Below, piece after piece: positions 1 through 59,751 of a DNA stretch of 59,751 nt (positions are counted from its first letter, which is position 1; the number at the start of each line of letters is the position of its first letter). The position numbers and the translations under genes were made by a program. The DNA comes from Erysipelotrichaceae bacterium NK3D112 (GTDB lineage Bacteria > Bacillota_I > Bacilli_A > Erysipelotrichales > Erysipelotrichaceae). The stretch covers positions 1 through 59,751 of the forward strand of contig JNJQ01000017.1 of the NCBI GenBank assembly GCA_000701725.1. Direction: 5' to 3'. Below the pieces are notes generated by a model that worked only from the letters and a program-made list of their open reading frames with translations, was not told where the DNA came from and made no database searches.

Positions 1-177
1 CATCGCAGCCAAACATGCGGAATCAATGAGTTCAGAGAGTTCAGGATTGTTAATAAGATTTGCCAGATCTTCCGGGACATTCTGAATGAGAGTTAAAGGT
101 TCAATATTCGTTCTGAAGACAAACAGCTGAGCCGAAAGAGACTGTATTGCCTCGAGAATATGTGATATATTTTCCAC
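1..177 (-). CDS. Unrecognised protein, N-terminal 59 codons only (cut by window edge)
   Basis: An open frame runs off the left edge. It starts at a GTG (175-177) behind an AAAGGAG ribosome binding site read on the minus strand at 190-198. The visible 59 residues begin VENISHILEAIQSL and include the acidic stretch PEDLANLINNPELSELIDSA, which looks like a soluble helical protein. I recognise no domain. It diverges from asnS across about 190 bases. Because the opposite window edge ends inside an insertion sequence, an accessory ORF of a mobile element is possible, but nothing visible proves it. Confidence 0.45.
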   Translation of the reverse strand, partial: MENISHILEAIQSLSAQLFVFRTNIEPLTLIQNVPEDLANLINNPELSELIDSACLAAM

Positions 178-366
178 GGGTGATAGTTCTCCTTTCTATG
201 GTTTGGCGACTTTAAGATAGCACAGAACTACCACCTTTTAAATTTAGGTGAACAAACAAGGATTTGAGCGGTGTACAACTGCTTGAAGATACAAAAAAAG
301 AGTAGGTCGGAAATCGGAAAAAATGACGATTTTTGACACTACCGGAAATAGAAGGAGATAAGAATT
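178..366. promoter_or_regulatory. Divergent intergenic region upstream of asnS
   Basis: This stretch separates the left-edge gene from asnS. It holds a short inverted repeat (CACCT at 232-236 and AGGTG at 246-250), an A-rich hairpin (AAATCG and CGATTT around 315-340), and the asnS ribosome binding site AGAAGGAGAT just before 367. I see no T-box consensus, so asnS does not appear to be controlled that way. No clear -35/-10 pair stands out. Confidence 0.35.
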
Positions 367-1755
367 ATGCCTACAGAAATGAGCGTCCGTGAACTTTATG
401 CACTGACAAAAGACGCAACTGAATTTGAAAGAGACCAGACCGATTATGTTCAGGTCCAGGGATGGATCCGCACTAACCGTGCCGGCAAGAATGTGTCTTT
501 CATCGCACTCAATGACGGAACTTATTTCCAGAATGTGCAGATTGTCTATTCCGCCGACTCGCTTGCGGATTATGACAAGGTCAGCAAATACCTGACCGGA
601 ACCGCGATCTCGGTCATCGGCAAATATGTGCCGACACCGGATGCCAGACAGCCTTTTGAAATCCAGGCGGCTGAGATCAATCTCGAAGGCGCGTGCGACG
701 GCACATATCCGATGCAGAAGAAGAGACATTCCTTTGAATATCTGCGTGAGGTCGGACATCTGCGTCCCCGCACAAACACATTCTCGGCAGTATTCAGAGT
801 CAGATCCTGCCTTGCCATGGCGATCCACCAGTTCTTCCAGGAACAGGGCTTTGTCTATGTCAACACACCGATCATCACCGGCAACGATGCCGAGGGTGCA
901 GGTGAGACATTCACCGTCACAACAAGAGACGATGCGAACTATGAAGAGGACTTCTTCGGCAAGCATGCCTCACTGACCGTTTCCGGTCAGCTGCAGGCGG
1001 AAGCCTTCGCGCTTGCTTTCCGTGATGTCTATACATTCGGACCGACCTTCCGTGCGGAAAACTCCAACACCACAACCCACGCGGCCGAGTTCTGGATGAT
1101 TGAACCGGAAATGGCATTTGCCGATCTGGAATATGATATGGATGTGATCGAGGACATGATCAAGTACTGCATCGACTATATCCTTGAGACATGCCCGGAG
1201 GAAATGAAGTTCTTCAACGAAAGAATCGACACTACCCTTCTGGAAAGACTCAATCATGTCAGAAACAGCGAATTCCGCAGAATGCCTTACACAGAAGCAA
1301 TCGAACTGCTCAAGCAGGCGGATGTCAAGTTTGAAAACAGCAACATCTACTGGGGTATGGATCTCAATACCGAACATGAGCGCTATATCACCGAAAAGGT
1401 TGTCAAGGGTCCGACATTCCTGATCAACTATCCGGAGGAAATCAAGGCCTTCTATATGAGACAGAACGATGACGGCAAGACAGTCGCGGCATGCGATCTG
1501 CTTGTGCCGGGAGTTGGCGAACTGGTCGGCGGCAGCCAGAGAGAAGAGAGACTTGATCTGCTTGAGGCCAAGATGGAAAAACTCGGCATGAACAAGGAAA
1601 CTCTGGAATGGTATCTCGACCTGCGCAGATACGGCGGCTGCCAGCATGCCGGATTCGGACTGGGCTTTGAGCGTCTGGTCATGTACATCACCGGCATGGA
1701 GAACATCAGAGACGTCATCCCGTTCGCAAGAACACCGCGCAACCTCTTATTCTGA
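367..1755 (+). CDS. asnS: Asparaginyl-tRNA synthetase
   Basis: Charges tRNA-Asn with asparagine in the cytoplasm using ATP. At 462 residues it has the usual length for bacterial AsnRS. An N-terminal OB-fold anticodon-binding domain (about residues 25-105) is followed by a class IIb catalytic core. Motif 2 is seen at about 228-242 ([15 protein letters not shown]), and motif 3 is GFGLGFERL at 429-437. The residues around motif 2 match AsnRS rather than AspRS. The ATG at 367 sits seven bases after AGAAGGAGAT. A strong terminator follows, so the gene is probably monocistronic with some read-through into the ABC-F gene. Confidence 0.95.
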
Positions 1756-1771
1756 TTCACTGAACAAAATC

Positions 1772-1814
1772 AACGGGGAATGGAATTCTCAGAAAACTCC
1801 ATTCCCGTTTTTTA
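1772..1814 (+). terminator. Rho-independent terminator after asnS
   Basis: Stem AACGGGGAATGGA (1772-1784) pairs with TCCATTCCCGTT (1798-1809) and runs into T6. The T-run ends only a few bases before the ribosome binding site of the next gene (AAGGAG at about 1814-1819), so termination and translation signals nearly overlap. Confidence 0.85.
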
Positions 1815-1826
1815 AGGAGTCGTTTT

Positions 1827-3692
1827 ATGCTTTACCAGATCAGCAGAGCAGCCAAATACTACGGAGCCGAGACAGTCTTCGAGGACTGTAATTTTGAGAT
1901 CCGCGGAAAAGAGAAAATCGCCATTGTCGGCCGCAACGGCTGCGGCAAGACGACCTTTCTGAGATGCCTTTGCGGAGAGGAAAACTTTGACAGGGGAACC
2001 ATATCAAAACAGAACGGCATCACCATCGGCTACCTTGCCCAGAAAGTTCTGGAACATGATGAAAGAACCGTCGAAGAGGAGCTGATGACCATCTACGCGC
2101 ATGTCTTTGAACTTCAGGATGAGATGCGTGAGCTTGAAAAACAGATGGAAACCGATGTGAATGAGAAGATTCTTGCCCAATACGCCCGGCTTCAGGAGGA
2201 ATTCGAGTCGGTCAACGGATATAACTGGGAATCGGAAATGAAAACCGTCTTCACCCGTTTCGGCTTTGATCTTTCCGATCTGAAAAAGAAGATCGGCGAG
2301 TTCTCCGGCGGACAGAAGACACGAATCGCCTTTGTGCGTCTGCTGCTGTCCAAACCCGATGTGCTTCTTCTCGATGAGCCGACCAACCACCTCGATCTTT
2401 CCGCGATTGAATGGCTGGAAGGCTATGTGAAAAACTATCCCAGAGCGGTCGTGGTCGTATCCCATGACCGTATGTTCCTGGACCGTGTCACGGATTATGT
2501 CTATGACATGGAATTCGGAAAGATGAAGCGCTACACAGGCAGCTACTCCTCCTTCACCATTCAGAAGGAGAATGATCTCGAACGTCTTCAGCAGGCCTAT
2601 GACAGACAGCAGAAGGATATCCAGCGTCTGCAGGCACTGATTGAGAAATTCCGCTATAAGAAAAACAAGGCGGCCTTTGCACAGTCCAAGATCAAATATC
2701 TTGAACGGATGGATAAAATCGAAGTGGAGAAAGCCGACACGAAAACATTCCACGCTCATTTCACGCCTGCCATCAAAGGCGGCGAAAGGGTGCTCGATGT
2801 TGAAAAGCTGGTCATCGGATATGACAAGCCCTTATGTGAGGTTTCACTGGAAATGCACAGGGGAAACCGCATCGGCGTGATCGGCTCCAACGGCACCGGC
2901 AAATCCACCCTGGTCAAAACTCTGATGGGACTGCAGGCGCCATTAAGCGGGTCATTCCTTTACGGCCATCAGATTGAAGTCGGCTATTTCGATCAGCAGC
3001 TGGCGCAGTTCTCCAGCGGCAAGACCGTACTGGAGGAACTCTGGGATGAAAATCCCGAACTGGACAGAACCGCGGTGCGGGGAGTGCTCGGACAGTTTCT
3101 GTTCTCGGCGGATGATGTGTTCAAAACCGTCGATGTGCTCTCAGGCGGCGAGAAGGTGAGACTTTCGCTTGCCAAGCTGTTATTGAAACATTCCAACATG
3201 CTCATTCTCGATGAGCCGACCAACCATCTTGATATCCCCGGCAAGGAGGCGCTTGAGGAATCACTGAAAGGCTTCACCGGTTCCATTCTCTTCGTGTCCC
3301 ATGACCGTTATTTCATCAACCAGCTGGCCACCGGCCTGCTCATTCTCAATGATGATGAAACAACCGAATTCTTTGACGGCACCTATGAGGAATATATGGA
3401 GCGCGCCAGGGAAAAGAACATCATTCAGAAGGCCGAGGTGCCAAAAGCCTCTGTCCAGAAGGATGAGAAGAAGCGCTTATCCCCGGAAGGCAGAAGAAGA
3501 CGTCTTGCCGCGGTGGAAAAGAAGATCACCGAAACCGAGGCGGAACTGGAAAAACTCAGGGAACTGCGCTTTGATCCGGAATATTACCAGGATTATACAA
3601 AGCTCAATGAGCTCGATGAAAAGATCACCGCTTTGGAAAATGACACCGCCCGCCTGATGGACGAGTGGGAAGAACTCAGCGAAGAATCATAG
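1827..3692 (+). CDS. ABC-F family ATPase (YdiF/Uup-like, ribosome-associated)
   Basis: Soluble twin-ATPase protein of 621 residues without membrane segments. The family binds the ribosomal E site and relieves stalling or drug inhibition. Two nucleotide-binding domains are visible. The first has Walker A GRNGCGKTT at 35-43, signature SGGQ, and LLLDEPTNHLD near 180. The second has GSNGTGKST near 353, signature SGGEK, and LILDEPTNHLD near 460. A basic linker of about 80 residues (P-site tRNA interaction motif) lies between them. The C-terminal 70 residues are a Glu/Lys-rich coiled coil, as in YdiF. Housekeeping translation factor and resistance factor cannot be told apart from sequence. The neighbour asnS also works in translation. 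Confidence 0.85.
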   Translation: MLYQISRAAKYYGAETVFEDCNFEIRGKEKIAIVGRNGCGKTTFLRCLCGEENFDRGTISKQNGITIGYLAQKVLEHDERTVEEELMTIYAHVFELQDEMRELEKQMETDVNEKILAQYARLQEEFESVNGYNWESEMKTVFTRFGFDLSDLKKKIGEFSGGQKTRIAFVRLLLSKPDVLLLDEPTNHLDLSAIEWLEGYVKNYPRAVVVVSHDRMFLDRVTDYVYDMEFGKMKRYTGSYSSFTIQKENDLERLQQAYDRQQKDIQRLQALIEKFRYKKNKAAFAQSKIKYLERMDKIEVEKADTKTFHAHFTPAIKGGERVLDVEKLVIGYDKPLCEVSLEMHRGNRIGVIGSNGTGKSTLVKTLMGLQAPLSGSFLYGHQIEVGYFDQQLAQFSSGKTVLEELWDENPELDRTAVRGVLGQFLFSADDVFKTVDVLSGGEKVRLSLAKLLLKHSNMLILDEPTNHLDIPGKEALEESLKGFTGSILFVSHDRYFINQLATGLLILNDDETTEFFDGTYEEYMERAREKNIIQKAEVPKASVQKDEKKRLSPEGRRRRLAAVEKKITETEAELEKLRELRFDPEYYQDYTKLNELDEKITALENDTARLMDEWEELSEES

Positions 3693-3698
3693 TCAAAA

Positions 3699-3734
3699 AC
3701 AGCAACAGTGCGTACCCGCCTGTTGTTGTTTTGT
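3699..3734 (+). terminator. Terminator after ABC-F gene
   Basis: ACAGCAACAG (3699-3708) pairs with CTGTTGTTGT (3720-3729), one G-U pair included, followed by TTTGTT. It abuts the extended -10 element used by the next gene. Confidence 0.7.
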
Positions 3735-3740
3735 TATAAT
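3732..3740 (+). promoter_or_regulatory. Extended -10 promoter of the phosphofructokinase gene
   Basis: The sequence TGTTATAAT is a perfect extended -10 (TGnTATAAT). The start codon lies 32 bases downstream and the element sits in the tail of the previous terminator. No good -35 is seen, which is tolerated for extended -10 promoters. Confidence 0.6.
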
Positions 3741-3771
3741 TGAGTTGGTAATTACAGGAGAAAATATCATT

Positions 3772-5007
3772 ATGGCAAATTGTATTGTTGCTCAGTCCGG
3801 CGGTCCGAGCTCAGTCATCAACGCGACCCTTGCCGGCATTATCAAGGCGAACCAGCTGAATCCGCTCTATGACCATGTTTACGGCGGAATCAACGGGATC
3901 GAGGGTGTTCTTCAGGAACGCTTTGTCGATCTGACCAAAATGACCGAACATGAAAACCTGATACTGAGGCAGACCCCCTCAAGCGCACTCGGCTCATGCC
4001 GCTACAAGCTGAAAAGAGACAATCTCGAGGATTTCGAGAAGATCATGAAGATCATGGAGAAATACAATGTCGAGACCCTTTTCTATATCGGCGGAAACGA
4101 CTCCATGGACACGGTTGCCTCGCTTTCCGAATACGCAAAGAGAAACGGCATCAAAAACAGACGCTTCATCGGCTGTCCCAAGACCATTGACAATGATCTG
4201 GAACAGATCGACCACGCGCCCGGTTTCGCATCCGCAGCCAAATTCATCGCCACCACCGCTCTGCAGTGCTGGCAGGATGTCAACGTTTACCCGGCCAGCC
4301 GCAAGGAAGTCTTCATTCTTGAAACGATGGGAAGAGATGCCGGATGGCTTGCCGCTTCGGCATGCCTTTCGAACATCGTCGATATTCTGATCGTTCCCGA
4401 AAAGAACTTTGACAAGGAGACCGTTCTTGAGGAAATCAAGGCATGCATTGAAGCGAAGTCCAAATGCTTCGTGGTGATTTCCGAAGGAGCTCATTATCCC
4501 GACGGCACATATGTCAGCGCCGGTGAGGCACGCAATGACCTCTTCGGCCATGCCGTGCTTGGCGGAGCAGGCAAAGCGCTTGAGGAGATGATTCTTGATT
4601 CGGGTGTATGTGCCCGCTGCAAGGTCATGGACCTTTCCAGCTCCCAGCGCTGCCACGCGACCGAACAATCCAGAGTTGATGTGACGGAATCGTTCCGTCT
4701 CGGCTTGAGCGCGCACATGCGTTCTGCGGATCCTTCCTTTACCGGCAAGATGGTCAGCATCCGCAGAAGAACGGATGTCGATGAATACGATGTGGAATTC
4801 ACTGCAATCGATGCCGACAAAGTTGCCAACTTCGTACGCAATTTCCCGGAAAAATGGCTGCTGCCCAATTTCAGGGGTGTCACGGAAGAAGCGCTGGACT
4901 ATATGAGACCTCTGATCAAGGGAACACCGGATATTATTATGAAAGACGGTCTGCCCGAACAGACGGTTCCGTTCTATATGCGCGACTGTGAAATCGAAAA
5001 GCTGTAA
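3772..5007 (+). CDS. pfp: Pyrophosphate-dependent 6-phosphofructokinase
   Basis: Phosphorylates fructose 6-phosphate to the 1,6-bisphosphate with PPi as likely donor, which makes the step reversible and saves ATP. The 411-residue protein has GGNDS (not the ATP-type GGDGS) near residue 103 and PKTIDND near 137. These are the residues that select PPi over ATP in this family. The start is the ATG at 3772 behind CAGGAGAA; an in-frame GTG 27 bases upstream has no ribosome binding site. The gene stands alone between terminators. A CBS-regulated pyrophosphatase at 36695 competes for the same PPi pool. PPi use is inferred from motifs. Confidence 0.88.
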   Translation: MANCIVAQSGGPSSVINATLAGIIKANQLNPLYDHVYGGINGIEGVLQERFVDLTKMTEHENLILRQTPSSALGSCRYKLKRDNLEDFEKIMKIMEKYNVETLFYIGGNDSMDTVASLSEYAKRNGIKNRRFIGCPKTIDNDLEQIDHAPGFASAAKFIATTALQCWQDVNVYPASRKEVFILETMGRDAGWLAASACLSNIVDILIVPEKNFDKETVLEEIKACIEAKSKCFVVISEGAHYPDGTYVSAGEARNDLFGHAVLGGAGKALEEMILDSGVCARCKVMDLSSSQRCHATEQSRVDVTESFRLGLSAHMRSADPSFTGKMVSIRRRTDVDEYDVEFTAIDADKVANFVRNFPEKWLLPNFRGVTEEALDYMRPLIKGTPDIIMKDGLPEQTVPFYMRDCEIEKL

Positions 5008-5034
5008 AAATATCTGTCATATATAATGGAAAAG

Positions 5035-5062
5035 AAAAAACGCTGAATCCTCAGCGCTTTTT
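5035..5062. terminator. Bidirectional terminator (pfp and tRNA-Ser)
   Basis: Stem CGCTGA/TCAGCG (5041-5056) is flanked by A6 on the left and CTTTTTTC-like T-run on the right, so it can stop transcription of pfp from the left and tRNA-Ser from the right. Confidence 0.8.
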
Positions 5063-5068
5063 CAATCA

Positions 5069-5157
5069 TGGCGGAGAATGAGGGATTTGAACCCCCGCAC
5101 GCTTTCACGTCTAGCGGTTTTCGAAACCGCCCCCTTCAGCCTCTTGGGTAATTCTCC
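5069..5157 (-). tRNA. tRNA-Ser (anticodon CGA)
   Basis: On the minus strand GGAGAAT pairs with ATTCTCC as acceptor stem. The anticodon stem GCGGT/ACCGC encloses loop TTCGAAA with anticodon CGA, which reads UCG. A long variable arm, typical of tRNA-Ser, and a T-loop GGTTCAAATC are present. The discriminator is G and CCA is encoded, unlike the other two tRNAs of this window. Confidence 0.95.
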
Positions 5158-5260
5158 AATTGCAAATAAGAGTATACCATAAAACAAAGAATTGAAGAAA
5201 CAAAACAGGCAGATTAAAATACGTGAGTCAAACCCTCGGATATTAATGGGAGTAAGCAAT

Positions 5261-5809
5261 ATGGGACTGTTTGAAAAAGAAAAACAAAAAAAGCAGCTGT
5301 ACCGCAAAAAAGACGGGAAATATGAATACATCGGCAATCTGCGCAGACACACCGGTTCAGACGCTGAACTGAAAAAGACAAAGCTCATCCTGTGGCTGTG
5401 TGCCGCACCGGCCCTGGTCTGTGCCATTGCCTCCGGCTGTATACCTGCTACCGGAATGGTGGACAATCTGTTTGTGCTGATTCCGTTTGCGGTGGGGCTG
5501 TGTGTTCTTCTGTTTCTATGCGCAAGGCTTGCCGAGTTCACTCTGAGCGGCAGCGAGATCTGCGAAGATCTGTATGAGAAATGCGTTCCTCCATTCGGCG
5601 CACAGACAACGGTGATTGAAATCGCCGCATTCATCACGGCCGCAGCCGAAATCATCCGCTTCTTTGTGTCTTCCGGAACTGTTTCACTCAGCAGCACCCT
5701 GATTGTTGCGGGCCTGCAGCTGATGACGGCGGGACTTTGCGTGATATTTGCCCGAAAGGTCAGCGGAATGGATTTTGAGCTGGTTCACGGTTCAGCCGTG
5801 TCAAACTGA
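5261..5809 (+). CDS. Small four-helix membrane protein, unknown function
   Basis: A 182-residue protein that I do not recognise. The cytoplasmic N-terminus is very basic (KEKQKKQLYRKKDGKYEYIG), followed by four predicted membrane helices at roughly residues 38-60, 70-93, 115-135 and 142-165, with only short loops. The ATG at 5261 has GGGAG eight bases upstream; an upstream in-frame start exists but would run into the tRNA-Ser flank. It appears to be a single gene with its own weak terminator. No partner gene nearby suggests a role. Confidence 0.7.
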   Translation: MGLFEKEKQKKQLYRKKDGKYEYIGNLRRHTGSDAELKKTKLILWLCAAPALVCAIASGCIPATGMVDNLFVLIPFAVGLCVLLFLCARLAEFTLSGSEICEDLYEKCVPPFGAQTTVIEIAAFITAAAEIIRFFVSSGTVSLSSTLIVAGLQLMTAGLCVIFARKVSGMDFELVHGSAVSN

Positions 5810-5888
5810 CACGGTAACAGCTTAAATCTCATCAATCTTAATAAATATGAAACAGTTGTCTTCAGATCATGAAATGACGGCGCAAAGG

Positions 5889-5925
5889 GCAGGGGAAGCC
5901 GGAAAGGGATGCTCCTGCTTTTTCC
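5889..5925 (+). terminator. Putative terminator after the small membrane protein gene
   Basis: GCAGGGG (5889-5895) pairs with CTCCTGC (5912-5918) with one G-U pair and is followed by TTTTTCC. Confidence 0.5.
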
Positions 5926-6216
5926 TTGCGGCAGATGAAATCAGAACGTTCAGTGAAAAGCAATGCCGGACACGCCGCCGAAAATAAGGCAGGTGACGTA
6001 AAAAAATGCAGATAATCAAAGACTTTTTTGAACTGCATCATAAAAGAAAGGAAGACGGAATGTTTCAGAACATGCAGGAAACAGACCGGCGGCCGGGAAG
6101 TTTCGCCTGAAACAGCCGGATATTTGACTTATGAAAATACGAGAAAGTATTTACATCATCGGTTGAAAATTTACACATTTCTTGGAAGAAAGGGCCTTGT
6201 AAAAAAGCGTGTATCA
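5926..6216. other. Gene-poor leader upstream of oppA
   Basis: About 290 bases between a terminator and the oppA promoter without a convincing gene. One possible micro-ORF of 34 codons (ATG at 6006, stop at 6108-6110; MQIIKDFFELHHKRK...) has a poor AGGTGA ribosome site. The stretch is more A+T-rich than neighbouring genes. I see no riboswitch consensus or long repeat. Confidence 0.3.
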
Positions 6217-6245
6217 TTGACAGTGTGTATGAGAAATAATAAAAT
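6217..6245 (+). promoter_or_regulatory. Strong sigma-A promoter of oppA
   Basis: Perfect -35 TTGACA (6217-6222), 17-base spacer, -10 TAAAAT (6240-6245). Together with the near-ideal AGGAGGGAAAG ribosome binding site it predicts high expression of the binding protein. Confidence 0.8.
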
Positions 6246-6302
6246 ACCTTGTATAAATGCATCGATTTAATGCATTGATGTATTGCTTAGGAGGGAAAGA
6301 AA

Positions 6303-8243
6303 ATGAGCAATTCAAGAAAGTGGTTAGCTGGTGTTCTTGCTCTTGCAATGCTTGCAGGATGCTCAGGCAGCGGCGAAGCTTCAGGCAACACTGATTCCGA
6401 AGGCTCTGGCGAACCGAAAGTCGGCGGCCAGATCATCTACGGAAGCACAACCGAACTGTCCGGTGACCTTGGTAATGCTTGGTGGACAAACAACGCTTCA
6501 GACGCTATGGTTCGTCAGCTGATTGATGACTACGGAACAGTCACAACAGACCAGGGCGGCGAACTCGTCGAAAACGCTACAACATGCGCAGGTATCGAAT
6601 CTGTCGCAAACGATGACGGCACAAAGACATTCACAGTCAAGATCAAGGAAGGCCTGACATTCAACAACGGCGATCCGATCACAGCTGCTAACTATGTCGC
6701 TTATGCACTCGTTGCTTACTCCGCACAGAACAAGGAAGCTGGCGCAAAAGTTTCCTCTGACCAGGTTGTCGGCGCCAAGGAATACCAGAACGGCGAGACA
6801 AACAAACTGTCCGGTGTCAGACTGATTGACGATTACACATATGCAATCTCCATCACATCTGACTATGTTCCTTATTACTTCGAAGAGAGCTATGCTTCTC
6901 TGTCCCCGATTTCCATGAAGCTCTATGCTCCGAGCCAGGCAGACATCAAGGTTGCTGACGACGGCGACGGCGCTTACTTCGCAGATGGTGAAATCACAGC
7001 AGCTGAACTCGACGCTTCCCGTTATGTATATGCTGACAGAATCTCTGCGGGCCCTTACACACTGAAGGAATTCGACCAGGCAGCTCTCACAGCTACACTC
7101 GAAATCAACCCGAACTACGGTGGAAACTTCGAAGGCCAGAAGCCTCATGTTGAAAAGATCATCGTTGTCAAGGCTGAAGATGAAACACAGATTGACGCTC
7201 TGAAGACAGGCGCAATCGACTTCCTCTCTGCCATCACAGGCGGTGCTCAGGTTAACGCAGCTCTCGACCTCGTTGAAGCTGGTGGATTCTCTGAAGTACA
7301 CTATGACCGTAACGGTTATGGTAAGCTGATGTTCCAGTGCGACTTCGGTCCGACACAGTTCAAGGAAGTCCGTCATGCAGTTGCTTACCTGCTCGACAGA
7401 AATGAATTCGCTAACCAGTTCTGCGAAGGTTACGGTTCAGTCGTTCACGGTCCTTACGGAATCGCTTCCTGGATGTACAATGACTCCAAAGAACAGCTTG
7501 CTGAAAAGCTCGAAACATATGACTACAGCCTTGATAAGGCAGTCGAAGTCCTCAAGGAAGGCGGCTGGGTTTACAATGCTGACGGCACAGACTATGTAGA
7601 CGGTTCCGGCCTTGTCCGTTACAAGGAAGTTACAGACGAAGAAGCTAAGGTTGCTGAAGGCAAAGACTATACAGGTGTTGTTGAAGTCGGCGGCAAGAAG
7701 CTGATGCCTCTCCACATTGAATGGTCCTCTTCTGAAGGCAACTCCGTATCCGAACTCCTCGCTGTCATGCTCGCTAACGGCGAACAGACAAAGCAGGCCG
7801 GTATGGAAATCAACCAGAACGTTATGTCCTTCGACGACCTTCTGAACTACATGTACCGTGATGCAACTCAGGGTGAACAGTATGGTGTCAAGACATATGG
7901 CATGTACAACCTCGCTACAAACTTCACAGCTCTCTATGACCAGTCCTACCAGTTCACAATGGATCCGGATCTGGTAGCTCAGGGATGGAACACCAACTTC
8001 ACAGATGATGAAAAGCTCGACAAGCTCTCCATGGATATGGTTTATGGTGTTGAAGCTGGCGACGACGCAACATATCTGCAGACTTGGGTAGACTTCATCG
8101 ATGAATGGAATGACTACCTCCCTGAAGTTCCGCTGTATTCCAACGTTTATTACGACATTATGAATTCCAAGATCAAGAACCTCGAATGCAACTCACTGTT
8201 TGACTTCTATCAGGCAGTTGTCTATGCATATATTGAGGAATAA
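6303..8243 (+). CDS. oppA: Oligopeptide ABC transporter, substrate-binding lipoprotein
   Basis: Captures peptides (or a similar solute) outside the membrane and delivers them to the OppBC permease. The 646-residue protein starts with a lipoprotein signal (about 1-20) ending in lipobox LAGC, so Cys20 is the lipidated residue. A Gly/Ser/Glu-rich linker follows, then a family 5 extracellular solute-binding domain (about 38-640). At over 640 residues it is longer than typical OppA (about 540), with acidic insertions around residues 215-240. Its codons (GCT, ACA, GGC) differ from neighbours and resemble highly expressed genes. First gene of the operon, separated from oppB by a hairpin. Substrate specificity cannot be read from sequence. 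Confidence 0.9.
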   Translation: MSNSRKWLAGVLALAMLAGCSGSGEASGNTDSEGSGEPKVGGQIIYGSTTELSGDLGNAWWTNNASDAMVRQLIDDYGTVTTDQGGELVENATTCAGIESVANDDGTKTFTVKIKEGLTFNNGDPITAANYVAYALVAYSAQNKEAGAKVSSDQVVGAKEYQNGETNKLSGVRLIDDYTYAISITSDYVPYYFEESYASLSPISMKLYAPSQADIKVADDGDGAYFADGEITAAELDASRYVYADRISAGPYTLKEFDQAALTATLEINPNYGGNFEGQKPHVEKIIVVKAEDETQIDALKTGAIDFLSAITGGAQVNAALDLVEAGGFSEVHYDRNGYGKLMFQCDFGPTQFKEVRHAVAYLLDRNEFANQFCEGYGSVVHGPYGIASWMYNDSKEQLAEKLETYDYSLDKAVEVLKEGGWVYNADGTDYVDGSGLVRYKEVTDEEAKVAEGKDYTGVVEVGGKKLMPLHIEWSSSEGNSVSELLAVMLANGEQTKQAGMEINQNVMSFDDLLNYMYRDATQGEQYGVKTYGMYNLATNFTALYDQSYQFTMDPDLVAQGWNTNFTDDEKLDKLSMDMVYGVEAGDDATYLQTWVDFIDEWNDYLPEVPLYSNVYYDIMNSKIKNLECNSLFDFYQAVVYAYIEE

Positions 8244-8283
8244 TCTTAGATTCTGATTCATAATAAATAACCAGAGGCATGCA

Positions 8284-8324
8284 ACCAGCAGAGTGCATAA
8301 CAAAGCAGTGTACTCTGCTGGTTT
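8284..8324 (+). terminator. Intercistronic hairpin between oppA and oppB
   Basis: ACCAGCAGAGT (8284-8294) pairs perfectly with ACTCTGCTGGT (8312-8322), followed by a short interrupted T-run (TTTCTATGATTT). The weak T-run suggests partial termination or an RNase barrier. Either would give more binding protein than permease. Confidence 0.65.
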
Positions 8325-8429
8325 CTATGATTTATAGAGATTTTGAATCTTATTATCAGCATAAAAGCAGAAGATCAGCTTCGGCTCTTATGCGGGTAAT
8401 AAGTTCATATAAAGAGAGGGGGAGCCACC

Positions 8430-9446
8430 TTGAAAAAGTATATTATTAAAAGAATTCTCTACATGGTGATTGTCTTCTTTATTGTTTCTTTTCTGATGTA
8501 TTTCCTGTTTAACCTGATCCCTAGTGATCCTGCCCGTAATCAGCTTGAAGCAATGAAGACCTCACTGAAGCCTGAACAGTATCAGCAAATGTACCAGCAG
8601 CTTCGTCTGGAGATGGGTCTTGATGATCCGATCATTCTCCGCTACGCACGCTGGATGGGCCTGATGCCGACCGTCAAGAACGGATTCAACGGTCTGCTCC
8701 AGGGCAATCTCGGCTATTCGCTGTACTTCAAGAAGAACATCATTGAAGTCGTTGTTGCACCGATGAAGACAACGATCTTCCTGAACATCTTCTCGACCAT
8801 TCTTGCACTTGGAATCACAATTCCGCTTGGAATTTACTGTGCGGTTCATAAGGGCAGCAAGATTGACAACTTCACGATGGTCTTCACAATCATCGGTTAC
8901 AGTATTCCTGTCTACATCATTGCCCTTGTGTTCATCTTCCTGTTCGCGGTCATTCTGAGATGGTTCCCGGTCAGCGGCATGGGTACACCCGGTGCCAATT
9001 ACACAGGCTTGAGAAAAATGCTCGATATGCTGTATTATTTCGCACTCCCGCTGATTGTTATCACATTCGGCTCCCTGGGCGGAATGACACGTTATGTCCG
9101 TGCTGCCATGATCGATGCGCTGAGCATGGATCATATCAAGACCGCACGTGCGAAGGGTGTCAAGGAAAAGACAGTCATTTACTCCCATGCTTGGAGAAAT
9201 GCGCTGCTTCCTGTCATTACACTGATTATCGGCTGGTTCCTCGGTATCTTCTCAGGTTCAGTTATTATTGAAAACACATTCAGTATCAACGGTATGGGTT
9301 CCCTCTATATCAAAGCGCTCAACAGCCATGACTATGACCTGGCTCTGGCAATGCAGATGTTCTACTGCGTGGTCAGCCTTGTAGGCGCTCTGATCATGGA
9401 CCTCAGCTACAGCTTTGTCGATCCGCGTGTACGTGTGGATAAGTAA
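8430..9446 (+). CDS. oppB: Oligopeptide ABC transporter, permease OppB
   Basis: Inner-membrane half of the peptide channel. The 338 residues form six predicted membrane helices: one N-terminal, then five after a long extracytoplasmic segment (about residues 35-100). The conserved EAA coupling loop is near residues 225-250 (DHIKTARAKGVKEKTVIYSHAWRNALLP). The start codon is TTG at 8430, chosen because GAGGGGGAG lies six bases upstream and the first residues (MKKYIIKRILYMV) match the family. It pairs with the modified OppC encoded 17 bases downstream. Confidence 0.92.
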   Translation: MKKYIIKRILYMVIVFFIVSFLMYFLFNLIPSDPARNQLEAMKTSLKPEQYQQMYQQLRLEMGLDDPIILRYARWMGLMPTVKNGFNGLLQGNLGYSLYFKKNIIEVVVAPMKTTIFLNIFSTILALGITIPLGIYCAVHKGSKIDNFTMVFTIIGYSIPVYIIALVFIFLFAVILRWFPVSGMGTPGANYTGLRKMLDMLYYFALPLIVITFGSLGGMTRYVRAAMIDALSMDHIKTARAKGVKEKTVIYSHAWRNALLPVITLIIGWFLGIFSGSVIIENTFSINGMGSLYIKALNSHDYDLALAMQMFYCVVSLVGALIMDLSYSFVDPRVRVDK

Positions 9447-9463
9447 GAAGGGAGATTATAGTT

Positions 9464-11296
9464 ATGTCTGAAAAGAAAAAGAAAAACTCACTTCTTGCAA
9501 GGCTGTTCGGCAACCGCAACAAAGAAGTGGATGTCATGGTCGAGGAACAGATCCAGTCTCCCGGAAAGATGATGCTGGACAACTTCCTGCACAACAGACT
9601 CGGTATGACCGGTCTGATTGTCTTCATCCTGATCTTCATCTTTGTAAGCGTCGGCCCGCATTTCGTTGAACTTGATCTCGGTGCTGCCGACAACACACAG
9701 CTCAACGTTCCTCCGACAACAACAATGATGTCCATTCCGAAGCAGATGAAGAACAAGGTTCAGGCGATTGCGTCCGGCCCGACCTTCGGTATCGGATGCG
9801 ACACAGACGGCAACGTCTATGTCTGGGGACATACAAAGATTACAGAAACTCTGGATATCAAAAAGATTCCGGAAGAAGTCAAGAAGGCGAAGATCATTGA
9901 TGTCGCGGCAGGTTATGACCATGTCGTTGCACTCGATGACAAAAACAAGGTCTACGTCTGGGGCAACACCAGACTCGGTCAGGACAGAATTCCCGATGAG
10001 CTGGCAGGCACAAGCAGAATTAACAAGGCCGGCAAGGTTATTCAGCTTGAAGCCGGCTATCAGATCAGCGGCGTTGTGACAGAAGACGGCGAAGCTTACT
10101 TCTGGGGCAACTCCAACATGGCTGATATTGATGTCAAATCCGAGTACCAGGGACGCATCAAGAAAATCGCAATTTCGACTTATAACTACTGCCTGCTTCT
10201 GGATGACGGCTCCGTCGCTTACGGCGGTCTGAAGACCGGCAATCCGTTTGCAAATATTCCGTCCAGCCTCTCCAGCGGTGTTGTCGATATCGCGGCAAGC
10301 GGCGAAACAATGGCTGCGGTTGATCAGAATGGTAAGATCACAATCTGGGGCAGCGGAACTCACGGCGAGAGAAATGTTCCGGAATTTGAATCCAAGCCTG
10401 TTGAAATCTACGGCGGACGCTATCACTACACAGCTCTGATGGACAACAACGATGTCATCTCATGGGGCGACAACTCCCATGGTCAGGCTGATGTGCCGGA
10501 TTCCGTCAACAACGGCGATATCGCTACTGTATTCTCCGGTTTCTATCAGAACTATGCTGTTACAACAACAGGCGAAGTTGAGACATGGGGACTGAAAGGT
10601 CATCCGCTCGGAACAGATGACATGGGCCGTGATATTCTGACAAGAATTATCCATGGCGGTAAGACAACAATGACCGTCGGTGCGATTGCGGAAATTATTG
10701 CTCTCATCATCGGTGTTGTTCTCGGTGCGATTGCCGGCTATTTCGGCGGCAAGACCGACCTGATCATCATGCGTATCACCGAAGTTATCGGTGCGCTGCC
10801 GTTCCTTCCGTTTGCACTTCTGCTCTCAGCGATCATCGGTGCCCGAATCGATGTTCAGCTGCGTATGTATCTGATCATGGTGGTGCTCGGCCTCTTAAGC
10901 TGGACCGGTATCTGCCGTCTGATCCGTGCCCAGATTCTCGCGGAACGTGAAAAGGAATTCGTCCTTGCTGCCCAGGCAATGGGTGTCAAGGAAAGCAGCA
11001 TTATTTTCAAGCATATCCTTCCCAACGTCATGTCCATCCTGCTCGTTGAGGCAACCCTCGGTTTTGCGACATGTATGCTGACTGAGTCATCACTCAGCTA
11101 CCTCGGATTCGGTATTACTCCGCCTACACCCACTTGGGGAAATATGCTGACCGGCGCGAACAACTCGGTTGTCATTCAGCAGTACTGGTGGCGCTGGGTA
11201 TTCCCGGCTGCGATCTTCGGTGTCTGCACCATCTGCATCAACCTGATGGGTGATGCGATCCGTGAAGCGGTTGACCCGAAATCACTTGGTAGATAA
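9464..11296 (+). CDS. oppC: OppC-type permease with an inserted RCC1-like beta-propeller
   Basis: Second half of the peptide channel, 610 residues instead of the usual 300 or so. The first helix (about 47-64) and a short linker are followed by about 280 residues (97-378) made of seven RCC1-type repeats. Each has the pattern hydrophobic-xxAxGxxxxxAxxxxGxVxxWG. The tandem WG/GG positions lie near 121, 166, 214, 253, 295, 334 and 375. Normal OppC sequence resumes at HPLGTDDMGRD (380-390). Five more helices and the EAA loop (EKEFVLAAQAMGVKE, 496-510) complete the permease. Topology places the propeller outside the membrane, where OppA docks. The frame is unbroken and codon use is uniform, so this is a true domain insertion. 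Function of the propeller is unknown. Confidence 0.93.
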   Translation: MSEKKKKNSLLARLFGNRNKEVDVMVEEQIQSPGKMMLDNFLHNRLGMTGLIVFILIFIFVSVGPHFVELDLGAADNTQLNVPPTTTMMSIPKQMKNKVQAIASGPTFGIGCDTDGNVYVWGHTKITETLDIKKIPEEVKKAKIIDVAAGYDHVVALDDKNKVYVWGNTRLGQDRIPDELAGTSRINKAGKVIQLEAGYQISGVVTEDGEAYFWGNSNMADIDVKSEYQGRIKKIAISTYNYCLLLDDGSVAYGGLKTGNPFANIPSSLSSGVVDIAASGETMAAVDQNGKITIWGSGTHGERNVPEFESKPVEIYGGRYHYTALMDNNDVISWGDNSHGQADVPDSVNNGDIATVFSGFYQNYAVTTTGEVETWGLKGHPLGTDDMGRDILTRIIHGGKTTMTVGAIAEIIALIIGVVLGAIAGYFGGKTDLIIMRITEVIGALPFLPFALLLSAIIGARIDVQLRMYLIMVVLGLLSWTGICRLIRAQILAEREKEFVLAAQAMGVKESSIIFKHILPNVMSILLVEATLGFATCMLTESSLSYLGFGITPPTPTWGNMLTGANNSVVIQQYWWRWVFPAAIFGVCTICINLMGDAIREAVDPKSLGR

Positions 11297-11308
11297 AGGA
11301 GGACTATT

Positions 11309-12304
11309 ATGGCATTGCTTGAAGTTAAAAATCTGCATACCTACTTTACAACCAAGAAAGGTATTGTTAAGGCCGTCAATGACGTTGACTATTCAGTAGA
11401 CGAAGGCAAGACTCTCGGTATCGTCGGTGAGTCCGGATCGGGCAAGAGCGTATCCGCGATGTCCATTCTGCAGCTGCTTGACGCCAACGGTTATATTGAA
11501 AGCGGTGAGATCATCTTCGAAGGCGAGGACCTGACAAAGAAATCACTGCAGGAAATGTACAAGATCCGCGGAAACAAGATTTCCGTTATCTTCCAGGAAC
11601 CGATGACTTCCCTGAACCCCGTGTTCACGGTTGAGAAACAGGTTGCTGAAACATTCATCATCCACCAGGGCATGTCCAAGAAGGAAGCGGCTAAGAAGGT
11701 CGTTGAAATCCTCGCGGACGTCAAGATCCCGAATCCGGAGATCGTCGCGAAGCAGTATCCTCATCAGCTTTCAGGCGGTATGAGACAGCGTGTCATGATC
11801 GCCATGGCACTGGCTTGCCGTCCCAAGCTTCTGATCGCCGATGAGCCGACAACAGCGCTTGACGTTACCATCCAGGCTCAGATCCTGAAGCTGATGAATG
11901 ATCTGAAGAAAGAACTCGGAACATCCATTCTGTTCATCACCCATGACCTTGGTGTCATCAACCAGATGGCTGATGATGTTGCGGTTATGTATTGCGGACA
12001 GGTCGTCGAAATGTCACCCAGACGCACCATCTTCTCCAATCCGGAATATATGCATCCGTATACAGAAGGTCTGTTCCGCTCCATCCCGAGACTTGATTCC
12101 GATGCGAATGAGCGTCTGGAATCCATTCCGGGTGCGGTGCCTCATCCGCTGAACCTTCCGAAAGGCTGCAAGTTTGCTCCCAGATGCAAATATGCGACCG
12201 AGAAGTGCCAGAACGAGGAGCCTGATCTTGTTCAGGTAAATGAAACACAGCAGATCCGCTGCTTCTATCCTAGAAGGGAGGACCGTCATGTCACAGCCGA
12301 ATAA
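11309..12304 (+). CDS. oppD: Oligopeptide ABC transporter, ATPase OppD
   Basis: Cytoplasmic ATPase that, with OppF, powers peptide import. Normal length, 331 residues. Walker A GESGSGKS at 40-47, Q-loop in [10 protein letters not shown], signature LSGGMRQR near 153, Walker [13 protein letters not shown] near 175, H-loop in FITHDLG. The C-terminal oligopeptide/dipeptide domain carries the conserved cysteine cluster ([14 protein letters not shown] and a later CF), which in relatives can hold an iron-sulfur cluster. The ATG follows AAAGGAGG; the 3' end overlaps oppF by 17 bases, indicating translational coupling. Confidence 0.94.
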
Positions 12305-13832
12305 GAATGTTCTGTTGAAGATCACAAACCTTAAGCAGTACTTCCCGCTTAAGAAAAAGGGTGAATTCGTCAAAGCGAATGACGGTATCACACTGAATAT
12401 CTACGAAGGCGAAGTCTTCGGTCTCGTCGGTGAGTCAGGATGCGGAAAGTCCACATTCGGACGTACCATTCTGCAGCTCTACCGTCAGACAGACGGTCAG
12501 ACAATGTACTACGGCAAGAAGCTCGATGATATCGCTCCGAAGTACATGCTCGAAACAATCAAGGACCTTGACAAGCGCAAGGCTCTGATCAAATCAACAG
12601 CTGAAAAGAGAGACGCTCTGCAGGCTGAATACGAAAAGCTTTCCGAAACAGAACAGTACGCAAAGCATGCTGAACTGGAAGCTGCCAAGAAAGAAGCGCA
12701 TGACGCTCTGCAGGATGTGACAAACATCATCGGCGGACTTGTGACACTGGATGATCTCGGTCCCGTCAAGAGCGCATTCGAAAAGAAATATGAGATTGCT
12801 CTCAAGCGCAGACAGCTCAACGAAAAGCTTTCCGAAATAACCGCAAAGCGTGAAGACGCTGAATTCAAGAACAAGAATCTCAGCAGCTACGACAGCAAGA
12901 TCAGTGAATACAAGTCACAGCTCGAAAAGCTCGATGCTGAGCTTGAAGAAGCCAACCGGAATATTGAGAAGCTGCGTGAGCCGTATCTCAGCAATCCGGA
13001 ATTCAAGGAATATGATCAGTATTATACAGACGGCATCGACCTTGCCCGTCTGGAATACAATGAAATCAGAATCCTCAGACAGGATCTGCAGATCATCTTC
13101 CAGGACCCGTATTCATCACTGAACCCGCGTTTCACAATCGGTCAGATTATCGGTGAAGGTCTGACAGCGCATAACATCTTCTCCGGCAACAGCCCGAGAA
13201 TGCAGGATTATATTCTGAGCGTCATGAATGACTGCGGTCTTGCGCCTTACTTCCTGCACCGTTTCCCGCACCAGTTCTCAGGCGGTCAGAGACAGCGTAT
13301 CTCCATCGCCCGCGCACTGGCTGTCAAGCCGAAGTTCGTGGTCTGCGACGAAGCCGTATCCGCGCTGGACGTTTCCATCCAGTCCCAGATCATCAACCTT
13401 CTGCAGGACCTTAGAGAAAAGCAGGATCTGACATATCTGTTCATTACCCACGACCTTTCCGTCGTCAAGTATATTTCCGACAGAATCGGCGTTATGTATC
13501 TTGGCAACATGGTTGAGCTTGCTTCTTCCGCAGATCTGTTCAAGAAGCCGATCCATCCTTATACACAGGCTCTGATCGCGGCGATCCCGACAACCGATCC
13601 GGACGCTGACAAGGAACTGAAAATCCTTGAAGGCGACATTCCTTCACCGGTCAATCCGCCGAAGGGATGCAAGTTCCACACAAGATGCCGTTACTGCACA
13701 GAAATCTGCAAGCAGGTTGTTCCTTCATGGGATGAGGTTGAGCCGAATCATTTCGTTGCCTGCCACCATCCGCTGATGAATGGTCTTGACATTGAGGAAC
13801 ACCATACTCAGCAGGCAGAGAACAAGGAGTAA
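12288..13832 (+). CDS. oppF: Oligopeptide ABC transporter, ATPase OppF with coiled-coil insertion
   Basis: Second transporter ATPase, 514 residues against roughly 310-330 for typical OppF. Walker A GESGCGKST is at 48-56. The Q-loop (FQDPYSSLNP) appears only near 271-280, because about 175 residues (84-258) are inserted between them. The insert is rich in Glu, Lys, Leu and Ala with heptad-like spacing and should form antiparallel coiled coils, much as in SMC/Rad50-like ATPases but shorter. Signature FSGGQRQR, Walker B VVCDEAVSALD and the C-terminal cysteine cluster are normal. The ATG at 12288 follows AGAAGGGAGG; an upstream in-frame ATG at 12240 has no ribosome site. Confidence 0.92.
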   Translation: MSQPNKNVLLKITNLKQYFPLKKKGEFVKANDGITLNIYEGEVFGLVGESGCGKSTFGRTILQLYRQTDGQTMYYGKKLDDIAPKYMLETIKDLDKRKALIKSTAEKRDALQAEYEKLSETEQYAKHAELEAAKKEAHDALQDVTNIIGGLVTLDDLGPVKSAFEKKYEIALKRRQLNEKLSEITAKREDAEFKNKNLSSYDSKISEYKSQLEKLDAELEEANRNIEKLREPYLSNPEFKEYDQYYTDGIDLARLEYNEIRILRQDLQIIFQDPYSSLNPRFTIGQIIGEGLTAHNIFSGNSPRMQDYILSVMNDCGLAPYFLHRFPHQFSGGQRQRISIARALAVKPKFVVCDEAVSALDVSIQSQIINLLQDLREKQDLTYLFITHDLSVVKYISDRIGVMYLGNMVELASSADLFKKPIHPYTQALIAAIPTTDPDADKELKILEGDIPSPVNPPKGCKFHTRCRYCTEICKQVVPSWDEVEPNHFVACHHPLMNGLDIEEHHTQQAENKE

Positions 13833-13834
13833 AC

Positions 13835-14068
13835 GTGCTTTTCCAGGATAAAGTTGAGCGGGCTCTTGATTACCAGCATGAGCAGGCGGCTGACATTTAT
13901 GAGGAATACAACGGCGAAAAGCTCTATGAGCCGACGCTTGAGGATATGATCGATAAAAAGGACATGTTTGCCCTGATCGTATCCGCCTGGCTTACGATCA
14001 TGCCGATTGCCCTGATCGTGCTGCTGGCGATTGTATTTATCGCAATGCTGTTTTTCCGAGTACTCTGA
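13835..14068 (+). CDS. Small single-helix membrane protein at the end of the opp operon
   Basis: A 77-residue protein starting at GTG 13835, two bases after the oppF stop and behind AAGGAG. The first 45 residues are hydrophilic and acidic (DIYEEYNGEKLYEPTLEDMID), followed by one long helix (about 48-74), so it would be an N-in tail-anchored protein. I do not recognise a family. Close coupling to oppF and the strong terminator behind it make it a real operon member, possibly an accessory or regulator of the transporter (inference). Confidence 0.7.
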   Translation: MLFQDKVERALDYQHEQAADIYEEYNGEKLYEPTLEDMIDKKDMFALIVSAWLTIMPIALIVLLAIVFIAMLFFRVL

Positions 14069-14089
14069 TCCGTTATCCAAAGAATCACT

Positions 14090-14130
14090 CAAAGTGTGAA
14101 CCGTATCATACGGTTTGCACTTTTTGTTTT
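14090..14130 (+). terminator. Terminator of the opp operon
   Basis: A 15-base stem (AAAGTGTGAACCGTA with TACGGTTTGCACTTT, two wobble pairs) with a three-base loop and a TTTTTGTTTTT tail ends the operon. Confidence 0.85.
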
Positions 14131-14236
14131 TGCGGCGCTGACAGTATATGCATGAAAGTATCCGGAAAAGTCATGCGCATGCAAAGACATCATGCGGTAT
14201 TTGTCATATGATAGAGTGCATACAAGGAGTGATGTT

Positions 14237-15292
14237 ATGGAAACAATTGAAAGAATCAAAGCACTTTCCGATGCCTTCGGCCCGTCCGGATTTGAGGATG
14301 ATGTTGCGGCAATTGTAAGGAACGAACTCGAAGAGTACGAAACCTATACAGATCATATGACCAATGTGCGCTGCGAAAAGGAGCCCGGCTCTGACAAGCC
14401 GAATGTCATGCTGGATGCGCATATGGATGAGGTGGGAGCCATCGTTCAGGCGATCAAGCCCAACGGCACGATCCGCTTCCTTCCGCTTGGCGGCTGGAGC
14501 AGAATGTGCTTTCCTTCCAGTCCGTTCCTGATCCGAAGCAGAGACGGCAAAGATATTCCGGCAGTCATTGCGGTCAAGCCTCCGCACTTCATGAAAGCAT
14601 CCGAAAAGAATGCCGTTCCCGAAGTTGCGGACATGGTCATGGATGTCGGCGCCACTAGCGCGGAAGAAGTGAAGGCGCTTGGCATTGGCATCGGTTCTCC
14701 CTGTGTGCCGGACGTGAAGTGCCGCTTTGATGAGGAGAGGGGACTCTTCTATGGCAAGGCCTTTGATGACCGCATCGGCGTGGCATGCACGATTGAGGTT
14801 CTCAAACGGCTCAAAGAGGAAGAGGTTCCATGCAATGTGCAGGCAAGCTTCTCTGTGCAGGAGGAAGTCGGCGAGCGCGGTGTGCGCTCCAATGCGGAAG
14901 CGCTCAAACCTTCCGTCATGATCTGCTATGAGGGATGTCCCGCGGATGACACATTCAGCGAGGATTACATGATCCAGGCAGGTCTTGGCAGAGGACCGAT
15001 GCTCAGACACATGGATGTTTCCATGATCACCAACTGGCGCTTCCAGAAGCTCGCTCTCGATCTTGCGCGTGAAAAGGGCATTCCCGTTCAGGAGTCCGTG
15101 CGCAGCGGCGGCGGCACAAACGGCGCGATGGTCAACCAGTCATACGGTGTTCCGGCAATTGTCATTGGCGTTCCGGTGAGATACATTCATTCCTCAAACT
15201 GCTGGTGCAGGCTGGATGATTTCGAAAATGCGGTCCAGCTCGGCGTCGAATTGTGCAGAATCCTTGATAACAGCGCTGTTTCGAAGCTTTAA
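14237..15292 (+). CDS. M42 family metallo-aminopeptidase (glutamyl aminopeptidase/FrvX-like)
   Basis: Cytoplasmic dinuclear metal peptidase that trims peptides, 351 residues. Metal and catalytic motifs are visible: AHMDE near residues 67-71, the bridging Asp in FDDRIG near 180, the catalytic Glu pair in QEEVGERG near 212, and a late His in IHSSN near 317. The start ATG at 14237 follows AAGGAGTGATG; the in-frame ATG 45 bases upstream lacks a ribosome site. Its place after the peptide importer fits a role in breaking down imported peptides, though a terminator separates them. Confidence 0.88.
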   Translation: METIERIKALSDAFGPSGFEDDVAAIVRNELEEYETYTDHMTNVRCEKEPGSDKPNVMLDAHMDEVGAIVQAIKPNGTIRFLPLGGWSRMCFPSSPFLIRSRDGKDIPAVIAVKPPHFMKASEKNAVPEVADMVMDVGATSAEEVKALGIGIGSPCVPDVKCRFDEERGLFYGKAFDDRIGVACTIEVLKRLKEEEVPCNVQASFSVQEEVGERGVRSNAEALKPSVMICYEGCPADDTFSEDYMIQAGLGRGPMLRHMDVSMITNWRFQKLALDLAREKGIPVQESVRSGGGTNGAMVNQSYGVPAIVIGVPVRYIHSSNCWCRLDDFENAVQLGVELCRILDNSAVSKL

Positions 15293-15296
15293 TGCA

Positions 15297-15326
15297 TTGA
15301 AAGTGTTTTTCACGCAATGCTATAAT
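15297..15326 (+). promoter_or_regulatory. Sigma-A promoter of sepF
   Basis: -35 TTGAAA (15297-15302), 18-base spacer, consensus -10 TATAAT (15321-15326), 26 bases before the sepF start codon. Probably drives sepF-ylmH-divIVA and feeds the ileS T-box. Confidence 0.75.
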
Positions 15327-15351
15327 TAATACGTTATGGAGGTCATATAAA

Positions 15352-15780
15352 ATGGCATTTGAGAAACTGAAGAATTTCATCGCACCCGTTGATGAGGATG
15401 ATGACGAAGAATACGAAGAAGAGGAAGAAGAAGTCAAGGTTCCCGTACAGCAGCAGCCTGTCACAAAGCCTGTGAGCACATACGAGTCACAGAAGACAAC
15501 TGTCAACAGAATCCCGACTGATGCACAGATGGTTCTGTTTGAACCGAGAAGCTTTGAGGAAGCGGAAGAGATTGCACGCCACCTCAAGCAGAGACGCGCA
15601 TGCGTTGTCAACCTGCACCGTCTGCAGCGTGAATATGCACAGCGCACCATCGATTTCCTGACCGGCGTTGTATTTGCGCTGGATGGAACCATTCAGAAGA
15701 TCGGCCACAATGTCATCCTCTGCACACCGAAGAGTGTCAGCGTTGACGGCGTGATCTCACTGGACAGCGACGATGATTAA
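15352..15780 (+). CDS. sepF: Cell division protein SepF
   Basis: Bridges FtsZ to the membrane at the division septum. The 142-residue length is normal. The N-terminal amphipathic segment (AFEKLKNFIAPV) is the expected membrane anchor, followed by a very acidic linker (residues 15-28). The C-terminal SepF fold includes LKQRRACVVNLH and a Gly-Thr-rich stretch GVVFALDGTIQKIG. Start ATG follows GGAGG. The stop codon overlaps the next gene by eight bases, and order sepF-ylmH-divIVA-ileS is the classical Gram-positive arrangement. Confidence 0.93.
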   Translation: MAFEKLKNFIAPVDEDDDEEYEEEEEEVKVPVQQQPVTKPVSTYESQKTTVNRIPTDAQMVLFEPRSFEEAEEIARHLKQRRACVVNLHRLQREYAQRTIDFLTGVVFALDGTIQKIGHNVILCTPKSVSVDGVISLDSDDD

Positions 15781-16513
15781 TCATCCCGATTATGCCGGGC
15801 TTTCGGCACATCTGGATGATCTGAAAAACAAGTGTGAAAAATGGCACAGACCTGTATCTTCCTATTTTCTCAATGAGGAGGAGCAGGGAGCCATGATGAA
15901 AATCTTTCCGCCCTCGCCATATGTGAGATACGATGGCGGATATGAAGGCGCACGCAGAAAAAAAGTCATTTTCCTTTACGATGAGGAAGATGACTTTTCT
16001 GATATTGCATGTATCAAAGCGAAGATCGATCAGCGCTTCCGCAAAATCGGCCACCGCGACATTCTCGGCGCTTTGATGGCGCTGCAGATTGACCGCCATG
16101 CGCTGGGGGATCATTTCATCCAGGACGATCATATTTATATCTATACAGGCGAATCCATGGCGAAGTTTCTGTGCGCCAATCTCTTGGGAATCAACCAGCT
16201 GAGCGTCTCCTTTGAAATCACTGATGAGAGGCCGGTACAGCAGTTTGCGCAGAAGAAAATCACGGTCGTTGCGGCCAGTGAAAGAGCGGACGCGATTGTT
16301 GCCGCACTGGCTCATATCAGCCGTTCACAGGCCAAGGAAATGATCCGTCAGGGGCTGGTCCAGCTCAATCATGTGACGCTTGAAGAGCCTGATGAATTGT
16401 GCAATAATAACGTTACGATTTCAATCCGCGGAATCGGCCGGTTTACTTATGCCGGCTCTGCAAGACAGACCAAAAGCGGAAGAATAGCGGCTGAGTTTTT
16501 ACAGGAAATGTGA
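15773..16513 (+). CDS. ylmH: YlmH-type S4 RNA-binding protein
   Basis: A 246-residue RNA-binding protein. The C-terminal S4 domain (about 175-240) contains ISRSQAKEMIRQGLVQLNH. Relatives bind the ribosome or tRNA in rescue of stalled 50S subunits, and the gene sits in the division cluster of most Bacillota. The N-terminal region (1-90) has the YlmH pre-S4 domain with FPPSPYVRYDGGY. Translation starts inside the sepF stop region, so the two genes are coupled. Confidence 0.9.
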   Translation: MINHPDYAGLSAHLDDLKNKCEKWHRPVSSYFLNEEEQGAMMKIFPPSPYVRYDGGYEGARRKKVIFLYDEEDDFSDIACIKAKIDQRFRKIGHRDILGALMALQIDRHALGDHFIQDDHIYIYTGESMAKFLCANLLGINQLSVSFEITDERPVQQFAQKKITVVAASERADAIVAALAHISRSQAKEMIRQGLVQLNHVTLEEPDELCNNNVTISIRGIGRFTYAGSARQTKSGRIAAEFLQEM

Positions 16514-16525
16514 GAGGGAAAGATC

Positions 16526-17008
16526 GTGAGTACACAGAGACCCGCATTTCGGGTAATGAAAAACGGATATGACCGGTTTGCGGTCGATGATGCGATCGAA
16601 AACTATGCCGTGCAGATCGAGCAGCTGGAAAAGAAAGTGGAGCTCTACCAGCAGAAACTGGCAGATACCATGTACCAGCTTGATCAGGCAAAGCAATCCT
16701 GTCAGCAGCTGATGAATCAGGACGCCGCCAGAAGGGAAGCCGCCGAAAACATCGCCAGGCTTTCACTCAGAGAGGCAAATGATATCATCAACACGGCCAA
16801 CAAGAATGCGGACATTATCATCCGGGAGGCGCTTGCCACGGCAAGAGGCATCCTCGAGGATCTGTCCACACTGTATGATCAGGCCGGCTCGGTCAAAGAG
16901 GAGACCAGCGAAAAACTGAAAAAGGTGCTTGAGGATCTTGAGGATTTCCGGCTTCCGGAAATGCCCGATCTCATGTGGCTGAAAGATGCAGAAGAAAGAC
17001 TGCGCTGA
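16526..17008 (+). CDS. divIVA: DivIVA family cell-pole/septum protein
   Basis: Senses negative membrane curvature and recruits division or pole proteins. The 160 residues comprise a short N-terminal lipid-binding region with FRVMKNGYDRFAVDDAI (position 9 onward) and a long coiled coil (about 25-150). Start is GTG at 16526 behind GAGAGGGAAAG. It ends just before the ileS T-box leader, so read-through into ileS is possible when the antiterminator forms. Confidence 0.9.
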   Translation: MSTQRPAFRVMKNGYDRFAVDDAIENYAVQIEQLEKKVELYQQKLADTMYQLDQAKQSCQQLMNQDAARREAAENIARLSLREANDIINTANKNADIIIREALATARGILEDLSTLYDQAGSVKEETSEKLKKVLEDLEDFRLPEMPDLMWLKDAEERLR

Positions 17009-17024
17009 TCAGGACGCGCCCCTG

Positions 17025-17207
17025 TATGAGGATTTGAAGAGAGTCTGCGGACGGTGAAAGCAGACATGAGGCATACGGAGAGGACATCACCTGTGAGCAG
17101 ACGTCAATCCCGCGTTAAGGGATGAACAAGGGCATGGCCGTAAGAAGGGTCATGAACTAAGGTGGTACCGCGCAATGACGTCCTTAGATTGAGGACGTTT
17201 TATTTTG
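17025..17207 (+). promoter_or_regulatory. T-box riboswitch leader of ileS
   Basis: Senses uncharged tRNA-Ile. The T-box consensus AACTAAGGTGGTACCGCG lies at 17155-17172. Stem I includes a hairpin TCTGC/GCAGA (about 17043-17065) and an ATC triplet near 17095 suitable as isoleucine specifier. The terminator (ACGTCCT/AGGACGT, 17179-17198, with TTTTATTTT) lies just before ileS and competes with the antiterminator that uses the T-box. Exact specifier assignment is inference. Confidence 0.9.
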
Positions 17208-17227
17208 TGAGAAGAGAGGAAAAGGAT

Positions 17228-19951
17228 ATGGACTACAAGGAAACGCTCAGAATGCCTAAAACCGACTTCGAAATGAGAGGCAATCTGGCAAAGAAGGAAC
17301 CAGGAATTCTGGAAAACTGGGAAAAGAATGATCACTACAATGAAATCATCAAAAGACACGAAGGACAGAAGACATTCATTCTGCATGACGGACCTCCCTA
17401 TGCCAACGGCAATCTTCATGCCGGCACAGCGATGAACCGTGTCATCAAGGATTTCATTGTGCGTTCGCACGCCATGGCCGGTTATTACACACCGTTCTTC
17501 CCGGGCTGGGACACACATGGTCTGCCGATCGAAAATGCCATCCAGAAGCTTGGTGTTGACCGCAAGTCCATGTCTGCGGCGGAGTTCAGACAGAAGTGCG
17601 CCGAATATGCGCACAAGCAGATCGCGACACAGATGTCCACCGAAAAGAGACTGGGTCAGATCGCTGATTATGAACATCCCTATATCACACTGAAGAAGGA
17701 ATTTGAAGCCAGACAGATCCGCGCCTTTGAGAAGATGGCCCTTGACGGACTGATCTTCCAGGGACTCAAGCCGATCTACTGGTCACCGTATAACGAAACC
17801 GCTGTTGCGGACTCCGAAATCGTTTACCGCGATGTCAAGGACGCAACCATCTATGTTGCATTCCAGGTTGCCGACGGCAAGGGCATCCTCGATGAGAATG
17901 ACTACTTTGTCATCTGGACCACAACACCGTGGACCATTCCGGCCAACCAGGCGGTATCCCTGAACCCGGATCTGGTTTATGCGGAAGTGCAGACCGAAAA
18001 GGGCAAGCTCATTTTCCTGGAATCCATGACCGAAAACCTGCTTGCGGAATTCAAGCTGGAAAACAAGGGAATTCTCAGAACCTTCAAGGGCAGAGAGCTC
18101 GAAGGCATCACATATCACCATGTCGTGCTGAACAAGGAATGCCCGGTTCTGGTCGGTGATCACGTTACCGATGAAGACGGTACCGGATGTGTCCATACAG
18201 CCGGCGGCCACGGTCTTGATGACTATTACATCTGTGCGAAGTACGGCATCGCGCCGATCTGCACAGTTGATGAGAGAGGCTTCATGAATGAGGAGGCCGG
18301 TCCTGAGAACCAGGGTCTCACATTTGAGCAGTGCTCCAAGAAGATCATCACCATGATGAATGAGAAGGGCCTTCTGCTCGCGGTCAAGAATGTTGTCCAC
18401 TCCTATCCGCATGATGACCGTCTGAAGATGAAGGTTATCTTCCGCGCTGCCAAGCAGTGGTTCTGCTCCATCGAAAAGGTCAGAGAGGCGGTTCTGGACC
18501 AGATCCAGAATCATGTCGAATGGCACAACGAATGGGGTCAGATCAGAATGTACAACATGATCAAGGACAGAGGCGACTGGTGCATTTCAAGACAGAGACT
18601 CTGGGGTGTTCCGATTCCCATCTTCTATTGCGAAGACGGTTCCCCGATCATGGAGAAGGAAGTCTTCGACCATGTCGCTGACCTGGTTGAACAGTTCGGT
18701 TCCAACGTCTGGTTTGAAAGAGAAGCCAAGGATCTCCTTCCGGAAGGCTACACAAACGAAAAGTCCCCGAACGGCATCTTCACCAAGGAATCCGACATCA
18801 TGGATGTCTGGTTCGATTCCGGCTCCTCCTGGAGCGAACTCGAAGCACGCGGCGGAGAATATCCGTGCGATCTGTATTTTGAAGGCTCCGACCAGTACAG
18901 AGGCTGGTTCAACTCCTCAATGATCGTCGGCACAGCGGTCAAGGGCGGCTCTCCTTACAGAGAGGTTCTCTCCCATGGCTATGTATGCGACTCCAAGGGT
19001 GAAAAGATGTCCAAGTCCGTGGGCAATGTCGTCAACCCGATGGATATCATCAACACCAATGGCGCAGATGTGTTCAGACTCTGGGCAATGAACGCCGACT
19101 ATAAGCAGGACCTCAAACTCGGTCCGGCCAACATCAAGCAGGTTTCCGATCAGTACAGAAAGATCAGAAACACCTTCCGCTTCATGCTCGGAAATATCAA
19201 TCCGGAAGACTTCAATCCGGAAACGGATATGGTTGCCTATGATGATCTGACAAAGACAGATCAGTACATCATGGTCAGACTCAATGACGTTGTTGCGGAA
19301 TACCGCAAGGATGTCATGGCATATGATTACCTCAGCGCCAACAAGGTTCTGATGAACTTCATGGTGAATGAGCTGAGCTCCTACTACTGCGACTTCACCA
19401 AGGACATTCTCTATTGCGATGAGCCGGAAGGTCTGAGAAGACGTCAGGTGCAGAGTGTCTACTGGCAGTGCACAGACGCGTTAGTCAAGATGTGGGCGCC
19501 GTTCCTCTGCTACACAGCTGAGGAAATCTGGACACACTTCGGTTCCAAGGAAGAACCGTCCGTCCATTACACAAACTTCCCTGAGGTCAAGGAATATGCC
19601 AACGCCGAAGAACTGAAGAAAGACTTCGAACAGCTGCTCAAGGTGCGTGATGCGGTCAACAAGTCCATCGAGAATGCGCGCAATGACAAGCTCGTCGCTT
19701 CCGCCCAGGAGGCATGTGTCACCATCGCCTGCAGCGCAGAGGAAAAGGCGCTGCTCGAAGGAACACTGACAAACGTTCCGCAGTGGTTCATCGTTTCCAA
19801 AGCTCTCATCACAGAGGGAGAGGGCGAACCGGTGATCACCAGAGCCGCAGGCACCAAGTGTCCGAGATGCTGGAATTACAGCGAAACACCGGATGAGAAT
19901 GACCTCTGTCCGAGATGCCATGATGTCATGGCAAAAATGATCACACGCTGA
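17228..19951 (+). CDS. ileS: Isoleucyl-tRNA synthetase
   Basis: Charges tRNA-Ile and edits valine in the cytoplasm. The 907 residues contain the class I signature as HAGT (in PPYANGNLHAGT, near residue 60) instead of HIGH, a variant I recall in some clostridial IleRS. An editing domain with the TTPWTIPAN motif (near 233) follows. The second signature is KMSKS near 595. A C-terminal zinc site is formed by CPRC (near 877) and a second CPRC (near 895). Start is ATG at 17228 behind GAGAGGAAAAGG; upstream in-frame starts would lie inside the T-box. Ends in a strong terminator. Confidence 0.95.
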   Translation: MDYKETLRMPKTDFEMRGNLAKKEPGILENWEKNDHYNEIIKRHEGQKTFILHDGPPYANGNLHAGTAMNRVIKDFIVRSHAMAGYYTPFFPGWDTHGLPIENAIQKLGVDRKSMSAAEFRQKCAEYAHKQIATQMSTEKRLGQIADYEHPYITLKKEFEARQIRAFEKMALDGLIFQGLKPIYWSPYNETAVADSEIVYRDVKDATIYVAFQVADGKGILDENDYFVIWTTTPWTIPANQAVSLNPDLVYAEVQTEKGKLIFLESMTENLLAEFKLENKGILRTFKGRELEGITYHHVVLNKECPVLVGDHVTDEDGTGCVHTAGGHGLDDYYICAKYGIAPICTVDERGFMNEEAGPENQGLTFEQCSKKIITMMNEKGLLLAVKNVVHSYPHDDRLKMKVIFRAAKQWFCSIEKVREAVLDQIQNHVEWHNEWGQIRMYNMIKDRGDWCISRQRLWGVPIPIFYCEDGSPIMEKEVFDHVADLVEQFGSNVWFEREAKDLLPEGYTNEKSPNGIFTKESDIMDVWFDSGSSWSELEARGGEYPCDLYFEGSDQYRGWFNSSMIVGTAVKGGSPYREVLSHGYVCDSKGEKMSKSVGNVVNPMDIINTNGADVFRLWAMNADYKQDLKLGPANIKQVSDQYRKIRNTFRFMLGNINPEDFNPETDMVAYDDLTKTDQYIMVRLNDVVAEYRKDVMAYDYLSANKVLMNFMVNELSSYYCDFTKDILYCDEPEGLRRRQVQSVYWQCTDALVKMWAPFLCYTAEEIWTHFGSKEEPSVHYTNFPEVKEYANAEELKKDFEQLLKVRDAVNKSIENARNDKLVASAQEACVTIACSAEEKALLEGTLTNVPQWFIVSKALITEGEGEPVITRAAGTKCPRCWNYSETPDENDLCPRCHDVMAKMITR

Positions 19952-19962
19952 TCTTATGAAAT

Positions 19963-19996
19963 ACAGCACAGTCTGAAACAGGCTGTGCTTTTTCTT
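19963..19996 (+). terminator. Terminator after ileS
   Basis: AGCACAGTCTG pairs with CAGGCTGTGCT around a short AAA loop, then TTTTTCTTTC. Confidence 0.8.
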
Positions 19997-20021
19997 TCTG
20001 AAGAAACTCCCATAAGAAAAA

Positions 20022-20052
20022 CCATGTCAGGGCGAACCGTAACATGGCTTCT
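20022..20052 (-). terminator. Terminator after metK
   Basis: Read on the minus strand, GCCATGT pairs with ACATGGT around a GC-containing loop, followed by TTTTTC. It lies immediately downstream of the metK stop codon. Confidence 0.65.
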
Positions 20053-20056
20053 GTAA

Positions 20057-21148
20057 TTACAGATTGATTTTTTTGAACTGTTCCCAGGGCATATCCGGCT
20101 TTCCGAAATGTCCGTAGTTGACGGTTGCGGCATAGATCGGTCTTCTCAGATCCAGCTCATTGATGATGTTTGCGACGGAGAAGTTGAAATTCTTCATGAC
20201 AATCGCAAGCAGCTCATCATCGCTGTATTCCGATGTGCCGAAGGACTGCACATAGACGGATACCGGCTCCGCCTTGCCGATGGCATAGGAGAGCTCAATC
20301 TGGCATTTCTTTGCCAGACCGTTGGCAACCAGGTTGCGGCAGACATAGCGCGCATAGTAAGCGGCGGAGCGGTCAACCTTGGTGGGATCCTTGGAGGAGA
20401 AGCATCCGCCTCCGATCGGGGCATAGCCGCCATAGGTGTCCACGACAATCTTTCTGCCGGTGGTGCCGGAGTCTCCCCAGCTGCCTCCGAGAATGAATGA
20501 TCCGGACGGGTTGATCAGATATTTTGTGTTTTCATCGATATACTTCGCGTCAACGACCGGTGTGATGACTTCTTTGAGCATCAGCTCACGCAGCTCATCC
20601 ATGGTGATGTCAGCGGTATGCTGGGTGGAGATGACAATGGTATCCACACTCTTGAGAACGCCATCCTCATATCGTGCGGTCACCTGTGTCTTGCCATCCG
20701 GTCCCAGGCGGCTGTCGCCTCTTCTGACTTCTTCCAGTCTCTTTGCCAGCTTGTGGGCTGTTTCGATGGCGTAGGGCATGAGCTCCTCTGTCTCATCGCA
20801 TGCATAGCCGAACATGATGCCCTGGTCGCCGGCGCTGATTTCATCATGGGCAACGGCGCTGTTGATTTCAGCGGACTGGCTGTTGACCTTGGTGATCACA
20901 TGGTATTCCTCGTTGTAGCCGGTCTGCTTCATGACATCAAGCGCGATCTTTTCATAATCGATGACGGCTTTTGTGCCGGCCTCGCCGTAGACGAAGATCA
21001 AATCATCCTTGATCGTGGCCTCCACGGCCATATGTGATTCGGGATCCTGTCTGATTGCCTCATCGAGAATGGAATCGGCGATCAGATCGCAGACTTTATC
21101 GGGGTGTCCGCTGGTAACGGATTCAGATGTAAAATAAATAACAGACAT
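20057..21148 (-). CDS. metK: S-adenosylmethionine synthetase
   Basis: Makes SAM from methionine and ATP. The 363 residues are slightly short for MetK (about 380-400). Seen motifs: SGHPDK (13-18), the methionine/ATP loop GDQGIMFGYA near 107, DTGSGGRK-like GDSGTTGRK near 230, and SSKDPTKVDRSAAY. The P-loop-like segment that normally reads ARHGGGAF is APIGGGCF here; the key lysines and Asp/Arg downstream are kept. The ATG at 21148 is preceded by GGAAAGGAAGG with a ten-base spacer, inside a structured leader carrying a SAM riboswitch. SAM made here could feed the SAM hydrolases encoded at 29.5-31.2 kb. Confidence 0.95.
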   Translation of the reverse strand: MSVIYFTSESVTSGHPDKVCDLIADSILDEAIRQDPESHMAVEATIKDDLIFVYGEAGTKAVIDYEKIALDVMKQTGYNEEYHVITKVNSQSAEINSAVAHDEISAGDQGIMFGYACDETEELMPYAIETAHKLAKRLEEVRRGDSRLGPDGKTQVTARYEDGVLKSVDTIVISTQHTADITMDELRELMLKEVITPVVDAKYIDENTKYLINPSGSFILGGSWGDSGTTGRKIVVDTYGGYAPIGGGCFSSKDPTKVDRSAAYYARYVCRNLVANGLAKKCQIELSYAIGKAEPVSVYVQSFGTSEYSDDELLAIVMKNFNFSVANIINELDLRRPIYAATVNYGHFGKPDMPWEQFKKINL

Positions 21149-21158
21149 AATAAAAGAC

Positions 21159-21219
21159 CCTTCCTTTCCGTCTTTTCAAGAGCTTAAGAAAGAGCCCGTA
21201 TTACTTTTTTCTCTTTCTT
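21159..21219 (-). promoter_or_regulatory. Expression platform of the metK riboswitch (possible Shine-Dalgarno sequestration)
   Basis: On the minus strand AAGAAAGAG (21211-21219), which overlaps the 3' arm of P1, can pair fully with CUCUUUCUU (21186-21194). The same CUCUUUCUU can instead pair with the Shine-Dalgarno region AAGGAAGG (21159-21166) over eight positions including two G-U pairs. No T-run terminator is present. This fits a translational switch in which SAM-stabilised P1 frees the pyrimidine tract to cover the ribosome binding site. The mechanism is inference from complementarity. Confidence 0.55.
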
Positions 21220-21306
21220 TATCGATGTCAGCTTTACCACCTTACATGATCCGCAGGTTGGTATGAGGTCACTGAGCTGACTCTCTACCTCATTCTTGAT
21301 AAAAGA
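21216..21306 (-). promoter_or_regulatory. SAM-I-clan riboswitch aptamer upstream of metK, apparently without P4
   Basis: Read on the minus strand: P1 arms UUUAUC/GAUAAA enclose a P2 of UGAGGU/ACCUCA with a kink-turn-like internal loop. A capping hairpin GAG/CUC has loop bases GUCAG (21277-21281) that match CUGAC (21227-21231) as a five-base pseudoknot. P3 starts at the conserved CAACC and ends at GGUG-UAA. P1 closes directly after the pseudoknot strand, leaving no room for a P4 hairpin. That is the layout of SAM-IV or SAM-I/IV types rather than classical SAM-I. Confidence 0.75.
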
Positions 21307-21414
21307 CTTACATATATAACCACATACAATATGAGAAGTCAATAAAAGAATCTTCAATTCATCTTAAACATTTCATGCGGAAACCTTAAAGGCAAAGGTG
21401 TACATAAACCATGC

Positions 21415-21420
21415 TATAAT
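21415..21420 (+). promoter_or_regulatory. Consensus -10 element of the AI-2E-type gene
   Basis: TATAAT at 21415-21420, 24 bases before the start codon. A convincing -35 is not visible. Confidence 0.4.
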
Positions 21421-21443
21421 TTTTTTTGAAGAAAGAAACCATT

Positions 21444-22592
21444 ATGAAATTCAATAAGATCCCGGAAGAGACAAAAGAACATATTGTCGCCTTTACGATA
21501 TCAGGAATTCTGATCGTTCTTTTCTATGTGCTGCTCAACAATCTGAACACGGTTTCCGGTGTGATCGGCATGATCATCAGCGCCGTCTCGCCGTTTCTGA
21601 TCGGTCTGTTATTCACGTTTATCATGCTGCCGTTACGGAGACTGGTTGAGAACCGGCTGCTGAAAGATTCTCAGCTGGAGCAGAGAACGAAACGGAGAAT
21701 CTCCGTGCTTGCGGCGATGATCACATTTATCCTGGGTATCACGGTGTTCTTCTTGATTCTGATTCCGCAGCTGGCGGATTCCATCAAGGTGTTCATGGAT
21801 TCCATCGGCGGCTATATCCGCACCATCCAGGGGCTGATCTCAAATCTCAACGACTATAATCCGGAAGTGGCGGATTATCTGGAAAAGCTTGTCTCAACCG
21901 CAGGCACAACGCTTTCCGACTGGCTGGCTGGCGCCCAGGGAGGCATGTCCCGTATCCTGAACTACGGTCTTGGCGTTGCACGGAGTGTGATGAACTGCTT
22001 CATCGGCTTAATCATCGCGATGTATTTGCTGTATGATGATGAGCGTTTCAAAAGACAGGTCAAAATGGTTCTGTTCGGCTATCTCAATGAGAAACAGGCT
22101 GCGGATATCCTGCATCTGTTAAGGCTGATCAAAGAGACCTTCAACCGCTTTATCTTCGGCAAGTTCATCGATTCCCTGATCATCGGCATCATCTGCTATG
22201 TGGGCTGCGCGGTATTGCGGATTCCATATGCGCCTTTGATTGCCGTGGTGGTCGGTCTGACCAATATGATTCCGGTCTTCGGTCCGTTTATCGGTGCCGT
22301 TCCGAGTATCTTCATCCTGCTCATCATCAGTCCGCTCAAAGCGCTGGAATTCGGTATCTTCATCCTGGTTCTGCAGCAGCTTGACGGCAACCTGATCGGT
22401 CCGTATATTCTCGGTGACGCGGTGGGGCTGCCCACCTTATGGGTCATGTTTGCGATCATCGTCGGCGGCGCTTTGTTCGGCGTGATCGGCATGTTCATCG
22501 GCGTGCCGGTCTTCTCGGTCATCTTCGAGCTGACCAAAGAACGGGTCGGCAACAATCTGAGTGCCAGAAAAATCGACGTGGATACCAAATGA
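21444..22592 (+). CDS. AI-2E family membrane protein (YtvI/PerM-like)
   Basis: Polytopic membrane protein of 382 residues with seven or eight helices. A long loop between helix pairs carries the partly amphipathic LQNTIQG-like segment (IGGYIRTIQGLISNLNDYNPEV), and the C-terminal block holds the conserved GPFIGAVPS and PYILGDAVGLPTLW. Family members export small molecules or ions (AI-2, auxin-like compounds, Na+/H+); the substrate here is unknown. The ATG at 21444 was chosen over an in-frame TTG 18 bases upstream because it is closer to GAAGAAAG, though neither has a strong ribosome site. Ends in a strong terminator shared with the convergent glnN. Confidence 0.82.
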   Translation: MKFNKIPEETKEHIVAFTISGILIVLFYVLLNNLNTVSGVIGMIISAVSPFLIGLLFTFIMLPLRRLVENRLLKDSQLEQRTKRRISVLAAMITFILGITVFFLILIPQLADSIKVFMDSIGGYIRTIQGLISNLNDYNPEVADYLEKLVSTAGTTLSDWLAGAQGGMSRILNYGLGVARSVMNCFIGLIIAMYLLYDDERFKRQVKMVLFGYLNEKQAADILHLLRLIKETFNRFIFGKFIDSLIIGIICYVGCAVLRIPYAPLIAVVVGLTNMIPVFGPFIGAVPSIFILLIISPLKALEFGIFILVLQQLDGNLIGPYILGDAVGLPTLWVMFAIIVGGALFGVIGMFIGVPVFSVIFELTKERVGNNLSARKIDVDTK

Positions 22593-22621
22593 AAAGGATG
22601 AGAATAACCCATCCTTTTTTT
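22592..22621 (+). terminator. Terminator after the AI-2E-type gene
   Basis: AAAAGGATG pairs with CATCCTTTT around AGAATAACC, followed by T8. Confidence 0.85.
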
Positions 22622-22635
22622 TGTGTTGTGATTTC

Positions 22636-24735
22636 TCAGAGACTGAACAGCATGTCCTCGTAAAGCGGGAGTTTATAGAATTCCCTGGAGGCGATCACTT
22701 CATATCTGTCGATGCATGTGCGCAGCTGGCTCATCAGCGGGCCCACCTTGTAATAGATGTCCTTGCCGGCCGCATAGGAATCGCTTAAGCCTGTGGCCTT
22801 GTCATAGGCTCTGACCAGCTTCTGCAAAGCTGTATAAGTCTGATCAATCAGTGAGGAGAGTTCGGAAACTCTCTTTTTGATATAGGCGGGAGCCGCCTCA
22901 CCGCTGGCATTGAGCACATCGGCATAGAACTTCAGCTCTGCACTCATCGCGGGCAGTACCGACTTTCTGGTCATTTCCTGCATGGTTCTGACCTCGATGC
23001 CCATGACCTTTCTGTAACGCTCTTCCAGAATGTTGCGGTTGGCAATCAGCTCGGTTCTGGAATAGATGTCCAGGGAGGTGAAGAGGTCGATGACCGCCGG
23101 ATCATTGAGGATCTGCACGGATTCAATGAATGACTTCACATTGGGCAGTCCGCGTCTGGCCGCCTCCTTGACCCACTCATCGCTGTAGCCGTCGCCTGAG
23201 AAGAGAACCTTCTTGTGGTCGTGGATAATGTTGCGGCAGATATCCAGCGCCTTCTCACGCACATCCTGCAGATACTTGATGCCTTCAAGCTCGGAAGCGA
23301 TCTCGTTGAGAGCCTGCGCCATGATGGCATTGAGCACGGTATTGGGGAAGGATGCGCTCATTGAGGAGCCGAGCATGCGGAACTCGAACTTGTTGCCGGT
23401 GAAAGCCACCGGGCTGGTGCGGTTGCGGTCGGTGTTGTCATGAGGAATATAGGATAAGCCGCTGACCGGATTGAAATCCGGTTTCTTTTCTTTTTTCTTT
23501 TCAGCCTGGGATTCATGTCCCTGATACAGGCTGTAAAGGATGTCTTCGATATAGCTGCCAAGATAGATGGAGATGATGGCAGGGGGAGCCTCATTGGCGC
23601 CAAGACGGTGGTCATTGCCGCTGGAGGAGGCGCTCATTCTCAGAAGTACCGGATAGGTGTCAACCGCCTTGATGAATGCGCAGATAAACACGAGGAAGCG
23701 GATGTTTTCCGCCGGCTTGTCACCGGGAGCGAAGAGGTTCTGTCCGTCATCGGTGACGATGGAATAGTTGTCATGTTTGCCGGAACCGTTGATGCCGTCA
23801 AACGGCTTCTCATGAAGCAGGCAGGCAAGCCCGTGCTTTTCCGCAGTCTTTCTGAGAATGTCCATGATGACCTGGTTCTGGTCAACCGCCACATTGCCCA
23901 TATTGTAGACAGGGGCGAGTTCGAACTGGCCCGGGGCAACCTCGTTGTGTTCGGTCTTGGCATAGATGCCGAGCTTCCAGAGCTCCTCATTGACTTCCTG
24001 CATGAAGGCGCTGACCCGTTTGGGAATGGAGCCGAAATAATGGTCATCAAGCTCCTGCGCCTTGGGGGCGCTTGAGCCGAACAGGGTGCGTCCGGTCAGT
24101 TTCAGATCCGCTCTCTGATTGAAATATTTACGGTCGATCAGGAAGTATTCCTGTTCAAGACCGACTGAGATATCACAGGATTTCACATCCTTGTCGCCAA
24201 GCAGGTTGACCACTTTTGTGGCAGCGCTGCTCAGGGCGGAGATGGATTTGAGCAAAGGCTCCTTGCGGTCAAGGGCTTCGCCGTTGTAGGAGACAAACAC
24301 GGTGGGAATGCAGAGGACCTTGTCACGGATGAATACCGGTGATGTCACATCCCAATAGGTGTATCCTCTTGCCTCAAACGTCGCGCGTAAACCGCCGCTT
24401 GGGAAACTTGAGGCGTCCGGTTCACCTTTGATCAGCATTTTTCCGGAGAAGCGTGCGATCGGTTCGCCGTCCGCATTCGGTTCAATGAATGAGTCGTGCT
24501 TTTCGGCAGTGCCGCCGGTCATCGGCTGGAACCAGTGGGTGAAGTGGGTAACGCCTTTTTCCATAGCCCAGCGTTTCATCGCATGGGCGATCGCGTCGGC
24601 TGTCTGACGGTCCAGTGTACCTTCGTTGGCGACTGTCCGTTTCCATGACTGGTAAATCGGCTTGGGAAGGCGGTCCGCCATCTCGCGTTCACCGAATACG
24701 AGACATCCGAAATCTTCAAATGGTTTCTCGATCAT
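22636..24735 (-). CDS. glnN: Glutamine synthetase type III
   Basis: Assimilates ammonia into glutamine. The 699 residues fit the type III class (about 700, against 450 for type I). The N-terminal segment RLPKPIYQSWKRT, the metal-site glutamates in VGLEQEYFL (near 175) and EVAPGQFELAP (near 270), and the glutamate/ATP-site segment LPVLLRMSASSSGNDHRLGA-like near 365-385 are type III features. The start was set at ATG 24735, nine bases after AAAAGGAG; the ATG three codons earlier directly abuts that ribosome site. Monocistronic, with a promoter at 24762-24789 and phased A-tracts upstream. Confidence 0.93.
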   Translation of the reverse strand: MIEKPFEDFGCLVFGEREMADRLPKPIYQSWKRTVANEGTLDRQTADAIAHAMKRWAMEKGVTHFTHWFQPMTGGTAEKHDSFIEPNADGEPIARFSGKMLIKGEPDASSFPSGGLRATFEARGYTYWDVTSPVFIRDKVLCIPTVFVSYNGEALDRKEPLLKSISALSSAATKVVNLLGDKDVKSCDISVGLEQEYFLIDRKYFNQRADLKLTGRTLFGSSAPKAQELDDHYFGSIPKRVSAFMQEVNEELWKLGIYAKTEHNEVAPGQFELAPVYNMGNVAVDQNQVIMDILRKTAEKHGLACLLHEKPFDGINGSGKHDNYSIVTDDGQNLFAPGDKPAENIRFLVFICAFIKAVDTYPVLLRMSASSSGNDHRLGANEAPPAIISIYLGSYIEDILYSLYQGHESQAEKKKEKKPDFNPVSGLSYIPHDNTDRNRTSPVAFTGNKFEFRMLGSSMSASFPNTVLNAIMAQALNEIASELEGIKYLQDVREKALDICRNIIHDHKKVLFSGDGYSDEWVKEAARRGLPNVKSFIESVQILNDPAVIDLFTSLDIYSRTELIANRNILEERYRKVMGIEVRTMQEMTRKSVLPAMSAELKFYADVLNASGEAAPAYIKKRVSELSSLIDQTYTALQKLVRAYDKATGLSDSYAAGKDIYYKVGPLMSQLRTCIDRYEVIASREFYKLPLYEDMLFSL

Positions 24736-24761
24736 ACAAAACATCTCCTTTTATGAAGAAA

Positions 24762-24789
24762 ATTATAGACTTAATGCATGTCCGGTCAA
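24762..24789 (-). promoter_or_regulatory. Sigma-A promoter of glnN
   Basis: Minus strand -35 TTGACC (24784-24789), 16-base spacer, -10 TATAAT (24762-24767), 27 bases before the start codon. Confidence 0.7.
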
Positions 24790-24801
24790 TATTTTTTGCC
24801 G

Positions 24802-24870
24802 AAATCGCCGAAAAAATCCGGGAAATCGTTAAAATCCCAAAATTTTTCGGGAAAATCCGCGAAATAAATC
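24802..24870 (-). promoter_or_regulatory. Phased A-tracts upstream of the glnN promoter (probable bent DNA)
   Basis: Six copies of AAATC (plus strand, starting at 24802, 24814, 24823, 24832, 24853 and 24866) have an average step near 10.7 bases, one turn of the helix, if the gap of 21 is counted as two turns. They lie directly upstream of the glnN -35 element. Such phasing causes static curvature and can act as an UP element or protein-binding site. Confidence 0.45.
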
Positions 24871-24879
24871 CGGAAAAAC

Positions 24880-24907
24880 AAAAAAAGCGCGGTTTTTCCG
24901 CACTTAA
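24880..24907 (-). terminator. Terminator after the NFU-type gene
   Basis: Minus strand GTGCGG/CCGCGC stem around an A5 loop, followed by T7. Confidence 0.75.
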
Positions 24908-24915
24908 TGTGTTCC

Positions 24916-25227
24916 TCAGAAGAATCCGTAGGGGGTGGATTCCAGCATCTGAACTTTCTTGACTTCCGGAATCTCATCCATCAGAAGAGCCTGGATGCCT
25001 TCGTTCAGAGTGGTGTCAATGGCCATGCAGCCGGCACATGCGCCGAGCATTGCAACTGTGACAACGCCATCCTCATAATCGATCAGCTGCACATCGCCGC
25101 CATCCGCCTGAATATACGGTCTGATCTTGTTGATCGTATGTTCAATTCTGTCGAGCAGATCGTTTCTTACCGCTCTTTCCTCAGGTGTAAGCTCTTTGAC
25201 TTCCTCATTTGTTTTGTTTTCGCTCAT
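24916..25227 (-). CDS. NFU/NifU C-terminal-type iron-sulfur scaffold protein
   Basis: Small 103-residue carrier for iron-sulfur clusters. The NifU C-terminal domain spans about residues 20-95, with IRPYIQADGGDVQLID and the metal-binding CxxC in GACAGC. The N-terminal 20 residues are Glu/Lys-rich. The start is ATG 25227, with AGGAG nine bases upstream; the more distal in-frame ATG lies inside that ribosome site. It could serve iron-sulfur proteins such as the 929-residue oxidoreductase of this window, but no suf/isc genes are adjacent. Confidence 0.88.
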   Translation of the reverse strand: MSENKTNEEVKELTPEERAVRNDLLDRIEHTINKIRPYIQADGGDVQLIDYEDGVVTVAMLGACAGCMAIDTTLNEGIQALLMDEIPEVKKVQMLESTPYGFF

Positions 25228-25245
25228 GTTGAACATCTCCTAGAT

Positions 25246-25704
25246 TTACAGAAGGTTTGTGACAGCCAAGGCTGTGATGATGCCGAGGATAATGCCTCCG
25301 ATCACTTCGCGCCATTTGTGCCCGAGAACCTGTTTCAGTTTCGTCTCATATACCGGATCGGTAAACAGATCGGGATATCTCTCTTTGAGATCCCGGATCA
25401 ATTGTTGCGTAACTTTCGCGTTTTGTCCACTGTAATACCTGACATTGGCGGCGTCATAGATGACAATCACGGCCAGACCGAGGGTGACAGCGAAGATGGA
25501 GGAGCGGAACTGTTCCGTAATGCCCACCGAGACGGCCAATGCAGTCACCAGCGCACTGTGTGAGCTCGGAAAGCCGCCGGAGGCACCAACCAGCTTCCAG
25601 TGCCACTCTTTGCTGCGGATATAATAGAAGAACGGTTTTACCAGCTGCGCAAGCACGGCCGCCGTCATCGCCGAGATGAAGGGGCGCATCGAGCGCAGGA
25701 TCAT
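25246..25704 (-). CDS. Divergent PAP2 family (DUF212) membrane protein
   Basis: Membrane protein of 152 residues related to PAP2 phosphatases. Motifs seen: GGFPSSHSA near residues 45-53, YDAANVRYYSGQNA near 85-98, and LGHKWREVIGG near 127-137, which together define the divergent PAP2 family of undetermined substrate. Four hydrophobic stretches are predicted. The start ATG 25704 follows GGGAG; two in-frame ATGs farther upstream lack a suitable ribosome site. It precedes the NFU gene by 18 bases in the same direction, so the pair is probably co-transcribed. Confidence 0.82.
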   Translation of the reverse strand: MILRSMRPFISAMTAAVLAQLVKPFFYYIRSKEWHWKLVGASGGFPSSHSALVTALAVSVGITEQFRSSIFAVTLGLAVIVIYDAANVRYYSGQNAKVTQQLIRDLKERYPDLFTDPVYETKLKQVLGHKWREVIGGIILGIITALAVTNLL

Positions 25705-25789
25705 AAAATACTCCCATCGCATCATTCATGAATTATAGCACACTCAATTTTTTTGTGTGGTATACTTTCACCATGGCAGGAGAAGAGTT

Positions 25790-26161
25790 ATGACATACAA
25801 AGCCGGAATGATCGTGGAGGGGAAGGTGACAGGCATACAGCCTTACGGTATCTTTGTCTCCCTGGATTACAACACGAACGGTCTGATCCATATATCCGAG
25901 ATCAGTGACGGGTTTGTCCGTGATATATCGCGCTATGCCGCAATCGGCGATGTGATCAAGGTCAAGATCATCGATTTCGATCCGGCAACCAATCACGCCA
26001 AGCTTTCGCTCAAGGCGATTGCCCGCACACATTCGCGCAACCGGAAAAAGACGGTCACCTACAAGGCATCGCTGCCGCCGATGAAAATCGGCTTCCAGTC
26101 GATCGCCTCAAATATGAATCAATGGATCAGAGAAGCGGAAAAAGATCTCCTCAAAAAGTAG
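25790..26161 (+). CDS. S1 RNA-binding domain protein (general stress protein 13-like)
   Basis: A 123-residue protein. A single S1 domain fills residues 5-75 (GMIVEGKVTGIQPYGIFVSL, then GLIHISEIS and VKVKIIDFD). The C-terminal 45 residues are basic and end in KKLL-like repeats. Relatives such as YugI associate with ribosomes or RNA. The start ATG at 25790 follows CAGGAGAAG, and an upstream in-frame ATG is not supported. A TATACT -10-like box lies about 30 bases upstream. Confidence 0.85.
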   Translation: MTYKAGMIVEGKVTGIQPYGIFVSLDYNTNGLIHISEISDGFVRDISRYAAIGDVIKVKIIDFDPATNHAKLSLKAIARTHSRNRKKTVTYKASLPPMKIGFQSIASNMNQWIREAEKDLLKK

Positions 26162-26186
26162 TCTCTTGAAAAAGAGGCTTTTCTTT
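26161..26186 (+). terminator. Terminator after the S1-domain gene
   Basis: GTCTCTT pairs with AAGAGGC around GAAA, followed by TTTTCTTT; the stem begins on the last base of the stop codon. Confidence 0.7.
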
Positions 26187-26288
26187 ATCTCATTCGGGCA
26201 GAAAATGGACAAAACCGACCGTATCGCGTTAAGATTAAATAGTAATGCTCAAGCATTTGAATCTGACTCAAGGGGGATTGAAAAACAT

Positions 26289-26846
26289 ATGAAAGGATTC
26301 TCAACAAAAGCGATTGTCGCTACCGGACTTGGTGCGGCGGTATTCCTTGTACTGTTCATGTACGTCAAGGTTCCGTCACCGGTACCGGAAACTAATCTTC
26401 AGCTCGCCTATGGCGTGTCCGCATTCTTCGCAGCGGTTTTCGGACCGATGCCCGGTTTCCTGGTCGCATTTGTCGGCCATGCGCTCTCTGACTTCCTCAC
26501 CTATGGCTCACCGTGGTGGAGCTGGGTGTTCGCTTCCGGTGTTTCCGCGCTGGTCATCGGCTTTGGCGCCGCTAAAATCGGCACAGCGGTTGAACAGGGA
26601 CGTTTCGAAAAGAGCGAAATCATCTCGTTCACAATCTATTGCGTGATCGCCAATGCCATTGCATGGCTGCTGGTCGCACCGGTTCTTGATATTGTTCTTT
26701 ATTCCGAACCTGTCAAAACTGTATTCATTCAGGGAATTGTTGCCTGGATTCTTGACTCGATCGTATCCATCGTGATCGGCGGAATTCTGCTGAAGGCATA
26801 CGCTTCCACCAAGACAGGAGAAGGCAGCCTTTCAAAGAACGGCTGA
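26289..26846 (+). CDS. ECF transporter S component, UPF0397 type
   Basis: Substrate-capturing membrane subunit of an energy-coupling factor importer, 185 residues. Six hydrophobic segments are visible, and the family hallmark AAVFGPMPGFLVAFVGHALSD lies near residues 50-70, with SPWWSWVFASG just after. The ATG at 26289 follows AAGGGGG with a long spacer; an upstream frame extension would include the previous terminator. It is followed by its own ATPase and T genes and then two SAM hydrolases, which hints at a nucleoside- or SAM-related substrate. Homologues are annotated with unproven substrates, so the substrate is open. Confidence 0.85.
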   Translation: MKGFSTKAIVATGLGAAVFLVLFMYVKVPSPVPETNLQLAYGVSAFFAAVFGPMPGFLVAFVGHALSDFLTYGSPWWSWVFASGVSALVIGFGAAKIGTAVEQGRFEKSEIISFTIYCVIANAIAWLLVAPVLDIVLYSEPVKTVFIQGIVAWILDSIVSIVIGGILLKAYASTKTGEGSLSKNG

Positions 26847-26860
26847 GCAGAGGTTTTTCA

Positions 26861-26892
26861 GGGGAAGCATGCGCTTCCCCTTTGCTTTTTTT
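26861..26892 (+). terminator. Hairpin with T-run between S component and ATPase genes
   Basis: Perfect stem GGGGAAGC/GCTTCCCC around ATGC, followed by TTTGCTTTTTTT. It probably limits expression of downstream genes relative to the S component. Confidence 0.8.
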
Positions 26893-26912
26893 AATGTATG
26901 GAGACACAGCTG

Positions 26913-28646
26913 ATGAATGATGAAGTGATTGTTTTCAAGGATTTCGGATTTCAGTATTTTGAACAGAGCGAACCGACTCTGCATCATATCAACCTGACCA
27001 TCCGCAAAGGAGAAAAAATACTGATCGCAGGCCCGAGCGGCAGCGGCAAGAGCACATTGGGAAACTGCATCAACGGCCTGATTCCCTTTGCCCATAAGGG
27101 AAAGATCACCGGCTCGCTTACGGTGGACGGAATTGAAACAAAGAATTCCTCGCTGTTTGAGCTTTCCACAAAGGTCGGCACCGTGCTTCAGGACAGCGAC
27201 GGCCAGTTCATCGGCCTCAATGTTGCCGAAGACATCGCCTTCGCTTTGGAGAATGACTGCATAGAGCAGAAGGAAATGTTTGAACGGGTGAAAAAGACGG
27301 CGGAAATGGTCGGCATGGACAGCCACCTTGCCAAGGATCCCCACCGCTGCTCAGGCGGACAGAAACAGAGGGTTTCCCTGGCCGGAGTCATGGTGGATGA
27401 TGTGGATATTCTGCTGTTTGATGAGCCCCTGGCCAATCTTGATCCGAAAACAGGCAAGACTGCGATCGAACTGATTGATGAGATTTCCGCATCGGATAAA
27501 ACCATCGTCATCATTGAGCACCGTCTCGAAGATGTGCTGCACCGTCATGTGGACCGGATTGTTCTGGTCAATGACGGCAGGATCATCATGGATGACACAC
27601 CGGACAAAGTGCTGGCTGCCAACATTCTGACTTCCTACGGCATCCGTGAGCCGCTTTATCTCAAAGCCGCAAGATATGCGGACTGTGAAATCACGGAGGA
27701 TATGAAACCGGCTTCCATTGAAACCATTGACACGGAGAAGATCCGTTCCAATCTGAAATACTGGTTTGAGGAGAACCGGGGCAGATATGAGGAAAAAGAG
27801 CGCAAAACAATGCTTGAGGTGAAGGATATTTCCTTCTCCTATGACGGCGTGAGACCGACTCTCGAACATGTCAGCCTGACAATCCATGAAGGGGAAATGC
27901 TCAGCATTGTCGGTAAGAACGGTGCCGGCAAGACAACCCTTTCATCCATTCTCTGCGGATTCATCAAACCGGATCAGGGAAGCGTGCTCATGTACGGCGA
28001 GGACCTTTCAAAGTATTCGATCAGTGAAAGAGCGGAGTATATCGGCATTGTCATGCAGAATCCGAACCAGATGATTTCCAAGACGATGATCTTTGATGAA
28101 ATCGCCCTCGGACTCAGAATCCGCCATGTGGATGAGAAGGAAATCGAGCGGAAGGTGAATGAAGTGCTGAAGATCTGCGGCCTTTATGAATTCCGTTCGT
28201 GGCCGATCAGCGCATTATCCTTCGGACAGAAAAAGCGTGTCACGATCGCGTCGATTCTGGTATTGAACCCGAAGATTCTCATCCTGGATGAGCCGACCGC
28301 GGGACAGGATTATTATCACTATTCCGAGATTATGGAATTCCTGAAACAGCTCAATGAGCAGGGACAGACAATCATCCTGATCACCCACGACATGCATCTG
28401 ATGCTGGAATATACCGAAAGGGCGGTGGTGTTAAGCGATGCCAAGCTGCTCGCGGATGAAAAATCCTATCAGGTATTATGCGATCCGGATCTGACAGAGC
28501 GGGCGAATCTGCGTGAGACATCATTGTTTGAACTGGCTGAAAAAACCGGATTTGATGATCCGGAGGCTTTCGTGGAATGCTTTATTCACTATGACAGGAG
28601 GATGAGAGAAGATGAAAATCAAAACGTTCTCTTACAGTCAGCTTGA
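26913..28646 (+). CDS. ECF transporter fused double ATPase (EcfA-A')
   Basis: Two ATPase domains in one 577-residue chain power the ECF importer. Domain 1: Walker A GPSGSGKST at 40-48, signature CSGGQKQR, Walker B ILLFDEPLANLD. Domain 2: Walker A GKNGAGKTT near 334, a degenerate signature LSFGQKKR, Walker B ILILDEPTAGQD. A linker of about 45 residues lies between them. The start ATG at 26913 lies nine bases after GGAG; the ATG 15 bases upstream has no ribosome site. Its 3' end overlaps the T component gene by 35 bases. Confidence 0.9.
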   Translation: MNDEVIVFKDFGFQYFEQSEPTLHHINLTIRKGEKILIAGPSGSGKSTLGNCINGLIPFAHKGKITGSLTVDGIETKNSSLFELSTKVGTVLQDSDGQFIGLNVAEDIAFALENDCIEQKEMFERVKKTAEMVGMDSHLAKDPHRCSGGQKQRVSLAGVMVDDVDILLFDEPLANLDPKTGKTAIELIDEISASDKTIVIIEHRLEDVLHRHVDRIVLVNDGRIIMDDTPDKVLAANILTSYGIREPLYLKAARYADCEITEDMKPASIETIDTEKIRSNLKYWFEENRGRYEEKERKTMLEVKDISFSYDGVRPTLEHVSLTIHEGEMLSIVGKNGAGKTTLSSILCGFIKPDQGSVLMYGEDLSKYSISERAEYIGIVMQNPNQMISKTMIFDEIALGLRIRHVDEKEIERKVNEVLKICGLYEFRSWPISALSFGQKKRVTIASILVLNPKILILDEPTAGQDYYHYSEIMEFLKQLNEQGQTIILITHDMHLMLEYTERAVVLSDAKLLADEKSYQVLCDPDLTERANLRETSLFELAEKTGFDDPEAFVECFIHYDRRMREDENQNVLLQSA

Positions 28647-29445
28647 CACCTTTGTGCACAGACTGTCCGGACTTTCCAAACTGGTCTGCTTCCTGCTATT
28701 AACAAGCGCAATTATGCTGACATATGACATCCGGATCATTTTGGCAATCATGGTTCTTTCCTTTGTGATGATGCAGGTGGCGAAGATCCGCTATTCCCAG
28801 ATCCGTCTGATGCTCATTTATGTCATGGCATTCCTGGTGGTCAATTTCTTCCTGACCTATCTGTTTGAACCGGAATACGGCGTTGCGATCTATGGCACAA
28901 AGCATGTGCTCTTCAGCTTTGGCGGCCATTATACCGTGATGCAGGAACAGCTGTTTTACCAGTTCACAAAACTGTTCAAATATCTTTCCGTCATTCCGCT
29001 TGGCATCATATTCGTGCTGACAACCAATCCGAGTGAATTCGCATCCAGTCTCAACGGTGTCGGGGTAAGCTACAAGATCTGCACGGCACTGTCCCTGACT
29101 CTGCGCTATTTCCCGGATGTGGCGGATGACTACAACACAATCGCCCTCGCCCAGCAGGCAAGAGGGGTTGAGATGAGTTCCAAGGCGAAGATGATGGACC
29201 GTCTGAAACGGTCGGCATCCATTCTGATTCCGCTGATCATGACAACCATGGACCGGATTGAACTGATTTCCAACGCGATGGATCTGCGCGGCTACGGCAA
29301 ACACCGCAAGCGCACATGGTATGCGAGAAAACCGCTCAGAACAGCGGATTACATTTCAATGGCAGTCTGTCTTGCCGTTCTTGTGTTCACGCTTTATGTG
29401 CGTTTCTTCATCAATCACAGCATCTATTACAATCCGTTCATCTGA
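28612..29445 (+). CDS. ECF transporter T component
   Basis: Membrane coupling subunit linking the ATPases to the S component. The 277 residues include five or more hydrophobic segments and the two family Ala-Arg-Gly-type coupling motifs (QARG near residue 182 and LRGYG near 224) that touch the ATPase grooves. Start ATG 28612 lies within the preceding ATPase gene and follows GGAGGATGAGAG, so translation is coupled. Next gene begins 17 bases downstream. Confidence 0.88.
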   Translation: MKIKTFSYSQLDTFVHRLSGLSKLVCFLLLTSAIMLTYDIRIILAIMVLSFVMMQVAKIRYSQIRLMLIYVMAFLVVNFFLTYLFEPEYGVAIYGTKHVLFSFGGHYTVMQEQLFYQFTKLFKYLSVIPLGIIFVLTTNPSEFASSLNGVGVSYKICTALSLTLRYFPDVADDYNTIALAQQARGVEMSSKAKMMDRLKRSASILIPLIMTTMDRIELISNAMDLRGYGKHRKRTWYARKPLRTADYISMAVCLAVLVFTLYVRFFINHSIYYNPFI

Positions 29446-29462
29446 AAAGAGAGAGGCATGAT

Positions 29463-30323
29463 ATGAAATACGAAGTTTTACCGGTTCTGGTCTTTCAGAC
29501 CGACTGGACATTCAAAGAGGGCGCGGTGGCGTCCACATACGGGGTTGTGCGCAGTGTCAGCCGCGATGTTGAAATCTTCACCGCAACCCATGAGATTCCG
29601 CAGTTTGACATCTGGAGCGCATCCTACCGCCTTCATCAGTATGTCAGCTTCTGGCCCAAAGGCACCGTCTTTGTGTCGGTGGTTGATCCGGGAGTGGGCA
29701 CGGACAGAAAAGCCTGCGTCGCTCTGACAGAGGACGGCTATTATATCGTGACGCCTGACAACGGCGCTTTGACGCATCTTGCGGCGACTTCAGGCATCGC
29801 GGAAGTGCGTGAAATTGATGAGACGGTGAACCGCTTAAGAAAAACGGAAGGAACCTCCGTCTTCCATGGCCGCGATCTTTTCGGCTTTTGCGCCGCCAAA
29901 CTGGCAGCCGGCATCATCAGCTATGAGGAGGTCGGTCCGTCCTATGATGTGAATGAAATCGTGAAGCTGCCCATTCATCAACCGGTATGCGGGGAAGGAT
30001 TTGCGGAAGGCATCATTGAAATCGATGATCCCAATTTCGGCAACCTTTGGACCAATATTCCCACCGCAAAGCTCTTTGAGGCAGGCTTTGCGTATGGCGA
30101 TGATCTTCATGTCACACTCAGACACAATGATCAGGTGATCTATGAGCGCAATACGCGCTTTGACACGGTGTTCGGCACAGTTGAAAAGGGTGAGCCTGTC
30201 ATTTACAACAATGAGCTCATGAATGCCTCGCTGGCAGTCAACCAGGGCAGTTTCCTTCAACAGTTCTCTTCCGGTTTCGGTCCGGAATATACCATCCGTT
30301 TTGAAAAAAAGAAGGAAGACTGA
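29463..30323 (+). CDS. SAM hydroxide adenosyltransferase (DUF62), paralogue 1
   Basis: Family enzymes split SAM with water into adenosine and methionine. The 286 residues keep the catalytic triad seen in the family: Asp75 and Arg82 in VDPGVGTDRK, and His135 in FHGRD. The N-terminal substrate loop, usually S/T-DFGxxDG, reads TDWTFKEG (13-20). This unlike loop suggests altered substrate or activity. It starts 17 bases after the ECF T gene and is followed at three bases by a second paralogue, so it belongs to the transporter operon. The fluorinase-type insertion loop is not seen. Confidence 0.88.
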   Translation: MKYEVLPVLVFQTDWTFKEGAVASTYGVVRSVSRDVEIFTATHEIPQFDIWSASYRLHQYVSFWPKGTVFVSVVDPGVGTDRKACVALTEDGYYIVTPDNGALTHLAATSGIAEVREIDETVNRLRKTEGTSVFHGRDLFGFCAAKLAAGIISYEEVGPSYDVNEIVKLPIHQPVCGEGFAEGIIEIDDPNFGNLWTNIPTAKLFEAGFAYGDDLHVTLRHNDQVIYERNTRFDTVFGTVEKGEPVIYNNELMNASLAVNQGSFLQQFSSGFGPEYTIRFEKKKED

Positions 30324-30325
30324 AT

Positions 30326-31168
30326 ATGAACGGCATGATTGTTTTCCAGAGTGATTTCGGATATTCCGACGGTGCGGTGGCAGCCATGTATGGCGTCGCT
30401 TTAAGCGTGGATGAACATCTGAGAACATTCAATCTGACCCATGACATTCCGCCCTTTGACACCTTTGAAGCTTCCTACCGGTTATTGCAGGCGGTGCCTT
30501 TCTGGCCGGCAGGAACCATCTTTGTGTCAGTGGTGGATCCGGGCGTGGGCAGCGCAAGACACGCGGTGGCGGCGGAAACGGTCAAAGGACAATTCATTGT
30601 CACACCGGACAACGGCACTCTTTCCCACATCAGCAGGGCGCTTGGCATCAGAAGCGTGCGGATGATTGATGACAATGTTTTCCGCCGTGCCGGAAGCCAA
30701 TGGTCCGCCACATTCCATGGCCGTGATATCTTCGCTTATACCGCCGCACTGCTGGCAAGCGGACAGGTCAGCTATGAGGAAATCGGTCCGGAAATGGACC
30801 CGGCTGAACTGGTCATGTTTGAGGGCATGTTTCCGACCTTTGAAAACGGTGAGATTCACGGCACCATCGAAACGCTCGATGTGCGCTTCGGCAGTCTCTG
30901 GACCAACATCTCAACGGAGTTTTTTGAAAATCTCGGCGTGAAGCCCGGCGAGGACGCGGACGTATCCGTGTATAAGGGAAAAACAAGGGTGTACCATTCC
31001 TTTGTGGCATACGGAAAAACATTCGCCGATGTCGAAATCGGTGAACCGCTGCTTTATGTCAATTCGATGAATCATATCGGACTGGCCATCAACCAGGGCA
31101 ATTTCGCCAGGGCATACAACATCGGCACCCGCGATCCGTGGCGCATTGTATTAAAGAAAATCAGATGA
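30326..31168 (+). CDS. SAM hydroxide adenosyltransferase (DUF62), paralogue 2
   Basis: Second copy of the SAM hydrolase, 280 residues. It has the canonical N-terminal loop SDFGYSDG (9-16) and triad Asp71, Arg78 (VDPGVGSARH) and His131 (FHGRD). Clear similarity to paralogue 1 runs over the whole length, including the C-terminal Asn-rich segment MNHIGLAINQGNF. The members of this family are trimeric in known structures, so the two could form homo- or hetero-oligomers (inference). Start ATG 30326 follows GAAGGAAG and nearly abuts paralogue 1. A hairpin terminator ends the five-gene operon. Confidence 0.9.
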   Translation: MNGMIVFQSDFGYSDGAVAAMYGVALSVDEHLRTFNLTHDIPPFDTFEASYRLLQAVPFWPAGTIFVSVVDPGVGSARHAVAAETVKGQFIVTPDNGTLSHISRALGIRSVRMIDDNVFRRAGSQWSATFHGRDIFAYTAALLASGQVSYEEIGPEMDPAELVMFEGMFPTFENGEIHGTIETLDVRFGSLWTNISTEFFENLGVKPGEDADVSVYKGKTRVYHSFVAYGKTFADVEIGEPLLYVNSMNHIGLAINQGNFARAYNIGTRDPWRIVLKKIR

Positions 31169-31169
31169 C

Positions 31170-31227
31170 AAAAAAAGAGCATTGTCCCGCGCTCATTCAG
31201 CGAATGAGAATGGAACAATGCTTTTAA
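31170..31227. terminator. Bidirectional terminator between DUF62 gene and HD gene
   Basis: A-rich 5' flank, outer stem AGCATTGT/ACAATGCT, inner stem CTCATT/AATGAG, then TTTTAAT. It can serve both convergent genes. Confidence 0.75.
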
Positions 31228-31237
31228 TCTGTCAGAT

Positions 31238-31699
31238 TCACTGTAATCCGAATTCAGCGCGCAAAGCGTCATAGCGCTGCTGTTCCTTTGCCTTGATGGG
31301 CTTGGAGAGATCGTTGAAACAATGATGGATCACATCCGCATCCTTGAGCACCTCATCATAATCGGAGTCAATGACCTCCTTGTCATCATGATGATAGATC
31401 ATTGAGCAGATGCATGCGGTTTCCTCTTCAGTTGTCTGATTCAGTTCAGCGAGGATTTCTTCAGCCAGTTTTGCGCCTTTGTGGGCATGGTCGTCATAGG
31501 AGCCGGACAGATACGCGTGCATGTCATGCAGCATCGCCGCCATCGCGCATAATTCCTGATCCAGTCCGCGCTTTTCAGCGATCAAAGTCGCAGCCAGTGA
31601 AACGCCATACAGATGTACCGTGGCGGAAATCCGTTTTGCGTCATCGATTGTTTTCAGTTTTTCATCCACAAGAGCTCTGAGATCTTTCAGTCTTCCCAT
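31238..31699 (-). CDS. HD-domain metal-dependent phosphohydrolase
   Basis: A 153-residue HD-superfamily protein. Metal-binding residues are visible as H35 region VHLYG, the HD pair in MLHDMHAYL near 61, and HAHKGAKLAEEIL near 74. YHHDD near 103 adds two histidines. Such proteins hydrolyse phosphomonoesters or nucleotides; the substrate is unknown. The start ATG 31699 follows AAAGGAGTGAATC; in-frame starts upstream are unsupported. It lies 28 bases downstream of cbiO on the same strand and is probably co-transcribed with the metal transporter. Confidence 0.82.
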   Translation of the reverse strand: MGRLKDLRALVDEKLKTIDDAKRISATVHLYGVSLAATLIAEKRGLDQELCAMAAMLHDMHAYLSGSYDDHAHKGAKLAEEILAELNQTTEEETACICSMIYHHDDKEVIDSDYDEVLKDADVIHHCFNDLSKPIKAKEQQRYDALRAEFGLQ

Positions 31700-31727
31700 A
31701 TGATTCACTCCTTTATCTTCAACAATA

Positions 31728-32459
31728 TTATAAGTGCTCATTCATTCTGGAAAAAGACAGGGGAAGCTCCATGGAGTGCGCTTCGAGCAATTCACGGTCT
31801 TTGAGGATTTCTTCGGCAGTGCCGTCTTTGATGATTCTGCCTTCATCAATCAGGATGACTCTCGAACAGGTATCAAGAATCATATCAAGATCATGCGAGG
31901 TGATGATCCGTGTCTGTTTCAGTGAACGGATGGTATTGATGATCATCCTCCTGTTCTTCGGATCAAGGGCACTGGTCGGCTCATCCATCAGTAATACAGA
32001 CGGCTCCATGGCAAGCACCGTGGCAATCGCCGCCATACGCTTTTCACCGCCTGAGATGCGGTGGTTGTAACGGTCTTTCAGATATGAGATATGCAGTGTG
32101 TCCAGCACTTCCGAAACCTTATTTTCCGCTTCCTCACGTCTGATGCCGTAATTTAGAAGGCCGAACATCATGTCATCATGAACGGTGGGCATGAACATCT
32201 GGCTGTCTGAATTCTGCAGAACAAAGCCGAGCTTTCTTCTGATTTCAGCCAGTGTGTTCTGCGTGACGGGTGTGCCGTCCACAATCACGCTGCCGCTGCC
32301 GTCCAAAAGACCGAGCATCACTTTCATCAGGGTGGATTTGCCGGCTCCGTTGGCACCGATGAGACCGATGCATTCGCCATCCTGTGCGGTAAAGCTGATG
32401 TCTTTGAGGACGGGATTGTCCTTCTCATATGCAAATGTCAGATTTCTGATTTCAATCAT
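31728..32459 (-). CDS. cbiO: Cobalt/nickel ECF transporter ATPase CbiO
   Basis: ATPase subunit of the metal importer, 243 residues. Walker A GANGAGKST at about 34-42, Q-loop in VLQNSDSQMF, signature ISGGEKR, Walker B LLMDEPTSALD, H-loop TSHD. The Q-loop followed by SDSQMF is typical for CbiO/EcfA. It begins four bases after the cbiQ stop, behind GAGGTAAGG, and completes a cbiM-cbiQ-cbiO order on the minus strand. Confidence 0.9.
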   Translation of the reverse strand: MIEIRNLTFAYEKDNPVLKDISFTAQDGECIGLIGANGAGKSTLMKVMLGLLDGSGSVIVDGTPVTQNTLAEIRRKLGFVLQNSDSQMFMPTVHDDMMFGLLNYGIRREEAENKVSEVLDTLHISYLKDRYNHRISGGEKRMAAIATVLAMEPSVLLMDEPTSALDPKNRRMIINTIRSLKQTRIITSHDLDMILDTCSRVILIDEGRIIKDGTAEEILKDRELLEAHSMELPLSFSRMNEHL

Positions 32460-32463
32460 GGCC

Positions 32464-33267
32464 TTACCTCACAAACAGATTTCCGATCAGTACCGGAAGA
32501 TTCACAAAACGCAGAACAAGGAACAAAGCAATGCACACCAGCGCGTAAATCAATGAGGACACGCTTTTTTCTGAGGCACGTGTTTCAGGAAACTCTCCGT
32601 TGAACCCTCTTAACAGCATTGCCGCATACAGCTCTTTTGCCCGGTCCATGGACCTCAACAAGAGCTGACCCAGGAACGAACCCCATGCCTCAAAGGCGAT
32701 TCCTTTCTGGCCCGGTGCCCTCAAATGATAGGCATCCGACATGACGGCAACCTCTTCCGTCAGTACGGAGATATACCGGCATGTCAGCATGAACACGGTG
32801 ACAAGCAATGACGGGATATGGATTTTCCGCATGGCTGCGCAAAGATCATCGATTCTTGTGGTGCTGACCAGCAGAAAGGAGGCGCTCAGGCATAGCATTC
32901 CCTTGATCAGCAGCGTCACAAAGGAAACCGTTCCGCCGGATATATTGATACCGCCGATCACCAGCATTGTTTCCTGATCAAAAAAGGGATTGAAGATGCC
33001 GATGAAGGCAATCAGCGGAATGATATATCTCATTTTATAGACGCATGTTTTAAAGGAAATGCCGGAAAGCTGAAACAGGAAATACGGATAGAGCGCCATC
33101 ATGAGAACGCCGCTGAGCTCATACTTTCCGAATGACATGACAATGACAATAAAAGAAACCGTGACGGCAAGCTTGCTCAAAGCGGAAAAACGATGAACCG
33201 GCGAGTTCATCGCAGCCAGCTCATCCATTTCCTTTAATTCATGCAATGCCTGTTCAGCACGGTTCAT
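32464..33267 (-). CDS. cbiQ: Cobalt/nickel ECF transporter T component CbiQ
   Basis: Membrane coupling protein, 267 residues, with about five helices. Signature segments are RYISVLTEEVAVMSDAYHLR and AMLLRGFNG, the two ATPase-coupling motifs. The start at ATG 33267 follows GGAG in TATGGAGAAGC; an in-frame extension of 41 residues upstream lies across the intergenic hairpin and is rejected. It sits between cbiM and cbiO. Confidence 0.88.
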   Translation of the reverse strand: MNRAEQALHELKEMDELAAMNSPVHRFSALSKLAVTVSFIVIVMSFGKYELSGVLMMALYPYFLFQLSGISFKTCVYKMRYIIPLIAFIGIFNPFFDQETMLVIGGINISGGTVSFVTLLIKGMLCLSASFLLVSTTRIDDLCAAMRKIHIPSLLVTVFMLTCRYISVLTEEVAVMSDAYHLRAPGQKGIAFEAWGSFLGQLLLRSMDRAKELYAAMLLRGFNGEFPETRASEKSVSSLIYALVCIALFLVLRFVNLPVLIGNLFVR

Positions 33268-33287
33268 AGCTTCTCCATATGATGACA

Positions 33288-33311
33288 GGAGCACCAAGCA
33301 GGTGCTCCCGT
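33288..33311 (-). other. Hairpin between cbiM and cbiQ
   Basis: GGAGCACC/GGTGCTCC stem with a five-base loop and no T-run in either direction. It is more likely an mRNA processing or stability element than a terminator. Confidence 0.5.
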
Positions 33312-33317
33312 ATTGTT

Positions 33318-34367
33318 TTATGCTGATTTGTTGCGGAAGAAACGCCCGGCGGCTGAGATGCCGACGGCAATCAATGCGACGATGCCGCATCCGACCAGAC
33401 CCGAAACGGTTGTGCCGGCTGCGCTTTCGCTGTCCTTGAAGGTGTAGTCAGGCAGAAATGAGGTGCTTTCCTGAATGGAGGAAGCCGTATCGGCCGCCAA
33501 AGAGCTGACACCGAAGTTTTCCTCATCCAGCGCCATGTTTGACGCATATCCTTCTTCGGCATTTCCGAAGAGCGCCCATTCCAGTCCATCCGGATTGGAA
33601 CTTGCGAACAGTGAGAAGAGACCGCCGGTTACCAGGGCCAGGATGCCAAGGCACATCAGCACCTGTTTCAATGAGAACTTTGTATCAGAGGAAGCCGGAT
33701 TCACATTCTGAATCAGCTCCGGACGGGTTTCATAAACGAAGCAGAGCACCGCCGCGGTGATCAGACCTTCGATCAGTCCGATCGCCAGATGAATCGGCTG
33801 CATCAGTCCTGCAAATGCGCCGAAGGGCAGTTCGGTGATGCCCGATGCGCTTGTTTCAAGCACAACCGAGAAGGCGCCAAGCTGCAGTGTGATAACGCAT
33901 CCGAGAATTGAAGCCAGAATGATCTTTGCGCGGGTTCCGGCTTTTTCTCCCATACCGCTGAACAGCCTGCTGTTCAGGATCGGCCGCCATATGAAGTATG
34001 AACCGATGAAACACCCGTAGAATGCCATGTTCCATATGTTGGCTCCAAGTGCCATCAGACCGCCATCTGCGAAGAAGAGACATTGGGTTGCAAGCACCAC
34101 GATCATCGAGAGGAATCCCGCCTCCGGACCAAGCAATGCGCTTAACAGCATTCCTCCGCAGAGATGCCCGGAGGAGCCGGTTCCCGGAATTGTATAGTTG
34201 ATCATCTGACCGGCAAAGACCAGCGCTGCCGAAACAGCCATGACCGGAATCTTTTCACTCTGATTCTCTTTGCGGACTCTGGAAATGGAATAAACCGCTG
34301 CCGCGCCTGAGGCGGCAGCCATCACGCCGGCTACCTGAGGCGCCAGCAGAGCATCTGCCATATGCAT
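33318..34367 (-). CDS. cbiM: Cobalt/nickel ECF transporter S component CbiM with C-terminal CbiN-like part
   Basis: Metal-binding membrane subunit, 349 residues. The mature N-terminus MHMADALL supplies the Met-His metal ligand, and further histidines lie in GSSGHLCGGML (near 70). About seven helices form the CbiM part (1-220). The C-terminal part (about 235-349), with a membrane helix, the signature NPDGLEWAL and a terminal helix, corresponds to the CbiN/NikN-type extension. Cobalt and nickel cannot be separated by sequence. The start ATG 34367 follows AAAGGAG; 96 in-frame codons upstream are noncoding, being the promoter region. Divergent from a TetR gene across a palindrome. Confidence 0.9.
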   Translation of the reverse strand: MHMADALLAPQVAGVMAAASGAAAVYSISRVRKENQSEKIPVMAVSAALVFAGQMINYTIPGTGSSGHLCGGMLLSALLGPEAGFLSMIVVLATQCLFFADGGLMALGANIWNMAFYGCFIGSYFIWRPILNSRLFSGMGEKAGTRAKIILASILGCVITLQLGAFSVVLETSASGITELPFGAFAGLMQPIHLAIGLIEGLITAAVLCFVYETRPELIQNVNPASSDTKFSLKQVLMCLGILALVTGGLFSLFASSNPDGLEWALFGNAEEGYASNMALDEENFGVSSLAADTASSIQESTSFLPDYTFKDSESAAGTTVSGLVGCGIVALIAVGISAAGRFFRNKSA

Positions 34368-34444
34368 ATGAAAAACTCCTTTGCTGTCTGAAATTTTATC
34401 ATCTGTCAAAAGATGCCGTAAGCCTCCAGGGGGGTTAAAAGATG

Positions 34445-34474
34445 TGGACATAATGATGAACATATTTGTATAAT
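34445..34474 (+). promoter_or_regulatory. Promoter of the tetR gene upstream of cbiM
   Basis: -35 TGGACA (34445-34450), 18-base spacer, consensus -10 TATAAT (34469-34474). The -10 lies inside the palindrome at 34459-34479. Confidence 0.6.
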
Positions 34475-34479
34475 ATGTT
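34459..34479. promoter_or_regulatory. Perfect palindromic operator between cbiM and tetR
   Basis: Arms AACATATT (34459-34466) and AATATGTT (34472-34479) match perfectly around five bases. Size and position overlapping the -10 element fit a TetR operator controlling its own gene and possibly cbiMQO. Confidence 0.6.
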
Positions 34480-34515
34480 TTATAGTTAACAAATTCAGGG
34501 ATTGATGTAAAGGAT

Positions 34516-35061
34516 ATGGGGAAAGCGGCCGACAGGCGGATACAGATGACAAAACGGATGCTGGAAGAGGAGCTTGTCAGGGCCAGTGCTTTCCGCGATC
34601 CGGAAGAAATATCAATCAAACAGATCTGCGAAGGGGCAGGGGTCAGCCGGGTCACCTTCTATAAATATTTTGGAAGTGTGAAAGATCTCATGGATGAAAC
34701 GGCGGAAACGGCATTAAGCCGGGTGATTGACGCAGACGGATATCAAAGCAGTGAAAACATGGAGGATATCCTGAGATACATACTGCTCAACAGATCGCTG
34801 TATCTGCTGCTGATTGAAAAGGGATATTATGAGAAATTCATGGAGAAGTATCTCTTGCGGCAGATTCATAACGCGGGCATCGCGGATGAAAACCGCGAGA
34901 TCACAAAAGCGCAGACACAGTATGCGGTTTCCGGACTGACCGGATTGATGCACTGGTGTCTGAGCTCACAGCCGGATATCGCACCGAAAAAACTCGCAGC
35001 GCTGATTTTAAAATTTCATCAATCATGGAACAGTGATGTTCTTGAAATGAGAAATCTCTGA
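34516..35061 (+). CDS. TetR/AcrR family regulator
   Basis: DNA-binding repressor of 181 residues. The helix-turn-helix lies at about 30-55 (ISIKQICEGAGVSRVTFYKYFGSVKDL). The rest forms the ligand-binding helical domain of unknown ligand. The ATG at 34516 gives the canonical N-terminus DRRIQMTKRMLEEEL, though the ribosome site AAAGGA is very close. Divergent to the cobalt/nickel transporter with a palindrome between, so it is a candidate metal-uptake or autoregulator. The next gene starts 26 bases downstream. Confidence 0.85.
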   Translation: MGKAADRRIQMTKRMLEEELVRASAFRDPEEISIKQICEGAGVSRVTFYKYFGSVKDLMDETAETALSRVIDADGYQSSENMEDILRYILLNRSLYLLLIEKGYYEKFMEKYLLRQIHNAGIADENREITKAQTQYAVSGLTGLMHWCLSSQPDIAPKKLAALILKFHQSWNSDVLEMRNL

Positions 35062-35087
35062 TAAGATATCAGAATGCAGGAAGACCT

Positions 35088-36623
35088 ATGGCGAAGAAGA
35101 GAAGAAGACGCAGACTGAGAAAATGGGTAAAGATGGTGATGGCGTTAGGCATCGTCGCTTTTTTCGCAGCTGCGGGTCTGACCATATGGACAATCTATGC
35201 CCAGTCAGTTGTGGAAGATACCGAATACCGCTACGTCTATGAGAAACCTCTTGTGCGGGTGGATGAAGCGATCCGCTATGATATGGAAGGCGGCATTTTC
35301 TACCGCACCGTTGATGAGGAAAGAGTTCCCGTGATCGATCAGTCCCTGGTTGTCAGTGAGGACGGGGAAACCTTCCATGAAATCAGGACTGATGAAAGCG
35401 GCAGACTGATCACCGGCTGGCATGAGGGCGGTGACGGAAAATACTATTACACAAAAGATCACGGCTGGCTGATCACCGAAAGCGGTGAGATCGAAGGAAA
35501 GTATTATGCCTTAAGCAATACCGGCCGTGTCCTCGATCATGAATGGGTTCATGAGACCAATGGCTACTGCTGGTATGAGGACGGCGTAAAAGCCGGCCTG
35601 CAGGAGGATACGCTGCTTTATATCGAAGGAGAGAAAGGATTCTATTATCTTTCCGCGGAAAACGGCTTTGCCAGAAGTGAAAGCTGCGAAGAGTTTCTGA
35701 GTGACGGCAGAAAGCTTCTCTATGATGAAAACGGCCGCCTTGTCGATATCAGAACAATTACGGAAAACGGCATGGTTTATTTCCCGGTTCCGGAAAGCCA
35801 TGAGGTTTCCGCTGAAACAAAACAGATTCCGCTCAGTGAGCTGGTGATGGAAACTCCTGCTGAGGAGACCATCTCTTCCGTCAATCACCGCGGCTATCAT
35901 GTATATGCGCCTGAGAATTCCTTAAGCGCCTACATGGCTTCCTATGATGAAGGCTATAACAAAGTGGAATGCGATATTCAGTTCACCGCCGACGGAATTC
36001 CGGTACTGCTGCATAACGGCACAATCAACGCGGTTGCGCGCAACAGCGACGGTTCCGCCCTTGGCAGTATGATTCCGATTGACTCACTGACCTTTGAACA
36101 GGTTCTCGGCTATGACTTCGGTATCGCGGCCGGAGAATCGTACAGAGGGCTGAAAATCACAAGACTGGATGTGTTCCTTGCCTGGTGCAGGGCCTATGGC
36201 ATCCATCCGTATCTGGAAATGAAAGGGGAGACGGTTGACACCCAGGAGGAGGTGGACCTTCTGATTGCCATGGTGGACAGCTATGGCATGCGGGACAATG
36301 TGACCTGGATCAGCTTCAGCACTGATGCGCTGCAGTTTGTCATGAACCGTGACGCCAACGCGAGAATCGGCTATCTGATCGGAAACAGCACACCTTCCAA
36401 ATCATTCTTCGCTCAGCTTGGTCAGCTGCGTGCGCAGGGGCAGGATGTCTTCCTTGACGCCCCGTTCACATTGGCTGAAAAACTGATCGGCTCCTGCGAG
36501 GAAAACGGCGTGCCGCTGGAAGTGTGGACGGTCAATTCCGACGCTTATGTGCGCACATTGAATCCTTATATCTCAGCCATCACCACCGATTATCTGCACG
36601 CCGACGACATTCTTGGCTACTAG
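35088..36623 (+). CDS. Membrane-anchored glycerophosphodiester phosphodiesterase with wall-binding repeats
   Basis: A 511-residue extracytoplasmic enzyme. A basic N-terminus (KKRRRRRLRK) precedes one helix (14-37) that anchors it. Residues about 100-225 contain Trp/Tyr/Gly repeats (TGWHEGGDGKYYYTKDHGW and similar) like choline- or glucan-binding wall repeats. The GDPD domain (about 264-505) shows HRG (267-269), PENS (275-278), ECD (294-296) and catalytic His309. The usual HD pair is HN here. Family enzymes release glycerol 3-phosphate from glycerophosphodiesters. The wall repeats suggest teichoic acid or a surface polymer as substrate (inference). ATG follows CAGGAAGACCT. Confidence 0.87.
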   Translation: MAKKRRRRRLRKWVKMVMALGIVAFFAAAGLTIWTIYAQSVVEDTEYRYVYEKPLVRVDEAIRYDMEGGIFYRTVDEERVPVIDQSLVVSEDGETFHEIRTDESGRLITGWHEGGDGKYYYTKDHGWLITESGEIEGKYYALSNTGRVLDHEWVHETNGYCWYEDGVKAGLQEDTLLYIEGEKGFYYLSAENGFARSESCEEFLSDGRKLLYDENGRLVDIRTITENGMVYFPVPESHEVSAETKQIPLSELVMETPAEETISSVNHRGYHVYAPENSLSAYMASYDEGYNKVECDIQFTADGIPVLLHNGTINAVARNSDGSALGSMIPIDSLTFEQVLGYDFGIAAGESYRGLKITRLDVFLAWCRAYGIHPYLEMKGETVDTQEEVDLLIAMVDSYGMRDNVTWISFSTDALQFVMNRDANARIGYLIGNSTPSKSFFAQLGQLRAQGQDVFLDAPFTLAEKLIGSCEENGVPLEVWTVNSDAYVRTLNPYISAITTDYLHADDILGY

Positions 36624-36650
36624 GGCATATCACACGATATGCCTTATTCA
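36624..36650 (+). terminator. Terminator-like hairpin after the GDPD gene
   Basis: Perfect GGCATATC/GATATGCC stem with ACAC loop directly after the stop codon, but only a weak TTATT tail. Confidence 0.5.
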
Positions 36651-36694
36651 TTTCCGCGTGCTAAAATGAAGCAAGGAAAAGGAGAATCCTTCTG

Positions 36695-38332
36695 ATGAAC
36701 AATGAAGCACCTGTATATATCACCGGCCACCAGCATCCCGATACGGACTCCGTTGCCTCCGCCATTGCGTATGCGTTTTTCAAGCGTGCCAGAGGCATCA
36801 AAGCGGTTCCCTGCCGGCTTGGCGATCTCAACAATGAGACCGAATATCTGCTCAGACGGTTCCATTTTCCCGTGCCTGCACTGCTGAAAGACGCCAGAAT
36901 CACCCTGGCTGATCTTTCCCTGGATGAGCCGGTGGCGATCACTCCCGATACAACCGTGCGTGAAGCGATTTCCAGAATGCATGAAAACGAACGCAATTCC
37001 TTTGCGGTTGTCAATGAGGACGGCACGATTGCGGGCTATGTGTCCAAGAGCGATCTGGCCAATATCGGCCTTGGCGACACGGCTGCTGAAATTGAACTGC
37101 TGAAACAGACTTCGGTTGCGGAGATTGCCGAAACCATTGACGGAAAGATCATTTATCAGGATGACGAATTCCATTACAACGGCAAGACATCCATCGTTGC
37201 CCTCAATGAAACCAAAGTCGATAACTATAACGCCTCAGACCGCATTGTCATCCTTGGCAATGATCCGGCTGCCCAGAAACAGCTGATTGAAAAAGGCGCG
37301 GGGATGCTCATTGTTGTATGGGCAAAGGAAATCCGTGAAGAGGTGATTGAGGCTGCGAAACTTCATCACTGCCCGATCATCATTTCCGGACATGGCGCCA
37401 TGAACACCAGCCGCTACCTCTTCTTCGCTCCTCCGGTCAGGCTGATCATGACCGATGATCCGATCACCTTCAAAAACACCGAGTTTGCGGAGGACGTCGG
37501 CGCTAAAATGCTCAAGACCAGGTTCAGAAGCTATCCGGTGGTGGATGAGAACAGAGTGTTATGCGGCTATGTGTCAAGATTCCATATCCTGAATCATAAA
37601 AACAAGAAGATCATTCTTGTGGATCACAACGAATTCTCCCAGTCGGTGCGCAATGTGGAAAAGGCGCAGATTCTCGAGGTCATTGACCATCACAGAATCA
37701 ATGACTTCGCCACCTCGCAGCCGGTATCGTTCAGAAACGAAATCATCGGCTCCACGGCAACGATCGTGGCGACCATGTTCCGTGAAAACCAGATTCCGAT
37801 TCCGGCCAATCTGGCGGGACTTCTGCTTGGCGCAATCCTTTCCGACACACTGGTATTCCAGTCGCCGACCACAACCAGAAAGGATATCGACACGGCCAAT
37901 ATTCTGGCTGCTCTGGCAGATCTTGACATTGATATCTTCGCAAAGGAAATGTTCACCGCTTCGGCTTCCAGTCTCAACCAGAGCATCTATGAGATGATTG
38001 TCCAGGATATCAAGTTCTATGACATCGGCGGCATTCGCACGATGATTTCCCAGACCATCGTTCCTTCGGTTGAAAAGATGAGAAGCCGCGAGATTGAAAT
38101 CAGCCGCGACATGAACAGGCTTTATGAAAAGAAGGAGCTCGATCTTCTGGTTGTATGCTTTACCAGCGTGCTTGAGGACGGTTCCATCTTCTATGCGGTC
38201 GGCGAAAAGGCGGACAGGATTCTCGATGTCTATCCGGACAGACCGGGTGAAACCCATTCCGTTCAGCACGGTGTCTTCTCCCGCAAAAAGCAGATTGTGC
38301 CTTCCGTCAACGAGGCGCTTGAATTCGCCTGA
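36695..38332 (+). CDS. ppaC: Manganese-dependent inorganic pyrophosphatase with CBS-DRTGG regulatory insert
   Basis: Hydrolyses PPi to phosphate. The 545 residues are the long family II form. The DHH catalytic core is split: GHQHPDTDS (11-19) at the start, then CBS domain 1 (about 70-125), a DRTGG domain (about 130-240), CBS domain 2 (about 245-300), then VDHNE near 309, IDHHR near 330 and the DHHA2 domain. CBS pairs bind adenine nucleotides and the DRTGG type binds diadenosine polyphosphates in known enzymes. The ATG follows AAAGGAGAATCC. Probably tunes the PPi supply that PPi-dependent phosphofructokinase uses. Confidence 0.93.
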   Translation: MNNEAPVYITGHQHPDTDSVASAIAYAFFKRARGIKAVPCRLGDLNNETEYLLRRFHFPVPALLKDARITLADLSLDEPVAITPDTTVREAISRMHENERNSFAVVNEDGTIAGYVSKSDLANIGLGDTAAEIELLKQTSVAEIAETIDGKIIYQDDEFHYNGKTSIVALNETKVDNYNASDRIVILGNDPAAQKQLIEKGAGMLIVVWAKEIREEVIEAAKLHHCPIIISGHGAMNTSRYLFFAPPVRLIMTDDPITFKNTEFAEDVGAKMLKTRFRSYPVVDENRVLCGYVSRFHILNHKNKKIILVDHNEFSQSVRNVEKAQILEVIDHHRINDFATSQPVSFRNEIIGSTATIVATMFRENQIPIPANLAGLLLGAILSDTLVFQSPTTTRKDIDTANILAALADLDIDIFAKEMFTASASSLNQSIYEMIVQDIKFYDIGGIRTMISQTIVPSVEKMRSREIEISRDMNRLYEKKELDLLVVCFTSVLEDGSIFYAVGEKADRILDVYPDRPGETHSVQHGVFSRKKQIVPSVNEALEFA

Positions 38333-38358
38333 TCATCTTTATTGCTATATCAATACAG

Positions 38359-38390
38359 GGATATTTCGCATCTGAAATATCCTTTTTCTT
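38359..38390 (+). terminator. Terminator after ppaC
   Basis: Perfect stem GGATATTTC/GAAATATCC with a six-base loop, followed by TTTTTCTT. Confidence 0.85.
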
Positions 38391-38440
38391 CCGGAATGTT
38401 CCGCCGCTGATGTATGATGGAAAAAAGGGAGGAACCATTT

Positions 38441-39061
38441 ATGAATAATTTGCTTCAGGTTTTACTCAGCAGTTTCACCCAGCAGTCTGCCGTTGATGCG
38501 ACATCCAAGAAGACGGGCGTCAAGGGCGTCAGTGTTCTTACCATTCTCTCCTATGCGCTTCCGCTGATCATCAAATTCATGACCAAAAACGCGTCCAGCC
38601 AGTCCGGTGCGCAGTCACTGCTCGGCGCTTTGACACAGCATACAAACAGAAGCGCGATGCCTGAGCAGATCGCATCAGCCGACGTGAATGACGGCGCGGC
38701 GATCATGCGTCACATCTTCGGCGCTTCCGAAGAAAACGCGGTCAACGAAATCGCTGCCAAGGCGAATGTTCCGGCAGCCGATGTTTCCAATGTTCTGGCT
38801 TCCATCGCACCGACTCTGCTGTCCTCGATTTCCGCGGCAGCCACAGCCGGCAGCCAGGCCCAGGCCAATCAGAAGAAGGGTGTCGATCTGTCCGACGGTC
38901 TTGATGTTTCTGACCTTGCGGCAATCTTCCAGAGCACCCAGAGCAGCGGGGGAATCGGCGGCCTTCTCGGCACCCTGCTCGGCGGCAAGCCTCAGCAGAG
39001 CGCTTCCGCGGCGGATGACGGCACAGCTTTGCTTTCATCCCTGCTTTCCCTGATGAAATAA
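38441..39061 (+). CDS. DUF937 domain protein
   Basis: A 206-residue protein of unknown function. It is rich in Ala, Ser and Gln, with the DUF937 pattern: an N-terminal helical repeat region, and a C-terminal Gly-rich stretch (GGIGGLLGTLLGGK near 175). The family includes YidB-like secreted or cytoplasmic proteins without known activity. The ATG at 38441 follows GGGAGGAACC. Monocistronic, with terminators on both sides. Confidence 0.78.
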   Translation: MNNLLQVLLSSFTQQSAVDATSKKTGVKGVSVLTILSYALPLIIKFMTKNASSQSGAQSLLGALTQHTNRSAMPEQIASADVNDGAAIMRHIFGASEENAVNEIAAKANVPAADVSNVLASIAPTLLSSISAAATAGSQAQANQKKGVDLSDGLDVSDLAAIFQSTQSSGGIGGLLGTLLGGKPQQSASAADDGTALLSSLLSLMK

Positions 39062-39065
39062 TCAC

Positions 39066-39103
39066 TTATGGATGTCCGCGCATGGCGGGCATTCTTTTTT
39101 TTC
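39066..39103 (+). terminator. Terminator after the DUF937 gene
   Basis: ATGTCCGC/GCGGGCAT stem with a GCATG-containing loop (one G-U pair) and a T8 run. Confidence 0.75.
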
Positions 39104-39188
39104 TGGAATTGTCATCTGTTTTTCTGTTTCTGTACATACCGCAAAACGTAAGGATAGCGTATAATATGCGCGGAAACCGGAGGACGAT

Positions 39189-39650
39189 ATGAAACTTGTT
39201 ATTGGAAATGACCATGCCGCAACCGAAATGAAATTTCAGATGATGGCATATCTGGAACAGAAGGGCATTGAAGTGATCAATGTCGGCACAGACACAAACG
39301 AATCATTTGATTATGCGATTGCCGCATACAAGGCCGGAAAGATCGTGGCTGACCATGAAGCTGATGGCGGCGTGCTGATCTGCGGAACAGGCGTGGGCAT
39401 CTCAATGGCTGCCAACAAAGTGAAGGGCATCAGAGCTGCCGCATGCTCAGACCCCGTCACAGCCAGACTGACCAAACAGCACAACAACGCGAACATCATC
39501 TGTTTCGGCGCCAGAATCGTCGGGATCGAAACCGCCAAGGCGATCGTTGACGCATGGCTGGAAAGTGAATTCGAAGGCGGCAGACATCAGCACAGAATTG
39601 ACATGATCCACGAAATCGAAGATACCCAGTCGCTTGCGGCTGCACAGTAA
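39189..39650 (+). CDS. rpiB: Ribose 5-phosphate isomerase B / LacAB family sugar-phosphate isomerase
   Basis: Interconverts ribose 5-phosphate and ribulose 5-phosphate (or a related pair). The 153-residue size fits. GNDHAA at the N-terminus, CGTGVGISMAANK (about 66-78) and the HNNANII segment (about 98-104) are the RpiB active site signatures. The start follows CCGGAGGACGAT. A TATAAT box occurs about 25 bases upstream. It stands alone between terminators; no other pentose gene is adjacent. Confidence 0.9.
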   Translation: MKLVIGNDHAATEMKFQMMAYLEQKGIEVINVGTDTNESFDYAIAAYKAGKIVADHEADGGVLICGTGVGISMAANKVKGIRAAACSDPVTARLTKQHNNANIICFGARIVGIETAKAIVDAWLESEFEGGRHQHRIDMIHEIEDTQSLAAAQ

Positions 39651-39656
39651 CCGATA

Positions 39657-39705
39657 TGAAAAAACCACTCCGGACGAATCATCCGGGGTGGCTTATTTTT
39701 TCTGC
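39657..39705. terminator. Bidirectional terminator between rpiB and the flavin reductase gene
   Basis: AAAAACCAC..CCGGA stem with TCCGG..GGTGG around CGAATCA, flanked by A-run and T-run so it acts on both convergent genes. Confidence 0.75.
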
Positions 39706-40289
39706 GTTTTCTTTCTTCTGGGCTTCTTGACCGAATAGCCGAATTTGCCGAGCAGCTCACCCAGCGCATAGTATTCGCCATGGCTGTAGGCGATCAGATC
39801 CGCCTTGCGCAGATCGAGTCTGCCGTTTTCATCGAGGTAGGCATCATCGATATCGGTGCTGAGCACTTCGGCGATGAACATGTCATGGGAGCCCAGCTCC
39901 AGAATCTGCGTCACTTTGCATTCCAGGCAGACCGGACTTTCCGCAATCAGCGGAGCGTTGACATGCTTTGCTTTGGCACGGGTGAGATGCAGTTCATTTT
40001 CCAGTGCGAACTTGTCCAGATCTCTTCCGCTTCTGACACCGACAAAATCGGTCACCTTTGCCAGTTTCCGGTTGGTTGTGCAGATCACGAATTCTCCACT
40101 TTTGGCGATGATGTCATGGGAATAGCGCTCCTTGCGGATGGAAACGGAAACCATGACCGGATCGGAACAGACGGTGCCTGCCCAGGCGGCGGTCATGACA
40201 TTGTCACGTCCGTTCTCATCACGGCAGGTGATCATGACGGCGGGAATCGGATACAGCATGTTTGAGGGTTTCCAGTATTGTCTTGCCAT
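39693..40289 (-). CDS. Flavin reductase-like FMN-binding protein
   Basis: A 198-residue split-barrel flavoprotein of the flavin reductase (DIM6/NTAB) family. Typical segments: PIPAVMITCRDENGRDNVMTAAW (13-35), IRKERYSHDII and TNRKLAKVTDFVG. It probably binds FMN and transfers electrons from NAD(P)H or a partner; the partner is unknown. The C-terminus is a Lys/Arg tail (KKPRRKKTQKK). ATG 40289 follows AAAAAGGAGTCC. It lies just downstream of tRNA-Thr on the same strand, after a terminator. Confidence 0.83.
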   Translation of the reverse strand: MARQYWKPSNMLYPIPAVMITCRDENGRDNVMTAAWAGTVCSDPVMVSVSIRKERYSHDIIAKSGEFVICTTNRKLAKVTDFVGVRSGRDLDKFALENELHLTRAKAKHVNAPLIAESPVCLECKVTQILELGSHDMFIAEVLSTDIDDAYLDENGRLDLRKADLIAYSHGEYYALGELLGKFGYSVKKPRRKKTQKK

Positions 40290-40313
40290 CTTGGACTCCT
40301 TTTTCTCTAAAAG

Positions 40314-40337
40314 AAAATCCGCTGTTGATGCGGATTT
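40314..40337 (-). terminator. Terminator after tRNA-Thr
   Basis: On the minus strand AAATCCGCATC-type stem (AATCCGC/GCGGATT) followed by TTTTCTTTT. Confidence 0.75.
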
Positions 40338-40342
40338 GGCAG

Positions 40343-40415
40343 TGCCGGCAACAGGACTTGAACCTGCGACCTAATCATTACGAATGATTTGCTCTACCAG
40401 CTGAGCTATGCCGGC
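40343..40415 (-). tRNA. tRNA-Thr (anticodon CGT)
   Basis: Acceptor GCCGGCA/TGCCGGC, anticodon stem AATCA/TGATT with loop TTCGTAA giving anticodon CGT (reads ACG). The T-loop GGTTCAAGTCC is normal, the discriminator base is A and CCA is not encoded. Confidence 0.95.
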
Positions 40416-40471
40416 CTGAAAGCCATCTTATTATATGAGAAATCCATGCTTTTATCAATAGATGAATGGGA

Positions 40472-40501
40472 TTGACGCACTTCACTTTGCCATGATAGAA
40501 T
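40472..40501 (+). promoter_or_regulatory. Sigma-A promoter of the M20 amidohydrolase gene
   Basis: -35 TTGACG (40472-40477), 18-base spacer, -10 TAGAAT (40496-40501), 39 bases before the start codon. Confidence 0.6.
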
Positions 40502-40539
40502 GCCCGCAACTTAAACAGAATGCGGAAGGAGAGTGTGCC

Positions 40540-41700
40540 ATGACAGACTGGCTTGCCGAAGCGAAAACAATTGAAAATGAACTGATTGAACTGCGCAGAA
40601 CCATTCACCGCCATCCTGAAGGCGGCAATGAGGAATTCGTCACTGTGGAATTGCTGATGAAGGAACTGGAAAAGTGCGGTGTTGAGACAAAGCGTCTTCC
40701 CGGCACCGCCGCAATCGGTATCCTGAGAGGAAAGTATCCCGGTCCCACCGTTGCGCTCAGAACGGATATGGACGCGCTGCCCATGCAGGAGGACACCGGC
40801 CTTCCGTTTGCTTCAGAGGTGAAGGGATATATGCATGCGTGCGGACATGATGTGCATATGTCAGCCTTGATCGGCGCCGCAAAACTGCTCAGCGCACACC
40901 GTGATGAAATGCATGGCAATGTCGTGTTCCTGCTGCAGCCCGCCGAAGAAAATGCGGGCGGGGCGGAAAAGATGATTCAGGCGGGAGCTCTGGACGGCGT
41001 GGATGCGGTATTCGGCGCCCATGTCAATCCGGATCTCAAAGCCGGAACGATCGGCATCCGCTACGGTCATTTCTATGCGGTCAGCACCCGTTACAACGTG
41101 ACGGTCCATGGCAAGGGCTGCCATGGGGCGGAGCCGGAAAACGGCATTGACCCGCTGTATGCCGCCTGCAGAATGTGTGCGGGACTGAAAGAGCTGACCG
41201 GTATCCATAACGGCAGACGCGATGTCGTGACCGTCGGTATGATCAAAGCCGGCACGGTGCGCAACATCATTCCCGACACCGCTCACTTTGAAGGCATTCT
41301 CAGAACCATGGGCTTTGAAAACCGCGATATGATGGTTTCAAAGATTTACGAGGTCATTGCGCAGGTTGAAAAGGAAACCGGCGTGAAGGCGGAAGTGGAA
41401 ATGATGTTTGCCTATCCGGGAGTTGTCAACCATGAGGCGGAAACAGCACTCGCCCAGAAAGCGGCTGAAAACCTGCTTGGCAAAGAGAATGTGACAGTTC
41501 TTGAGAAGGGCACGATGACCAGTGAGGACTTCGGTTTCTTCCTGCTGGAAAAACCGGGATCCTTCTATCATATCGGTGTCGGTTCCCCATATCCGATCCA
41601 CTCCCCGAAATTCAATCCGGATGAAAGCGCCATCGCTTACGGTGCTGCCTGCCATGCGGCCATCCTGAGTGAATATCTGAATGAGCACTGTGATCAGTAA
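40540..41700 (+). CDS. M20 family amidohydrolase (N-acyl amino acid/peptide aminoacylase)
   Basis: Zinc- or manganese-dependent cytoplasmic hydrolase of 386 residues. The M20D pattern is visible: HRHPEGGNEEF near residue 25, RTDMDALPMQEDTG near 75, the metal ligands in MHACGHDVHMSALIG near 97, QPAEENAGGAEKMIQAG near 130, and a dimerisation domain from about 175 to 290. The late His in FYHIGVG is present. Substrate (hippurate-, N-acetyl- or indole acyl-type) is not decided by sequence. ATG 40540 follows GGAAGGAGAGTGTG; an in-frame ATG 78 bases upstream lies over the promoter. It ends in a terminator shared with lacI. Confidence 0.88.
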   Translation: MTDWLAEAKTIENELIELRRTIHRHPEGGNEEFVTVELLMKELEKCGVETKRLPGTAAIGILRGKYPGPTVALRTDMDALPMQEDTGLPFASEVKGYMHACGHDVHMSALIGAAKLLSAHRDEMHGNVVFLLQPAEENAGGAEKMIQAGALDGVDAVFGAHVNPDLKAGTIGIRYGHFYAVSTRYNVTVHGKGCHGAEPENGIDPLYAACRMCAGLKELTGIHNGRRDVVTVGMIKAGTVRNIIPDTAHFEGILRTMGFENRDMMVSKIYEVIAQVEKETGVKAEVEMMFAYPGVVNHEAETALAQKAAENLLGKENVTVLEKGTMTSEDFGFFLLEKPGSFYHIGVGSPYPIHSPKFNPDESAIAYGAACHAAILSEYLNEHCDQ

Positions 41701-41708
41701 CCAAAATG

Positions 41709-41755
41709 AAAACAGAGAGTTTTCACAGATTTGTGAAAATCCTCTGTTTTTTCTT
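41709..41755. terminator. Bidirectional terminator between the M20 and LacI-type genes
   Basis: AAAACAGAG/CTCTGTTTT outer stem and TTTTCACA/TGTGAAAA inner stem around ATT, followed by TTTTTCTTAA on the plus side. Confidence 0.75.
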
Positions 41756-42770
41756 AACCGATTGTGCGGATGCTTTCCTTGGCGATCACTTCGAAGGGAA
41801 TGCGCTCATGAACGCCGTCCCTGGGATAGCTGATGCGCATGAGCAGATCATCAATGCCGCGCTTTGCCATGGCGTCGGTGTCCTGGCGGATGGTCGCGAT
41901 GCGCGGGATGGTGTATCTGGTATATTCGATTCCGTCAAAGCCGATCAGGGAAATATCTTCGGGAACCCGTCTGCCGCTGTCAATGAAGGCCCGCATGGCG
42001 CCGATCGCGATCATGTCGCTGTGACAGAACACGGCGGTCAGTTCCGGATATCTTTTCAGCAGTCTTCTGGCTGCACGGCTGCCGTCATCCATTGAGAAGC
42101 GGCTGGAGACAAACTGGGTTTCCAGATCAAAGGGAATGCCGTATTCCTCAAAGCACTTCACAGCCCCGGCAAGACGCGGGGAGGTGATTCCTTCCGGCCC
42201 CCAGCTCATATGCCCGCCGATGATGCCGATCCTGCGGTGGCCGCTTTCAATCAGCACCTTCGCCGCCGCATAGCTGCCCTCATAATCATCCGTCGCAAAG
42301 GAGGAAAGCAAAGGACTGTCCACGCCCGATGCATCGGCGGAGATCAGTACCGCCGGTGTGCTGATTTCAGAGAATGATCTGCGGAAATGATCCATATTGC
42401 CGCCTAAGAAAATCATGCCGCGGGGATGGCGCTCCGCTTCGATTTTTCTGGCCGCGCTGATTTCGTTGTCAGCTTCATCCAGGAAGATCACCGATGCGCT
42501 TTCCTGATAGGCTTTCAGATGTGTCTGGATTTTTTCCAGGATATCCTCAAGGAACACGTTCTGTGTGCCCTTGACAAAGATCACGATTGCGCTGGCGGCC
42601 GTCTGTTTCAGATGCTTCGCATTGGCATTGGGCTGAAAGCCGGATTCCGCGATGACTTTTTCAATCGCCGCCCTGGCCGCATCGGACACATCCCGGTGGT
42701 TGTTGATCACCCGTGACACGGTTCCGATGGAGTAGCCGGACATTCTGGCAATATCCTTGATTGTTGGCAT
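41754..42770 (-). CDS. LacI family transcription regulator
   Basis: A 338-residue repressor. The N-terminal helix-turn-helix [22 protein letters not shown] (3-24) is followed by the hinge helix and a periplasmic-binding-like effector domain (about 60-330). Effector is presumably a sugar, unknown. It lies divergent to the DUF1653-hydrolase gene with an imperfect inverted repeat at 42788-42814 between them. Start ATG follows GGAGGATGCACC. Confidence 0.9.
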
Positions 42771-42787
42771 GGTGCATCCTCCCTGTA

Positions 42788-42814
42788 GAAAACGACGATA
42801 TTATAATCGATTTC
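42788..42814. promoter_or_regulatory. Imperfect inverted repeat, candidate LacI-type operator
   Basis: GAAAACGA (42788-42795) and TCGATTTC (42807-42814) match at seven of eight positions around a twelve-base centre that holds an ATTATAAT (-10-like) core. Confidence 0.4.
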
Positions 42815-42886
42815 CGCATAAAAGCCATGAAAATCACGCGAAAGATGAAACCGGCAGATTATAATAATGAAAGCGAGGTATTCAAG

Positions 42887-44470
42887 ATGGAAAGAAAATT
42901 CAGCGGCGGGGATATTGTCCGTCATTTCAAGCGGGAAACCGTTGACCCTTCTTCCGATACTTATCTTTATCAGATCATCGGTGAAGCCGAGCATACGGAA
43001 ACCGGTGAAATGATGATGATTTACAGAGCGCTTTACGGAGATAAGCGGATTTATGCAAGACCGCTGGAAATGTTCATGGGGGAAACCGACCATGAAAAGT
43101 ACCCGCAGATCAAACAGAAATACCGCTTTGAAAAATATGAGAACCGTCAGGTATATCCGGTCAGATTCACCAGCGCAGTCACCGATGAAGGCGTGTGCGT
43201 GCGTTCGATGATCGTGGAATATCCGGAAATGAATGTGGAAGAGATTGATGCGGAAACATTCAGCGTTTATATGAAATCCTTTGTCGCTTATGGCGAAAAC
43301 AGCAAAAAACCATATGCCTATTATGATGCCTCAAAACCGCTGGAAGTCATTGATGTGAAAACAGACGGCGCAAAGGCGGAAATCTTCTTCAGGCTCGCAA
43401 AGGCGCCGCTGCTTACCTGGCTGAAAGAAGGACGCAACACTCCGGCAAAACTGGAATTTGAAATCATTCAGAACCATCCGGTCACATTGCGCACCAAGGA
43501 TGGCCGTGTGCTGCAGATGAATGCGGATTACACATGTGCCTGCAAAAGCTGTAAAGATCTGGAAAACCCGGAACTGGAACAGTTTGTGTCCGTAAAGGAT
43601 GAGATCAATTATCAGTTCCATAAAGGCACAAATCATAAGCTGATCGTTTACTTCCATGGCAACGGCGAGGGCGATCTGCCAGTCAAGGCCACGGAAAACA
43701 ACTGCGCGCAGATTCTTGCCAACCGCGGCGGCTGCGCATGGCTGAGCGAAGCAAAATCAGTTTTCGGCGATGCGAGCGTCATGGCATTCCAGGCACCGAA
43801 TATGTGGTATTTCGCACTCAAGGATCATCTGCTGGAACCCTGTTACCGGGAAATCATGGATGTCGTGAAGGCAAATGACATTGATCCGGATGAGATCTAT
43901 CTGGCTGGTATATCCGCCGGGGGCTTCATGAGCGTGCGCATGATCATCGCGTATCCGGATCTCTTCCGCAGCGCCATGATCACCTGTCCCGCCCTGGATG
44001 CGGCCAATGCGAGAAGCGGCAGCACCGATGCGATTCCGACAGACGCGGAACTGGCAAAGCTTCTTGATTCAAAGACCGGCATCTGGCTGGTGCAGGGGAA
44101 AACCGACAGCGCCGTCGATCCGGAACTGTGCGCAAAGCGGATCTGGAACATTCTGGAAACCGACAGAAGTGTTCAGGAAACTTCATATCAGCCCTCGATC
44201 GGCTCCGGCTTCACCACATATGAAACGCTGAACGGGAAGTATAAGATGAGTCTTTACGAAACATCTGATCTTCATGAGATCACCGGCATCTCCGGTGACA
44301 AACGGCAGGGCGGTGTGATTCACTGCGCCGAGGATTATGATTGCGACGGGGTGTATGAAGAAGTGTCTTACAATGACCACTGGACATGGATTTACACATT
44401 CCGCGATGATCCGATGGATGCGGAAGGAACCCATATCTTCGAATGGGCAGAAACATACGGAAGGGAATAA
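42887..44470 (+). CDS. DUF1653 domain fused to an alpha/beta hydrolase (esterase/peptidase-like)
   Basis: A 527-residue protein with two recognisable parts. Residues about 1-85 form a DUF1653 module ([10 protein letters not shown], then [17 protein letters not shown]), which is usually a free-standing 70-80-residue protein. Residues about 240-527 are an alpha/beta hydrolase with YFHGNGEGD (oxyanion region) and the nucleophile in GISAGG, Ser343. A late His lies in SDLHEITG. The middle 85-240 is beta-rich and unrecognised. No signal peptide is visible, so it is likely cytoplasmic. The start ATG 42887 follows GCGAGG. Genes pepC and the ArsC-like gene follow closely, suggesting one transcription unit possibly under LacI control. 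Confidence 0.8.
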
Positions 44471-44472
44471 AC

Positions 44473-45777
44473 ATGTATACAATCGATCAGAACTTACTGG
44501 AAGAATTCCGCAATGAATTCGACCAGGACAAAAATGCGAAAAACGCGCAGGCAGCCTGTGCCCGCACGGAAATCAAGGACATTGTTTTTCTGCCGCTGAA
44601 TGCGGCAAGGCTGAACGGGGACTTTTCCGTTGAGGTAAAGACATCCGCCGTTACCGCCCAGGAAAAGAGCGGCAGATGCTGGATGTTCGCAGCGCTCAAT
44701 ATCGTCCGTGAGCAGATCGGCGCAAAGTGCGGCATCAAGGACTTCGAGCTTTCGGAAAACTACGCCGCATTCTATGACAAGCTGGAAAAGGCAAACAACG
44801 TGCTTGATCTGGCCGTGAAACATGCCGATGACAGTCTGGATGACAGAATGATGGAATATATTCTGGACGGTTTCCATGACGGCGGTTATTGGGATATGGC
44901 TGCCGATATCATCCTCAAATACGGTGTTGTGCCCAAGTGGGTGATGCCCGAAACCTATCAGTCCTCCCATACCGCTACCTTCATGAAGATGCTCAATTCC
45001 CTGATCCGCAAGGATGTGTGCGAACTGAGAAAGATGGTCCGGGAAGGAAAGAATCCGGATGAAAGAAGAAAGGAAATGCTCGCCGAGATTTACCGCGCCG
45101 AGTGCATCGTCTTCGGCCAGCCGCCCAAGTGCTTTGACTTTGAATACCGCGACAAGGACGGAAAATTCCATGCGGACCGCAATCTGAGTCCCAAGGCATT
45201 CCTGGAAAAGTATGCGGATTTTGATCCGGACGCCTTTGTCACAATCACCAATGAGCCGACTGACCGTAAGAAGATGAACAGTTATTACCGCTTCCATTAC
45301 ATCGGTTCAATGGCTGAAAGCAATGTGCGCTGTCTGAATCTGCCGATGGAGGAATTGAAAAAGCTCTCCATCGCCCAGCTCAAGGACGGTGTGCCGGTAT
45401 GGTTCGGCTGTGACTCCGGCGCTTATGGCGACCGTACAAGCGGCGTCTGGGATCCGGAAAGCTTCGCGTATGGCAATGTGCTTGGCAATGCGGACTTCTT
45501 CATGAACAAGAAGGACCGTCTGGAATACCGTGATTCCTTCGCCACTCATGCGATGATCCTGACCGGTGTCAATCTGGATGAAAACGGAAAACCGGACAGA
45601 TGGAAAATCGAAAACAGCTGGGGAAAGGAAGTCGGAAAGAACGGCTACTTTGTATGCAGCGACCATTACTTCGATGAATTTGTTTATGAAGTGATCATTG
45701 ACAGAAAATATCTGAATGAGGCACAGAAGGCGCTTCTGGAAGAGGAGCCTTACGAGATCATGCCCTGGCAGGTATAA
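44473..45777 (+). CDS. pepC: Aminopeptidase C (bleomycin hydrolase family, C1B)
   Basis: Cysteine aminopeptidase that trims peptides in the cytoplasm, 434 residues, the usual length. The catalytic triad is visible: Cys69 in EKSGRCWMFA, His359 in FATHAMILTG, Asn381 in ENSWG. The C-terminal hydrophobic end (MPWQV) is the family self-compartmentalising tail. The start ATG 44473 overlaps the preceding transcription unit by a two-base gap after the stop codon and follows GGAAGGG. With the peptide importer it fits a peptide-scavenging lifestyle. Confidence 0.95.
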   Translation: MYTIDQNLLEEFRNEFDQDKNAKNAQAACARTEIKDIVFLPLNAARLNGDFSVEVKTSAVTAQEKSGRCWMFAALNIVREQIGAKCGIKDFELSENYAAFYDKLEKANNVLDLAVKHADDSLDDRMMEYILDGFHDGGYWDMAADIILKYGVVPKWVMPETYQSSHTATFMKMLNSLIRKDVCELRKMVREGKNPDERRKEMLAEIYRAECIVFGQPPKCFDFEYRDKDGKFHADRNLSPKAFLEKYADFDPDAFVTITNEPTDRKKMNSYYRFHYIGSMAESNVRCLNLPMEELKKLSIAQLKDGVPVWFGCDSGAYGDRTSGVWDPESFAYGNVLGNADFFMNKKDRLEYRDSFATHAMILTGVNLDENGKPDRWKIENSWGKEVGKNGYFVCSDHYFDEFVYEVIIDRKYLNEAQKALLEEEPYEIMPWQV

Positions 45778-45790
45778 GAAAGGAAATCAG

Positions 45791-46144
45791 ATGATATTTG
45801 TTGGCTATCCGAAATGCAGCACCAGCAGAAAGGCGGAGAAATGGCTGCAGGAGAGAAACATCTCCTATGAATTCCGCCACATTGCCGAAAACAATCCTTC
45901 TTATGAGGAACTGAAGAAATGGCATGAATCAAGCGGACTGGATCTGAAGCGGTTCTACAACACCAGCGGCAGACTTTACAAGTCAATGAATCTCAAGGAT
46001 CAGATTCCGTCCATGTCTTTGGAAGAGCAGTATCAGCTGCTTTCCACTGACGGTCTGCTGGTCAAACGTCCGATTCTGATCGACGGAAACACGGTTCTTG
46101 TCGGCTTTAAAGAACAGGAATGGATCAGCCATTTCGGTGAATGA
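45791..46144 (+). CDS. ArsC/Spx-like thioredoxin-fold protein
   Basis: A 117-residue protein of the arsenate-reductase/Spx/YffB family. The N-terminus MIFVGYPKCSTSRKA carries the resolving CxxS motif (Cys9, with Ser12 in place of a second cysteine). The TxxR-type KRP segment (LVKRPILID) near residue 89 is the family signature. It might be a glutathione- or thioredoxin-linked reductase, or a regulator of RNA polymerase; the CxxS (not CxxC) form does not decide. The start follows AAGGAAATCAG and lies 13 bases after pepC. Confidence 0.82.
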   Translation: MIFVGYPKCSTSRKAEKWLQERNISYEFRHIAENNPSYEELKKWHESSGLDLKRFYNTSGRLYKSMNLKDQIPSMSLEEQYQLLSTDGLLVKRPILIDGNTVLVGFKEQEWISHFGE

Positions 46145-46153
46145 GTAAACCGG

Positions 46154-46182
46154 TTGAGAAAGCGCGCAATCCATTGTAAGAT
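46154..46182 (+). promoter_or_regulatory. Sigma-A promoter of the HAD phosphatase gene
   Basis: -35 TTGAGA (46154-46159), 17-base spacer, -10 TAAGAT (46177-46182), 33 bases before the start codon. Confidence 0.6.
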
Positions 46183-46215
46183 TGATCACAGCTTTACAGA
46201 AACGAGGATAAACAT

Positions 46216-47052
46216 ATGCTGAAAAAACTATCGGCGGTTGTGGCGGATATTGACGGCACACTGGCTCTTAAGGGAGGCAATCTCATGCCCCGCACAAGAG
46301 CGGCAATTCAGAGATTACATGAAGAGGGCGTGCTCTTTGGTGTTGCCAGCGGCAGACCGATGGACAGACGCATCCTCGATATGGCAAAAGAATGGGATCT
46401 CGGCTTTGAGTTCGACCTTGCCATCGGTATGAACGGCGGCGATCTCTATGACCGCAAAACCAATCAGATCAATCACTTCCACCAGCTGAAAAAAGAGGAT
46501 GTGAAAACCATCCTGACAATGCTGGACGGACTTGATCTCAACGCGATTGTCTACGTCAACGGATATGATGAGATCAACGCGCTGCGCATGGATGATTTCC
46601 TGAGAGACTCCCAGAAGCGCAATCATTCCGTCGTGGAAATCGGCGACATCGATTTTGTCAGCCGTCATGACACCGGCAAGATTGAATGCCAGATGAAGCC
46701 CTGGGTCAAACCGCTGTTTCTGGAAAGAGTCGCGGCCAACCCTTCGGACAGATGGACCACGGTGACAACCTTTGAAATGGAGGAGCACTGCACCATCGAA
46801 TTCGTTGATCCGCGTATCAACAAAGGTCTCGCCCTGAAGGAATTCAGCGCGTCCAGCGGCATTCCCCTGGAAGAGATCATGGCCTTCGGCGATATGGAAA
46901 ATGATATCGGTCTGTTAAGAGAGGCGGGCTGGGGCGTATGCCTGCTCAACGGCTCCGATCAGACAAAAGCGGTCGCCCAGGACATCACCGAATACACCGT
47001 TCATGAGGACGGCGTCGGCAGATATCTGGAAGACCACTGGTTCAACCGTTAA
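46216..47052 (+). CDS. Cof-type HAD-superfamily phosphatase
   Basis: A 278-residue haloacid dehalogenase-type sugar or cofactor phosphatase. Motif I DIDGTLAL (12-19), motif II SGRP near 39, motif III Lys near 200 (NKGLALKEF) and motif IV GDMEND near 222. A C2 cap lies between motifs II and III. Substrate unknown. ATG follows CGAGGATAAAC. Ends in a terminator shared with LysR. Confidence 0.88.
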   Translation: MLKKLSAVVADIDGTLALKGGNLMPRTRAAIQRLHEEGVLFGVASGRPMDRRILDMAKEWDLGFEFDLAIGMNGGDLYDRKTNQINHFHQLKKEDVKTILTMLDGLDLNAIVYVNGYDEINALRMDDFLRDSQKRNHSVVEIGDIDFVSRHDTGKIECQMKPWVKPLFLERVAANPSDRWTTVTTFEMEEHCTIEFVDPRINKGLALKEFSASSGIPLEEIMAFGDMENDIGLLREAGWGVCLLNGSDQTKAVAQDITEYTVHEDGVGRYLEDHWFNR

Positions 47053-47057
47053 ACAAT

Positions 47058-47107
47058 ATGAAAACCGCACTGTTCAGAATGATGATTCTGAAACGGCGCG
47101 GTTTTTT
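47058..47107. terminator. Bidirectional terminator between HAD gene and lysR
   Basis: AAACCGC/GCGGTTT outer stem and TTCAGAATGATGATTCTGAA inner palindrome, followed by T7; it ends one base before the lysR stop codon on the other strand. Confidence 0.75.
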
Positions 47108-47986
47108 TCAGTTCTGCGGATATTTCGCTTTGACGAAATTCACGAATGTTTCTTCATTGCGGGTCAGATGATCCGCATAAAGCAGTCCGTGATAGAAACC
47201 GAAATCCTGTTCAAGATTGATGATCACAAGATCGGGATCGGGATGCTGAAGAGCGAGCGCACGGGTTTCAATCACGATGCCGCTTTCCGCTTTCATACGT
47301 CTCAGGTTTGTCTCAAACCGGCTTTCGGATACAATGTTCGGCTCGATCTCATCCTTTTTGCAGATTTGGCGGAACATCCGGTTGAAGGCGTTATTGTGTG
47401 GCGGCAGATAAAGATCGCAGTCTTTGATATCGGCGGTTGTCAGGTACTGTTTTGAAGCCAGCGGATCCTTCGCGGACATGATGGCGACCAGCTTTCCGCG
47501 TCCGTTGATCACCATATTGGCAGGCGGTTTCATCTGGGTGGGATAAGCCATCGTTGCCAGCCGGAACGATCCCTTGCGGAATTCCGCGGAGAGCACCTCC
47601 AGCGGCTGCTCAACGGTTTTCACGCTGATATTGGGATATTTTTTACGGAAGGCAATGACGTTTTCGGTCGTCGTGTAAAGATGGGAATACGGCGTGCAGC
47701 CAAGCACGATCGCATCTTCCGTGCCCTCATCCCACTTCGTGATGGCAACCTTAAGAGCTTCATGCGAGCTGACCGCCTTTTTCGCGTAGGGGAGGAAATA
47801 TTTCCCGAAATCACTCAGAATCATCCGCCTGGTTGTGCGCGTGAAAAGCTGCTTTCCGACCGCTCTTTCCAATAGCTGCATATGTCTGGAGAGGGTGGAC
47901 TGGGAAGTGCTCAGCTGCGCGGCTGCCGCGGAATAACTGAGTGAGTCACTCAGTATAATGAATTCTTTCAGAAATTCGATGTTCAT
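47108..47986 (-). CDS. LysR family transcription regulator
   Basis: A 292-residue regulator. The helix-turn-helix is at residues about 16-40 (LSYSAAAAQLSTSQSTLSRHMQLLERAVG), followed by the LysR effector domain (about 90-290). Divergent to the 929-residue oxidoreductase gene; a perfect seven-base inverted repeat lies between them. It probably controls that gene with an unknown small-molecule inducer. Start follows AGAGGCCTTT. Confidence 0.88.
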   Translation of the reverse strand: MNIEFLKEFIILSDSLSYSAAAAQLSTSQSTLSRHMQLLERAVGKQLFTRTTRRMILSDFGKYFLPYAKKAVSSHEALKVAITKWDEGTEDAIVLGCTPYSHLYTTTENVIAFRKKYPNISVKTVEQPLEVLSAEFRKGSFRLATMAYPTQMKPPANMVINGRGKLVAIMSAKDPLASKQYLTTADIKDCDLYLPPHNNAFNRMFRQICKKDEIEPNIVSESRFETNLRRMKAESGIVIETRALALQHPDPDLVIINLEQDFGFYHGLLYADHLTRNEETFVNFVKAKYPQN

Positions 47987-48010
47987 AAAGGCCTCTGACT
48001 TAATTATCCG

Positions 48011-48038
48011 TTCATATGCTTCCGAAAATCAATATGAA
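48011..48038. promoter_or_regulatory. Inverted repeat between lysR and the oxidoreductase gene
   Basis: TTCATAT (48011-48017) and ATATGAA (48032-48038) match perfectly around 14 bases. Spacing is wide for a T-N11-A site but plausible for a LysR dimer of dimers. Confidence 0.4.
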
Positions 48039-48137
48039 AGTTCTTAAGCGTAAAACATTCTGTTTAACGTTGAATCTATATGCCGTGGTAAAATGAAACC
48101 GGAAAGAGTCTAATCAGACAACAGGAGAATAATACAT

Positions 48138-50927
48138 ATGATTCCCGAAAAATACCGGAACTACATGTTCAACGAGAACGATTTTCTGCCCCAGGATTAT
48201 CATGTCGATGATCCTGAAAAACTGAAGTATCTGAAAATTGCCGCGGCGATGATTTCAGATGACATCAACGTTCTCGGCAATCCCAAAAAGATCCAGGAAA
48301 ACGACCCGGATCTCTGGCTGCTTGACCGTCTGCTGAGCAAGGAGGAGGTCAAGTTATTATGCTCATTCAAAAAGAAGAGAGTCGTGAAGCTTTCTCTGGA
48401 AGAGATTGCCGAGCGCAACAAGCTGCCCATTGATGAGACAAAGAAACTCGTCGATCACATCAGCCAGATCGGCCTGATGGAATTCGACCGCGAAAATGAG
48501 GATCATCACCGCCAGTACTTCATTCCCAAATGGGTTGTCGGCAGCGGCGAGTACATGATGATGAACGGCGCTCTGACTAAGGAGCATCCGGAAGTCGCGA
48601 CCTTCTTCAATTACGCTTCCAGCGTGCCGGTCGGCAAAGTCGCCCACATGGTTCCGCCCGGAGGCGGCGGCCTTGGCATGCATGTCATCCCGGTGGAAAA
48701 GGCCATTGAGGCAAACAATGAGGCCGTCTCCCTGGAAAAGCTTTCCTACTGGCTGAAGAAATATGACAAGTACTGTCTGGATATCTGTTCCTGCCGCCGT
48801 CAGCAGACAATCCGCGGCGAGGGCAACGGCGATATCGAGGACTACTGGTGCATCGCGGTCGGCGATATGGCCGAATATCTTGTGGAAACACATAAAGACG
48901 CTTATTACTGCACCTATGACGATGTCATGAAGGTTTTGAAGAGAGCCGAGGAAAGAGGCTATGTGCACCAGATCACCAATCTGGATGGCGAAGGCAAGAT
49001 CGTCGGCATCTGCAACTGCTCCGCCGGCGTGTGCAACGCGATCAGAACCTCCCAGCTCTTCAACACCCCCAACATGTCCGCTTCCGCATACCGTGCCCAT
49101 GTGGACCGCGCCAAGTGCGTGGCCTGCGGCAAGTGCGTGGAAGTCTGCCCGGTCGGCGCTGCCAAGCTCGGCCAGAAGCTCTGCCGCAAGGACGGAAGCG
49201 AGATCGTCTATCCGAAGGCGGAACTGCCCGACAATGTGAAGTGGGGACCTGAAAAGTGGAACAAGAACTACCGTGAGGATGCCAAGATCAATACCTATGA
49301 AACCGGCACCTCACCGTGCAAGAGCGCATGTCCGGCCCATCTGGCTGTACAGGGCTATATCAGAATGGCAGCCGAAGGCAGGTACATGGATGCCCTCAAG
49401 CTGATCAAGCAGGACAACCCGCTGCCCGCGGTCTGCGGCGCCATCTGCAACCGCCGCTGTGAGGACCGCTGCACCAGAGGAACAATCGACGCTCCGGTAG
49501 CCATCGATGAAATCAAGAAGTTCATCGCGGCTCAGGAACTCAACGCGGAAAACAGATACATCCCCGAATGCGGAAATGACTTCGGCGATGAGTGGGGCGA
49601 TGATTATAAGGTCGCCATCATCGGTGCGGGACCTTCCGGCCTTTCCGCTGCTTATTATCTGAGACTCAACGGCTACCCCGTGACTGTATTCGATAAGAAC
49701 GAACAGCCCGGCGGTATGCTGAAATACGGCATTCCTTCCTACCGTCTTGACCATGCGGTCATCGATGCTGAAATCGAAGTCATCAAAGCCATGGGCGCCG
49801 AATTCAGATGCGGCGTCGAAGTCGGCAGGGATGTCACCATTGAACAGCTGCGTGAGCAGGGATACAAGGCATTCTATCTTGCCATCGGTTTACAGAGCGG
49901 ACGCAAGGCGGGTATCCCGAATGAGGAATACGCAAAGAGCGGTGTTGAATTCCTCAATGAGACAAGCTTCAACCATGAAAAGACACTCTCCGGTACAACC
50001 GTGGTCATCGGCGGCGGAAATGTTGCCATCGATGTCGCAAGAACAGCTCTGAGAGCAGGCAGCGATCATGTTGAGATGTATTGTCTCGAAGGACCGGATG
50101 AAATGCCGGCTGCCGCGGATGAAGTCAAGGAAGCGAAAGAGGAAGGCGTTCTCATCAAGAACTGCTGGGGACCGAAGGAAATCCTCGTCGAAGACGGAAA
50201 GATCTGCGGTATTGTGCTGAAGCAGTGCGTGCAGGTTTATGACAAGGCCGGAAAGTTCGCGCCTGTCTATGATGAGAGCGAGACAAAGACCGTCGCATGT
50301 GAGAATGTGCTGCTCTCCATCGGCCAGGCTGCCGTATGGGGCGATCTGCTCAAGGGCACAAAGGCCGTGCTTAGAAGAAACGGCACGGTTGAAGCGGACA
50401 GAGTCACACTGCAGACAGCTGAACCTGACATCTTCGCAGGCGGCGATGTGGCTTTTGGCGCACGGTTTGCGATTGACGCGATCGCGGACGGCAGAGCGGC
50501 TGCTGTATCCATTCACAGATATGTCCATCCGGGACAGAGCCTGACCATCGGCAGAGATCTGCGCGAATTCATCGAGCTCGACCGTGATGATATCCGCATT
50601 GAAAGCTATGACAACGCCAAGAGACAGGCACCCGGCATGAAAGCCGGCGAAGCCGCAAAGACATTCGAAGATCTTCGCCTGCCTTTGACAGAGGAACAGG
50701 TCAGAGCCGAAGCCAACCGCTGCCTCAAGTGCGGCGCCACCACCGTGGATGTCAACCGCTGCATCGGCTGCGGCCTCTGCACAACCAAGTGCGAATTTGA
50801 CGCGATTTATCTGGAAAGAGATATGCCGCAGAACACCCGCATGTTAACGGCGGAGGAAAGCAAGCTCAAGGCAATCATCCCTTACGCCATCAAGCGTGAG
50901 ATCAGAATCAGAAGAAACAAGAAATAA
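48138..50927 (+). CDS. Multidomain iron-sulfur FAD/NAD(P) oxidoreductase (GltD-like core)
   Basis: A 929-residue redox protein. Residues 1-200 have a helical winged-helix-like part. About 200-320 carry cysteine clusters (CLDICSC near 214 and [10 protein letters not shown] near 294) like those in ferredoxin-type proteins that end in VIP..E..C.C motifs. A 4Fe-4S ferredoxin motif [12 protein letters not shown] lies at 327-338. A GltD-like region follows with [14 protein letters not shown] and CNRRCEDRC (about 395-450), FAD site [12 protein letters not shown] near 496 and NAD(P) site [12 protein letters not shown] near 635. A C-terminal [11 protein letters not shown] cluster is near 875. The electron donor and acceptor are unknown. 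It is expressed alone, under the divergent LysR, and ends in a terminator. Confidence 0.85.
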
Positions 50928-50938
50928 GATTCCAAAGA

Positions 50939-50967
50939 AAAACTACAGGCCACTGTAGTTTTTTTAA
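50939..50967. terminator. Terminator between oxidoreductase and tetR genes
   Basis: AAACTACAG/CTGTAGTTT stem with GCCA loop and T7; it can act on both convergent genes. Confidence 0.8.
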
Positions 50968-51479
50968 GGCAATGTTGAGGAGAGGCGGCCGATGATATCG
51001 ATCTTGTCGCTCTCCCGGCTGTCATTTTTGAAAAAGGCATAATAGGCGCCATAGATTTTATAAGTCAGGGTCAGCTCGGTTTTCGGATCCCCGCGCAGTT
51101 CCGGTTTCAGGGAATAAAACAGCTCGCGCAGGGCGTGATCGATTCTTTCGGGCAGAGCGGAAGTACGGCTGTCCGAGAATATAATGGAGATCAGGGAACT
51201 GTTTGCCTGAAATGCATTCATCAGATGTCTTGCAAACAAAGAAGGATCACTGACAATCAGTTCCGGCGAGGGCAGGGAGGTCAGAATCCGCTCGATGATT
51301 TCATTTTCCAGTTTTTCGGAAAGATCATAGATGTCGCGGTAATAGGCATAGAAGGTCGATTTGTTGATATCGGCCTTTTCGCAAAGCTCCGTGACCATGA
51401 TCTTTTCCAGCGGTCTCGAAGCTCTCATTTCCAGAAACGCGTTGATGATCCGCCTGACACTTTTGGGCTGCTTTTTCAT
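50964..51479 (-). CDS. TetR family regulator divergent from glgB
   Basis: A 171-residue regulator. N-terminal helix-turn-helix MVTELCEKADINKSTFYAYYRDIYDL (28-53), followed by a helical ligand domain (TetR_C-type). Small size and Lys/Arg-rich start are normal for the family. It is divergent from glgB across 154 bases that contain four GTCGGA/TCCGAC half-sites. Ligand is unknown. Start follows GGAGAACAAT. Confidence 0.85.
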   Translation of the reverse strand: MKKQPKSVRRIINAFLEMRASRPLEKIMVTELCEKADINKSTFYAYYRDIYDLSEKLENEIIERILTSLPSPELIVSDPSLFARHLMNAFQANSSLISIIFSDSRTSALPERIDHALRELFYSLKPELRGDPKTELTLTYKIYGAYYAFFKNDSRESDKIDIIGRLSSTLP

Positions 51480-51495
51480 ATATTGTTCTCCGCAA

Positions 51496-51521
51496 TCCGA
51501 CAGATTGATCTATCCGTCGGA
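51496..51521. promoter_or_regulatory. Imperfect 26-base palindrome, candidate operator of the TetR protein
   Basis: Arms TCCGACAGAT (51496-51505) and ATCCGTCGGA (51512-51521) match at nine of ten positions around TGATCT. Confidence 0.6.
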
Positions 51522-51529
51522 ATTCCGAC
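51516..51529. promoter_or_regulatory. Perfect 14-base palindrome sharing the same half-site
   Basis: GTCGGAATTCCGAC is perfectly self-complementary and reuses the right half-site of the larger palindrome. A further GTCGGA is at 51603-51608, beside the glgB ribosome site. Confidence 0.5.
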
Positions 51530-51633
51530 TTTTTCAGCATACAGGTGTGTGAAATTGTCATCTGATTTAAGTATATTGAAAACGGATAAAAAAACAACTG
51601 GTGTCGGATTTTGACCGGCAGAAGGAGAAAAAT

Positions 51634-53466
51634 ATGGATTTTTACGGATTTTACACCGGAACAGAGTTTGAAGCTTATAAATATCTCGGTCATCATTTCA
51701 CGGAAAACGGCGTTCTTTTCCGGGTTTACGCACCGGCGGCGCAGAAGGTCTGCCTGATCGGACAGTTCAATTCCTGGCAGGAACAGGAAATGAAGCGCAT
51801 CCATGACGGACAGTTCTTTGAATGCTATAACAGCGACGCGAAAAACGGCGATCTTTACAAATACCGCATCTACCGCAAGGACGGCACATTCATCGATCAT
51901 TGCGATCCCTATGCCTTCCATTCCGAACTGCGTCCGGGCACCGCTTCCGCCGTCTTTGACATGAGTCAGTATCAGTTCTCTGACAAGGCATGGTTAAAGA
52001 GCAGAACCACCCGCATGAATGAGCCGCTGAATATCTACGAGCTTCATTTCGGCTCCTGGCGGATGAACGGGGACAAATGGTACAGATATGATGAGCTGGG
52101 CGATATTCTGATTCCTTATCTGAAACAGCAGGGCTACAACTATATCGAACTGATGCCGCTGAATGAATATCCTTCCGATGAGTCATGGGGCTATCAGGCG
52201 ACCGGCTTTTACAGCGCGACCTCACGCTATGGCACACCCGATCAGCTGAGAATGTTCATCGATCAATGCCATCAGAACGGCATCGGTGTCATCCTCGACA
52301 TTGTCACGGTTCATTTCGCGGTCAATGACTATGCCTTATGGAATTTCGACGGCACAAGTTTATATGAATATCCCAACAGCGCGGTCGGATACAGTGAATG
52401 GGGCTCCTGCAACTTCATGCATTCAAGAGGGGACGTGTGTTCCTTCCTGCAGTCCGCTTCCTATTTCTGGCTGGAAGAATATCATTTCGACGGTCTGAGA
52501 ATGGATGCGGTCGGCAATCTCATTTACTGGCAGGGCAACCAGGCAAGAGGCGAAAACAAGGATGCCATCCGCTTCATTCAGAATATGAATGCAGGTCTGA
52601 AGCAGAGAAAACCCGACTGCATTCTCGCGGCGGAGGATTCCACCGCTTATCCCAATGTATGCAAACCGGTGAGCGAAGGCGGACTCGGCTTTGATTACAA
52701 ATGGGATATGGGCTGGATGAATGACACCCTGAATTTCTTCAGGCTTGAAACACGCTACCGCAGGGACAATTATCACAAGCTGACATTCTCCATGGCTTAT
52801 TTCTATAATGAGCGCTTCCTTCTGCCGCTTTCCCACGATGAGGTGGTCCATGGCAAGGCGACCATCCTGCAGAAGATGGGATGCGAATATGAAAAGAAAT
52901 TCGGCATGGGCAGAGCGCTTTACATGTATATGTACACGCACCCGGGCAAGAAGCTTCTGTTCATGGGCAGTGAATTCGGACAGCTCAGAGAATGGGATGA
53001 AAAGCGTGAACAGGACTGGGATATGCTGAAATACCCGCTCCATGACAGCTTCCGCGATTATATGGCACGCTTAAGCCATCTTTATCTGAGTCATCCTGCT
53101 TTATGGAAACATGATTATGAGCGCATCGGTTTTGAATGGAAAGAAGCGGACATGATCAATGAGTGCATCTATGCCTATTACAGAAAGAGTGAGGAGGAAA
53201 CCATCTTCACCATCCTCAATCTTTCCGGCGCGCCGAAGAGATATACACTTTCAAAGATGCAGGGAAAGCAGCTGGAACTCCTGCTGGATTCGGATGATGA
53301 AACATTCAGCGGTTCCTCAAAAGTGCTGCCATTGCTCAATCCGGATGACAACGGGGCGATCTTCATGGATCTGCCGGCGTGCAGCGGCAGGATGTATCTG
53401 GTGAAGGATGTGAAGAAGGAAGCACCCAAGAAAAAACGCGGAAGACCCGCGAAAAACGCACAGTAA
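51634..53466 (+). CDS. glgB: 1,4-alpha-glucan (glycogen) branching enzyme
   Basis: Makes alpha-1,6 branches in glucan. The 610 residues contain an N-terminal CBM48-like domain (about 15-120) and a GH13 barrel. The catalytic residues are Asp291 in LRMDAVGN, Glu334 in AAEDSTA, and the transition-state Asp402 in LSHDEVVHGK. A C-terminal beta domain follows. The last ten residues contain KKKRGRPAK, a GRP-core AT-hook-like motif that I do not expect in a metabolic enzyme. The start ATG 51634 follows GAAGGAGAAAAA. No other glycogen gene is nearby, so it may act on a glucan encoded elsewhere; a TetR gene is divergent. Confidence 0.92.
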   Translation: MDFYGFYTGTEFEAYKYLGHHFTENGVLFRVYAPAAQKVCLIGQFNSWQEQEMKRIHDGQFFECYNSDAKNGDLYKYRIYRKDGTFIDHCDPYAFHSELRPGTASAVFDMSQYQFSDKAWLKSRTTRMNEPLNIYELHFGSWRMNGDKWYRYDELGDILIPYLKQQGYNYIELMPLNEYPSDESWGYQATGFYSATSRYGTPDQLRMFIDQCHQNGIGVILDIVTVHFAVNDYALWNFDGTSLYEYPNSAVGYSEWGSCNFMHSRGDVCSFLQSASYFWLEEYHFDGLRMDAVGNLIYWQGNQARGENKDAIRFIQNMNAGLKQRKPDCILAAEDSTAYPNVCKPVSEGGLGFDYKWDMGWMNDTLNFFRLETRYRRDNYHKLTFSMAYFYNERFLLPLSHDEVVHGKATILQKMGCEYEKKFGMGRALYMYMYTHPGKKLLFMGSEFGQLREWDEKREQDWDMLKYPLHDSFRDYMARLSHLYLSHPALWKHDYERIGFEWKEADMINECIYAYYRKSEEETIFTILNLSGAPKRYTLSKMQGKQLELLLDSDDETFSGSSKVLPLLNPDDNGAIFMDLPACSGRMYLVKDVKKEAPKKKRGRPAKNAQ

Positions 53467-53493
53467 ATGAAAAGGGCGCGAAGCCCTTTTCAT
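53467..53493 (+). terminator. Terminator after glgB
   Basis: Perfect stem ATGAAAAGGGC/GCCCTTTTCAT with GCGAA loop; it starts immediately after the stop codon. Confidence 0.8.
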
Positions 53494-53507
53494 AACGGGA
53501 AAGAAAA

Positions 53508-53541
53508 GCAAAAGCCGGCACCGCTGTGCAGCGGCTTCCGG
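53508..53541 (-). terminator. Terminator of the 57-codon gene
   Basis: Minus strand GCCGGAAGCCGCTG/CAGCGGTGCCGGC stem directly after the stop codon, followed by TTTTGCTTTTC. Confidence 0.8.
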
Positions 53542-53715
53542 CTAGTGCTGGAATGTGATGTGAGGCTGAGGTTTATGAGGTATATCACTGTAATCACGGG
53601 TTTCAAGAATCATATCCGCCATCACGATCATATATTCAACGAGCATTTCCGGGGTCTCCGGACGTTTGCCAAACACATCCTCCACAAGATCCTGCGTTCT
53701 GAGCCATTTGTCCAT
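53542..53715 (-). CDS. Small acidic protein of 57 residues, unrecognised
   Basis: A short gene with all expected signals: AGAAAGGAC ribosome site nine bases before ATG 53715, 57 codons, stop TAG at 53542-53544, and a terminator directly behind. The product (starting MDKWLRTQDLVEDVFGKR and ending in PQPHITFQH) is soluble, with an amphipathic helical middle and a C-terminal Pro/His/Gln tail. I recognise no family. Being under 60 codons, it is easily missed by automated calling. The overlapping plus-strand frame is not a gene. Confidence 0.65.
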   Translation of the reverse strand: MDKWLRTQDLVEDVFGKRPETPEMLVEYMIVMADMILETRDYSDIPHKPQPHITFQH

Positions 53716-53879
53716 ATGAATTGTCCTTTCTGATGAATGATCGGGTGGAACATGTGATACTATTTAAAACAGTATTGATTCGTCATCTATATTATGACAC
53801 TTAAAGCAAAAATGTCATATAACTGAATTGTGAAATTTTTGTGAGTTTATGCACAAGTGATGACAGAAAAGGAGACCGT

Positions 53880-54662
53880 ATGGACCTTGACAGCATGGAA
53901 CTGGTTGAATATACCGATGAGCACGGCAAAGTGAGAATGTTCGTGGTGGACGGGGCAATGCAAAGCGCCACTTACATTGATCAGAATATGCGCAACGAGC
54001 TGAATTTCGAATACATGCAGGCATTCGCAAAGCTCAGTGAATATCATCCGAAACCGGAACGCGTGCTGATGATCGGGGCGGGAATGTTCTCCTATCCCAA
54101 ATATCTGATCGCCCATGATCCGGATGTGTGCGTGGATGCGCTGGATCCGGATGAGGAGGTGTTCGATTATGCATGTTCATACTTCTATCTGGATGAGCTG
54201 ATCCGCGATTACGATCTGGAAAACAATGACCGGCTGAATTTCTATCCCGACTTCGGACGCACATTTCTTGAACATACGGATCAGAAATACGACATCATCA
54301 TCAATGATGCCTTCGACGGCTTTGCGCCGGCCACGGACCTTTGCACCGTTGAAGCATCCCGGCTGATTCATGATCATCTGAAACAGGGCGGAATGTATCT
54401 CTGCAATGTGCCGGGCTTCACGGATATTGAAACAGGGGACTTTGTATGCGGCATCATGAAAACCCTGAAAGAAGTGTTCCCGTATGTTTATGCGGCCAGG
54501 GCAAAGAAAACATCATCTGAATCCAATTCGATGAATTACATCGTCGTGGCTTCGGATACGCTTGAAACCATGGCGGAAGCTGTGGATGTATCGTATGCGG
54601 ACGCACCCGTTTTCAAGGATGAGGATCCGGACACCATCGAAACCACCATCAACTGGTATTAA
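53880..54662 (+). CDS. Spermidine synthase-like methyltransferase-fold protein
   Basis: A 260-residue protein with the SpeE Rossmann fold. VLMIGAGMFSYPKYL is the nucleotide motif (normally GGGxGGxxR), followed by DALDPDEEVFDYA and NDAFDGF. The first residue motif GAGMF lacks the usual GGDG pattern, and no SAM decarboxylase or second polyamine gene lies nearby. So aminopropyl transfer is uncertain; it could be an orphan spermidine-synthase-like protein. The start ATG 53880 follows AAAAGGAGACC. Confidence 0.72.
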   Translation: MDLDSMELVEYTDEHGKVRMFVVDGAMQSATYIDQNMRNELNFEYMQAFAKLSEYHPKPERVLMIGAGMFSYPKYLIAHDPDVCVDALDPDEEVFDYACSYFYLDELIRDYDLENNDRLNFYPDFGRTFLEHTDQKYDIIINDAFDGFAPATDLCTVEASRLIHDHLKQGGMYLCNVPGFTDIETGDFVCGIMKTLKEVFPYVYAARAKKTSSESNSMNYIVVASDTLETMAEAVDVSYADAPVFKDEDPDTIETTINWY

Positions 54663-54872
54663 GACAGGCAGCACGCCTGTTTTTTCTTTCATGAAAAAGA
54701 CTTTATGCCGTTTTCATAATCGCTGAAAAGAATTTGCTCAAATGTGCTCACACACGGGAAAACGTCAGTTCCCTTATGTCTTTTGCGTGCTGAAAACATC
54801 AGCGGAATACTATAATAGATTTAAAGAAACAACTGTTTTGAAAAACATCATTGAATACGGAGGAAACAGAAC
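54662..54872. other. Intergenic region before tdh
   Basis: About 210 bases. A hairpin (AGGCAGCACGCCTG then TTTTTTCTTTC) just after the previous gene is a probable terminator. A TATAAT is at about 54820-54825 with no strong -35. No gene is visible. Confidence 0.5.
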
Positions 54873-55946
54873 ATGACACATCATGAAGACGGAAAGATGT
54901 GGGCTCTTGTCAAGGAGAAGCGTGAGCGCGGTCTCTGGATGAAGAGAGTCCCGATTCCCGAAGTCGGAACCAACGATGTGAAGATCAAAATCCGCAAGAC
55001 GGCAATCTGCGGAACCGATGTCCACATCTATGAATGGAACCGCTGGGCCCAGAACACCATCGCCACCGGTCTGACCATCGGCCACGAGTATGTCGGTGAA
55101 ATCGTTGAGGTCGGTGCCGGCGTGCGCGGCTTCAAGGTCGGCGACCTGGTCAGCGGCGAAGGCCATATCACCTGCGGCAAGTGCCGCAACTGTCTGGAAG
55201 GACACAAGGAAAACTGCCGCAATGCCAAGGGTGTCGGCGTCAACCGCAACGGCGCATTTGCGGAATATCTGGTCATTCCGTGGGTCAACGTGTGGCCCTG
55301 CTCCCCGGATATCCCCGAGGAAATGTATGCCATTTTTGATCCGTTTGGCAACGCGGCGCATACCGCTCTGACCTATGATGTGCTGGGCGAGGATGTGCTG
55401 ATCACCGGTGCCGGACCGATCGGCTGCATGGCGGCTGCCATCGTGAAATTTGCCGGCGCAAGAAATGTCGTTGTGACCGACTTCAACCAGTACCGTCTGG
55501 ATATGGCGAAGAAACTCGGCGCCACCCATGTGGTCAATCTGAATGAGGGAAGACTGCCTGATCTGATGCCCAAGATCGGCATGACCGAAGGCTTTGACGT
55601 GGGTCTTGAAATGTCCGGCTCACAGACCGCCCTTAATGACATGATTCATAATATGAAGCACGGCGGCAATATCGCGCTGCTCGGTCTTCAGGATGTCGAT
55701 GCGACGGTGGATCTGGAAACCGTGATTTTCAACGGTCTTGCGCTGAAGGGAATCTATGGCAGAAAGGTCTGGGACACATGGATCAAGATGACAACGATGC
55801 TGCAGGCAGGTCTTGATATCTCACAGATCATCACCCATCACTTCGATGTGCGTGATTATGAGAAGGGCTTTGAGGCAATGATCTCCGGTCAAAGCGGAAA
55901 GGTCATTCTTGACTGGCAGCACCTCTATGATGAAAAGGAGCAATAA
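54873..55946 (+). CDS. tdh: L-threonine 3-dehydrogenase
   Basis: Oxidises threonine to 2-amino-3-ketobutyrate with NAD+. The 357-residue zinc-dependent medium-chain dehydrogenase shows catalytic Zn ligands in CGTDVH (near residue 50) and GHEYVGEI (near 70), and a structural Zn site [15 protein letters not shown] (near 99-113). NAD-binding GAGPIGCMA lies near 179. The ATG follows CGGAGGAAACAG. It is followed at two bases by kbl, forming the threonine-to-glycine pathway. Confidence 0.92.
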
Positions 55947-55948
55947 CA

Positions 55949-57151
55949 ATGGAACGCAAGGAAATACTGAAATATTACTCTGATACTGTCGCAGGCATCA
56001 AAGAGGCAGGTTTGTTCAAAGGCGAACTGCCGATTGTCTCGAGCCAGAGCGCCCACGTGAAACTCTCCGACGGCCGTGAAGTTCTCAATATGTGCGCCAA
56101 TAATTATCTGGGTCTTGGCGACAGTCCGCGTCTGATTGAAGCGGCGAAGAAAACCTATGATGAAAGAGGCTATGGCGTTGCCAGCGTGCGTTTCATCTGC
56201 GGCACACAGGATATCCACAAACAGCTCGAAGCGAAGATTTCATCCTTTCTGAAAACGGATGACACCATTCTTTATTCCTCCTGCTTCGATGCCAACGGCG
56301 GTCTGTTTGAAACCCTGCTCGGACCTGAGGACGCGGTGATTTCCGATGAGCTCAACCACGCATCGATCATTGACGGCGTGCGTCTTTGCAAAGCAAAGAG
56401 ATACCGTTATAAAAATAATGACATGGCTGATCTTGAAGCCAAGCTGAAAGAAGCCGATGAGGCAGGCGCCCGTATCAAGCTGATCGCCACTGACGGCGTC
56501 TTCTCGATGGACGGCATCATCTGCAATCTCAAAGGCATCTGCGATCTGGCTGATCAGTACGAAGCACTGGTCATGGTTGATGATTCCCATGCGGTCGGTT
56601 TCGTCGGCAAGCATGGCAGAGGTACATCCGAATACAATGGTGTCGAAGGAAGAGTCGACATCATCACGGGAACTCTCGGCAAAGCCCTTGGCGGCGCAAG
56701 CGGCGGCTATACATCAGGCCGAAAGGAAATCATCGATCTGCTGAGACAACGGAGCCGGCCTTATCTCTTCTCCAACTCACTGGCTCCCGCGATTGCCGGC
56801 GCCTCCATTGAAATGTTCAACATGCTCGAAGAAAGCACGGCACTCAGAGACCATCTCGAAGACATCACCGTCGGTTACAGAAAGGCACTTGTGGACAATG
56901 GCTTTGATGTGATTCCGGGAACCCATCCGTGTGTTCCGGTTATGTTATATGACGAGGTGAAGACTGCCGAGTTTGCCAGACGCATGGTTGAAAAGGGTGT
57001 CTATGTCGTTGCCTTCTCCTATCCGGTTGTGCCAAAGGGCAAGGCAAGAATCCGCACCCAGGTTTCCGCCGCCCACACAAAGGAAGATCTTGATTTCGCA
57101 GTGAAATGCTTCTGCGAAGTCAGGGCTGAAATGGAAGCGGAAGGAAAGTAA
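55949..57151 (+). CDS. kbl: 2-amino-3-ketobutyrate CoA ligase (glycine C-acetyltransferase)
   Basis: Cleaves 2-amino-3-ketobutyrate with CoA to glycine and acetyl-CoA, taking over the unstable product of Tdh. The 400 residues show the PLP fold of the alpha-oxoamine synthases. Conserved segments are NNYLGLG near 51, [14 protein letters not shown] near 212, and the PLP lysine in [13 protein letters not shown] (Lys near 245). ATG follows AAAGGAGCAATAAC. Translationally coupled to tdh. Confidence 0.94.
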
Positions 57152-57165
57152 CAAAGATTCAGATC

Positions 57166-57194
57166 AGGACCGGCTGAGCTGCCGGTCCTTTTCC
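57166..57194 (+). terminator. Terminator after tdh-kbl
   Basis: AGGACCGGC (57166-57174) with GCCGGTCCT stem around TGAGCT, followed by TTTTCC. Confidence 0.8.
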
Positions 57195-57225
57195 ATGTCC
57201 GAAGACAGGAATGATATACTTTTAA

Positions 57226-58662
<1,437 letters not shown>

Positions 58663-58668
58663 AACGGG

Positions 58669-58703
58669 GGACCGGACATGAATCACAAATGTCCGGTCCT
58701 GTA
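58669..58703 (+). terminator. Terminator after bglA
   Basis: GGACCGGACAT/ATGTCCGGTCC stem around GAATCACAA, followed by TGTACTTT (weak T-run). Confidence 0.65.
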
Positions 58704-58721
58704 CTTTGAGAATATTTCCGG

Positions 58722-58749
58722 TTGAAATCTTTTTGAAATGTGATATTAT
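58722..58749 (+). promoter_or_regulatory. Promoter of tRNA-Val
   Basis: -35 TTGAAA (58722-58727), 16-base spacer, -10 TATTAT (58744-58749), 12 bases before the mature tRNA. Confidence 0.65.
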
Positions 58750-58761
58750 TGTAAAGCACAT

Positions 58762-58834
58762 GAGTGCTTAGCTCAGTTGGGAGAGCACTTCCTTGACGTG
58801 GAAGGGGTCATGGGTTCGAGTCCCTTAGCGCTCA
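58762..58834 (+). tRNA. tRNA-Val (anticodon GAC)
   Basis: Acceptor GAGTGCT/AGCGCTC (one G-U), anticodon stem CTTCC/GGAAG with loop TTGACGT giving anticodon GAC. The T-loop GGTTCGAGTCC is normal; discriminator A, CCA not encoded. The adjacent integrase remnant suggests that its 3' end served as an integration site. Confidence 0.95.
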
Positions 58835-58840
58835 CTTGAT

Positions 58841-58866
58841 AACCGCCTGAAATGGCGGTTTTTTTC
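58841..58866 (+). terminator. Terminator after tRNA-Val
   Basis: AACCGCC/GGCGGTT stem around TGAAAT, followed by T7. Confidence 0.8.
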
Positions 58867-58893
58867 TATTCATAAAAAAATTCGTAGAAAACT

Positions 58894-59352
58894 TCAGCCC
58901 TTTTTCCTGTACTTCCTGTTTCTGGATGCTTCTCTTACTTCCTCATCACTGGCAGAAGCGTACCAGTTGACGGATGTGGTTTCATAGCGGTGTCCCATCA
59001 GTTTTTTTACGACTGCCGGGCTGACGTGTTCGCGATACTGATCGGATGAATAGGCTTTCCTCATCAGTGTGGAATAGAAATCCTGCTCAATCCCTGTGAC
59101 TTTCTTTCTCTTGCGGCTGACTCTGCCGATATAGTCGGAAGCTTCCGTACTTGTAAACGGCTCTCCGTTATATTTGGCAAAAATAATGTCATGGATCGAA
59201 TAATCCATAGCTTCTCTCATCCATTGAGCACCGTCTCCATAAATCGGTATCCGCCGTACAAACCAGGGTGTTTTCGTATTCCGGATTACATTATCTTCTG
59301 TCATTGTTGTGCCCGCAGAGTGACGTACAAGCCTGTAACGAAGTCGCTTCAT
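58894..59352 (-). pseudogene. Tyrosine recombinase (integrase), C-terminal remnant
   Basis: The 152-residue frame contains the C-terminal half of a phage-type integrase. The strand region TKTPWFVRRIPIYG (about 27-40) leads to the box II elements with the second His and Tyr in LMGHRYETTSVNWY. The N-terminal core-binding domain and the first catalytic Arg are absent upstream. It starts with an ATG close to GAAGGGAG, so a short protein could be made but should be inactive. It points to a former element integrated beside tRNA-Val, broken before or by the IS110-type element that follows. Confidence 0.65.
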
Positions 59353-59530
59353 TCTCCCTTCTGTGGTATGATATTAAGAAATCGGAATTTCATGAACCGA
59401 AACATGGAAAACGCAAGAAAAGTCTTTAGGTAATATGTCAAGAGATATTAAATAAGGACTTTTAAAGAGTTCTTTGAAAAAGCGCATGACAAAAACAACT
59501 TTTCAGTGAAAAGCGGGATTTCAGATAAGT
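59353..59530. other. Gap between integrase remnant and IS110 transposase
   Basis: About 180 A+T-rich bases without a gene. They should contain the noncoding end of the IS110-type element, which in this family holds no terminal inverted repeats and may encode a bridge RNA. The exact IS boundary is not visible. Confidence 0.4.
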
Positions 59531-59751
59531 CTAGCTGGAAGCAGCCAGACAACGGTCGTCGAAGAGCTTGTTATTACGCAGCAGACCAAAAACAATTCTG
59601 ACGAATTTACGAGAAGTTAAAACGAGTGCGCGCTTATGAGCATTTACTTTCACTTCGCTGCGTTTACGGTTGTAGAAATCGGCCAGAGTATCGTTATGAC
59701 GGATGACAGATGCCGTAGCTTCTACAATATAGTAGCGAAGAAAAGAATTAC
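59531..59751 (-). mobile_element. IS110-family transposase, C-terminal 72 codons (cut by window edge)
   Basis: Stop codon at 59531-59533 on the minus strand; the frame runs off the right edge. The visible residues (RYYIVEATASVIRHNDTLADFYNRKR, HKRALVLTSRKFVRIVFGLLRNNKLFD) match the conserved C-terminal Transposase_20 region of IS110/IS1111 transposases, which use a DEDD core and a serine. The missing N-terminal part is outside the window. Confidence 0.85.

Follow-up and report, generated by a model that had tools for sequence, protein, structure and literature searches.

What might a large propeller domain, predicted in the outer loop of a permease subunit, do for an oligopeptide importer? Peptide importers are standard textbook material, and the way in which their binding proteins locate and retain the permease is a matter of continuing debate. 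The question is raised here by a 59,751-nucleotide stretch of DNA from Erysipelotrichaceae bacterium NK3D112 (the window), in which an earlier note had read an OppC-type subunit with an RCC1-like propeller inserted between its first helix and the conserved GTDDMGRD segment.

The operon and the inserts in OppC and OppF

Positions 6303-13832 of the window hold a five-gene operon in the order oppA-oppB-oppC-oppD-oppF, with all genes on the plus strand. By Pfam and locus comparison the oppABCDF gene set, with its SBP_bac_5 lipoprotein, is complete, and as judged from sequence the system is a complete oligopeptide ABC importer, OppABCDF. Two further OppC genes in the same genome are both ordinary, and no Rfam elements were found in 5600-14300. 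The features of the operon are as follows.

6217-6245, plus strand: promoter-like site TTGACA-17-TAAAAT, 5' of oppA (consensus scan, 11/12 matches)
6303-8243, plus strand: oppA, SBP_bac_5 lipoprotein of 646 aa with lipobox LAGC (Pfam SBP_bac_5, 5.6e-36; Cys20 conserved)
8430-9446, plus strand: oppB, permease retaining a scoop-type TM1-TM2 segment (BPD_transp_1, 2.2e-39; conservation)
9464-11296 (coding 9464-11293), plus strand: oppC with predicted propeller, 610 aa (ORF, Pfam, AlphaFold2)
11309-12304, plus strand: oppD, ATPase with conserved Fe-S cluster Cys ligands (Pfam, conservation)
about 12288-13832, plus strand: oppF, ATPase with helical insert (Pfam, AlphaFold2)
12534-13022, plus strand: OppF insert, with four long helices lying between Walker A and Q-loop (AlphaFold2, pLDDT about 95 over most of it)
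14091-14123, plus strand: terminator-like hairpin 3' of oppF (15-bp stem and T tract)

The cysteines for a [4Fe-4S] cluster are C287, C293, C300 and C318 in OppD and C462, C468, C475 and C493 in OppF (515-aa numbering), and their spacing in the two C-termini closely matches that of DppD and DppF (PMC12136057).

The OppC encoded here is 610 residues long, whereas E. coli OppC and DppC have about 300. Its frame is intact, as had been proposed, with the ORF at 9464-11296 open throughout. Pfam places OppC_N at residues 32-84, followed by RCC1 repeats and then by BPD_transp_1 at 417-606, and all three families score above their cut-offs (for RCC1_2, E 1.3e-33 and 114 bits against a cut-off of 22). 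The best NCBIfam model, Opp4C, reaches 306.6 bits, below its 350-bit equivalog cut-off, and aligns with the TMD part at 376-606 only. In a sequence search of the PDB, residues 375-607 match OppC/DppC, and the middle of the protein matches BLIP-II and RCC1 proteins. The parts of OppC are listed below.

9596-9664, plus strand: TM1, residues 45-67 (AlphaFold2 helix)
9665-9754, plus strand: linker from TM1 to the propeller, residues 68-97, with invariant P84 and P92 (AlphaFold2, conservation)
9755-10594, plus strand: predicted RCC1/BLIP-II-type seven-bladed propeller, residues 98-377 (Pfam, AlphaFold2, Foldseek, VIA-align)
9758-9829, plus strand: blade 1 (AlphaFold2 strands)
9893-9964, plus strand: blade 2, invariant D152 and H153, then R170 and Q173 (AlphaFold2, conservation)
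10037-10108, plus strand: blade 3, invariant Q200, then N216 and D221 (AlphaFold2, conservation)
10157-10222, plus strand: blade 4 (AlphaFold2)
10280-10351, plus strand: blade 5 (AlphaFold2)
10397-10468, plus strand: blade 6, R319 and H321 (AlphaFold2, conservation)
10520-10588, plus strand: blade 7, Q362, N363 and Y364 (AlphaFold2, conservation)
10595-11293, plus strand: GTDDMGRD segment and remaining TMD, residues 378-610 (BPD_transp_1; DppC fold)

AlphaFold2, run on OppC with an alignment of 25 homologues, gives pLDDT values of about 78-96, mostly 88-95, for the blocks spanning residues 98-377, and resolves seven strand triplets at 99-122, 144-167, 192-215, 232-253, 273-296, 312-335 and 353-375. 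The mean over the whole model is 76.8 and the membrane part is less certain, for which reason the placing of the propeller relative to the TMD in the model is left uninterpreted. The top structure match of the propeller in Foldseek and VIA-align is BLIP-II (3qi0_A, Z 31.1 over 261 residues at 2.3 A), followed in VIA-align by UVR8 (Z 27.6), HERC2 (Z 26.5) and other RCC1 domains; the permease part matches DppC/OppC chains at Z 17-19 (DppC 8z1y_B, Z 19.0). A viral structure library yielded nothing beyond generic viral and phage proteins of the RCC1 type. The middle of OppC is thus modelled as a seven-bladed propeller of the RCC1/BLIP-II type, and AlphaFold2 and VIA-align agree with the earlier note on a closed ring, set into an OppC that is otherwise normal, after TM1 and ahead of the GTDxxGRD segment. 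The limits given there, 97-378, are right to within one or two residues, and the 280-residue domain sits in the TM1-TM2 loop on the extracytoplasmic side, where the note had placed it (AlphaFold2, DppC fold match). One point of the note needs correction: RCC1 propellers had been described as usually intracellular modules, but the nearest structural relative is the secreted BLIP-II, making an extracellular protein-binding role natural for this propeller lineage.

A second insert, absent from the earlier note, adds about 160 residues to an otherwise normal OppF. The distance from Walker A to the Q-loop is about 211 aa here, where most Opp ATPases of the ordinary kind have about 40-48. Short automatic spacing values at L064, L065, L071 and L082 were judged false, since OppF has at least 524 aa at these loci and the insert itself may contain the motif, and the value for L017 came from an upstream paralogue. 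Almost all propeller systems also have the OppF insert. In the second operon of L165, however, the propeller occurs without it, and L173, L176 and L179 have the OppF insert without the propeller, so that by sequence comparison the two are separable.

Occurrence and origin of the propeller OppC

A scan of one genome per species over 84,980 species returned at least 80 loci at 51-99% identity. Among the matches listed, 73 of 80 loci carry the whole OppC architecture in one frame, well above what chance would give, and the remaining seven are truncated at contig ends or stop early. Repeats encoded as a separate gene and joined to oppC by assembly error, the case that the earlier note had set against itself, were not what these loci presented, and an assembly error or fusion artefact is rejected on the 73 single-frame loci inside oppABCDF operons. 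By record title the 80 listed loci are all from Bacillota except L065, labelled Petrimonas, which is probably a binning mix-up because, gene for gene, it shows the same identities as L064; a cultured carrier among them is Hungatella effluvii DSM 24995 (L051). At loci with enough flank the gene order is A-B-C-D-F, with A-B-C-F-D in some divergent relatives, and oppA adjoins the permease genes at every such propeller locus. No plasmid record covers 80% of the query in a search for plasmid spread of the whole architecture.

In the window's phylum the propeller OppC was counted in 17 of 392 genomes (a manual count that includes elaborated and reduced forms), and in 9 of 299 genomes of the phylum to which G392 belongs, G392 being the genome that carries L051. 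The distribution is patchy, as three other sampled genomes of the window's genus are without it. Judged by these matches, the propeller OppC is widespread in many gut and environmental Bacillota.

For the question of origin, a tree was made from the TMD part only of 70 OppC sequences, with the propeller columns left out. All 37 propeller-bearing rows form one clade with support 100/93, and the trait requires one change, a value as low as which was found in none of 500 shuffles. The nearest rows outside the clade, L145 and L146 (loci L170 and L171), are without the propeller. Vertical inheritance within one clade, which the note had named as support for a functional insertion, fits the retention of the insert in all 37 sampled propeller OppCs, and one insertion in a Bacillota ancestor followed by inheritance explains them all; repeated independent insertions are unsupported by this tree. 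By sequence comparison the propeller is co-inherited with the four other Opp subunits. Codon use is also as uniform as first reported, with a codon likelihood of -0.877 for the propeller (GC 0.51) versus -0.82 to -1.01 for neighbouring genes. A recent foreign insertion is rejected on this uniform codon use, the single ancient origin, and the correlation of propeller and TMD distances (r 0.94).

Several relatives depart from the common form. In L169 (6342-9788) OppC has 1149 aa, its propeller region being split by several segments that include a likely coiled coil, and OppF (718 aa) and OppA (823 aa) are enlarged as well. The 760-aa OppC of L180, like that of L169 a member of the propeller clade, has extra segments in the propeller region. 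Also within the clade, L104 (5710-7362) encodes a reduced, fast-evolving propeller OppC of 551 aa beside a short OppD of 259 aa, with no OppF in the fetched stretch. An OppC paralogue at L135 (1495-3021) carries a different segment of about 200 residues in the same TM1-TM2 loop, and the loop would appear to tolerate domains of different kinds. An N-terminal helix-turn-helix is combined with RCC1 repeats in proteins at L105, L106 and, in the window's own genome, L003 (721-2835, contig C17), where a hydrophobic segment lies between the two parts; these proteins are unrelated to Opp and are possibly one-component envelope sensors.

The conserved face and the candidate roles of the propeller

Comparison of close pairs gives the propeller a dN/dS of 0.04-0.22, against 0.01-0.06 in the TMD, indicating that the propeller is maintained under purifying selection. 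The TMD is the more conserved part over 88 sequences (entropy 1.04 versus 1.93), and the mean distance is 0.99 for the propeller versus 0.43 for the permease part. Within the core family, 18 polar or Tyr positions of the propeller are at least 93% conserved, and there are blade-specific invariants across the 73 core sequences; D152, Q200 and Q362/N363 are blade-specific, and hence not generic scaffold. When positions are split by loop assignment, with strand ends approximated, 12 of the 18 map to the A-B loops or to residues directly following strand C, whereas the opposite face has two (Fisher p 0.011). Counting against the docking reading given below, RCC1 repeats in general show partial conservation of the A-B loop. 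Outside Gly, Pro and Trp, entropy is 1.90 in the BC loops versus 1.23 in the A-B loops.

The orientation of this face can be approached from chain topology rather than from coordinates. In a three-stranded blade the exit of the chain is at the end of strand C, on the A-B side. The N-terminal linker seems to take the same route as the connections between blades, so both linkers should leave from the A-B/strand-C face. The distance from W375-G376 to the membrane segment GTDDMGRD is only some seven residues, and the conserved face is therefore expected to be turned towards the membrane, and with it towards the permease and a docked OppA.

The simplest reading, and the one tentatively preferred here, is that the propeller may serve as a tethered docking or cap domain for OppA. 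The propeller would lie at the outer surface, next to the OppB/OppC entrance or above it, with its conserved face (A-B loops, strand-C ends, linker side) pointing back to the permease and gripping the lipoprotein OppA. Such a grip could keep OppA near the permease, or help to seal the outward-open cavity during peptide release; in function, the propeller would correspond to MalF-P2, the domain in contact with MalE. The fold, the single origin, the adjoining oppA, purifying selection, the linker-face residues and their blade-specific members support this reading, as do the distances of propeller, OppA, OppB and TMD, which correlate at 0.92-0.97 over 71 systems, and the nearest fold relative, BLIP-II, as a tight binder of proteins outside the cell; the reading has precedent in the capping of DppB/DppC by DppA and in the MalF-P2 contact. 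Against it, OppB keeps its own scoop segment, so that docking or sealing may already be provided. Distance-matrix coevolution gave no choice of partner, because propeller distances correlate with those of every subunit, and the partial correlation of propeller with OppA (0.26) does not exceed that with OppB, TMD or OppF. Of the roles raised in the earlier note, we infer that a receptor or lid for the binding protein is the best functional reading.

The variable face away from the linkers, with its higher BC-loop entropy, is what would be expected of a diversifying outer surface, and would suit a propeller that acts as an outward receptor or anchor for a surface protein, the cell wall, a protease, or a molecule of host or dietary origin, holding the importer near a source of peptides. 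RCC1/BLIP-II propellers bind proteins, BLIP-II is secreted (PMC6121496) and the fold matches; large further insertions in the propeller region of relatives (L169, L180) point the same way. This role is nevertheless rather unlikely, as the conserved residues sit on the membrane-side face, and no fixed extra neighbour gene was seen, with systematic scoring covering Opp genes. It is unlikely, too, that a fixed complex is formed in which the propeller holds OppA permanently outside and the OppF insert regulates or tethers the motor inside; if so, the system would represent a distinct class of peptide importer, without a freely exchanging binding protein.

The ring of invariant polar residues (D152, H153, R170, Q200, R319, H321, Q362, N363) could instead bind substrate, with the loop ring or central channel acting as a filter or a second site of peptide capture. 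The nearest system without a propeller offers some analogy, in that its OppA (L170:1342-3990) has two Ig-like domains before the binding domain, and the outer parts of the importer evidently vary. However, every operon with sufficient flank encodes OppA, which by itself already binds substrate, and no bacterial peptide-binding RCC1 propeller was found in the literature searched, making this role quite improbable. Most doubtful is a spacer or shield without a specific partner, stabilising OppC or guarding the permease mouth, for although divergence is faster in the propeller than in the permease part, by both mean distance and dN/dS, the blade-specific residues of the propeller, invariant in 73 core sequences, exceed what a spacer needs.

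Relation to known importers and propellers

RCC1 is paired with OppC or a peptide permease nowhere in the papers searched, which lay outside subscription journals and database architecture pages, and the earlier note, which likewise knew of no description of such a propeller in a peptide ABC permease, is borne out within that literature. The four-helix insert of OppF is likewise undescribed in the papers searched. The component families are known and their combination in one importer appears new to this literature, although sequence databases may list the domain order automatically. The system is real and represents a widespread variant, of single origin, of a known importer; its function is putative but testable, and a large, conserved and removable outer domain in a natural variant would open docking directly to experiment. 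It also provides a case of a domain inserted once into a permease loop, together with a membrane-anchored relative of BLIP-II, which is among the tightest protein binders known.

OppABCDF and DppABCDF (E. coli 8z21 and 8z1v-8z1z; M. tuberculosis OppABCD and DppABCD) have the same peptide-importer subunits, and share with the present system the OppC_N and BPD_transp_1 fold, the Fe-S cysteines of OppD and OppF, and the scoop-type segment of OppB, whereas the solved structures are without the 280-residue OppC propeller and the helical insert of OppF. In DppABCDF, DppA caps DppB and DppC, the scoop motif in the TM1-TM2 region of DppB enters the DppA cleft, and the TM1-TM2 regions differ between DppB and DppC (PMC12136057). 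RCC1, UVR8 and the HERC2 RLD have RCC1 repeats in common with the propeller (Z 20-28), but are eukaryotic, mostly intracellular and longer (about 360-400 residues). BLIP-II (beta-lactamase inhibitory protein II; 1jtd, 3qhy, 3qi0) is closer (Z 31, 26% identity), being extracellular and built of seven blades with only three strands each, and it is a tight extracellular protein binder (PMC6121496); yet it is a soluble secreted inhibitor, whereas the propeller here is part of a membrane protein, and the likeness is one of fold only. In the maltose importer, the extra MalF domain P2 (residues 91-271) contacts MalE (PMC3150292), and is likewise an extra extracytoplasmic domain in a permease loop. 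It is a different domain for which no homology is claimed, and a contact of the OppC propeller with the binding protein is putative.
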